Under the pieces are notes generated by a model. The model searched no databases and had not been told where the DNA came from. It worked only from the letters and a program-made list of their open reading frames with translations. The position numbers and the translations under genes were made by a program. A DNA stretch of 64,000 nt from contig OY482855.1 of NCBI GenBank assembly GCA_960531495.1, forward strand, positions 12,301,865 through 12,365,864. Direction: 5' to 3'. This document shows, one piece after another, positions 1-64,000 of the stretch. Every line of letters begins with the position of its first letter. Positions within the stretch are counted from its first letter, which is position 1. This DNA comes from Zeus faber (taxonomy: Eukaryota > Chordata > Actinopteri > Zeiformes > Zeidae).

Positions 1-10
1 ACAACCTTTT

Positions 11-31
11 GAGAGCGAGAGAGAGAGAGAG

Positions 32-72
<41 letters not shown>
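11..72. repeat. (GA)n microsatellite
   Basis: GAGAGAGA with two GAGC interruptions. Confidence 0.97.
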
Positions 73-73
<1 letters not shown>

Positions 74-980
74 GTTAGAAAACGGATCAAACTGCCTCTC
101 CTTTATGGTGTCGACTCAGATGCAGCGAAACACCCAAACATTGCCTCTGCCGCGGCTCCTTAAAACGAGCCACACTTTTTAGCGGTCTGTGTGAATAAAT
201 CTCTCATTAACTAACACATGGCCGAGCCATATGCCACGGGTGGCGGGGTCTGCCGTGTCTTTGCTTCTTTTTTTTTCACACGCTCTAATATACACACGTT
301 TACTGTGTTTTCCAGTGCGGTCCGCTCTGTAATCAACATCAACATCTCTTTTCAACTTGCTTGTCGGGCTGACGGAGTGCTTCGGCTCAGGCCTTGGTTG
401 GGGTTTCCTGACGCCCGCCGGGGAAGCCGCTTTGTGCTAATGTCCTCAGAGGCCGTCCTGGACACACAGTCGAGGCCGCCGCGGGTTACTCGAGGATACA
501 AGGAGGCGCAAAAACGTCCTTAGACGCCGACGCACGGTCCGACTCAACAGTGCTTGAGCAAACAAGGAGAGAGGGAAGATGACGAGGAAACGAGTGAGCA
601 GGTAGACACACACACAGGGAAATGGAAAGAGAAAGACGGGGGGGGGCAGACTGAGAGGAGAAAGCAGCGAGCTTCAGACAAAGCTGAAGCCGCCCCCTAC
701 CACCACCACCACCACCACCACACACGGAACCTCCTTGCAAGGACTTGGAAAGGTATAGACACCCTCCCGCGGATGTTTCTTGTTCGTGAACTCGCTGCCC
801 CCGGAATCCAATACGGTCACATGGACGCTCCTCCCTGCTGCAACAACTCTCCTCCACTGACCGACGCTACTCTGTTACCGCCATAATGGTTCGTTTCTGT
901 ACCCCGAGACACGCGATACGCTGTAGCCACTCAGGTTCTCTGGGAGCTGTAAGCCTTTTTGCACGAGGGGAAAATTATAC

Positions 981-987
<7 letters not shown>

Positions 988-1024
<37 letters not shown>
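988..1024. repeat. (AT)n microsatellite
   Basis: ATATATAT run preceded by ACAT units. Confidence 0.97.
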
Positions 1025-1030
<6 letters not shown>

Positions 1031-1599
1031 TATATTTATATACAGAATATATGTCTCCCGTCTCATTAAAAATCACATGTACTCTCACTCACAGATACGC
1101 TCCCCTCCACATTCACTTTCACCTCCACATTCACGCTTTCCAGACTTTAAATTTAAAATGAGGACATCCACTGTAAATCCACTGTACTCGCCCATCAAGG
1201 TGGATTTATCATAATCATGTATTATTTTAATGCTCTATTTTTGCCTTCTTCAGCCTGCAGCATTCTGCGTAAAATTCTCGTGATGTTTTGTGGAGATTTC
1301 TTCTCTTTTTTTTCCTTTGACTTTATACAGCTCGGCTATACTGCACATTAACGTCATAATTCTCATTCCCACGAGGCAAAGGGCGCTTATTTTGCAAAGT
1401 TGCAGGGCCCCCCTCTTTTTTTTTACTTAAACGTGCGTGTGGAAATAATGATTGTAATGGTTTGCAGCTGAGGAGACGGAGCTGTAAATGGCATTACTGT
1501 ATGATTGTGGTGCAATTACTGAGAGCATGAAAACAGACTGTCAGTCACACTAAAGACTAATGGCAGAAGCACAACATATTCACATTACAACACATACAA

Positions 1600-1653
<54 letters not shown>

Positions 1654-1721
1654 CATCATCATCCTCATCATCATCATCATTATTATTATTAGCAATAATA
1701 ACAACAACAGAACAATGATGA

Positions 1722-1790
<69 letters not shown>
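1600..1790. repeat. Compound (AAT)n / (ATC)n trinucleotide repeat
   Basis: Two AAT blocks flank a CAT/ATT-rich middle. Leu- or Tyr-only frames here are artefacts. Confidence 0.97.
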
Positions 1791-2061
1791 TGATGCATAC
1801 CCTGTAGGAATCAGATACTACAAAGCATTCAGGCATCCCAGGACCTCTGGAAGGGTCTTCATTCAACAGAAAGGTTTCGGTGGCCTGCAACACAACAGTC
1901 ATGCATTTCATTAGGTGACACTGACCTTCAACACATTTCAGGGAGTATGAGGCAAGACAAATAAAACAACCCGACAGACATGAAGTTTATACTTAGGATT
2001 CATAAAATGACGCATTAAACTGTTAATACTAGAAAAGCAATGGATTTTACATTCATCTCAC

Positions 2062-2122
2062 ACGTACACACACACACACACACGCCCACACACAAACACA
2101 CACACGCACACACACACACAAA
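2062..2122. repeat. Interrupted (CA)n repeat
   Basis: CACACA runs broken by GCC, AAA and GC. Confidence 0.95.
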
Positions 2123-3468
2123 CGTTCCGCAATGTGTTCTGCCTGTGCGGCCATGTGCTGCGCAGGCCTGAGGCCCGGCCCTGCCACTCATCCCCACCAG
2201 AGTGGAGAGAGAAAGGTTTTTGGCTGCCACACCACCACACAATACAGCGCCGAAACAAAGGCACTTCCTGTCCCCGCCGCTTCACCTGCGCGGCCACTTC
2301 ATACGCAGCATGCACTGTTCAGCACCAAACATTTAAGTGCGCACACTACCCTACATGCACAGATGCACACGTATATAAATGTATAGTTATACATTATGTA
2401 CACACACAGTCAGAGATGCCGTCTAACATGTGAATAGCTGTGTAATAAGCGTGTGTGTCCGCGACTGCCCATGCATGCAGACACACACAGAGGAAGAAAG
2501 ACAAAATAGCATTTTTTCACTCACACACGTAGATGGCTGGCCTCACTATAGGGCCTTGGCCCGCATTCACTGATAGATGCAGCTAAGGTATTTATTCTAA
2601 GTGTTTGTTTCTATTCAGCATAGTTCATTTGTATGCTGCGGGACACGCCGTCTGGGACCTGGGCTCTGAATGAGCATCCACTGCAGTTAATTCAGGCAGC
2701 CCAGGCCAGACAACATGGATGGAGGGGAACCATAGAATGACAGCCCTGGCATGCCTGCATGCAGACTCTCACCACTCACTCCACTCCAGACGCGCACAAA
2801 TCGCTCTCTCACTCGGCTAAATTTGAACGGCTGCTTTGTAAATGAACTTGACTGGCTGTGTTAACACACACACACACCCACACACACAAAAAAACAACAA
2901 CTGGGAGATAAATGAACAACGCAGCCGGTTCTCCACCTGACAGAAGAAAAGAGTTCAACTTTCTAATTCGGAAGAACTCGGCCGACGAGGAAGCTCCAAG
3001 TCAAAGCTCTCGCTGGCCGTGGGGAGGGGGTGTAAAGGGTGAGGTCATCCCATTTCCACAACCTTAAACCCTGATCCTTACACATTCCTAAAAGCAGAAA
3101 CAAACCGTCCCGGAAAAAAACAAACATTTGCATGTGGCCAACAACAAAATGTGAATTTATCCTTCTCAAAGATGTCAGATGGGACGTTTTCGGGGCCGGT
3201 TGATTCTAGTGGACGTTGAGCAGAACACAATCAATATGTGCATATGCAAAAGCTGCCACATTAAAACAGAGTCGCAGCACACGCACACATACATGGGATT
3301 GCACCCGAGCAAATGCTTACATGCACAGACACGTGCATCAACACTATAATAAGTCCCAGACTCGGGGAAAGCCAAGCTGCGGCTAAAGACAGAGGCTATT
3401 CATATCCATCGCAATGAGCGGTTACAGCTCCAGTCCTCTGCTTTTCAACATAGGAAGGACATCTGTAC

Positions 3469-3472
<4 letters not shown>

Positions 3473-3546
<74 letters not shown>

Positions 3547-3630
3547 TGCGTGTGTGTATGTATGTGTGCGTGCGTGTGTGTGTGTGTGTATGGATGCATG
3601 TGTGTCTATGTGTGTGTTTTTGTGTGTCTA
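3473..3630. repeat. (GT)n microsatellite with degenerate tail
   Basis: Perfect TG repeats to about 3543, then interrupted TGTGCG/TGTATG units. Confidence 0.97.
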
Positions 3631-4313
3631 GGTGCTCGGTAATTTTGTGCAGTCAGGTCTGCACAAGACCTGCGAGACGTGCACATGCTTGTGATAACAA
3701 TTAATTTTCTACGTGAAAAATGGAGAAAATCTTCGAGTAGGCCCGATTCAGTTGGAACGAACGTCAGCTCAACGCTGGCCTCGAAACTCGGCCTGGATGT
3801 CGTGATTCGTTTAGAGCAGCGGCGTGAAGAGAAAAAGGAAAAAAAAAAAAAAAAAAAGAGGAAGTTTAAACTCAAGTCACCCGAGTCGCGAAGGGAAACT
3901 CTCTCCCGCCGCGGCTGCGTGCGGCCGAGTGCCGCCTGAGCTTCCAGTGATGGAGCGGCGGGACCGCTTTGAGGGGAAACCCTTTGAAACCACCGGTGCC
4001 ACTAAACAGTGGCCCCTGTCAGACTCCCTGCGGCACACGGCCCCGCTCCGTCCCGGGTGAGACGTTTTGGCCTGCTGGCAATCGCCAGGTGCCATGGTCG
4101 AGGAGGGACGGACGTCGGAGCTTCTGACGCCTCTGATTCGCACGACCTGGATCTGGAGACGGATGCGAAAGGCTGACTGTGCGTTCGTCACACTCAGAGG
4201 ACCAGAAAAAATAAAAGAATGAGAAGTGGGACTCGCTAGTCATATTCATCTGTTTCTCACTCTCTCCTTCATGCGTTGCTGAAGTATGTCAACAGTAATT
4301 ACTTAATAGTAAC

Positions 4314-4617
4314 CAGTGGTGGAAAGTAATAAAGTGCCGTTGTTAAGTACTGTACTTACAATAAGTATCTGTACTTACATACTTTTATCTAAAGAAAGAC
4401 AAATGTGGATATGACGAGCACACAGGTCGTACTTTAGGCTGTATCACAGACTGAACATGTCCAGCACTTTTACTTCTAATACTTTAAGTACATTTAAGAG
4501 CGAGTACTTATCTACTTTTACTTAAGTAGAAACATCAACACGGTACTTTCACTTCTACTAGAGCAATTTTGTGGGTGCGCCTTTATACGTTAACTTTGAG
4601 TACTTCTTCCACCACTG
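4314..4617. mobile_element. Short non-autonomous element with CAGTGGTGGAA inverted ends
   Basis: The left end reads CAGTGGTGGAAAGTA and the right end reads TACTTCTTCCACCACTG, which are imperfect inverted repeats about 300 bp apart. The interior is full of AGTACTTA-type motifs, as in an abundant teleost repeat family. No coding capacity. Superfamily not assigned. Confidence 0.75.
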
Positions 4618-4715
4618 CACATTACAGCAATAATCAAACTATATGGAAAAAGTAGGTAACACACATCAATGACCAAATCAGTAAAAACTATTCAGGGATA
4701 CTGTATTGGACAATA

Positions 4716-4719
<4 letters not shown>

Positions 4720-4749
<30 letters not shown>

Positions 4750-4768
4750 TCCCTCTCTCTCTCTCTCG
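4720..4768. repeat. (CT)n microsatellite
   Basis: CTCTCTCT with CCCT interruptions. Confidence 0.95.
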
Positions 4769-5608
4769 TTATCTGTGTCCCTGTCTCCCTCCTGCTTTCG
4801 CTCCCTCTGCCGCTCAGCCACCAGAGAGAGACACCGTTTGTTCGAGACTCGGCTGATTGTTTGATGTCACTCCCCATAGCACTGGCCCGCTTTTCCCTCC
4901 TTTTCTTTTATGGAGCATGGTATCAATTATATATGCCTTTTTCTATATATACACAGCATATGCCCAATCCATATGGTCAGCCCTGAGCGAAAATACTCTC
5001 TAGGCCTCTCTGTCCCTCTCCGTCTCCCTCTCTCTTAATTAACACTTAGAAAAAGCCCTCCGCCCCGAAAAAAAAAACATCATTTGATGTGCGAGAGGTT
5101 GACTTTTTGGGTGACCCAGATGGAAGCCATAACACGACGTCGACGTTTTTTGGAACGTTTCGTCGATGGAGGCTGATTAGAGAACGGATTTGTTTGATTG
5201 CGGCGTGGAAGCGCACAAATTATCCCGTCACATATTGTCTCGGGTTGCGTGGCGCGGAACCCAAAACGATAATCAATGACCATTTCCGACATTTCCTACA
5301 AGTTGCTCACCAACTAATGTGTTGGCGAATCGTTCAAATTTTCAGGATCTTGTTTTTGGACGGAGTCCGGGGTTCAGGTTTGAATTGGACTCGCGTTCAC
5401 GGATAATGTGTCAGATCTGAACGGGGGGAGGGAAACGTCCAAGTTTTCCATGGCACCAGATGAAACGAAGCGGAGATACTGTACATCCATCCTCACCCCT
5501 ACCTCTCCCTCCCTCCCTCGCTCTGTCTGTCGGTCTCTCTCCTTCACACACATATACTTATGCGCTATTATGCATTCAAACGCACAAACACAAACAAACA
5601 TGCAAATC

Positions 5609-5660
<52 letters not shown>
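5609..5660. repeat. (CA)n microsatellite
   Basis: CACACA run with a CGCGCG interruption. Confidence 0.95.
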
Positions 5661-5661
<1 letters not shown>

Positions 5662-6404
5662 GCACACAGGCATGGAAAGAACGCCGTTCTCCTCGCCCTC
5701 ATTTTTGGATTGAACAATCAATCCTAAACAATGGCTGATGAACAACACATGACCGCCGCATCATGACCGTGATTATGAGCACCGCAACTTGTCATTCTGC
5801 TGTAGCGACCCCTAATCGCTTCCAGCAGCGGCCAATGCGAGCTTCCACGAACAGAAAACGGGGCCCCGTTCCCCCTGCAACCCGCCCCCGACATCCTACC
5901 TGCGCCCCACTTCACTCCGCCGGAGCTTTAATTGTATCGCCGTTCATTACCTGGTAAGGAGCTAACAAACCTGTGCAGATGTGGCAAGCACATCAAAGCC
6001 GCGGAGGGAACAGAGGGGAGGGGGAAGTTGTTTGTAGTGAAAAATGTGTGTGAGTGCGTGGTGGTGGTGGAGGTGGCGGGGTGGGGGGCGGGGGGGATGA
6101 AAGGAGGGAAATTTACGTTGTGTGAGTCCGAGCCAACGGCACCTCGGGGAGAAGCGCTGGAAAAATGTGATATTTTACACCTGCATCTCAGGAGGTGAGG
6201 AATAAGACTTGGGGGATGGAGGTGGGGGAGGCGGGGTGTAATTAGAGGGTTGTGCAAGTGTGTCTGTGTGTGTGTGTGTGTGTTAGGTGTTTATAAGGAG
6301 GTTGCTTTTTTTTTTTAGGCTGTTTCTGGGCTTGCCACTGGTTCTTTTTCGGCTTCCAATTTTCTATGATGCTTGGATGCCAGATTAAAATTGTGGAAAC
6401 CCGG

Positions 6405-6535
6405 GTTGCAAACGCAGAAGAAGGCATTGAAAAATTAACAAATATGCAAATAATTATGCGCTGATAAATAGCTGGCAAACTCAATTTAATGAATAATGCT
6501 TTTGGCTCTGACTCATCATTAAGGCCCTAAAGAGG
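6405..6535. promoter_or_regulatory. Candidate conserved non-coding element
   Basis: Complex, non-repetitive, AT-rich sequence with ATGCAAAT (octamer), TAATTATGC, AATTTAATGAATAATG and TCATCATTAAGG packed within 130 bp. It resembles developmental enhancers, but conservation has not been checked. Confidence 0.35.
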
Positions 6536-6854
6536 ACGGCAAAGGAAGAAAAGCCCCGTATTGTGTGTTTTTGACACAAGTTGTGTCTTTTTTTCCTGTT
6601 TCAAATTAAACCAGGAAAGCAGAAGATATTAACACCTTTAACTAAAGTAATTTGATTGCTGGTAAGCAGTGTGTCGAGTGTTTGGAAATGGAATAATGAG
6701 ACGTAGACACACATAGACACACGGGAGCGCTGCGCCGGGTGGAGGTGTAAATGCCTATGAATCCAGATTAGGTGCTTTTCACGAGGGTCAATCCCGACAA
6801 AAGGATAAAACGTCTCGAATGGCGCTTATTCCTCATTCCAAAACACGAGGTATC

Positions 6855-6903
6855 GACAGTCGTGACAGGAATCAGAGGCACTTTGATTCCTGTCACGACT
6901 GTC
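6855..6903. other. Perfect 20-bp inverted repeat with 9-nt loop
   Basis: GACAGTCGTGACAGGAATCA at 6855-6874 is exactly the reverse complement of 6884-6903. A degenerate GATGTTAATAAT-type minisatellite follows at about 6,910-6,985. Confidence 0.9.
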
Positions 6904-7837
6904 CTGTTTGATGACGTTAACAATGACGATGTTAATAATAATGATGTTGATAATGATGGTGTTAATAATGATGGTGTTGATAATGTGGACCTGATGTTCT
7001 ATTTAAAGACACGGCCGAGTCATCGGACCAGGCTTAGCTAGAATGCAAACACAGGGATAAACAGAAGAAACCTTAGTGCCCGGCTGTCAAAGTGACATTG
7101 TGACAAAAACAAAAAAGGAACATTGGAGCAAAGTACAACAGGCTGTACGGTGAATGGTGTGACCTCACAAAAAAAAAAAATGAAATACATTAAAGTCGTC
7201 CGTCGGTCACTCAGACACCACTCGGCACGGCCCTATTGGCGGGGTCTCCCCCTTTGAAAGCCGGGAAGGTAGCGGCTTCTCGGGTCTCTATCGAAAAAGG
7301 CCTCTTGCCGAAGGAGCCATTTACATCGATCACCCCGGGCCCCTCAACATTTTGGGAATTACTTCAATGACAAGGTCTTAAAATGCATTAGACTCTGCGT
7401 GGCCCCGCGGCTCTGTAAAGTTGTGCCATAGCGCAGCTGGGGTTTCGTGTCCTTATTGCATATTTTGTGTTTAGCCCGTCGTTGACCGACTTTGCGTTTA
7501 GCCGAGCCGATCCAAAAACGGTCACACTCACATTCCTGTCTGCGTGCAACATACAGTACAGTATGTGAGGCGGCAGTTTGGGGAGGTTTTGCACTGGAAC
7601 GCACCAACGATTGAATTTTCGGTGGTGATGTTATCGCAGTGATTGCATGAGCCGAGTATACGCGCGGGTGGACTTGGAAAGCAAGGTATTAGGTTTTTGG
7701 GGGGGTTTTTTCGGGTGTGGGGGGGGGGGGGGTGACGGCTTCTCACCAGTTTATTCTGGTGGGGTGGCTGCCATCCTAAAAGGAAAAAGCTGGAGGTTCG
7801 GGGAAGGGGTCACTGTGTAAAATGTCATGTCATATTG

Positions 7838-7943
7838 TCCTGTGTGTGTGTGTGTGTGTGTGTGCGTGTGTGTGTGTATGTGTGTGTGTGTGTGTGCGTG
7901 TGCGTGTGTGCGTGTGTGCGCGCGTGTGTGTGTGTGTGTGTGT
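7838..7943. repeat. (GT)n microsatellite with GCGT interruptions
   Basis: TGTGTG alternating with TGCG units. Confidence 0.97.
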
Positions 7944-8829
7944 CCATCACAGCTGAGGAAATTGCTTAATTTTGTTACTCGGGGAGATTTTTTTTCTTAT
8001 TTGAGTGTCGCCCTGGAGTACATGGCTTTGTTTCTGTGTTAGACGTGTGCAAATACACAGAAAGGCTTTTAAATGTCTTGGACACACAGAAAGCACACAC
8101 TCGCGCGTACATGAATGTGTTTTCTTGGATGAAGATTTTGTTCATAATCATATTCTGTCGAAAGAATAAATATCACAGGACAGGTAACCTCTTTTAAATA
8201 CCAAATAACCATTGTGCTACGGGAGCTCCCATTTTATCCCCCTAAGTCGGAGAAAACAAAACCCTGTGATGGAAGTCTAAAACGCCGATGCCTTTTTCCC
8301 CCGTCTTTTCTGGTCGCCTGGCTTCGGAGCACAAACCATTCAAGGTAGCGGCTTTTAAGACGCTGAGGTTAAAAAGACGAGGAAGAAGAAACAGCAACAC
8401 TGAATTAATTCCTTTCTGTCTTCGGTCAGAAGGTACAAAGACAACATAATTGCTCTGAGCTGGTGTTCGTTTATGGCGTGCTGCAGATTGCATATGAGAA
8501 GCGTCGAGGTCGAAGCGCGATGAGAGAGAGAGAGAAAAAAACTAAGCGACTTTAACTTTAAGCGCGATTCACGCTGGATATTGTGACGGACATTTCCACG
8601 AACAAACGCCTCGCGCACCAACAAATAATAACAACGCAGGGGGATTGAGCCTCCGCCGCGGCGCTGAAGTTGTTTCACGTTGTCTACGGTTACGGTCAAG
8701 GTAAGGACGAGGATAACGGCATGATATTCTATTTACTGTGAGGGATGACATCACTGGGAGCAACAGCCAAGCGCTGCAAGATCACACAGGGCTGGAAAAG
8801 TGCCTGTTTGATCCTCGTGCGGTGGGCTG

Positions 8830-8876
8830 CACACACACACACACACACAAACACACACAAACACACACAAACACAC
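8830..8876. repeat. (CA)n repeat, CACACACACAAA units
   Basis: CA run followed by three CACACACAAA units. Confidence 0.93.
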
Positions 8877-9444
8877 TCAGTGTGGGATACAATTACCCTA
8901 ACAATTTACACAGCGCTGAATGATTACTGTATTTACCTCTGGGCCTCGCAACGTAAATCACACACGCGCTGACCTTGGACGGGCTGATGGAACACTTTTG
9001 TCAGAGATTTAATCGGCACGTCATTCATCTATCATACTCGTTCGTGTTTGGATTGATAGCGCTTGGCCCGACCCAGGCTTCTTAAATCGTTCGCCGGGAG
9101 GCCCGCGGCTCAGGATCCCCCGAGCGCCTGTCTTACGGCGCCCCAGCATGAAGGCCTCGTTGTGTCACGGCCGCGTTTGCGAGCGGGATCCCGGCGGGCG
9201 TCGGAATTCGACATCCGACGGAATAATAGCTGCGCGTCCGTTTTATGGGAAATGTTTGCGAACGGTTGTTTATCTGTTGCAGATGAGAGGTCGGGGCCCC
9301 GGGGGGGGGGAACGAGCTGCGCGCCGATCGACGGCTGCCTTCACGCGTAACCCGATGCGCTACCAAATCGCGAGGCGTCGATTCCCAATCTTGTACTTCA
9401 TTAAAATACATAAAAAATAAATAAATAAATAAAAGAGGTGAGCT

Positions 9445-9610
9445 TCTAAGTAGGGGAATAACAAATCAGACTAATCCCCCTGTGAGGTCTGTCCTGAATT
9501 CCGTATCATTTTTACTGATGAGGCTGTTGGGCAGCTGCCATGCGAGCTGGGATGCTAGTAAACAAATAATTATTCATACTAATAATCTTCCATATTCATG
9601 TGCAAAAAGG
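9445..9610. promoter_or_regulatory. Candidate conserved non-coding element
   Basis: Unique sequence with GACTAATCCCC, AACAAATAATTATTCATA and TTCATGTGCAAA motifs between simple-repeat stretches. Inference from motif density only. Confidence 0.3.
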
Positions 9611-11978
9611 ATCCCTCGGTGTTATCCATTCAAGGTTGTAAGGGGGGGGGGGGGATTCACCAAAACACCGCCTGACTTCACCGCATGCCAAAGATCCATC
9701 GAAAGGTCATGACCGGGAGAGGCGACGCGGCTCGTCCAAGCACTTTCCCTTGGACTCAGAAAAAACCTGAAGACAGTTTTGATGATCGCAACCTAATGAA
9801 TACATATTTAGGGATACGGTTGTCTTCGAGATAAGACGCCGCTGATAGAGCGTTGGCGGGACAGTTTTTTGGACTTTGGGCCGCCGACTGGGGAAAGCAG
9901 CATTACGACTCGACCGCCTCGATTCCTCAAATCAGGCAAACTAAGATGAAAACCGACGAGGAAAGATGACGACGAATTTGATGCAACTTGATAAAACCCA
10001 TTAATCAAAACGTAACTCTTTTCGTATCTTGTACTGCGGTAAGAGTATGCGTAATAAAACCATTATGTGTAATTATGCACAAATCAAATGGACACAAAAT
10101 TGGCTGTTGTACTTCGTTTTTGTTTTTTTTTCTTCTTCCACATTTAGACAAGTTTTAGTGCACTGGAAACCCTTAAAACTTCAAAAGTCAAGCTCATAAT
10201 GATGTTCTCTAAAAATATATTGCTGTCAACTACTTAAAAGGCTGCATGCTGCCTCTCCTTCATTTCACTGCTCACAGTTGTAGTTATATGGGTAGTTAAA
10301 ATAACTACGTCACAAGCCTCCCTCGCAAAAAGCCCCGACCTAATACGCTGAAAGAAAATCATTATGAACTTGGAAAAAACTTCGAAAAAATGATTGCTTA
10401 AATTTGTTAAACCTATGTTGTCAATCTTCTCAGCTTCAAAGTCACACGTTGAATTCTCAATTTGAAGTTCAGTGAAACTAAATATATAGGTTTTACAAGT
10501 TTTACAAAGGTTGTTTTTTTTTTTGTTTCTTTGTTTTTTGTTTTAATTGATCCAATGAGTCATTTGCGTCAGGACGGGGTCAATGAAGTGGGCAAACGAT
10601 GGGAAAAGATTTGGGTTGCCCCAGGAAGTTGGAGGGAAACGTTGGCAACAAGTGGGTTTTAACACTTTAAACGGTTTGAATAAAGGACTACATCAATTAA
10701 AATGTCTTGCCTTCTTTAAAAAATAAGAGCCAATATATTTGTTCTCGACCCAAAATACCTCATTTGGTGCAAGTTAAACACCGCTTCAACGTGTCACTGT
10801 AATCCACTGCCACTCAGATTAAATCATTTCTCTTTTTCTTTCCTTTTTTTTTTGCGATGCATCATCCATTCTCATGACAAACTCCAAGGAAACTCCCAGA
10901 TGGCTGTATAAGAAATGGGAAAATTATTGGTTTACACAGCACGTACCATTGTGGTGCAGGGAAATGTGCCAGCTCTCTCAAAGACCCATTTTCCACTCTG
11001 CAAAGTCCGGCTTCCAAAAAAAAAAAAAAAAAAAAAAAAAGTGTTTTGCAGGGAGAGCGAGAAGAGAAGAGGAGACTTGACTGTGTTCTGCTGTCCCGTT
11101 TGGGGCCTAACGGGAGAAATGCAGATCCCAACACGGGACGGCCTGTTTCTCGTTTTGTTTTTTTGGGGTTTTTTTTTTCCCCCCCTTGTTATTTTTTTTA
11201 ACCCCAAAAAAAAAAAAAAAAAAAAAAAAAGTTTTTCACGTGCGAAGGGAGCAAAGTCGTAGAATCCCTGCAGCCCTCTTCGCGCAAAGTTGTTTTTCCA
11301 ACTCGTGTTATTCCCGTGGAGAAACTTCGGCCGCACCGAGGCTGCGGGGACTGCGTGTTGGGCGCCGCCGCTTGCCGCTGCGGCGCGGTGCGGCGCGGTG
11401 CCGCGGCGCGTCGCGCAGGTAGATCCGGGGAACGAAGCGTCCGCCGCGCGTCCCGCCCGTGTCACCGTCCGAGGAACGGAGCTTCTGTCCCGGGCAGTAA
11501 GTACAGTAGCCTCGTCTCCCCTTCTCGGTGCTCGGCCGCTCTCAGCTGTTGCTTCTCGGTTGTCAAACGAAGAGCGGGAGAACCCCCCCCCCCCCCTCCC
11601 CCAGGAGTCCCCGCCGCCCTCCTCCACCTGTTCCCCGGCGTCGGAACACAAGTTCGCGCGGCGCCTACCAGCCCACCGCGCGGCAGCGCGGACGTCGCGA
11701 CATCAAGAGTTTGTCGTTGTTATTGTCGTCGTTGCCGTTGCTCTCTTTGTTGGTGGCTGTTGTTGTTGTTTGTTGCTGTTGCTGCTGTTGTTGTTGTTGT
11801 TGTTTTAAACGGACCGGCGACGGAGGACCGAGAGGCTCGAGCGGGCTGGAGCGGCGTGGAAGCGGCGCGCGCGCATAGTTAAAAAACGCAAAAAGCTGAG
11901 CGGGTGGGCGCCGGCCGGGCGCGTGGGGCGGGTGTCGGCGAATGTCGCCGCGTGCTGTCACAATCCACGTCAACAACC

Positions 11979-12009
<31 letters not shown>

Positions 12010-12048
12010 AAAAAAAATTAGAAGAAGAAGAAGAAGAAGAAGAAGAAG

Positions 12049-12079
<31 letters not shown>
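11979..12079. repeat. Poly-G tract followed by (GAA)n
   Basis: About 26 consecutive G, an A run, then AGAAGAAGAA to 12,079. Lies inside the GC-rich island. Confidence 0.96.
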
Positions 12080-12419
12080 GAAAGTGAAAGTGTCGGATCT
12101 CGCGGAGAAGACGCGGGAGGAGGCGCGAGCCGCGTGCGGCGTGTCCGAGAAGCCCGAAGCGCGCGAGGTTGTTGTTTTTGGGTTTTTTTTGTTGTTGTTG
12201 TTGTTTTTTTTTTTGGGGGGGGGGGGGGGTGAATTATTAATAACCGGATCTGCTCCCGGTCTGTCGTGTTGTCGGTGAGGAACCAGGGCGGCAGCTGGGG
12301 GGGGGGGGGGGGGGGGGCGGTTTAGAGGAATTAAAATACGGGCTCAGAGCAAAGCAGGGACGCGGGGGATTAGCGGCTCTCACCGGCAGCAGCAGGGGCA
12401 GCGCCGGGGCCGGGAGCGA

Positions 12420-12570
12420 GGGAGGGAGGGAGGGAGGGAGGGAGGGAGGGAGGGATGGGTGGCTGGAGGGAGGGTGGAGGTTGCAGGGAGAGAGGTGCAG
12501 GGGGTAAGGTGTGGACCGCACCACCTTCTTCCGCCCAAAATAAGTTGGGAGATGCGACAGGCAGGCGCTG

Positions 12571-12606
<36 letters not shown>
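12420..12606. repeat. (GGGA)n and (GA)n repeats
   Basis: GGAGGGAGGGAG at 12,420-12,456 and GAGAGAGA at 12,575-12,606. Confidence 0.95.
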
Positions 12607-12609
<3 letters not shown>

Positions 12610-13257
12610 GAATAAAGCGGTTTAACCGTTGGTGACAGCGGAGGGGAAGCGCAGCTTTGTCCGGTTGAATTAGAACTGGTAGCGTCGTGCGGATCCCAAA
12701 CTTCTCCCGCGGACCCGGCGGTGAAACGAGCAGCGTTCCACATCGGGACCGATACACGAGCAACGTCCAAGCCAGTCCACCTCGTTTCACCCGTTTGTCG
12801 CTTTGTTTTTGGGGGGAGAACTCGTTCCACTGGCGCGGAGCAGGTGCACCCACCGGTTTGTGCGACGCAAAGTGAACTTTCGGAGTTTGAACTGGAGTTG
12901 GGGCTTCCATTCAAACCGTGAGAAATCCGATCTCGTCGTCATGAAATAAATAATCACCAGTTAAATTAGGCGGCTACAGACTTATGGGCAATCAACAAAT
13001 TGAACAAATTCATTGAACAAAACCGTCAACAGTTTCCGAACGAATCCGCCTGAAATCAGTCTGTTAGGATAATTTAAAGAAATGGATTTTGTTTTAAATG
13101 AGATGAAAATATAGTTGAGAAGCTGGAGGGGAGAAAAAAGTTAGACAAAAATCTCATTCGTTCAACTTTTCATTTATTTACTGTGAACTCGCGTTTTAGA
13201 CACTGGCAATATTAAGATGTCATATGTTTCAGTAATGAACACACACACCGCTGAAAG

Positions 13258-13272
13258 TGGTGTGTGTGTGTG

Positions 13273-13312
<40 letters not shown>

Positions 13313-13322
13313 TTATTTATAT
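13258..13322. repeat. (GT)n-(AT)n repeat
   Basis: TGTGTGTG then ATATATAT and TTTA units. Confidence 0.95.
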
Positions 13323-13813
13323 TAATTTATATCTATATATTTCTTTTTCAGCACATGGAGATTGATTTAGTGTGATGATCATTTAAAGAGTATTTTTATT
13401 TGGCGTTAAGCTACTTTTAATTAAGTGCAATTGAATTGCACAAGATTAAATCCACCATGGGATTTAGCTATATTTAGAGTCGGGTCAGTGTCGATCTACG
13501 GTTTATATAGAGTGAGAAACGTCCTGCTTCAGATTTTTAGTACAGAAAACAAAGTGCAACGCTTTCTTGAAAATACTGCTCTGCTGCAGGTTTTTCGATA
13601 AGGATGGTCTAAAGATACAGTCATATTTATAAAACACACATTTTGCACCTTTCTCCGTTAAGTGTAAATATAAAGCTGATATATTGCATTTTAAAACGGG
13701 TACAATTTGGCCTTAATCTCCTCAGCAGTGATTGGGGGTTATTTTACGGTGGGTTTTGGTGTAAAAGGTGTAATTATAATGCAACACATATCACTTCTAA
13801 CATCTACACCTGA

Positions 13814-13848
13814 TGTGATTCGTGTTATAGTATATAACACGAATCACA
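13814..13848. other. Perfect 16-bp inverted repeat with 3-nt loop
   Basis: TGTGATTCGTGTTATA at 13814-13829, loop GTA, then its exact reverse complement at 13833-13848. Confidence 0.92.
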
Positions 13849-14154
13849 AGCTGTTTTTAGTCACTATTTATACTTTATACTTTTTTTATACTATAAAACA
13901 GAAAAAAAACGCTCACCTACATTGCAATTCAACTCCTATTAAAAAAAGATGAATATGAAAGGGATTAAAAATAACATATCAGGCCTACAAAAAAAATAAA
14001 AATAAACATCCCATGGTGAATAGCTGAAATTTTAAATAATATAGCTAAATATTAGAGGCTGTTATTAAAGCTAATGCTTATGGCCTTTGTTAAACATCAA
14101 TTAACTAGTTAATAACTGACTTAACCAAACTGAAAAACATACAAAATAATTTAA

Positions 14155-14255
14155 TGATAATAATAATGATGATAATAATAATAATAATAATAATAATAAT
14201 CAATAACTATAATAATGATGATGATGATTATAATAATAATAATAATAATACAATT
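14155..14255. repeat. (AAT)n / (GAT)n repeat
   Basis: AATAATAAT blocks with GATGATGAT interruptions. Confidence 0.93.
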
Positions 14256-16341
14256 AATAATTAAATAATAATCAATTTATGAAGTAATTAATTAGAAACA
14301 CAATTTATTAATTACACACAATTTTTGTTATTAATAAATACATGCAAATTAAGGGATGTTTGGTCTTCTCAATAGCCCCTTAAACTGCATAATACACACG
14401 CCCAACATGGCCTATACACCTTTATACGTAAAAGCTGGTGCATTATACAGAAAGCGCTCACCTACATTACAACTAAAAAAAATACTGCAAAATAATATTA
14501 TCTATTTCATTGCAAAATCTTTTTCTAACTGTTAAATGTCATGACAACCAAATGTTTTTTCCAGACCTCCAGCCTTCTCTTTAAAGAGCCGATCAAAACG
14601 TATTTTTTCCTGCGGATCACAAAGTGTAAAACACACACACACACACACACACACACAAAGGCAAGAATCGCATAAATATAAAAATCCAATGTGTTTTAAC
14701 TAATGACTCGTTTTGTTTTTTAACTTGACCTTCACTGCTGACCTAAAGTTGTAACACATCAGCACATTTACAGAGCTGAACATATAAAGTAAAGCATAAC
14801 ATTTTTGGATACCACATTGTTCCGAATAGGTGTTTTCAAACTTTAAAATTGAACTACAAATGCACCAGTAATTAGTGTTCGATGGGACATTTTCCCCGTG
14901 TCGCATGAGGAGTGGTCTTAACAGCAGCATGTCCATTTTTTTTGGCAGATTCCAAATTGCTCGCAAAGTCTTGCTCGTACCTTTCTCTCCGTTGCAGTCT
15001 TTACTCTACCGTCTGAGTTTTAGACAAACTGAGAAACAAAAGTCCCACCAGGCAACGCAGAGTTCAGGAATGCTGACCTTGGCAAGGCCCATGGAACCAA
15101 CATGGCTGCAGCAGAGCAGGGCCCTCCTGTCCAAATCACACTTTCTCTTTTCCCCCCTAGAATTATGATCCATTTCACCCATGCCGACCTCTAGGAGATT
15201 AAACAGTGGTTAGGCCTCAACCTCCACTGGAGCCACATAGATTTATTCTAAGGCCTAAAACCATTACATTACCTTTCGGGTTTTTTTTACCCCCAAAATA
15301 GCATTGTGGTGTAACACATGGACTGTCACACATAAATACTTTTTATAATCCACATGAATTACCAAAGAAATTGTATGACACAATTTTAGTCCATCGGGGG
15401 CGACGCAATCGTTCAAAAACAGTCAATTACAAGTGGAGCAAGAAAGCAAAGCTCATCTGCAGAAATGTTTGATTCTAGTGTAAACAACGAAAAAGATTCT
15501 CATTCTATTTATTTTATTTTTTTTTTAATTTCCCAATTTATTCGATGAATCAAATCAAATGCAAGTTTCAATTCGACAGATCATGGTCTGTAAAAGTCAT
15601 TAAAAGTAAGGGAACCCAAAAGGTTTCCTGGGTCTCGTGGGTAATTCTGTAGGTCTTTAATAAGCCGAGGCCTTTGTTGCTCATTTGTAGACCAAGGTAG
15701 AGGGGGAAAAAATCATTGGGATGAAGGATAAGCCTTGAAGTGAAGTACTTGATATGCAGACCCCAAATCTGCTATAGCCTACATATGCAAACACTGTTAC
15801 TACACTGTTATTGTTGTTGTTTTCAGTTTTCCATAGGGCCTATAGGCTGCTGGAGAACCGTTCTGGGCCTGGGGTGTTTCTCCTTTGAAGTTCCTATACC
15901 TCCACCAGAGACCTTATTTTCAGAGCTGCTTTCTGGGCTATCTTGTTGCAAAATACATGCAGGATGTAAAGTGGACACAGTTTCTGTTCTTAGACGGCCC
16001 AAATCACTGGAGACGACCCTTTTCCCCAGGAAGCTGGGACCAAATTCAATCGAGGTAACCGCAGATAAGCCAAATACACCAAAAGAGGAACTCCCACTCG
16101 CAACATTTTCTCTCATAGCTATTGTTGACATATGATAAATCACATGTGAAGAACACACCAAAACATCACGTAAATCACAGGAAAAAAACTTTTGATGGCT
16201 CGTCATGCACCTCTAGGCACAGAGTGGAGATGAACAACACCTGATGGGGACAGATGATTGGTTGGCCTCGGGGCTTCGGGGCACCGGCTGCCGATTGGTT
16301 CGGCAGAGGTTCCAGATAACTGATGCAGAGCTATTAAACAG

Positions 16342-16473
<132 letters not shown>

Positions 16474-16640
16474 ACGCCTGTGTTTCCAAGGGTATCCCAT
16501 ACTCCCTCGCCTTATCAGGCAGCTCCACGGCACCGCTAGAGGAGTGAATCTCTCAGGAGGGCAGGGCTACCAGCTCACCGCTTATCTTCCACCGGCAAGG
16601 AGGGTTTTTAAGTCTGATTAAACCAATAGTGTGCTTACGT

Positions 16641-16649
16641 GAGTGCGTG

Positions 16650-16688
<39 letters not shown>

Positions 16689-16716
16689 GCGTGTGCGTGT
16701 ATGTGTGTGTGTGTGG
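16641..16716. repeat. (GT)n microsatellite
   Basis: TGTGTG with GCGT units, 170 bp after the previous GT tract. Confidence 0.96.
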
Positions 16717-17257
16717 TTGAATTTTGTGCATGTGTATGTGCGGATAGTAAATGAGTAAGTGATTGAGTGGGTGAGTGAGAAGATGAGAGAGGGATACCAG
16801 GTGTAGATCGTAGTTTATTTCACTGCTTTGACGTGTTGATCTTGACATGTACATGGATTAATGGAATAAATACACAATGGCTAAATTAAGAACAAGGTGA
16901 TAAAAGGCTTCTACGATATCCGATCCATGCCGTCGATCTTTTTCTCTCTCCCTCTCTCTCTGTATCTCCCGTCTTCCGCTTCCATCTCACCAACACAAAT
17001 CGTAATTTCCCTCTTTTATGTATGTTTCCGAGGTACTCGAGAAGAGAGACGCAAAGCTTCCGGCACGGAACGATCTAAAAGCTGCAAGACCTCATCAGGA
17101 AAATAAAGACAGCGGTGGCAGCGATGGTGGCGGCGGTGGTGCTCCACCATGGCACCCAAATGACCCCAAATTCGCTCCATCCGAAATATGCGGGTGTTCA
17201 TCAGCACACCGATCAGAATCCACGTATGAGGGGGTCCGCTCCGTCCCCCACCCCACA

Positions 17258-17294
17258 CACACACACGTGCGCACACGCGCACACACACGCACAC

Positions 17295-17339
<45 letters not shown>

Positions 17340-17350
17340 CACACACACCT
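17258..17350. repeat. (CA)n microsatellite
   Basis: CACACA with GCGC interruptions. Confidence 0.96.
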
Positions 17351-17999
17351 GGTGGGGTTATTCACACAGGTTTGGGTCCCGCCACAGACAGCAGAGTGGT
17401 GTGTTCGTGTTTGTGTGTGTTGGGGGGGTTACTGGAGGTGGTGATTAGAGGTGGTGGTGTTGGTTGTGGGTATTAAGGAAAGGGGGAAAGGGGGATCTGC
17501 CACCCCCACCCCTCCAGCATGGAGGGAGAGGGAGAGCGGGACTGGTATAATCTCTTTTCCTGGCTCTCCATGAAAGGGAGGAAGAGCCACCAGAGTCCCG
17601 GCCTTCTCAGATCCGCTGCCCCTCACCCCAACTGTCTCGCTCTCTCTCTCTCGCCCTCTCTCCCTAAACTCCTCTTTTCCCCCTCCCTCCCTCGTTCCCT
17701 CCTCGCTTCTATCTTGTCATCTCGTTATCGCCGTTCGCGCCCCCCCACCCCCCCACCCCCACCCATCACCGGCTCATCCTCTGAAGCTCCTCCGGATCGT
17801 CACTCCACTCCATCCACCCCGTTGACCCGTCTGGATTTTCTACGAGTGGATATTCCTCCCGCATCTGTCATCCGTACTGAATAAATATACTTGGGTGGTG
17901 GTTTCTATCGAATTGACCGATCAAATGACTTCTATCCTATGACGGTGCTCCAAATGTTCGCCGAGATGAGGAAAAATCGCTCACGTTCGGCATTCCAAT

Positions 18000-18830
18000 T
18001 TTCCTGCAGACAAACGTCCAAACTTTTTCTCCGCGGGCTCGCGTGTGTTTCATTTCTGCCCGTTCACCTCCCCCTCCACCCCCTGCACCTCTCTGAATCC
18101 CTTCCTCTGTTTCCTGTTCGCTCTTTCACACCTCCGAGAGGGGAGCGTGGTCGCGGCGTGGACGCCTGCCACCGCACAGTCTGCTGCGCCCGCCATCCTC
18201 CCTCTGTCTCCCACACTCCCCCCTCCCCTCCGCTCCGCTCCGCTGACCTTCCTCACTCCCTTACTTACTTCCCTCACTCCTTCCTTCCAAGCCTTCCACA
18301 ATTCTTCTCTGGAAGTTCTTCCTCCCTCCCGCCCTGCGTCCTTCCACTCGTCCTTCCTTCCTGCCTCGCTTTCCTCCTTGCTCCCTTCAGTTTTCTCTCT
18401 TTGTTCATTTGTCCGTATGTTCCTTCCTTCCTTCATTCCTCTCTTCCCTCCTTCCCCCTGTCATGCCTGTCTTGCTTTCTCTATTCCTTCCTTCTTCCCT
18501 TTCCTCTTTCAAGCCCTCCTTCCTCCTCCCTTCCATAATTCCTCTCTTCCCTCCATCCCTCCTAAATTCCGCCTCCCTTCTGTCCTTCCACTCTTCCAGC
18601 CTTGCTTCCTTAATCACTCCCTCCATTCCTCCCTTCCCCCTTCCATTATTTCTTTCATTCCTTCTTTATTCATCTTTTCCTTAAATCTTCTTTTGCTTCC
18701 GACCTTCCTTCCTTCCTCCTCACTTCCCTACTTCCAATCATCCTCCCTTCCTTTCTTTCTTGCTTTTTCTCTTCCTCTCATCCATCCTCCCTCCCTCCCT
18801 CCCTTCCTTGCTGTCCTCCCTTACCACCGC
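18000..18830. repeat. Long polypyrimidine tract (CTTCC/CCTT-rich)
   Basis: For about 800 bp, most densely from 18,280, the plus strand is nearly all C and T with TTCCTTCCTTCC-type units. Open frames rich in Ser, Pro, Leu and Phe here are simply this composition. Confidence 0.9.
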
Positions 18831-19402
18831 CACCCACCAAACCAGCCTGACAACAACCTCTAGCCGTTGGGTGGGGTCCTCCTCCATGTGGTGCCAGGCC
18901 CTGTTTGGTAGAGTGGCTCCAGGAGAAAAGATGAATATTCATGACCAGGCATCCCTCCAATCACCCTCCCCCCACTCTCCCCCTCCACCACCCAGCACCC
19001 CGTCACCCCCGCACGGCCCTACAGTCGGTGGCAATACTTGGTAGCGGCACATGGCGGGACAGCTGTTGCAAACCAAGCCAGGCATCTGTGCGAGATCGGA
19101 GAGAGAAATGCAGAGAGAGGGAAAAAGGAGAGGGGGAGCAAGAATTAGATGAACAGAGTCCGGAACAGAGGAGGGATGGGATGGATGGATTGATAAATAG
19201 ATAGATGGGTAGATGTTTTGAGGGCTCGGCAGGGCAGTAATACGGGCAGTTATGCAGGCCGGGGCATCTGGGTGCGGGAGAGCCAGACAGACAGAAGGAC
19301 AGGGGCGGTGGCGGGGTCATCTGGGTGAAAAGAGAGGGGACGAGCCAGACGGAGGGAGAAGGGCACTGGTGGGAGGGTCTGTCTGGAGATGGAAAGTGCG
19401 AG

Positions 19403-19405
<3 letters not shown>

Positions 19406-19438
<33 letters not shown>
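19406..19438. repeat. (GA)n microsatellite
   Basis: Uninterrupted GAGAGA. Confidence 0.95.
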
Positions 19439-19441
<3 letters not shown>

Positions 19442-20689
19442 CAGTGGCATGGTTGAAAGGGAGACAGATAGGGGGAGGTGGGAGGAGGTAAATCGAGATG
19501 AAAAAGCACCGTGAACTGGGAATCGAGGGTGTGGGGGGCACAGCCGCGAGAGAAAATCCACAACACGACCCGCTGTCAGTCACCCTGTAGCAACTGACCG
19601 CTGCGCTGCTGCTGTGGCGAAACTCGGCAAACGGGGAAAATGAGAGAAAAGTAAAAGTCAGAGAGCCGTCAGAAATGGTAGAATAGAGGAAAAACACAAG
19701 GCAGCTCTGCACGAGGAGGCACATTTAAGCCATTTGCCAACACGGTGTAGGGCAGCGATTAGCAAACCAAGCTCTTGACCCTAGAACAGTTTCCTTTTGC
19801 AGTTCCTTGTTATGGCACAGCCCCCCCACCCCCCCACACACACACAAAAAAAATATAAAACACATGGAGGTGCAATCCATCGTTGGTTAGTCAGCCACTC
19901 ACATTGACTTCAGTCACAAAGTTTTCTACCAAATCTCTCCAGGCAAAGGAGGGGATGCTCCTTTGTCAGCCATTACCCAGTACCCCCTCTTCCCCCTCCC
20001 CCAGTTACAACCTCCTGCCACCCCCACACTAACCCGCACTCCCACACAGAACACATGGGGGCCCCAGTCAGTCCTGGCTGGCATGCCTCTTCAGGCTCCC
20101 ACCCACACACCATCCCTCCCCTCTTCTGCCCCTTCCTACTCACCCACCCACTCCCCCCCACCCTCGCTCTGTGTCCCCCCTGACCCCCCCCCCCCCCCCC
20201 ATACGTGCCCACTGAAGGCGGCGGTGGGGCTCGGTGCTGCCCTACATAGCGGCGAGCGCAGCAGGCTGGCACTGCGAGGAGCCCTGGGGTTTCCAAAGTG
20301 TGTCAGGCCTCAAGACGCCCCAGTGATCGACACCAGCCGCCGCGACGTGGGAGGCTGCGCGGGGGTGAGGCTGGGGGGCGGGGTAATACAAGGCTAATAC
20401 CAAGAGATCCACATGATTGATGTTGTCACTTCATAAATGAAAAAGTAATCGATGAAAAACGGGCCTGTGACGTGAGTGCAACCTGTGGATGTTTAATTTA
20501 GAGCGGACCGAGTTTCAGGAGTTGAGACGATACTCAACATTCTCGACATGTTCTCCTCCGTCAATATCTTGCAGGTACATTTATTAAGAACCATTTTAAG
20601 GCGTCCTATCGAATAGGCTTTTGGGGGGCCGGACACAGGTGGGGCGCTGCCTCCAACTGTGACAGATAACAAAGTGAGCCGTATGTTTT

Positions 20690-20930
20690 ATGGCCATGAA
20701 TATGTTTTATTAATGGTCATAAATGTTTTAATGGATGCGCCTTCAATATTGCCTATCTATCATCGCAGCCCTGATAAGCTCACAGGACGTAATTAAAGCC
20801 CGTTATCCATTCGGGACGAGACCTAGTTCTGTTTGATGCGCTACATCTTTAATTAATTCAACCAGATAGTCTTGGGTGGCAAGAATTTAGGTAAATAAAA
20901 ACAAGTCGGCTCAAAAGGGCAAGTGGTCCA
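20690..20930. promoter_or_regulatory. Candidate conserved non-coding element
   Basis: Non-repetitive stretch with ATCATCGCAGCCCTGATAAG, GTAATTAAAGCCCGTTATCC and CTTTAATTAATTCAACC. It is about 1.2 kb downstream of the NFI exon donor on the gene strand. Confidence 0.35.
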
Positions 20931-21891
20931 TGTCCTGAAATTGCCGCCCAAATACAGTCGTCTATCATAACAGTTCACTTCTGATTCACAGAATTCATGT
21001 CAAAGGTTTAAATCATGTAAACGATATTTCACTCTCCATGGTTTCAGATGAATGCATCAGAAGTTCAGTGATCAGATCCATTACCTTAATTTGGGGAACA
21101 TGACTCATGAACCCTCTCCTATACAGTGGTAGTGTGATGGTAATGCTGCTGTTGAAAGCTGGTAATTGTTCTGGCCTTAGGGGACAAAATTCCCATAGCG
21201 TATTTATAACATAATGTGTAATACATAAAAAAAAATTTGCATTTGTGGACGCAAAAGCGTAAACAACTTATTACAACTAATCCCATTCCTTAAAGTGAGA
21301 CCCTTTTTTTTTTGGTTTGTTTTGGTGCTTTCTTGAGTACTGTATGTTTCGGCGTCTGTAATTCTGCTCATCCTCATGTGTTCGTCGTGTGACTTACTAC
21401 GCTTAGTTTAGAGTGCTCTGTCTAGATCAGAGTTTTCAAATATGTTCTTTAAACATTTATTTTGCCCCTACAAATTGGACATGCTCAAAATATGATAACA
21501 GGGTCAATATGAAAAAACATGCAAACTGTTTGATAATTCTACCGATTAAAATTTCAAGTGATTACTCAATGGGTAACATAGAGGATGTGCTTCCCTTTGA
21601 ACGCTGTCATTACTGGAAGCATGGATTAAAACTTTTTATGGATTAAAGGTTTTTGAGTCCGGAATTTATTCAGTACTTATTTGTCCAATATTTACAATCA
21701 AAATACAATATTTAGCAGGTTATGGAACTACTACCAGATCACAAAATGACACTTCCCAGCTCCAAGGAAACGTGCACTACAACAGACTCATCAACATAAA
21801 CCTACACTGAGCCCATGACACAAGAGTCCTCAATAAAACTAGGAAAATCCAAATGGCAAACGAATGAGAAAAAAGGAGAAAAGGTGAGTTA

Positions 21892-22030
21892 GAGAGAGAG
21901 AGAGAGGGAGAGAGCGAGAGAGAGAGACAGAGAGAGAGAGTGAGAGAGAGAGCGGGAGAGAGAGAATCAGAGAGAGTACGAGAGAGAGTTGAGAGAGAGA
22001 GAGCGAGAGAGAGAGAGAGAGAGAGAGAGG
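21892..22030. repeat. (GA)n microsatellite next to the NFI exon donor
   Basis: About 140 bp of GA with short interruptions. On the NFI coding strand it is a CT tract starting some 16 bp into the intron. Confidence 0.97.
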
Positions 22031-22046
22031 AGAGGCAGCGTCCTAC

Positions 22047-22130
22047 CATCCACCATGACCTGGCAGGGAAGTCACAACACAGTTGCCACCTGAGTCCTGG
22101 ATCATCCGCTCGCTGCCTCTGACCCTCCAT
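22047..22130 (-). CDS. nfix: Alternative first coding exon of a nuclear factor I gene, probably nfix
   Basis: Reading the minus strand from an ATG at 22130, 28 codons stay open and end WQLCCDFPARSWWM, directly followed by a GT donor (ATG|GTAGGA at 22046). NFIA has a known alternative N-terminus ending in WQLCYDISARTWWM that is spliced in phase 0 to the exon beginning DEFHPF; this exon also ends in phase 0. The match covers the distinctive tryptophans and cysteine, which chance would hardly give. Upstream the frame stays open to about 22,200, with a possible TTTTCTTTCCAG acceptor just above 22,190, so the true start could be in an earlier exon. The NFI DNA-binding exon is absent here, so the gene continues past coordinate 1. 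Neighbouring gadd45gip1 favours nfix over nfia, since GADD45GIP1 and NFIX are close on human 19p13 and diverge as they would here. Confidence 0.7.
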
Positions 22131-22313
22131 CCACCACTCGGCCGTCGCTGCCTCCCGCGGCACGGCGCTGCTTCCTGGGAGCGGAGGCGTCGATCTGGAA
22201 AGAAAACACAGTCAGACGAACGGGGGAGAAGACGGACAGAGCACCAATCGGGAGCTGGGGCTACACAACACCAGGATGCTGTGAAGGCAGGGGAGTGCTG
22301 AAGAGAGTATACG

Positions 22314-22314
22314 T

Positions 22315-22407
<93 letters not shown>

Positions 22408-22432
22408 GTGTGTGTGCGTGCGCGTGTGTCTG
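22314..22432. repeat. (GT)n microsatellite upstream of the NFI exon
   Basis: About 115 bp of TG with a few GCG units at the right end. Confidence 0.97.
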
Positions 22433-22589
22433 CGGTGGAGAAAGGGGACACGGGCAGAAATGCCACCGGGTTCTCCTCCAAGCAGCTGTGCCCGGGCTGA
22501 GCCGGTCCAAGAGCTGCTGCTGCCATGTCCACGCTCCCCGAGCCACCAACCCTGCTTCAAACACACTGCTCTGCCCAGTTGAGCATCCT

Positions 22590-23180
22590 CACCTCCTTTC
22601 CTGCTTCCTTCCTTGAGCCACCAGCCCTGCTTCAAACACACTGCTCGGCCCAGTCTGAGCACCCTCGCCTTCTTTCCTGCTTGCTTCCTTTCCTTCCTTC
22701 CTTCCCTCCCACCTTCCTTCAATCCTCGTCCTGCCTTCTTTCCTCATCCCCCTTCCTTCCAGAGCTCTTATTTCTTTGCCTAATCTGAGTCTCCTTCCTT
22801 CCTTCTTACCCTCCTTCACCCTTCCCTCCTTCATTCATTCATTCCCTCTTTTCTTTCTCTCTTGGGCCCTTCCTCGTTTTCCCTCCTCGCTTCCTCCAAT
22901 TCTCTGTTCCTTCACTGATTCCTTCCTCCCTCCCTTCCTTTATTACTTCCCTCCCCCCTCCCCCCCCCTTGCTTCCGTCCTCCCTCCCTCCCTTCCTTCC
23001 TTCATTCCTTCCATTGCTATTCCTCCTAGACTGAGAGGTCTGAGCTCTGAGTCTAATCACAGCGTCTTTCCTTCCTCCCTCCTTCCTTCCTTCTTTCCTT
23101 CCCTCCAGTGATAAGGGAGGACCCCCCCCTCTACAACGACCCCCTCTCTCTCTCCCTCTCTCTCTCTCTCTCTATCACTC
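22590..23180. repeat. Second long polypyrimidine tract (CTTCC, ending in CT repeats)
   Basis: CTTCCTTCC-type units with few purines run to a CTCTCTCT block at 23,143-23,175. A short duplication, GAGCCACCA-CCCTGCTTCAAACACACTGCTC, appears twice just before it (22,540 and 22,616). Confidence 0.88.
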
Positions 23181-23958
23181 TCTCCCTCTGTTGTGTTCGG
23201 TGTTGATAGACTCGTTCCAGGCCGAGGTCCCTCTGCCAGGTTGGAAGAAGTGCTTCCATCCAATGTATACTCAGAGAAGAGACGAGAAAAAACCCAAACC
23301 CAAACGATTCCTGTCCGTTATTACAGGCTTACTTTTATTTTGTGTTGGGAGTCATGTTACATAATTGTCAACGTCCGCGGGACGAGCCATGGGAATTTCT
23401 AATGAAACATACACTCTGGGTTGGAATTCCTCCGTGTTCCCTGTGAGCAGTTTCCTGGCCGGGGATTTGCGCTTTAACCTATTTTGTGGTCTGGTTGCAG
23501 ATGAATGGGGAGAGCGCTGTCCTGACGATGTGTATGTTTTGTTCACCGACCAGGGCCACACATACCAAAAAAAAAACAAAAAAAACTGTTTGCACTCAAA
23601 GAATCAGACCGTTGGCTGCGTTTGATAAAATCCCTCCACAGAAATAGTTTCTGAGCCCCGCTCACCTCGCCAAGCGCCATGTTTCTCCTCTCCTCCTCCA
23701 TCGCCGCGCAAAAGGGGCAATCTGTTGTTGATGAACATAATAAAAACAAGAGAAAGACATTTTCTCCTGCGGTATAAACATTTAGTCATTTCGCATGAGG
23801 AGGGCATTATTGTGGATTTTATTTAGTCATGCCCATTATAGAAAATAAAAAGAGACGTCTGAGAGTAAAATTGGGTTTGCCCTTTTGTTTTTACTTTGCG
23901 AGGCCGAACATAGTGGAACGGGCGTATTTATCTGATGTCTTCTATCTCTTCCATCGAT

Positions 23959-24020
23959 CTGTGTGTGTGTATGTGTGTGTGTGCGTGTGTGTGTGTGTGT
24001 GCGCGAGTGTGAGTGTGTAT
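23959..24020. repeat. (GT)n microsatellite
   Basis: TGTGTG with TATG and GCG interruptions. Confidence 0.95.
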
Positions 24021-24813
24021 GTGCGCTTGCCAGCGCATGACGGTCTGTATATGTATCCGTCTCTCTGCTTACAGATCTGTCTGTACATCCACTTTGTCTC
24101 ACAGAGCGCCGCGACTCTGTTTCCGCGCCAGTCGCTCTGCTGGCACGGCCTCCGTGTCCAAATGTCTGTCCCCCGCCGTCCGTCTGTGAGTCTGACAACC
24201 CCACCCCCCTCGCCCTCCGCCTCTCTCTTCCTCCCTCTACCTCTCTGGTTTGCTCCGTCCATCCCAGTGAAGGACGGCACAGGCCGGTACAGTACGCTGA
24301 CGTATAGCTGCATTAACGGCCGTTGGACTAGAAATCAGGAAACCATTAACCCTTTAAAGCCCACGCTTGTGATACCACAAGACTGCATTTACATTCTCGT
24401 TTGCACTAGAATTGTTTATTCTCACAACCCTATCGGATGGATAATGTGTGATAGATCCGGACATTTGGTTCTCGTGGAGTCTGCCAACTCATCTCCCGCA
24501 CTTTTTTTATTTCATTTGGGCTTTACAGGGTTAAACCGGCCGCGTGCCCCGTGTGTTTTACGCGGAGAAGAGCGATGGAACACGGATCTCTGTTCCATCT
24601 TGTGTGTATGTGGGATGAGTGGCAGTTATAGGGCTGGTAACAGCCTGTTAGCCCGTTTGATGAGACAGGGTCCATAATTTAAGGGGACTTTAAAGGCATT
24701 TTATGTGTCACCCCCTCACCCTGCCCATTTAGCTCAACATCCACACTGTTGCTTATCGTCCCTATACAACACCTTTCTTTTTCCGATTGCATCAGGCCTC
24801 AGTCTGGGCCGGC

Positions 24814-24844
24814 AGTGGGAGTGGGAGTGGGAGTGGGAGTGGGC
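24814..24844. repeat. (GTGGGA)n short minisatellite
   Basis: Five tandem GTGGGA units. Confidence 0.95.
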
Positions 24845-25139
24845 CCGGTGCCTGGATGACCCCTCATATCATGGAAATGGAGGGAGTAAACCCTCGCGCT
24901 CTAGACACTCTTGATTTTCCATCAGTACAGTTTCACCTCTGACACATTCCTGCCCAGAGGAATATCCTTTTTCTTTTTCTTCTCCGGTCCGCTCCCTCTA
25001 CTGCGAGGGTCACACTGCCGCTGCACGAGCACTGCAAAGCGACTGCGGCTGCAATGCATTTCAATCGGAGCTCGGCTTCATCCAGCCGCGAGGGGCGGAG
25101 CTACGTTCGGCGACGACAAGGGAAGTTGAGCAGACTTCA

Positions 25140-25195
25140 ACTTCATGCAAATGAGCAGCGCTGGGCGCCGGCCGACAGCCAATAGGAGGGAAGAT
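25140..25195. promoter_or_regulatory. Octamer plus CCAAT-box cluster
   Basis: ATGCAAAT at 25145-25152 and CCAAT at 25179-25183 frame GGGCGCCGGCC. The spacing is promoter-like, but no gene start is recognised beside it. Confidence 0.35.
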
Positions 25196-26127
25196 TAAAC
25201 ATCCAGTTATCTTTCGGGACTGATGGCGAGACTAGTTATGTCGTTTTTTCTCGAGGCATTTATTCTGCTATGTAAACAGCTACACCATTTTAATAAAAAG
25301 AAAATCCTTCTTTATAATGTATATTAGATAACGGAAGGGAGAGCGGTTTGAAATGTCTAGTGCACAAACAAAAGCCAGTCAATTTTCAGCCGACACGCCC
25401 ACAGAAGCCCGGGGCACGGAGACCTGGCGTCGAGACGAGAGCTGCTCGGCTTCACGCTGCAGCCCTGTCGCTAGCGGTGTGACCCCCAGCCTCTACCTCT
25501 GCAGAAAGGCCGGCGTTATATAACTGCACCAGATTCCCTCCTGTACGCTCACACCACGGGTCAGGACCTCACGCCGGATAGCCGCTGATAATCTCCAGAG
25601 AAGCGAACTACACAGAGGGGTCGGTGACGGGACAGAGCGCCTCGCGGAAAGGCTCCAGGGTTTCCTCTGGGGTACGTACACCCGAGGAGGGTCGGGGTGG
25701 AGTTACACCCGATTCAATAGCAGGGCAGAGTTTGTGTCACCGGGTCCTTGTAATGAGTCCCTTTGGACCCCGGCGTACACTCGGGCGTCGCGTCGCAGAG
25801 TCACCGATCTGCAATCACACAGACTTCATTTTTTTCCACTCCGGTCTGAATCGACGCCAGAGGGTCCGGGGATACGCTCAAATTCCCAAAGTTTTAGCCC
25901 TCTCTCTCCCTCACACTCCGCTCCCGTTGTAATTTGTCTGCCCACTGGTTTCACTTATTAAGTTTCAAAAGGTTTCTGGGAAACGTGGTTTGAGAAAGGG
26001 GGGGAGAAAAAAAAAAAAAAAGAAACCGTGGCATTTTTTTGGCACACGGCTCTGCCCGTCTTTGCCCAGAACGAGGGGGTTACCATGGCATCGGCGGGCA
26101 CCTCATAAAGCAGACCATTGTTGGGGC

Positions 26128-26178
26128 CTGTGTGTGTGCGTGTGTGTGTGCATGTCTGTGTGTGTGTGTGTGTGTGCC
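26128..26178. repeat. (GT)n microsatellite
   Basis: TGTGTG with GCG and CATG interruptions. Confidence 0.93.
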
Positions 26179-26283
26179 ACATTGAGTTGCATGGCAACAA
26201 CCTCTGGGCAGCACCACCACTATAGCAAGAAACCCAAATCTTGCAGGCACTGCCAGACTGTAATGCAATCATAAACGTGAACG

Positions 26284-26357
26284 TCCTCTCTCTCTCTTTC
26301 TTTCTTCTCAAAATGTGTCTCTCTGTCTCTCTCTCTCCCTCTCTCTGTCTCTCTCTG

Positions 26358-26390
<33 letters not shown>

Positions 26391-26398
26391 TCCTACCT
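26284..26398. repeat. (CT)n microsatellite
   Basis: CTCTCT with TGTCT and CCCT interruptions. Confidence 0.95.
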
Positions 26399-27756
26399 GT
26401 CTGTCTCAGTGTCCCTGCCTGTCTCACCCGCTCTCCCATATATGCACACACTACCCATATCCACACGCTATTCTCTACTAAACCCATAAGTCTGTCAGCA
26501 AATTACCAAGGAATTAAAAGATTACACAATCGTTACTCGGATCACAATTTATCATTCCCAAACAGATCTGCAGCAGGTTGCGTATCTGTAAATTCAGCGG
26601 CGCTCGAGAACCTTGTATTTTTGTTACGAACACCAGGAAACATGCACCAACATTGGGGTACCATTATATGAAAATAGGCCTGTAATAGGGGAAATACCGT
26701 GGCGTTTTATGTTTCTTTGTCCCTTCCACTCCATTAGCCGTGAACGGATACAACATACAACGTAGGTTTGTTTGTAATCGTTTCGTTCCAAATAGCCCCA
26801 AACACAAAGTTACTATGTGTGAAAACCTGGAAACAATTTGTGGTTCCTTAGAAAAAGAGAGAGAAGCCAGCGGAGGGAAGGAAGGCGGCTATTTTCAGTT
26901 TATGAAGGTGTGGTAAAGAGTAAAATGAGAGGGTGACAATAACCTCGACAGGTGTCTTGCTCAGAGTTGTTGCACAGTAAAAAAATAAATTAAAAAAATC
27001 TTGTAGCGGTGTTTAAATCCAGTGTGTGCGTGTGTCGTGTTGCCTATAGACGCGGTTTCGGGTACTCTGGCGCTCTCTGGCGGTAAAAGTGCGGAACTAC
27101 ACTCAGGACAGTCCTGAGTCATTTGAGGTGATGGCTTTGTAGCCTATAACGGTTGAAACCCAACAAAAATGATTGCCATCATACTTTGTTGAACTGTAGC
27201 AAAGGATGCCATGGGAACAGCTTTTTTTTTTTTATCACCCCCTCCACATTGAATGATAATAATCCGCTGAAATGTCATCATCACAGAACTGGAAAACTTG
27301 ATTGAGGCTAAACAGTGGTAAATCCTAAATTGTGTAAGAGCACACTGTTAATCTGCACTGGGACATTAAAAATGACAACATGTTAGGAGGAGAAGGGCAG
27401 TGAATGCTGACCGAAACCATGACATGCAACATACACACTCATTTTAGCATACGCAAACCTTATGCTGCTGCTGTTTGTCTGCGCACGTGTGTGCGCACGG
27501 TTCCTGCAGTCGCAGACCATGTGGCTCCCAGATTAAAGCTCCAAATGAGTCTTGCCTGTATATAACATGAATGCCCCCCTGTGTTTACTTACAAGGTCTG
27601 GGTAAGAGAGAGAGAGCGAGAGCGGGAGCAGGGATTTGAGAAGGTTGTTGTATCTCTGTGCTATTATGATTGGAGAAAGCCTGGGAGGGCCTGGTCAGGA
27701 AGGGGTTAAAACCTGCGGGTTTGTTTTGGCATAACATGCAGCGTTGGATTTTTTTT

Positions 27757-27928
27757 TTTCTCTCTCTCTCTCGCTCTCTCTTTTTTTAATACACGTGGAA
27801 AACTGCTCCAAACAGATTTTAGTGCAAGACAGGTGCCAGCATTGCCATCTGCTTTCAGTTTTACCTTCCTTTTTCTCAGCTCCTCCTCTCCCCCCTCCTT
27901 TCTCTCTCTCTCTCTCTCTCTCTCCCCT
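27757..27928. repeat. Two (CT)n blocks
   Basis: CT runs at 27,757-27,785 and 27,899-27,928 with complex sequence between. Confidence 0.9.
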
Positions 27929-28199
27929 CTCTCCCTCGCTGCCTCTCTCCCCCACTCTAATTTACCCCAACAATCCCCCAAATCTGTCTCCAGTTCGTCC
28001 CGCACCAATCAGCGTGAGCCGCCTCGACGTGTCTTCTCCAGTTGGCACCGGGGGGCGCGCGTCAAATACCTGGATGGCAATGTGAGGAGGGATCCAATAA
28101 AGGGAAAATTAATTTATATCGGGAATTAGATTCCCCTAAAAAGATGAGCGGAGGAAAAGTGAGAGAGAGAAAACGCCTGCGTCAGCACCTCGCTTGCTC

Positions 28200-28204
28200 A
28201 CACA

Positions 28205-28266
<62 letters not shown>
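28200..28266. repeat. (CA)n microsatellite
   Basis: Nearly perfect CA run. Confidence 0.97.
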
Positions 28267-28268
<2 letters not shown>

Positions 28269-28684
28269 TTATGGACTATAAAAAGATGAGCAATCACGTC
28301 CCCGCTCCCCGGACTGTCTTTCGAGACTGACCCGGCGGTTCTGGAGGAAAAAGAACCGAACCCCGCCCGTCTCCCTCATCCCCGGGGAGCCATCATTGTG
28401 TTACCTCATGATCCATAGGCAACTGTTGTTTTCAGCCCCGTATAACTCTGTGAAATGTGGGGGGGGCGGCGTCGATAAACCGCCGTAAAGCGGTGAGGCG
28501 TGGGCCAGATGCATGAGGATCCTGTTGGGACGTTGAATTTATGTTCCGTGCCGCAGACATGACTTGGGAAAAGGCGAACTAGATTGTTAGCGTGTTGGTC
28601 AGGAAACGTGTACGTGACAGTCAATTGAATGGTAAATCGACTGCGCTTACTGTATTTAGGGATTCTCTAGCTGCTAAGGCCATT

Positions 28685-28850
28685 AGTGGGCCATTCACAC
28701 ACCGACGGCCGTGTCAGCCGTGCAAGCGGACAACCAGCTCGCCGGCCGCTCTTAGGGGTTGGGGAGCTTCGCTCGAGGACACCTCAGCAAATGAGCCAGG
28801 AGGAGCTGAGGATCTACCCAGACGACCGGTCTGCCTCTGCTGGAGCTACT
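28685..28850 (+). repeat. Probable teleost interspersed repeat (TTAGGGGTT ... CAAGGACACCTC type)
   Basis: GCCGTGTCAGCCGTGCAAG, CAACCAGCTCG and CTTAGGGGTTGGGGAGCTTCG followed by GAGGACACCTCAGCAAATGAGCCAGGAGGAG resemble a known fish repeat. An open frame of 116 codons across it is therefore not taken as a gene. Confidence 0.5.
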
Positions 28851-30554
28851 GCCGCCCCCTAGGCTCCAACAATGAAACGACACCCCATTATAACAAGCGA
28901 GTGTATTGCCTTTTCCAGAAAACGAGGCCTATCCTTCATTAAAATGGTGATTTTTTTTCAATGAGCATCGCGGAAAGCACTTTTGGCTCAGTTTTCCGCC
29001 ACTAAACCCAAGGTAAACTGGACCTCAGTTGAATGGCGGAGCGTGGTTCTACGTCTCATTATTTTTAACCTGTGGTCGGTGACGGAGGGCGGGGGTGGGG
29101 GCCCACCGATAATGAGCCCAGCCGGACGAAGGTAAGTGCTAAACGAGGGGAAGGAAGTAAAACACGCCAGGTGACAGGTATGCAAATGGGGCATACATCA
29201 AAACGCCGGCCCAGATGACGGATCGCGTCCAGGAACACAAAGCTCACCAAAGAGAGAGAGAGAGAGCGAGAGAACGGGCGTCTGTTGCTGTTTTGCAGAC
29301 TTCTGGAGACTGGCTTTTTTTTTTTTTTTTTTTTGGAGTCTTACGAACGCGCAGGTGCTTTTTCAAAGGCCACCCTCCCTGCCAAGCACTTCTTGGCCCC
29401 GTCTTGAGCGTTGTGTGCCACCGCCACATTTGTTTGTGTGCTTCTTTGTATGCGCGGTGTCTATGTCCGCTTGAAGCTTAAGGTCCCTTTTTTTTTTTTT
29501 GCGCTTTCTTTCACTGGCTTGACAGCACGTTCAATTCAAAAAACAGCCACAGAATACAACCTGCTCAAAAATGCGTCCCGGAAAGAAGAAGAAAAAAAAA
29601 AAAAAAGAAAAAGTTTGTTTCAGTTGTTTCCGAGTAGAATTTCAATGGATTTCTATTTGATTCCAGATCCTGGGCGGACATTAAGGGGTTTCGCGGGTCG
29701 ACCAATGAAGAACCGACTTTGTTCACACCGTAGATTCCGAATAAGTTTTTTCCACTTTACTGAACCAGATTTATACTAAATTAAAGCTGACGTGAGGGGA
29801 TTTCAAATGCAGCCTGTCACCGTGTGCAGGAGTTCCTCAGCGGGTCAGCGTGGGTCGGGGCGGGTCAGCGGGTCGCCCTGTGTGGCCAACGCGCTTGAGC
29901 CCGATGGAACAGAGGCACCAGAGCTCTCTATGCACGCGCATCTCTTTCGGAAAGACAGCTGCACGAGGCAAAGCCTTTTCCCCGCCCGGCTTCCGGAGCG
30001 GGCCCAGATAATGACGAGAAGAAGGGAAATATTCAAATAAGCTCTCTCTCTCTCTCTCTCTCTCCCTCTCTCTGGTCTAAAAAAGAAATATCTGGAATCT
30101 CCAAACGAGCCGCCGCTGCCAAAGCTTGCGTTAAATCCCCCCCCCCCCCCAACCCCGTATCACTCTGCATCATCCGGAGAGGCGGCGGTCGGTTTGATTG
30201 GAGAGTAATCCTGGAGATTATATCCCTGTGTGGTGGACAATGAGCATATTGTTTTGATCTTGTTGCTGTAATCCAGCTCAGCACCATATGCAATAGACGG
30301 CGGGGCCTCTCCAGAGAGCCGCGCCGGTGAATAATACATTGTCCAGCCTCGGTGCAGCAATCCATCTGCCATCGTCTCGCGGCGTCTGGAAATATCTTTC
30401 CTGAAATCTGACGGGGTGGCGGGGGGTGCTAACTTTCTGCTGTAAAGTACTCTAGTTTCTTTGTTTCCCAGAATATCTATACAGGCGGGAGAGTTTTTTA
30501 TTGTTTATACGGATACCCCGTGTTCTTTCTAACTTTCCCTCCCTCGCTCTGCTG

Positions 30555-30665
30555 GAAGCACTGACTACTCCGCTGCATTAATGGCAAATATACTATCATT
30601 CCAGATTAATTTTGCTGTGCCAAGATGGAGGCAATAACCCGCCACGCAAACGTGAAATAGTTCCA
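30555..30665. promoter_or_regulatory. Candidate conserved non-coding element
   Basis: CTGCATTAATGGCAAATATAC, CCAGATTAATTTTGC and GGAGGCAATAACCCGCC sit in unique sequence without coding character. Confidence 0.3.
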
Positions 30666-31349
30666 CTGCGCAGCCGTTGAGGTTTCCATGCATATTGTAA
30701 ATACAAACATGATTTCATCGTCGGCCGTGACCCCGAGTGCTCTTTTCGGAGGGGAGTGAGATTAAAAACAAGGATGGGATGAAGCCATCTGTTTTACGGT
30801 AGAACAAGAGAGACACGGGGGGAAAAGAAAAAAAAATAAAACGGAGGAGCCAAGGCTCATAAAGAAAGAGCCGACTCAGGCCAAATTGTCAGTCAGTCCG
30901 TAGATGAAATATCACTTGAGCCAGACACGCTAGACGGCCAGGCGGTGTAGCCGGAGGATGAGTCCCGCTATTTAATGTGCCGCAGCCGCCCAGCTGATTT
31001 ACCACGACACCGTCCCTTCTAATAGGTTTTGTTGTGGTGAATCACTCCGGGTTTCCTTAATGGAGAAGCCAAACATGCTGCTGTAACATTGGGTGACAAG
31101 GGCACCTTGGGTTTGCAGATGTTCGCGCCGATGACAGATGGTGCGGGCGCAGCTAAGGGAGCGCTGGGCGCAACGTCTGCACTAGCCTCGTGCCACTGGC
31201 ACCCCCACCTCAACCCCCCCCCCCCCCCCCCTCTGCTCCACCGTCCCCCAGCCACCAAATTTACCAAATTGCGTCTGTGCCCGCCCACGCGTGGGTGTGT
31301 TTGTTTGCGACAGAGATCCCCCACACTGGACGAGGGATTGGCATTGCAA

Positions 31350-31353
31350 CACA

Positions 31354-31402
<49 letters not shown>

Positions 31403-31405
31403 ACC
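31350..31405. repeat. (CA)n microsatellite
   Basis: CACACA run with one AAA interruption. Confidence 0.96.
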
Positions 31406-34232
31406 ATGTGTTAGCCGGAGCTTTCCAGGTCGGATCAGGTGACGTGGAGAGGAGAAATAACCTCTTTGGAGCAAGTCTTTTCCGTGGCTCTTTCCAAAGA
31501 AACTCCTCTTTTTCACAGAAGGAAGATATCGCAAGCGTATGAGGTCAAATCTCTTTTCCATATCCCCCTCAGGCCTCTGCACTCCCAGCCCTGAGAGACC
31601 TCTCGATATTCTTTAATATTTTCTTCAGCACCGACCAAAGCATTTCTCACACATTAATCATGGAATCGATAAAGGTATTGTGAGGTTTTAATTTTTTGTT
31701 GTTGTTCTGTGTGCCTGTGGAAGAAGATGGAAAAGACTCCTTCACATTCACATTATTGCTCCGTGGGGAGGTGGGGGGTCTGTTCGATGAAAGTACCTGT
31801 GTACTGTACATTGCACTTGACAGGACATCTTGAAGGAGCTGATTCCAAATGACAGCAAACGCAACCTTGGGAGGGGAGCAGCGACGCCTGTGGCGGCAGC
31901 GACGCTGAGATTCGAGTTGAACCGACAAAGAGAGCATCCATTGCCGGGATCAATCAAAATCAAAATGAAAAAAAACAAAAAGAAGCGAGAGAGAGAGAGA
32001 GAGAGTAACATGAAGATCGGGTGTTAAAGCCGTTGAGCTCAGGCATGCGGTGGAGGAGAGCAGAGCGTCTGTGAACAGGTAGAGCCCATAATTACCTCCA
32101 TTCATCTTCGCGGGGCCCCGGCTCGGCGTTATGAAGGAGCGCCAGGGTGCGGAGCCGCTTTTTGATGAATTCCCCCTCAAATTAGCAGTCACCGGTGGAC
32201 GGAGGGGGCCTCTCCGTCACTCCTCCCGCTCCCATCCATCATTTCATTAGGACCCCGGGGCCGGCGCGGGACGGGCTTTACGACTTCCCACGTGGCAGAC
32301 GAAAGACGACTGCGCTCTGGGCCCCCGGCCGCAGCGGAACATTTCGGGGGGTGGGGGGGTTGTCAAGGTTGTTTGCTAATCTGTCAAATCAGGCTCATTG
32401 GTTTTGTTTGTGCATCCTTTTTTTTTTTTTTTTCTAAACAACAAACTGCCGAATCCCAACCCCCCACCCCCACCCCTCCAAGGGCCATAAGATTATTTGT
32501 AGAAAAATAGTCACGTGTCAAAGGCAGAGAGCGCTGCCATTGTTTACCGTCGGGGGAATCCGCCCCCATTTATCCCGTCCCGCTAGTGCCAAAAGCAGAT
32601 GTAAAACCAGTTGTTGTTTCTTGGTTATAATTGTCCTCGTCTGCAGGTGCTCAGGCGAGCATGAGATATGGGGGAAATCGTCGATGTGAGATAATTTGCT
32701 TAAAGGGTCCCGGCTTTTATGTGGCATCATGCAGGATGGGGGAGAATGGGGACGGTCATATTTTTTACCCCCCCACCAACCATACTGTATCTGCCCAGGT
32801 GAATTAATCTTCTAAGAAGCCATTTTGTTTTTCCACCAGGCAGCAGGATACCGAGCCCCCTGCCAGCCCCCCAGCCCCCCGTGGTGCTCCAAACACATCA
32901 CTAACTGGATCTCCATGTGGCACATCCATTACCATAAAATACTGTGCCCCGTCACCACGCGCACACACCCACACCCACACACACACACACACACACACAG
33001 CTTTCTCTCTCCCCCTGTGTGCACGTCACCCTCCCTCCCACCCACCAACCCACCCGCTCCGTTATAATACCGCTTACACCGGCAGTTCTGCGTTGGAGTG
33101 GCTCCAGGTTTAACATCAGTGGGAGGGCTGCTGGGCTGTTTAAGGAACAGCCTGCAGTGAGCTGTGAGAGTGATCACAGTCACAACTTATGCTCCGCTGC
33201 GAGAATCCTAGCATAGCGGAATTGCCGTCTTCCGAAAGGAGTGCTGTCTTCAGAGAGTCACGGGGTGCGTTAAGAAATCAATTATAATTAAGGATAAACC
33301 TCTCTGATGAGCAAGCAAATAATCACAATGGACAGATAGGCAGTAATACAAACAATAGAATAAAAATATAAAAAATGATAAGTGGCAAAATGAACGGTGA
33401 AGACTAGTATTATTATTATTATTATTAGCCCAGCCCCTGGGTCCCTAACAACAATAATATTGAGAATATTAAGAATATTAAGAATATTGTGAAGGCAGTT
33501 TTCTGTTACAATGTGCAATAAAATAATTGTGTTACCCAAAATGCATGCATAATCGTGATAAATAATCATGATAACAATATTGAGTAAAATAATGGTGATT
33601 ATCATTTTAGCCATGAATGATAACCGGTGTTAGTTGCGTCGTAGGAAACCCACCCACAGCCCCAAACACCACCCCCATCATGGAATTACACTGTAAGCAG
33701 GCCGGAACGAAGGAACTTCTGCAGTCACAACACACTTTAGAGAGCCAAAGCACACTCACCCATTGAACTTTAATGAAGGGCCGACTACCCTGGACCCCGC
33801 GTATAGCTGCCTGCAGCTATGTTTATTATTATTATTATTATGGTTGAGCGATACCTTCAGCCTATTAATGTTCTGGGAAGCCGCTGGGTGCCAACGCTCT
33901 CGGCACAGACCCATCCTTCGAAACGAGATTCATTTTGCCCTTTTTCTGTTTCTACTGTTTAAACACAGAGTGTCATCATTACCAGGAAATGGGATATTTT
34001 TGGACACTTTTCATTTCTATTTGGAATTTCTCCTCATCCTCTCGTTCTGCCGAGGTTGCTGACAAATCTCATTCTTCTTGCCAAATTCTCAACAAAGCCC
34101 TTTTCATTGTTCGAGGCCAACAAAAGAGTGGTTCATTTAGTCCTAATTTATTATGATTTCTTCTTTGTGTCAACAAATAGTAACATTGGCTTGGCAAATA
34201 GCATTGCATCGGAGGCGAAGCCAGACGATCGC

Positions 34233-34234
<2 letters not shown>

Positions 34235-34290
<56 letters not shown>

Positions 34291-34308
34291 TGTGTGTTTG
34301 TGTGTTTG
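34235..34308. repeat. (GT)n microsatellite
   Basis: TGTGTG with one TATG and one TTTG interruption. Confidence 0.96.
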
Positions 34309-34854
34309 ATGTGAAAGAGAGGGAGAGAAAATGGGGGAAAGGGGTGAGAGAGAGACAGACAGACTGATTGAAAGAGCTTTTGGAGAAAACATTTACATTT
34401 TTACAAAGCACACAGCATAATCCCCCCGGATTGAGTCACCTACAAAATATGAAGCCGTTACGAAAATAGTTTTTCTTTTTTTACTGTTACATAAAAAGGA
34501 TGACCCCATCTTTTTTTTTTTTTTTCTCTTGCCTTCTCCCAGCACTCCACCAAATGCAAAGTGGAAGAAGAGAGGGAAAGTGTTTTAGATTTTTTTTTTT
34601 TTTCCACAGCATCATGCTTGAGCGACTGAACTGCCTTGGAAAGAAAAAAAACAACAAAAAAAACAAAAAACACCAAGCATGAGAACAGGATGAAATGGAT
34701 GCAGTTTGGCTGGGGTCACCAAAATGAGACTACGATAAGGAGCTACCTGCCATGAATTAAACATGATCCATCCTCAGCGCACGTGCTCCTAAAAGTGTAC
34801 AGAGACAACTTCAATATTTCATTCACGCCAGAAGATGGAGGGACGGAGGTCGGC

Positions 34855-34915
34855 ACTTCTAGTTTAAGTCACTCTAGCCCACATCAGAATGGGCTAGAAC
34901 TTCTAAAACTGAAGT
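34855..34915. other. Imperfect hairpin of about 60 nt
   Basis: ACTTCTAGTTTAAGTC followed by TCTAGCCCA pairs, with one internal loop, to TGGGCTAGA and AACTGAAGT beyond an 8-nt loop (882-889). The inner 9 bp are perfect. Confidence 0.7.
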
Positions 34916-36844
34916 CCCTTTCCCACTTACACTGAAAGCCGTAAATCTACCGACAGTGTTCGGTATTGGCGTCATGTGGGAAAAGGTGCTGGTGTTGATG
35001 TTGAGTAAAAGTCGTTCCATAAATTTCCCCACTCTCGACCTAGTATAATTTCCGGTAAATTGCAAGTATCGCTGTGAATGAAAGTGTGTGGGAATGGAAG
35101 CAGTAACATTTCGGTAAAGTAGGTGTGGAGCCGAATCCAAATAAAGCAAAAATAGTGGGTTTTTACGAATATATATTTCGCTTCGCTTGCCTGCCAGCTG
35201 CACCGCAGCGCGGAGCCGGAGGGAGCGAGCGGACAGGGAGAGGGAGAACAGGGGGAGAATGTTTTATTATCCGGAGCCAGAGAGTGAAGGACAGGTTGAA
35301 AATGTTCACACTGATTTAACAACTTTGGATTTATTGGTTATTGTGTCCGGGGACGGGGGCTCTGTCTCCTCCGAGTCGCTCCCTTGAGGGGAGACAGGGA
35401 GCAAAGCGCTGGTCTAAAAAACGATTCTGTTGCCAAGTCCCGTGTGATATCAGACACCTCTCGCACGAACATTACGTAATGTATCCGGAACAGTCATCAT
35501 ACGGGAACAGACTCCATACGGAACTTTTCCGTAAAGGAGGCTAATGTTTGAATGACTACCTCCTGCCTTTGCCGGATATTTTTTTAATCCAGCAAAGTAA
35601 CAGATGCCATGTACGAAAGGGGCTCAAATGCGCGCTTTTTACCTTTGGCCTTCAAAGGGAAGGATTTGATGCCAGGAACGCTCTCTGCAGATAATGTTCT
35701 ACCTTCTCGTGGGGGGAGGCTCTTTGACTGCGGTTAAGTGCCACACTCACTCCATACAGTATGTGCAATTCCATACAAACGACAGCATCTCTTAGCGAAA
35801 ACTCATATTCCAAGTGACGGTGGAGAATACAGCTCAGGCGGCCAATTCATAGCGGCCTTATCGCTCATGAAAGTTACCACGTCCTACTTAACGCCGCTTC
35901 AACGTCTGTCGCCAAGACAGCCACCCCTCTTACTCCCTCCCTCACTCAGAAATAGACCTGTCTTCCTGCCACCATCCCCTTATCTGCGAACCTCTAACAA
36001 GCCTATTTGCCTGTGACTGACGTTGATGTGATCCCTAAAGCCCGAGGCTTGGCAGCGAAATCGCTCCTAAGCCAAATTAAGCTTCTGTCATGCCCGCCCC
36101 CACCCCAGCCCCTTCGCCACTCCCGGCATGGAAACCCCACATCTTTAATGACGACGGAGAGGCCGCGCCTAGCCGCCGCACAAAAGCGTTGACCTCCGTC
36201 TCTGGAAAGGGCCGCACTCCAACGCCCTCCTGTTCGATTCTCGCCTCCTTGAAAAGGAATCAGATATAAAAGTTGGCGGGAGGGTGGGGTCTCCTAAACG
36301 GCGGACGGAGCAAGGGGGGAGGAGGGGTTTGGTTGAAACAAAGACGCCTTCTTTCACCGTAGGTTTGTTTTTTTTCCAATTCCCCCTGCCCAGCGCTCCT
36401 TAAATGTTCAAAGAAGGTGTCGAAACGCTAAGAGTCTGGCCCTCTTTCCCCCACCTGCTCATGACTGAGTCAAGGAGGATCTTAAGGACGGCAGAATGCT
36501 CCTTGGCACTATTTAACATTTTTAAAGTCTCTGAAAATGTGTTGCGAGAGACGATTTCCCAGCAATAAAATAATTGTATTTAGTCATTAATATGGGTTCT
36601 CCCGGTTGCTCAAATCAAGGACCCTCAATTCCATATGCATTAGACCGCTGACACCATTTGATACGAAGCTGTTTCTGACACTGGATCTTTTTTTGTTACA
36701 TAATCATACCACTGGTATAAACCCATGTGGTCGTTGAACGCTGCACAATGTCTATCAAGAAAAACTATCTGCGCAGCTGCGTTTAACAAAACAAAATCCA
36801 AAGCATATTAATTTACGTTTAAAAAAAGAAATACATCATACTTT

Positions 36845-36968
36845 ACGTTTGTTTTTGTACAGCCCTGCCCGCTCGCTGCGTCTTCTCGGTAGTTATAAGC
36901 AGGCACTGCGCTGGGCACCCTTCAAATAAAGACAGGCGCACAGTTTGGGGTCCTTCCGGCCAGGGAAA
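36845..36968 (+). promoter_or_regulatory. Presumed gadd45gip1 promoter and 5' untranslated region
   Basis: The sequence becomes GC-richer and CpG-containing just before the start codon, with CGCTCGCTGCGTC and GGCGCACAG stretches and no clear TATA box, as expected for a housekeeping mitochondrial gene. The transcription start cannot be placed from sequence alone. Confidence 0.45.
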
Positions 36969-38264
36969 ATGGCGGCGTCCGTGCTGCGCGGTAGGACGGC
37001 GACGTTATGTCAGACAGTTAAACGTGTTTCGTGCTTGAAAACTCGAATTCCCGGCGCCTCGCAGAGCGGGCTCTTGCCGCACGCCGCGAATTACAACCCG
37101 AAGCCGCTGAAGTTGAACCTGAAGGGGCTTTATATCCCGGACAAGGAGAGCGAGAGGACGCCGGAGTGGCAGAAGACCGCTAAAGCTGACCGCAAGCTGT
37201 ACGGCAAGCACGGCTCTGCGTCGGGCGTCGACCCCGCCACGCTGTGGCCCTCTCACGCCCAACTGGAGGTGATGGTTAAAGAGGAGGACGAATGGCACCC
37301 GCCGCTGGATGTGACGCTGAAGAACGTGGAGGCGAGGGAGGAGGAGGAGGCTGCGAAACGCCGTGCCAGGTAAGTACGCTGGCGTGTGCAGCCAACGTCC
37401 TCCCACGTTTACTTTCCGATTGTTGTCATAATATCTGCTGTTGTAGGTCTACATGATTGGGCCCTCAACCGTTGTGCGGGTTATTTTAGCGTTAAGGGAG
37501 AATTGCTTGGAGTCATTCAAGACTAATAATAAGTGTTATTGAATTATGTTTTTCTATTATGACTAATAAAACGTGATTTCCTTCTATTCACGTAAAGCAC
37601 CTTGAGCTGCATTTTGTATTATAGATTGTTATTGAGCTCTTGAAGTTAATCTTTTGGTAGATTTCCTGCAGATATTGCTACATCGCTTATTTTATGTTTC
37701 GATTCTATTTTGCATTTCGTTGGAAATACCTACATGGTATATTATTTTGAACGGTTCATTACTTATCTTGCATGTGTATATTAAGTTGATTTAGCGTATA
37801 TAATTTTACAATGGACAGGTTGTAACGTCCTGCAGTATTGACAAGAAAAGCAAGGGTTAAGCAACGATTTATAATGAATCATCGCCATTTACTGTGACAA
37901 TATTTAACATTTACATCATGCAGGAGTAAACTGAATGACTGGTCTCAACACCGTTTATGTGTCTTTCAGGGAAAAGGTAATAGCTGACAACATGGCCAAG
38001 ATGCCCCAGATGATTGCTGACTGGCGTAGAGAAAAGCGCGAGTCCAAACTGAATTTAAAAGAGGAGAAGGCTCGGCGCGATAAGATGCTGGCGGAGGCCC
38101 GCGAACGTTTCGGCTACGCAGTTGATCCCCGCACCCCGAAGTTCTTGGAGATGGTGGCTGAAATTGAAAAGGAAGAGAAGAAAAAGAAGAAACTAATGAA
38201 ACGCAGACTAAGAGAGCAGCAGGTGTCGACCCCTCCTTCTCCCGCGGATGCTGCGTCATCATAG
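36969..38264 (+). CDS. gadd45gip1: gadd45gip1: mitochondrial large ribosomal subunit protein mL64 (CRIF1)
   Basis: Two coding exons, 36969-37369 and 37970-38264, joined through a GTAAGT donor and a TTTCAG acceptor in matching phase, give 231 residues (human about 222). The first ATG lies in GAAAATGGCGGC; the in-frame sequence upstream has no better start. The family member is a subunit of the mitoribosome large particle near the polypeptide exit and is also reported as a nuclear partner of GADD45 proteins. Visible support: a basic, acid-poor N-terminus (residues 1-35) fitting a mitochondrial presequence; a conserved HGSASGVDPATLWPS segment (81-95); MPQMIADW (145-152); a long charged helix; the block RFGYAVDPRTPKF; and a lysine-rich tail like the nuclear-localisation tail of human CRIF1. 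The 600-bp intron has no recognisable gene. An AATAAA polyadenylation signal lies at 38578-38583. Identification is firm from the motifs and length. Confidence 0.96.
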
Positions 38265-38956
38265 TTTTGGACCTGCACATTTAGAATTACTGCATACATT
38301 TGTAAGAACCTGCTGCTTGTGTTGTTGCCTACATAGGATGGACTTGTGACACACAATGGAATTAAGACGCTGTTGTTTGGCCTCTCCATTGTCCTGTTGT
38401 TAACTACATCTGTGATTCCAAGCAGGACAACCATCAAAGAATTTCTGCTGCCATGTTTGGGCACAGATCAGTTATGTTTTATAAAATGTAAATATTAAAT
38501 TATGCTGTATAATCTTCCGGATTCAAATTTCACCATTGTTTTTATATGAACTTTACTTGCCATTAAGTCATCTCACCAATAAATGTACAACCTTAGACTT
38601 CATTTGATATTAGACAGATGAGTCATTTCTGGTTACAATAACAAAAGCATATCTTAGGAATGTGTTGATTTTATTTACAGATATTAAAAAGTAAAAACTA
38701 CCTGTACAAAAATCACTACACCTTGGCCTTGCCAATACTTCAGATGTGATTGATTACCCAAAACACTAAGTTATGACAACCTGCTGTTTGCACTTCAAAT
38801 CGTCATATACATAGCTCAAGAGCAGAGCTCCTACTGTGCAATCAAGTAAAATTTATCTACACTAAAATCAAACCAATTCAAATAAATGTCATAGGGATTA
38901 AAATGTATTGCCTTTAAGACCTAACTGCATAATTTAATGTAAACATTAAAAACAGT

Positions 38957-39019
38957 ATCTATCTATCTATCTATTTATACATCCATCCATCCATCCATCC
39001 ATCCATCCACACACACACA
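38957..39019. repeat. (ATCT)n-(ATCC)n tetranucleotide repeat
   Basis: TATCTATCTATC followed by CATCCATCCATC and a short CA run, downstream of both converging gene ends. Confidence 0.95.
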
Positions 39020-39184
39020 ACCAAGTCTGTAAACCATAGCAGTTGTTAAAAGCTTATCCATTGGTCAGTTGTATTTCCCTGGAGATCAGTCAGGGGAGAA
39101 GGAGACAATGTACTTCCGGGCACAACACCCAGTGAGCGTGGGGAGACCTGGGTGTCCACTCTGCCCGAACGAGGGAAAGTCTCT

Positions 39185-47127
<7,943 letters not shown>

Positions 47128-48027
47128 GTTGTCAGTGGGCCGCTGCCCAGACACCTGCTACAGAGCGGAGAGAAGAAAGGTGCATCGACGTCCAGGATCC
47201 GCCTTCGAAACTGGATTCGGTGGCAAACCCCCGACGGACGACGAGACGTGATGGCGGCTTGACGAACGTCTTCCTCGGGTCCTCCTTGGCAGAGCTGAAG
47301 AGTGTCCCTTCCTCTGCGGACTCTGAAGGAGTGAGCAGAGAGAGGACTCGGCGGCTCCGACTCCTCCTTAGCAATGAAGTGCACTCCCCCACTCACGCAG
47401 CTCCCGATCTTCCGCGCGTCTGCGACGCACCACATGGAAAACGTGAAATAAATGGGTTTTTGAAATTCCCGAACCAAAGAATATAGAGAAAATAAGTAGA
47501 TACAGCTATCAGATGTAAATAGAAACAGAAACTGTAGGAGAGAGAACACTACTTGACGCTACTACAACAACAGTATTTTATTATTATTATAATTATTTTT
47601 ATCATTCTGAGATTTTTAAAGAATAATTTAAAAAAATAGATCGATAAATAATAATCGTAATTATATTTTTTAATAATTACATAATTATTATTATTATATT
47701 TTTTTATTATCATTTAAATAAGTATAGTTACATAAATAAATAATAAATAATTACATAAATACAACTAGATAGCAAATAAATCAAGAGAGCAAGACCTTAC
47801 GACATACACTTTAAAAAAAAAAAGATATACCAACAGACACGCAGCAGAAAAGAGAGGAGATTAAAAGGTCCAATACAAATGCACAACGACGGCAGGTGGC
47901 GTACAACTGCCATTCGAGTAATACATGTTGCAGCGTTCGTTTATGTGCTCGTTTACTTCTTTATTCCCCTTGTTTTCTTATTTGCGCGTCTGTTTATTTC
48001 GCCGCGGGCAGTTGTCCTCGTTAGTAA

Positions 48028-48140
48028 CTACATTTACATTTACATTTAGTCATTAAGCAGACGCTTTTATCCAAAGCGACTTACAAGGGAGAATAACATT
48101 CAGCTACATTGCGACAGAGATTAGTGTAACAAACTACACA
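48028..48140 (+). repeat. Teleost interspersed repeat with AGACGCTTTTATCCAAAGCGACTTACAA core
   Basis: The run from TTACATTTAGTCATTAAGCAGACG through TATCCAAAGCGACTTACAA is a strongly conserved core of a repeat found across teleosts. Only the core and some flank are present. Confidence 0.6.
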
Positions 48141-48455
48141 CTACTACTACTACTACTACTACTACTACCAATGTGTGTACTAAACGTTAAATAACACGCA
48201 AACGTCAATGAAAGTGACTAAACATCAAGGCCACAGTGATGCTCGCAATGTGGACATAAGGATATTAATACCACGACGCTAACAGACACACTACACTTAA
48301 TTTAGGGGATTGAATTGACCATTTTGTGTCTACGGGAGATGATTAGGGACATATTTAAAAGACTGATCGTGGGGGGGGAATGAAATGATTCAAATATCTC
48401 AACATTTTGCCTTTGCACGCACTTTAGTTAGTAAAGTAACTTTGTTTAAATTAAA

Positions 48456-48488
48456 TTACTACAATAATTAACCTAATTATTGTAGTAA
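48456..48488. other. Perfect 15-bp inverted repeat with 3-nt loop
   Basis: TTACTACAATAATTA at 48456-48470, loop ACC, then its exact reverse complement at 48474-48488. Confidence 0.9.
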
Positions 48489-49025
48489 AGATATAAATAA
48501 TGACTATCAAATGAAAATCAAAGGTTTATGAGAGACTGGCAAAAGCAAGCAGGAGCCGTAGAGATAATATCGTATTTTCTTACATATCCTGAGGCGAACG
48601 GCAGTCATTGAATTATCATTTCCGCTATTTTGCAATTATGAACACGAAAAACAACAACAACAAAAAGATTTTCCAGACAGGTCTCGATCTTAACCCTGCA
48701 TGATATACAAAAAAACAGAATTGAAAACAACTGCAAACAGCAGAACGGCGACAGAGCTGGCTCCCTGACGAGTAGCTGCCAAAAAAAACCGAAAATACAT
48801 TGGATTACTGAGATCTCAAAGGAAACTTTGCAAAAGGAGGGAGGACGGGTGGGGTGGGGACTAAACATTTGTTTGAACAAGACTTTGCAGATAAGTGTGT
48901 GAGAGATTCCTACAACATCAGGAGTCTGGGCCTAAAACCTGCCTCCAGACTCAGCTCCAACCAGAATTTATTTAGGTGAAACTGTTTATTTAACAGTAAT
49001 GTAAACATTGTTTTTTACTCGACAC

Positions 49026-49029
<4 letters not shown>

Positions 49030-49088
<59 letters not shown>

Positions 49089-49116
49089 TATATATAATAA
49101 CAGTGATGATGATTTT

Positions 49117-49173
<57 letters not shown>

Positions 49174-49450
49174 TTGTATTCATTTTATTTAACCTTTATT
49201 TAGACAGGTAATCTCATTGAGACCTGGTCAAGACAAGAGCAGCAATACAACACAAAGTTGCAGACAGACAGGACTATTCAGTACAGAGACAAAATAGAAC
49301 ACAAATCCCAAAAGTGATAAGTGCAAAAGTGCCAAAGTGGTAATAATAATAATCACAAGTATTATTATTATATTATATTATATTGTATTGTATTGTATTA
49401 TATTATTTTATATTATATTATATTATATTATATTATATTATATTATAGTT
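49030..49450. repeat. AT-rich repeat cluster: (AT)n, (AAT)n, (TATTA)n
   Basis: AT run at 49,030-49,086, AAT run at 49,120-49,173, and TATTATATTA pentamers at 49,360-49,446, with an interspersed repeat in between. Confidence 0.95.
49180..49300 (+). repeat. Teleost interspersed repeat (TTTAACCTTTATTTAGACAGGTAATCTC type)
   Basis: TTATTTAACCTTTATTTAGACAGG followed by TCTCATTGAGACCTGG is a commonly repeated teleost sequence. Class not certain. It follows an AAT repeat. Confidence 0.5.
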
Positions 49451-50816
49451 GATCCAGTCCACTGGAGAGTGGAAAGTGAAAGATTCTCCAGTGGCGAATT
49501 ATACTGACAGTATTTACACAGCAGATGGGTAGTTGAGCAATTTTGCTTCGAGCAAAGAGAAACATGGACGAATGGTAGAGTAGTTAGGCGTCTGAATTAC
49601 ATTCATTTAATTGATCAATCGATGAAATTATGGGAAATTAATTACAATGTGAAATCATTCCCTCGTGTCGCCTTGGTCATGATGGCGATTAACCCGACAC
49701 ACCTTTTATTCATCTAGTCATAAAACGTAGCCATAAAACACCCTTTGTTTGGCTTATTCGTCATTATTATGGCCTCAGGGGAAAAAAAGCGGAAGAAATC
49801 CAAATATATTTTTCTCCTTATGTGAACAATGTTCCTCTAAATTATATTTATTGAGCCAAATTCCCAGAACAACAAGCAGTTTGTAATGCAAGTATGTATG
49901 TTTAGTTAATTAGTCAACTTTATTATCGTCCCAAAAGGGAAACTTGTAGCCAGAGAAATAAAAAACGCCCAAGTCCACAAATATTATAAGGAAGTACTAT
50001 AAGGAAGGAAGGAATACTACAAGGAAGAAAAACCAAACAAATTGGTCACAAGTGAGCGCAGATTGAATCGGGCGTTGGGGATGAAGGATTTTTGTAGAAA
50101 TCGAAGTGAACTCTTGACCGCAGCGTCAACCACAGGGAAATGAATTCTTTTAAAAAAGCATCTTGGTTATGATCTTCTAGATTTTAATAATTATCAACCC
50201 AGTTGAGGAACCACAACCACAATTTTCCAATTTGTGATTTTACGTCACCAATAGCTGTTAAATGGGATGTGAGGGTGTTAAAGTAATCCCGTTGAGGATG
50301 TTCTTGTAACTTCTGGGGGGAAAAATAGCATGAAACATAACAATGGCAGCCATAGGGAAATACTCAAAACTTTATTTAAAAAATGTTGCCATACAGTATA
50401 CAATGAATTTAAAACAATCTCCTGGCGATGTGCAGGTTGCTCTCTTGCAAAATTGTACTTTTACACTTTGCAACAAGCATTACAGTCTCTTTGACTCTTT
50501 ACCTATATTCATTTTGTTATATTGTACATACATACATAACGTTGCTTCGACTTTATTCTAAACTATAGCTGTGAAAGGGCTCATCAGCTTCTCTGGTAGT
50601 TTTCATTATAAAGAAATAAATAATATGTGCCTTCATGAATTCATTAGGGAAAAAGTTGATTTGTTATGAGATCAGTAATTCTAATGATTTCACAAAGTCC
50701 AATATCACTTTCCTATTATGAAGACACATTGTTTTTCTTCAACGTGGACGTCCTGCCGCTCCTCCAGAGTGAATTTCGCCACTTGTGTGTGTGATCGGAA
50801 GGTGATGCTCGGCCCG

Positions 50817-53800
50817 CTAGCCACGCTTCGACCCAATCTTGCAGTAAAGGGTCAGAGAGACCACCATGGCAAAGACCTGGTGCAAAAAAGAAAATACAAC
50901 ATGACATTACATTATATCATTTAGCAGACACTTTTGTCTAAGCAACCAACAATTAGTACATTTTGTCACAGTTTGAAACAATTATATACAACAGTCACAG
51001 CTAAACTTCTATAGGAATAAGCAGCACTTGATCGAGAGTTGTTTCTTAATCAGCGCAGGAAATAATCAGGGTGAATGTAACATACACCGATCAACCACAG
51101 CATTAAAACCACTGACAGGTGAAGTGAATAACATTGATCCTCTTGTTCCAGTGGCACCTGTCAAGGGGTGGGATATATTAGGCAGCAAGTGAACAGTCAG
51201 TTCTTGAAGTTGATGTGTTGGAAGCAAGAAAAATGGGCAAGCGTAAGGATCTGACTTTGACAAGGGTCAAATTGTGATGGCTAGACGACTGGGTCAGAGC
51301 ATCTCCAAAATGACAGATCTTGTGTGTTGTTCCTAGTATGCAGTGGTTAGTACCTCCCAAAAGTGGTCCAAGGAAGGACAACCGGTGTACCGGCGACAGG
51401 GTCATGGGTGCCCATGGGCTCATTGATGCACATGGGGAGCAAAGTCTCGCCTGTCTGGTCCAATCCCGCACAAGAGCTACTGTAGCACAAAATTGCTGAA
51501 AATGTTCATGCTGCTATGATAGAAAGGTGTCAGACCACACAATGCATCACAGCTTGCTGCGTATGGGGCTGTGTTTCTGTAGACCAGTCAGAGTGTCCAT
51601 GCTGACCCCTGTCCACCGCCTAAAGCACCTATAATGGGCATGTGAGCGTCAGAACTGGACCATGGAGCAATGGAAGAAGGTGGCCTGGACTGATGATAGA
51701 TGGCCAGTGTTAGGGTCCGATTCGATGGAGCATCTGCGGAATGTACTGGAACAACAAGCCTGGTCCACCGGGGCCCCTCCTCACAACTTACAGGACTTAA
51801 AGGATCTGCTGCTAACGTCTTGGTGCCAGATACCACAGGATGCCTTCAGAGGTCTGGTGGAGTCCATGCCTCAAGGGGTCAGAGCTGTTTTGGCGGCATG
51901 GGGGGGGCTACGGTTTAAATTTTTGTGGCTGATCGGTGTAGATCATTATAGGTGAAAAATAAAAAAGGGTACATATTTCTAAATGTTGAATCGGTTTTCA
52001 TTTCTGCTCTCATGCCAGTAATAACAATAAAAACAATTACAAGGCGTGTCGATTTTTTTTGGCATGGTAGCACTTTGAAACGGGCCCAAAAATCGTCAGA
52101 TCGTCAGACTGTGTACATAATTATTTTAAGAGTGAAGGAACTACTCATCCCATGAACCATTGTGAATGCGACCTTTCCAACGACTTCCAACCTAACGATA
52201 GTCTAATGCGCTTCTTTTAACCTTTGTCATTATTATAGTGTTTTTATTGTTAATAATAGTGTTGTAACATATTGTAGTGTGTGTTGTTTGTGTATATATA
52301 GTGTTTTAAGTTCAGTGGTAGAAGGAACTCACTAGCGGACAACAGCAAGCTCCACCAATCAGAGACGTGGCTGTTACACTTTAGGATTGTGGGTAGTGTA
52401 GTACTTCTCCATGACATGGCGATTAAAGCATGTTTTTCTTACATGCAACAAACATGGCTGATATAAAGCCATGTTATATACCATTGTTTCATAATCTCAT
52501 AGCTCGTGGTAGGTCTACCTTGGATGGTTACACAATTATGGCTAATAGTCAAAATCCTCGATTCAGAATATGAATCGGGTTTTCACTTCTGGAAACTCAC
52601 TGTTGAGCTCTATACGTCATGCCCTTCGTAAACAGATCAGATCACATGATCTCAAGCAGGATGAATCAGATTAAGATAACTGAATGGGAGAATGAATGAA
52701 AGCAGACCTACCTCCAGAGCTGCGATCCCCAGCGCCACCGCAGCGATGGCGACTATGTTGTTATCAATCAATTCCATCAACTTTGGGAAGCAACCGGTGA
52801 TTGTCTGAAAAGCAGAACGGTTGCTGATCAGAATTGAATCGGCAGCCCCCCCCCCCCAAAAGAATAAAAGGGTGAAGCATCAGAAATGGATTCTGGTGGA
52901 AAGCCCCATTACCATGTTGTACGAAACGCTGGCCCCTGTGGCGTTGCAGGGCTCGTACTGGGTGAGGCAGCACTGCGGTGGGTAGGAGTTGGAGTGGCTG
53001 TTGTAGTAAGAGGAGTTGGTGAAATCCGAGTAGTTGTAGAAGCCGCAGCATTTCAGCTATGGGGACATAAAAAGGACACAAAGGTGTTATACACAAAGGA
53101 TTGGCAAAAAATGGATGCGACGTTCATCCCCTCCCATTGTCACCAGAACAATGTACCGTGTCCATAGTGGCGTTCCAAAGCCCGGTGATGTCAGGCTTCT
53201 CCCCAAAGTCCTTCCTGATGCTCTTCACAGCTTCAACACCCAGCTTGTTAATCAACTCCTCTGCCTGGAACATAAACAGAGATCCCGTGACTGGATATAC
53301 TTTCTTGAGGATGCATTTATCAAACTTGTGAAGCACACCTCTTACAACCTACCAAGGGTTTAAAAACCAAGATCACCACCGCGCCGGCTATCTCCGCGAT
53401 GAAGACCACCAAGACGATGACGAAGAACTGGAAGGGACATGGAAGTCTTTTAACAAGTCTTTTATGAGATGGCAAAAGTATGTTTTTAAAATCGCATAGA
53501 GATTTGATGGCTCAATTGATGGGCCCTATTACAACACAAATATCACTGTACTTACTGGCAGGTCTATATACACCAAAGACCAACCTACAGTGCTGTGAAA
53601 AATAATTTGCCCCCTTTCCAATTTCATCCATTATTGCATATTTGGCACACTGAATTGTTTCAGACCTTTAGACAAAACATAATATTAGAAAAATGGAACC
53701 AATATCAAACACATTTTTTACATTATTATGTCATATAATCAATGGAAAAAAATTATTAACACTCAGATCCCCAATCAGGGGCGCCACTAGGGCTTTTGGG

Positions 53801-54397
53801 CCCCATTGAAAAGATATCACATTTGCCCCCCCCTAATGTTGGCCCCGTGAGTCACAGGCCCTTAGAATCGTCCTTACCCCCTTCCCCCCCATACAGCTCC
53901 CCTGTCCCCAATGTGAAAACATAATAGCCCCCTAAGACTCATGGTTGCACTTACTGGTTGCACCATCTTTAGCAGCCAAACCCGTCCTATAGTTGGATTC
54001 CAGTCTTTCCAACTATAGGATGGGTTCAAGTCATGGCCTTTGACCTAGCCATGCCAAAACTTTCATTTTGTTTCCTTTCAGCCATTTAGATGTGCACTTG
54101 CCACCCAGTGAAAACAAACCGGCCAAACTTTCCTTTGTTAACACCCAAAATGCAAATGTGAGCCAGCCTTACCAGCAGCAGCATGCACCTGCTCTCCCTG
54201 GCGGCTCCGCAGCATCCCAGGAAGCCGATGATGAGCAGGACCGCGCCCACGGCGATCAGGAGGTAGCCCACGTTCAGCAGCTGGTTCAGCTCGTCCGGTG
54301 CATTGTCAATTTTCTGGAGGAGGCCGAGGACGGAGCCGCTGTCCACCTTCACCCAGATCCCCACGCCCAGGACGGCGGCACCCGCCAACTGGAGAGA

Positions 54398-54444
<47 letters not shown>

Positions 54445-54857
54445 TGAGTGAGTGAATGAGTGAGTGATTCTTTTTCTTAGCAGAAGCTCTTAAGCTAGGC
54501 GTACTTTCAATAAAATCATTTCAAACCAGTTATTTTGGATCAGTGTATTAATTTATGTAATTTAAGTAGTTGTGTAATAAGCAGATAAATGTGCAGCCAG
54601 CCGGTCATTATGACAAAATAACCCCCTTCGGAGTGATACAAGACACCGCATCTGGGGTTAATTTGCGATAATGATCGGCTGGCTGCACATTATCCCTTCA
54701 ATACATGTAGTGACCAATGTAATGGTTCATATTTTGAACACCAAGCGTTGCAAACTCCTCCAAGAGCTGTATTTCTGTGTCATACTTGGGTGCAACTTAC
54801 AAAGATAATGCCGTTAAAAGCGAACATCATCACTTTGAGGAATCCAAAGCACCCCAT
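50817..54857 (-). CDS. tspan1: Tetraspanin-1 (complete, seven coding exons)
   Basis: Coding exons on the minus strand: 54857-54801, 54388-54173, 53427-53353, 53264-53157, 53056-52913, 52804-52712, 50876-50817. All junctions are phase 0 with GT/AG borders, giving 250 residues. Four membrane segments fit a tetraspanin: about 8-32, 56-80, 92-114 and 213-240. The large extracellular loop (about 117-210) carries the CCG signature at 155-157, a second CC pair at 181-182, and further cysteines at 189 and 205, so it has the six-cysteine loop of the TSPAN1 group. Possible N-glycosylation sites are NAT at 147, NYS at 160, NSS at 166 and NAT at 190. Paired juxtamembrane cysteines after segment 2 (GCCGA) could be palmitoylated. 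The closest protein I know is TSPAN1 (MxCFxFxKxMM start, NVGYxLIAxG block, WNxTM block). Tetraspanins organise partner proteins in plasma and endosomal membranes. The last intron is long (about 1.8 kb) and holds a Tc1-like relic. AATAAA signals on the gene strand lie at 50552-50557 and 50371-50376. Confidence 0.92.
50905..50985 (+). repeat. Second, degenerate copy of the AGCAGACGCTTTTATCC repeat
   Basis: ATTATATCATTTAGCAGACACTTTTGTCTAAGC matches the core at 48,050 with several changes. It lies just upstream of the last tspan1 exon, inside its long intron. Confidence 0.5.
51083..51940 (+). mobile_element. Degenerate Tc1-like DNA transposon (Tc1/mariner superfamily), internally deleted
   Basis: The element begins TACACCGATCA and ends TGATCGGTGTA, which are inverted repeats of each other with a TA target duplication. 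Inside, in several frames of the plus strand, are pieces of a Tc1-type transposase: MGKRKDLT at the start, a helix-turn-helix remnant, RKVSDHTMHHSLLRMGL, MLTPVHRLKHL, NWTMEQWKKVAWTDD, and the C-terminal GAPPHNLQDLKDLLLTSWCQ and GLVESMPQGVRAVL. The central part with the second catalytic aspartate (the DNAPCHT region) is missing, and stops and frameshifts interrupt the rest, so it cannot move by itself. It sits in the last intron of tspan1, in the opposite orientation to the gene. Confidence 0.9.
53586..53712. mobile_element. Truncated non-autonomous DNA transposon end (CAGTGCTGTGAAAAA type)
   Basis: ACAGTGCTGTGAAAAATAATTTGCCCCC is followed by TTGGCACACTGAATTGTTTCAGACC, the typical left end of an abundant fish element. 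The matching right end is not seen nearby, so it is a fragment. It lies in the tspan1 intron between exons 2 and 3. Confidence 0.55.
54402..54443. repeat. (GA)n microsatellite beside a tspan1 exon
   Basis: GAGAGA; on the gene strand it is the CT tract just before the exon 2 acceptor. Confidence 0.96.
54588..54694. mobile_element. Small palindromic MITE-like element
   Basis: GTGCAGCCAGCCGGTCATTAT at the left and ATAATGATCGGCTGGCTGCAC at the right form a near-perfect 21-bp inverted repeat around a core of about 60 bp that contains AACCCCCTTCGG and a related TCTGGGGTTAAT. The whole could fold as one hairpin. It lies in the first tspan1 intron. No coding capacity. Confidence 0.7.
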
Positions 54858-56736
54858 TCTTGCTGTTGATTATTCGACCTGCAGGGAAGGGAAAAGTTCA
54901 ACTTGGTCAGAGGCCATGTATGATGTGGTAGCTCCGCAATACAATATCACGGTCAGTCAATTTTGCCAGGAAGTTTGTTGGTGTATAGCGATGCTGTCCC
55001 GGGTTTCTCTACGTCACGACCGAATGACTGTTTAACAGAGTGGGGTCAAACACCACAGGGTAGAGGTGCTGGTGGGGAAAACACCTGCCCCTTTCACAAG
55101 CTTTTAGCCTTTGTACGAGAGAACCCTTATCATCGTTCTCAAACAAAAGCGCCTTTGCTTTTCATTTCACCTTCGAGGATGTCACGCTGCACTCATTATG
55201 GCCCACGTGGAGGTAGAGAGCGGCCTGAAGTATAAAGCAAAGTGGCTACAACAAAACACATGCCTACATTACGTATTTTCGGTGAAAAATGAATCAGCTT
55301 ATAAATAGTAGGAGTGGTGGGTGGTATGCAAAGTTATTTATTCAAGGCCGCGCCCCAGGAACATGGTGGTTTCTCTTCCCTCTACTCTGTCTTTCAAACA
55401 CTTATCCCCCCGCTCTCTATTTGCATAGGAAACTTTGTGGTCATCCAGTCGATTTATTGTGTCCATTGCTCTGGGACACGGCGTTATAAACCTTTATGGT
55501 CCGAGATCTCTCTTCTCTAAAGTCTGGGGCACATCGAGGTTCAATAGCCCCATTAACTACCGCCGCCAATTAACCGGCGATTTGACTGGGTAATTTAACA
55601 ACCCTCTTAGATTACCCACACAAATCAGGGAATGGTTGCGATCGAAAAGGAAACCAGTACAAATAAACCATCCATCCCATCCATCTTAATTTATGACCCC
55701 GTACAGTTTCTCTTTGCCAGCGAGTCTCCTCAAGCTCGACTGAGCTCTGTTTGTGTGCGACGTCCAGATGGGAAACAGAGCCCTTTGTGTGGCGGGGACC
55801 AAAACAAGACAAATTGTTAAGCCAAACAACAATGACCAAGCAAATCCACTCTAATTGCGGGTACAGGCTTCTATGGTCTTCACCCATCCTCAACTATTAG
55901 ACTGACCACATCTGAAGATGCTCTCCAGTGTTTCGTTTAATTACTTATCTGCCCAGAGGCCGAGTTGGAAACATCCCTAAAAACCTCCAACATTTCCTAC
56001 TTCCTTGTGGCCAGTTGTCGCCTTGGTGACTGCAGTCTAACACTGCGTGCTCGGTCAGGTGATTTATTAACAGGTAGGGTCACATGCAAATGGAAACACA
56101 CAACAAAAAGTCCAAACAACAAGCCATCCAAAGCCACGCGATGCAGAGGTTTCCTAGAAGTTTCCTTCTTTATCTTAACAAAATATGATATGGTGAACTG
56201 TGTATGCCTTATCCCTTATCATTGAATTGTATATTTGAATAAGTAATACAGAGGAAATAATAATCTGTTGGCCAATTATTTACATTTGCCAATGAAATAA
56301 TAGACCTATTCTTCCAGCATAAGGGGAAAAAAGTCATTTCTTTCCTTTCTTACACATCAATAAAGCCTCAGATATTTTTTCCGGTTCGCCAACTTCAATG
56401 CCCAACCCCGGACAAATCTCAAAGGGAGCCATTGAGAGGAATAATTGCACGTTGGAGCCTGTGTCTCAGGAGATAAGACAAAGGATCCTTGTCCAAACCC
56501 CTCCTTACATTGTCATTGCACCCGATTTTCACCAAGGAACGAAAAAACGCAAAAATACATCGAGAGATCCAACACACGCGCATTAGAAAGACCACATATT
56601 CTCAACAACACGAGCCCTTTTCCATCCCTGTCAACACTCACCTGTCGAAGGAGAGAGGTACCAGGAAGTGTGATGAGCGGCGGGTGGGAGTGGCGTCCCC
56701 TTCACCTGAGCGACGGAAGCAGTTGCCTTGGAAGCG

Positions 56737-56737
56737 T

Positions 56738-56804
<67 letters not shown>

Positions 56805-56810
56805 TGTGTG

Positions 56811-56844
<34 letters not shown>

Positions 56845-56848
56845 TGTA
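56737..56848. repeat. (GT)n microsatellite
   Basis: TG run with TTTG, TATG and GGTG interruptions. Confidence 0.97.
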
Positions 56849-56990
56849 CAGCGCCCGGGGTGTAGGAGTGCGTTTTCCAGTCTGTCCTCTGAAAATCTAC
56901 AACCACAAGGACCTCCCTCTCTCCAGTTGCTCTCTCACTCCCTGTTAGAGGCACTGGGTGTTTCGGCTTCAGAGTTGGTGTGTTTCCCTG

Positions 56991-56993
<3 letters not shown>

Positions 56994-57052
<59 letters not shown>
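56994..57052. repeat. (GT)n microsatellite
   Basis: Uninterrupted TG run. Confidence 0.97.
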
Positions 57053-57053
<1 letters not shown>

Positions 57054-57271
57054 GCTATTTGGGACTGCAGGATGCGGGGGGGCAATGTGGGAGTGGCCTC
57101 CCCCGAGGGACACCTGTCCTTCCTGAGGGAGGGACGCCCAGCACAAAATAATACATCAGCTAACTCACTGTCTATCTCTATCTCTCTCCCTCTCCCTCAC
57201 ACACACACATTTTGAGGGATGTTAACATAAGATAATGTGGGAATTTTACTGGCCTAAAGCTATTTTAAATG

Positions 57272-57690
57272 ACAGTGGTAGAAGAAGTACCTAGAGCTTA
57301 TAATGATGTAAAAGTACAAATACAGGTGATGCAAAATTACTTTTTCCACATTGATGTTTCTAGTTAAGCGGAAGTATAAAAGCATTTGCTCTTAAAAGTG
57401 CTAAAAGTATAAAATGTTAGTTTTTCATAGAGTGGTATAACTTTAGATACTCATGTGTATCCTGGTTCCAATTTACAGTAAGTGTTATTTGCAAGGATAT
57501 GGACTTAGTTAATCATTGAATCATGAGCTTAAATCAGCAGTTTGAGAGAGCCGGTCCCTGATTTTTAATATAAATCCTATAATAACGCTATAATAATGCG
57601 ACTGTGAGAAATGAGAAAGTATAGATATTTGCTTTGAAATGTAATCGAGTAAAAATTTCTCTAAAAGTGAATATACTTAAGTACAGATAC
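57272..57690. mobile_element. Diverged copy of the CAGTGGTGGAA element
   Basis: It begins CAGTGGTAGAAGAAGTACCTAG and carries the same AAAAGTACAAATAC and ACTTAAGTACAGATACTT motifs as the copy at 4314. It is more degenerate, and the right terminus is not clear. Confidence 0.55.
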
Positions 57691-57950
57691 TTAAAGAAGA
57701 CCTATTATGCTCCTTTTCAACAAGTTAATATAGGTCTGTTAGGGCCCCAAAACATGTTTTTGAATTTCTTTGCTGATAATACCACTTGGATTTTGCATTC
57801 TAGCCATTCTAACATGCCTCCATTACCCTCCTGTTGCTGACGGTCTGTTTCAGTGGGTGGAGCCTCCCTCCTGAGGCCACTAGTTCTGTGAGCCAATGGG
57901 GTTTGAGCATGAGAAGTAGGGTTCCATTGTATGAAGTATGTAAACTTTTA
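57690..57950. mobile_element. Fragment of a TTAA-type short teleost element
   Basis: The sequence starting TTAAAGAAGACCTATTATGC, followed by TTAATATAGGTCT, is like a widespread teleost non-autonomous repeat that begins TTAAAG-GACCTATTATGC. It abuts the preceding repeat. Family from memory only; the end is uncertain. Confidence 0.45.
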
Positions 57951-58563
57951 CTTATTTTACCTTAGCAGTCCACCAAAGTCAGTTTCTGAACAAATTTGAG
58001 GAAATAAGCAACCCAGTTGCTGAATCTTCACTCATACCAGATCTACAAGGCCTAGTTTAAAAGTTTGTTCCCACTTTCGTAAATCAAGGGCACTGCTGCA
58101 CTGGCAGTCGCCACTGCTTTCATGACCGTGCTTCAAGCTTGTGGGGGACACCGCGCAGGGCTTTTTTTTTGTTTCATTCAATTAGGAAATGTCGGGAAAT
58201 AAAATAAAATAGAATAAATACATCTGTTTTGAGAAATGCATAGTAGGGGGAGGCAAATCTGAACGGCTTGTCGAATCTCATGTATTCTGACAGCCATCCC
58301 ACAAAAAACTGACTGGGTTGTCTTATTTCACAGTTTGTGTATTAGTAGGCCCATCAGAGACCCAAACGTATGTGCACAAGCACTGAAAATGCGAGCTTTT
58401 CATAATAGGCCCCCTTTTAGAAAATGTACATTTAAGATATTTTCCAGCAATCGCACACTTTATTGTGGAATTACCGTCACACTATTCCCAATATACCAGG
58501 AAACTGGGTTATGTGCAGCCTAAATCTCACTTGCTACAAATGATTGACCTTCAATATTATACT
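57951..58563. other. Intergenic stretch before the LTR fossil
   Basis: No gene or clear repeat recognised. Confidence 0.5.
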
Positions 58564-60430
58564 GTGGCAGACTAAGGGGCGTGCTTAAGTCCCAGCTGCA
58601 GACGGCAATATGGCTCCCTTTCCCACGGCCCTATTAAGTGACCGTCTCTCTTCGTCCCAGAGGGCGGACATGGCTGCACTTCAGCGTTGCATCTCTGATG
58701 CTTTCTCCTCCCTGCCAGGCCTCACGTCTCTCATACACCAACCCTAACCCTAACCCATGTGGAGACGACCCCGGGGGGTGAAGGTGCACTCTTGGCCGTA
58801 TCGCCTGCCTGAACATAAACGCAAGATCGTGCAGGCAGAATTAGAGGCAATGCTGGACATGGGGTTGATAGAGGAGTCCACGAATGACTGGTCTAGTCCC
58901 ATCGAGCTGGTGGGTAAGCCCAATGGGTCTGCCTGGTTCTGCATAGAGCTATCGAAGGGTGAACGCAGTGTCAAAGTTCAACGCCTATCTGATGCCCCTG
59001 GTGGATTAACTTCTCGACTGGTTAGGTACGGTTCGTTTTTTCACGACACTGGATTTAACCAAGGGCTACTCGCAGATTCCCTTGTCTCAGGAGTCCAAGG
59101 AAAAATCTGCATTCTCCCACTCTGTTTGGGTTGTACCACTTTCGCACACTTCCGTTTGGGTTGTTCGGTGCCAAGCCACCATTCAGAGACTTATAGACCC
59201 CTTCACATGTAGCATACGCCGTGGCCTACCTAGACGACGTAATAGTTCACAGCGACACCTGGGAGCGACATATGCAGCATGTGGGTGCAGTGCTTGAATC
59301 CCAGAGGCGGGCTTGGCTCACCGCCAACCCAAAGAATTGTGCCGTGGGACAGAGGGAGATACAGTATCTCGGGTACCACTTGGGTGAAGGCCTGTTCCGG
59401 CTGCAGCTTGATAAAACTGCTGCGTTCGAGACCCAAGACCAGGAAGGAGGTGAAGCAGTTCTTGGGGCTGGCTGGCTACTATATAATGTTTGTCCACGAC
59501 TTTTTCAGAGCTAACCAGCGCCTTGTCTGACTTAACTCGAAAGGGTGCTCTCGATCCGGTCCAGGGGTTAGAGAAGTGCCAGCAGGCGTTTGCAAGGGTA
59601 AAGTCAGCTCTCTGTGGAAAGTCAGTGCTGTTTAACCCTAACTTCTCTCTCCCTTTCTGTCTGCAGACCAACACACCGGACAGAGGGCTGGGCACGGTCT
59701 TGTCGCAGGAGGTGGAGGGGACTGAGTGGCCGGTGCTTGTACCTCAGCCGCAAACTCTCAGAGCAGTAGTTGAGGTACAGGACAGTGGACAAGGGGTGTT
59801 TGGCGATAAAGCGGGCCGTCGGTACCCTCTGCTATTACCTCCTGGGATGAGCTTTCACCCTCTGTTCGGACCACGCCCCGCTGCAGTAGCTCTACCGCAT
59901 GAAGGACACAAACACCCGGATCACCCGGTGGTACCTGGCTCTCCAGCCCTTTAACCCCTAGGTAGTCCATAGGCCGGCGGTGCAGATAGTAGTGTTTGAC
60001 TTTCTCTCCCGCTCTGGTGGGGTTCGGCTGTCGGTCGGACGACTCTTTGGCCTAAGTCGGGCTGTGGGTGTATGTGGCGGACCAAGGGCATGGTCAAGCC
60101 CCGGCTGCAGACGGCAGCACAGCTCCCTTTCCCGCAGCGGCCAAGCTGCCTCATATCGGCAGAATGAGCGCCCGTGCAGAGCTGATTGGTCCGACTCGGG
60201 GCAGGGAGATTTCTTAATGTTTGTCTGTCTTGCAGAGGGGATCGGTGAATGGGCTCGTCAGCTGACCAGGAGCCAGAGCGGAACACCATTCCTCCTGCGC
60301 TCAAAATGATCATAATCATCATCTCTATTTTATATTATTGACACTTGTGGCCAGTGAGCCTTTTTGTTCTCGCCATGTTGCAAACCACGGCCAGCAAGAC
60401 TCCGTCTCCCTCCCTAAACCCCTACATGTG
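58564..60430 (+). mobile_element. Ty3/Gypsy-type LTR retrotransposon fossil
   Basis: Related sequences near 58,564-58,680 and 60,073-60,180 (both beginning TGTGGC-GAC and sharing CAGACGGCA and CTCCCTTTCCC) look like the two long terminal repeats, the left one reduced. Between them are parts of a Gypsy-class polymerase polyprotein: reverse transcriptase segments including the YLDD active-site box near 59,227, and an RNase H-like segment near 59,640. The gag, protease and integrase parts were not recognised. The copy is broken with several disruptions and lacks much of its interior, so it looks old and inactive. It lies between tspan1 and znf653. The outer borders are approximate. Confidence 0.8.
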
Positions 60431-62642
60431 GGCAGAGACATACACATACTATACACAGTGACATTTTCTGTAATTTAGAGAGCAATGACAGAACATAGAT
60501 TGTGATAAGTGGCAGCTTTACCTAAAGTTAACTACTTTACAAATAGCTCGATGTGTATGTGGAAAATATCTGCACACTCCAAAACGATGATATCTTAAGC
60601 AGCTGGAAAAACTCGGAAATAAATCAACAGATCTGAGAGATATTATACAGCGAACTTTGAGCAAGAGATATGCCTTCAACCGCCTGAGCAAGCGGACAAT
60701 CGCAGGCGTAACTAAAAACCTTCTATAGAGAAGAGCCAACAGTCTTTTGACAAAACACCTTTCCTTATTTAGGACTATATTACGCTATTTTAAGACTATA
60801 AGATAGTTTCTACGTCACTTAGTACTTGATTCCGCAAATGTTTATCCAATGTATTTTTCTCCCTTTGACACTGATTTTCTAGTGTAGTAAATAGCATGTT
60901 CCAACTCCTGTCCGAATAAACTTTTAAATGGTGTACTAATGTATTATGAAAGCCTGGGTTCCATTACTTTGTTTTGAATTAAAGTACTTGTCAAGTTAAC
61001 ATAAAATTGTGTTCTGAGTTTGTCACACCACAGAAAAATGTGTTATTAACCACCCAGCCAAATTTGAATGCGAGTAAAAAGATCGCCAAGTATATAAAAT
61101 TAGGTTTCAAAATTGTTGGCGCAAAGACTTGGCATTAGTTCACGGTTTCTGTTTTACTCCAGGTAAACAGTCCGTTTACTCCGAAACAGTGTTTTATCTC
61201 AAACTCCGGGTTGTCGGCTTAGCTTATTGCACCACTGATGCGCCATTTCTGGCGGTCAAACCTGGTGTTCATATCGTGTAAGGGGGAGGGGCCATGCCAA
61301 GTCTGACCCATCTACGCTATTGAGGCTTGATTTAGCCCCGCCCAAAAAATCCGACCACGAAAATGGTGAGAAAGTTAGACGTTCTACCTCCACAATTCAG
61401 TACTACATTGTTCAGTATTTTCGGCAATTACTTTCTTACATGTATAATTTGTGTTTTAAAATGTTTAGGAAAAAAAAACAAAAAAAAAACAAACAAACCC
61501 TGAATTCACTTTATAGGGACTAAGTTTTTTTCCAATTTAACCATTAAACCAAATATCATTGAATTGATTAGTCCTAAATACTGCAACAAGAATTGCGGAC
61601 ACTCTCCATTTTATTCGTCATTTGTTTCAAACAAATGTCTTTTTCGGAAACATTATATTACTATATTCTTTCCATATTCACATACAATACAGTACATCAG
61701 ATGATGGGGGAAAAAAAAGGGAAATGACAAAAAGTGCATTGGCTTAGAGGCTTAATAAAAAAGAAAATAAATGACAAATAATTCCTGAGAAATCACATAA
61801 TAATAAAAACCTCATTTTGACAGCAGTTCTGAACACAATAGATGGGGAAAAGTCTGTGATAAAAGATACTCGCAGGACACTCCCATGAGATTGATAGAAA
61901 ACCGCCTCTAGAAAGTAGATGTCAAACATCGGACACTCGAAAAGGAGGATCCTAAATTAGTGTCGTGACTGGACAGTATATAGTGCAACCAGCTATGTGT
62001 CACATAGAAAACACGGACGACATGTAAGTAAAACTTCAAAACACAACCACGAGTTTGGTTCATTTCTCTCACGTCCCCGGGGTCAACTCCACTCCGCACT
62101 ACTTCGGAACAAAGCGATCAGAGGTCGATGTAAACAGCTTTTTCGGAAAGAAACATAAACGCTGTTCAGACCTGGCATCTCAAATCCTGATTCACCCAAT
62201 TTCACAGTCCCACTCAAGACAAAACAGGCGAGTCAATCTTCTTCTTGCCATTATCTTTGGCTTTCCTGAAGGAACTTAAGGTGTTTGGATTTTTTTTTCT
62301 TTGGCCGTTTTCCTCCGCGTGCTCATACGGAACTCAGTCGGGATAGGAGACTTCCGGATAACGTCAACGTGAATCCTCCATCTACCTTCACGGATCACAT
62401 CATCGCACCGAATGCATCTCAACGGGTCTGAATGGAGGGTTACTGCCGAATCAAAGTGTTTTCCCTTCAGAATCGGAGCCGGCGTGTGTCCCGCACAGCC
62501 TGGGGTTGACGCTTCCAGCGCCCCGAGTCGTGGGGGAGCTCAGAGGATACAGTTTCGGAGGACCGCTTTTCCTATTTTTCTTTCTGGAACCCGGGGCCGT
62601 CGTCGCTCCGTCAAGATCGCACCCCTCGGTCGCTGCTTCTCT
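60431..62642. other. Intergenic and znf653 3' untranslated region
   Basis: The right part, from about 61,600, is probably znf653 3' untranslated sequence. The block 61,230-61,480 resembles a dispersed fish repeat, but I could not identify it. Confidence 0.5.
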
Positions 62643-63574
62643 TCAGGTGGCCTGCTTGTCTGGGTGGCTCTTCAACTTGTGGAATTTAACGCTGTCCAGC
62701 TTCTCGAACCGCTTTCCGCAGTGCTCGCAGGTGAAGTTGTAGTGCGCCTCGGACGTGTGCTTCTTCATATGCCAGTTCAGCGACGCGCGCTGGCGGCACT
62801 GGTAGCCGCAGATTTCACATCTGGAAGGAAGATTGGTGGGGGAAAAAATGATATACGAACAGATGAATGACATTGTAGAGGTTCATGGGTTTAGTTGACA
62901 ATTTCAACTGAGGCTCAGATCTGTATCAGACTGTAGGTAAAAGTGATACAAATCAGATGGACGGCTCTATGTTTAGCTCTGCGTCTTTTAGGATGACTGT
63001 TTAGAGTGGTTATATTGTGCCTATTCAGGTCATATACAGAGTGTGGGAGTTCGAGCTATTGCATATATCTGATAGTCACTCCGATTCTGATTAATCAGAT
63101 TCAGGTCTTATTGTAATTCCCCTCTACCAAAAGTAGAATTTTTTAAGCACAGACGTTTTTTATTACGTTCCATTTTTCCCAGCGTGTATACATCAGAGTC
63201 GAAAATGCTGAAAGGCGACACCCAAGTGCCTCCATTTCCCAATGAGTCACTCACTGAAGCGGCGTCTCTCCCGTGTGTGTCCGCCTGTGGACCTCCAGGT
63301 GATTTTTGCGTTTGAACGACTTTCCGCACGTCTCGCAGATAAAATCCCGGACCCCTGGAAAAGAAACCACTTGTATTTATAAACCACTGAAAATGAATAT
63401 TCAGAATGGAATGGAGTTTCTCTGGCTTTTATGCTTGGATCTCCTATTCCTTCACCCACCTGAATGAATGATCATGTGGCGATGGAGGTGGTTCGAGAGG
63501 TAGAACCTTTTCCCACATCCCGGGTGGGGGCAGACCTTGGTCCTACCCTTCCTGTGGACTAGGTTGACGTGGTT
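62643..63574 (-). CDS. znf653: znf653, C-terminal C2H2 zinc-finger exons (5' end outside window)
   Basis: Three exons on the minus strand, 63574-63460, 63354-63255 and 62820-62643, with GT/AG borders and matching phases, end in a TGA stop. They encode the tail of a zinc-finger array: the end of one finger (NHVNLVHRKG), then four fingers with Cys/His spacing beginning VCPHPGCGKRF, FICETCGKSFKRKNHLEVH, CEICGYQCRQRASLNWHMKK and FTCEHCGKRFEKLDSVKFH. The ending SHPDKQAT resembles the SHPDHKPT end of human ZNF653. ZNF653 is a nuclear repressor reported to bind the orphan receptor SF-1. The related ZNF692 has a clearly different fourth finger and a longer tail, so ZNF653 is preferred. Earlier exons lie beyond 64,000. 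The 3' untranslated region probably reaches an AATAAA at 61615-61610 on the gene strand. Confidence 0.92.
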
Positions 63575-64000
63575 CTACCGAGAAGAAGAAAGGGACACAG
63601 AGATTAGAGTTATTTTGTTTGTCATTTATGGCTGCCCCCCGACAACAGATTTTCCTTGTCGACTAGTCATAGTCGTCAGTTCCAGCAATTAATCAACAAA
63701 TCGGCGTGCTTATGATATACATTTAATGATTTAAATATATGTTTTGGGGGCATCAGAAAATTGTTTGAGTTCCAGGGTTGAGAAAGAATGTTATAACTAA
63801 CAGTGTTAACTCTGTGCTACATTACAGATAAATAAAAATAGATTTACTAGCGCTACATGGTGCGCACGCATGAAGTGAGCCGCCTGTTTATTACCGGCAA
63901 ACCATCAAAAGCTGTAATTATTATTCCGAATGTGTCGGAACAACAAGCAAGGAGACCAAATATTTATTTTTGTTCAAATTTGTTTCAAATTAAAAGCCCT
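63575..64000. other. znf653 intron, partial
   Basis: Non-coding AT-rich sequence upstream of the exon ending at 63574; the next exon is outside the window. Confidence 0.7.

Follow-up and report, generated by a model that had tools for sequence, protein, structure and literature searches.

Genes and features of the locus

We analysed a window of 64,000 bases from the Zeus faber genome (contig C11, positions 12,301,865-12,365,864), which holds gadd45gip1 on its plus strand and, on its minus strand, a short coding stretch that very probably belongs to a gene of the NFI family. Splice junctions are marked below by a slash. The features, in window coordinates, are:

22,047-22,130, minus strand: probable alternative N-terminal coding part, counted from the first ATG of the exon, by homology to an exon of nfia
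22,039-22,046, minus strand: putative splice donor ATG/GTAGGACG, phase 0, identical to that of nfia in all eight intron bases
36,969-37,369, plus strand: first coding exon of gadd45gip1 (Pfam PF10147, E 1.7e-11; tblastn of the human protein; ATG and donor read)
37,968-38,261, plus strand: second coding stretch of gadd45gip1, outer limits approximate (PF10147, E 4.1e-23, in the frame 37,935-38,261; tblastn 37,968-38,144)

Direct translation of the minus strand from 22,130 to 22,047 gives MEGQRQRADDPGLRWQLCCDFPARSWWM, which ends at a codon boundary and is followed by GTAGGA. The final codon is itself ATG, and a phase-0 donor lies directly behind this Met codon, as in the nfia exon. The donor is middling, with a score of 6.2 that ranks 263rd among the 7,474 GT sites of the window; our splice scores come from approximate frequency tables, which makes the ranks more telling than the values. 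The context of the start codon is weak (T at -3, G at +4), and the peptide is flanked by (CT)n and (CA)n repeats.

Elsewhere in the window, remains of a retroelement were found at 59,197-59,951 on the plus strand, with RVT_1 and RT_RNaseH_2 in two of the three frames tested. Rfam places an UnaL2 LINE 3' element at 48,044-48,097 on the minus strand; this was the sole RNA-element match in the window, and no tRNA was found there.

Homology of the exon

Five NFI sequences were compared with the window by tblastn with the low-complexity filter off, keeping the best 25 rows. The best among the matches listed is the exon itself (22,112-22,047; 54.5% identity over 22 amino acids, E 3.9e-7, 36.6 bits). 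Each of the remaining 24 begins at query residue 226 or beyond, in the C-terminal halves, and is a proline/serine-rich, low-complexity match. None of the matches listed covers the DNA-binding exon. When the search was run with filtering over 250 kb, the exon was retained at E 1.6e-5.

The exon core fits the type WQLCxDxxARxWWM, and 10 of its 14 core residues equal those of nfia. An ungapped six-frame BLOSUM62 scan with the 17-residue core of the Zeus faber nfia exon scored 73 at the exon, the next best of the 127,900 positions in the window reaching 31. The best score in 200 dinucleotide-preserving shuffles was 42, and none reached 73. Convincing homology covers about 17-22 residues, short of the full 28. 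A sequence-only reading had taken this minus-strand peptide and its phase-0 donor for an alternative N-terminal exon of an NFI gene, and the scan and shuffles bear that out.

Genome-wide searches covered 803 Mb in 153 contigs. The alternative N-terminus of human NFIA has two matches at E<=10: the nfia exon (C1:36,178,358-36,178,447, 77% identity, E 1.4e-9) and the window exon (55% over 22 amino acids, E 0.009). The fish nfia peptide found the same two and no others at that threshold, with E 1.3e-11 and 0.029, respectively. Taken alone, E-values of 0.009 and 0.029 are modest evidence for the window exon. With the 49-residue window frame as query, the matches were the frame itself, nfia (E 0.26) and three weaker ones, which we take as chance.

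A chance match amid low complexity is scarcely credible. The peptide is short and lies between two simple repeats, its genome-wide E-value is 0.009, and one low-complexity row of the unfiltered window search ties with it in bits (36.6, E 8.4e-5). Against this, the shuffles fall well below its score, and in 803 Mb it is the second of two matches, upstream of an NFI gene, on the strand of that gene and with the same donor. Together, the shuffles and the genome-wide search strongly disfavour chance.

A search of the PDB with the 28-mer returned three de novo designed trefoils (best E 1.9e-7). These were rejected as homologues since the score sums three equal repeats, each with an i-Evalue of about 10 or worse.

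The NFI genes of Zeus faber and the assignment to nfix

Queries with NFIA and NFIX identified five NFI places in the genome. Four were named by best score to human sequences, and the fifth by its matches to NFIX:

C1, 36.08-36.14 Mb: nfia
C22, 9.17 Mb: nfib
C1, 8.29-8.30 Mb: nfic, with slim margins in two of three pieces
C11, 12.19-12.21 Mb, minus strand: nfix
C4, 25,663,901-25,675,687, minus strand: second nfix-like gene, five exon matches to NFIX

The five stretches on C4 appear with the NFIX query at E<=1 and are unlisted with the NFIA query at E<=0.001. In the nfic-like gene (C1:8,298,768-8,301,077, minus strand) the DNA-binding exon is in three pieces, divided by two phase-0 introns at GEKAE/VKQKW and RQADK/VWRL with GT and AG ends throughout, whereas it is undivided in nfia and nfib.

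The nfix exons lie at C11:12.192-12.212 Mb on the minus strand, as does the window exon, so that their lower coordinates are downstream of it. The best of them (12,193,581-12,193,757) shows 89.8% identity with human NFIX over 59 amino acids, compared with 59.1% to NFIA (66 columns) and 45.3% to NFIC. The nearest readable one (12,212,112-12,212,276) has 50% identity and E 4.3e-5. From C11:12,212,276 to the donor side of the window exon at 12,323,911 there are 111,635 bases; the sequence-only reading had placed the rest of the gene 22 kb or more away, and the distance to this nearest readable same-strand exon agrees. Its further statement that the window has no other NFI exon holds for recognisable coding exons, both among the tblastn matches listed and in the 250-kb search.

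The neighbouring genes agree with nfix. Neighbours of human NFIX include RAD23A, GADD45GIP1 and CALR. Two of these three were found near the locus, one on each side: rad23a past the 3' end of nfix (tblastn), and gadd45gip1 (36,969-38,261), which stands head-to-head upstream of the exon, has a CpG-rich 5' end and is transcribed away from nfix. The 250 kb searched, 25 kb of them N, gave no match to CALR. Judged by position, strand and neighbours, the exon belongs to nfix and not to nfia; assignment to nfia was ruled out, as nfia lies on C1 and the exons on C11 are closest to NFIX.

The DNA-binding exon of nfix was not found in the readable sequence: seven genome matches at E<=10 include none on C11 or C4, and tblastn over the 250 kb around nfix gave none, 25,000 of those 250,000 bases being N. 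If present in the usual order, it would lie between 22 kb (the end of the window) and 112 kb from the window exon. Within the readable part of C11, regular expressions for first exons ending CLTQ/GT or CRLQ/GT had no minus-strand match. In the readable sequence of the second nfix-like gene, neither an alternative N-terminal nor a DNA-binding exon was found. Likewise, the genome search at E<=10, in sequence that is incompletely readable, gave no comparable exon for nfib, nfic or the second nfix-like gene.

Comparison with nfia and probable selection on the peptide

The paralogue nfia of the same genome served as the conservation comparison. Its alternative N-terminal exon (C1:36,178,358-36,178,432) is of the same core type, the cores of the two exons reading SIKWQLCYDISARTWWM and GLRWQLCCDFPARSWWM. 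It ends in a phase-0 donor ATG/GTAGGACG whose last codon and eight intron bases are identical to those of the window exon, and it precedes the DNA-binding exon of nfia by 35,015 bases, just as the window exon stands far upstream of its gene. However, the two belong to different genes on different chromosomes, and the N-terminal halves of their peptides are unrelated.

The long N-terminal form of human NFIA, which we take to be MKLADSV...WQLCYDISARTWWM, carries the same motif directly before DEFHPF and finds the window exon when used as a query, although its gene is NFIA and not NFIX.

Between the window exon and the nfia core, 9 of 16 codons differ, by 13 bases and with six residue changes. 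We simulated this divergence by placing 13 random substitutions into the 48-base nfia core (20,000 trials per setting). A stop was gained in 53-68% of trials, six or fewer residue changes without a stop were left in 2.6-3.6%, and 0.02-0.11% equalled or exceeded the real score. This outcome points to selection on the protein, the simulation being a crude one of 48 bases without a tree.

These figures also bear on whether the exon is a relic that nfix has ceased to use, which we consider quite unlikely. Six residue differences in 16 from nfia would fit a relic, as would the failure to find a second copy in the other nfix-like gene. On the other hand, the frame is open, the donor is intact and the similarity is kept above what random substitution leaves.

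First or second exon of the transcript

The open frame extends upstream of the ATG, back to a strong candidate acceptor TTTCTTTCCAG/A that lies 148 nt before the donor. Two further candidate features follow:

22,195-22,214, minus strand: candidate 3' splice site, with the branch-point-like word CTGAC (A at 22,212), a pyrimidine tract and CAG
22,047-22,194, minus strand: possible full exon of 148 nt if the upstream acceptor is used, open throughout (49 codons and one base)

The acceptor scores 12.0, which ranks 10th among the 7,729 AG sites of the window; seven AG sites, this one among them, exceed 4 within the 900 bases that precede the donor. In nfia an AG stands at exactly the same distance from its donor. 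Its score, however, is no more than 6.2, ten sites including this one exceed 4, and a stop within the 148-nt stretch leaves the nfia frame open for just 45 codons. We therefore regard the equal distance as a mild coincidence.

CpG observed/expected is 0.62-0.65 in three 500-base tiles over the exon and 0.53 in the 500 bases upstream, against a window mean of 0.74; neither the exon nor the bases just before it carry a marked CpG island. This does not decide the matter because the nfia exon is equally low (0.52).

Whether the exon is the first or the second of its transcript is thus at about even odds, and a first exon with its own promoter, as the sequence-only reading had supposed, is unproven. 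Within the reading of an alternative nfix exon, we put slightly short of an even chance on a genuine first exon whose promoter adjoins it upstream, in which case the site at 22,195 would resemble an acceptor by accident. The counterpart in human NFIA is a first exon some 200 kb upstream. In addition, pyrimidine-rich DNA gives chance acceptors, one of which scores 12.3 and precedes the nfia donor by 495 nt, and the stop in the nfia frame within the 148-nt stretch means that an internal coding exon is not common to both genes. The want of a marked CpG island speaks against a first exon, as do the high rank of the acceptor and the frame that stays open from it to the donor.

A related but improbable history is that the exon is older than the split of NFIA and NFIX and has become, in nfix, a second exon of 148 nt, transcribed from a promoter far upstream; this might be a CpG-rich start that nfix shares head-to-head with gadd45gip1. 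On that history, there would be a long, unannotated 5' transcription unit of nfix leading to a Trp-rich N-terminal form.

Between the exon and the rest of nfix lies the most CpG-rich stretch of the window (11,001-13,000, observed/expected up to 1.5). Beside it, ATG/GTACGT at 10,947 on the minus strand is a candidate for a short non-coding first exon. The two together are possibly another nfix start. We treat the 10,947 site as a lead only, since the minus strand has 46 ATG/GT sites, five of which outscore the donor of the exon.

A probable alternative N-terminal form of NFIX

The explanation that we favour, with considerable confidence, is an alternative N-terminal coding exon of teleost nfix on the minus strand. 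Observed directly are the peptide, the donor, homology to an exon placed likewise before nfia, the same-strand position upstream of nfix and the neighbouring genes. The exon looks like a real, easily missed, ordinary part of the gene.

Splicing, promoter use, choice of start codon and any effect on the protein are inferred as follows. Transcripts starting at or upstream of the exon would include it, and the ATG/gt donor would join it in phase 0 to the DEFHPF exon, the intron between them exceeding 22 kb. The reading frame would run on through the M/DEFHPF junction, so that NFIX would gain a Trp-rich extension. The predicted product is NFIX with about 28 additional residues, ending WQLCCDFPARSWWM, before the DNA-binding domain and in place of the short usual leader. 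Because the last codon of the exon is ATG, leaky scanning could also yield a protein beginning MDEFHPF. Most likely the exon supplies NFIX with a second N-terminal variant under separate regulation, produced in certain tissues or at certain stages.

Published splice forms of NFIX, Nfix1-3, are variants of the same gene that skip exons 7 and 9 and alter the C-terminal end; the accessible part of that source, a review on the splicing of transcription factors in muscle, does not mention an N-terminal form (PMC5852603). For NFIA, a case review gives 31 transcript variants and calls their significance not clarified (PMC9777632). The core peptide strings did not occur in the open-access papers searched, and among the papers listed by topic, taken by title and the start of the abstract, none treats the exon.

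If the favoured reading is true, nfix in Zeus faber would span at least about 130 kb, and descriptions of NFIX that name C-terminal splicing alone would overlook an N-terminal form. Knocking out only the usual first exon, or studying only its promoter, could then leave the alternative form in place. One fish would have, in two NFI paralogues, N-terminal exons of one kind that protein-level selection maintains, and the form would therefore probably be used in both.
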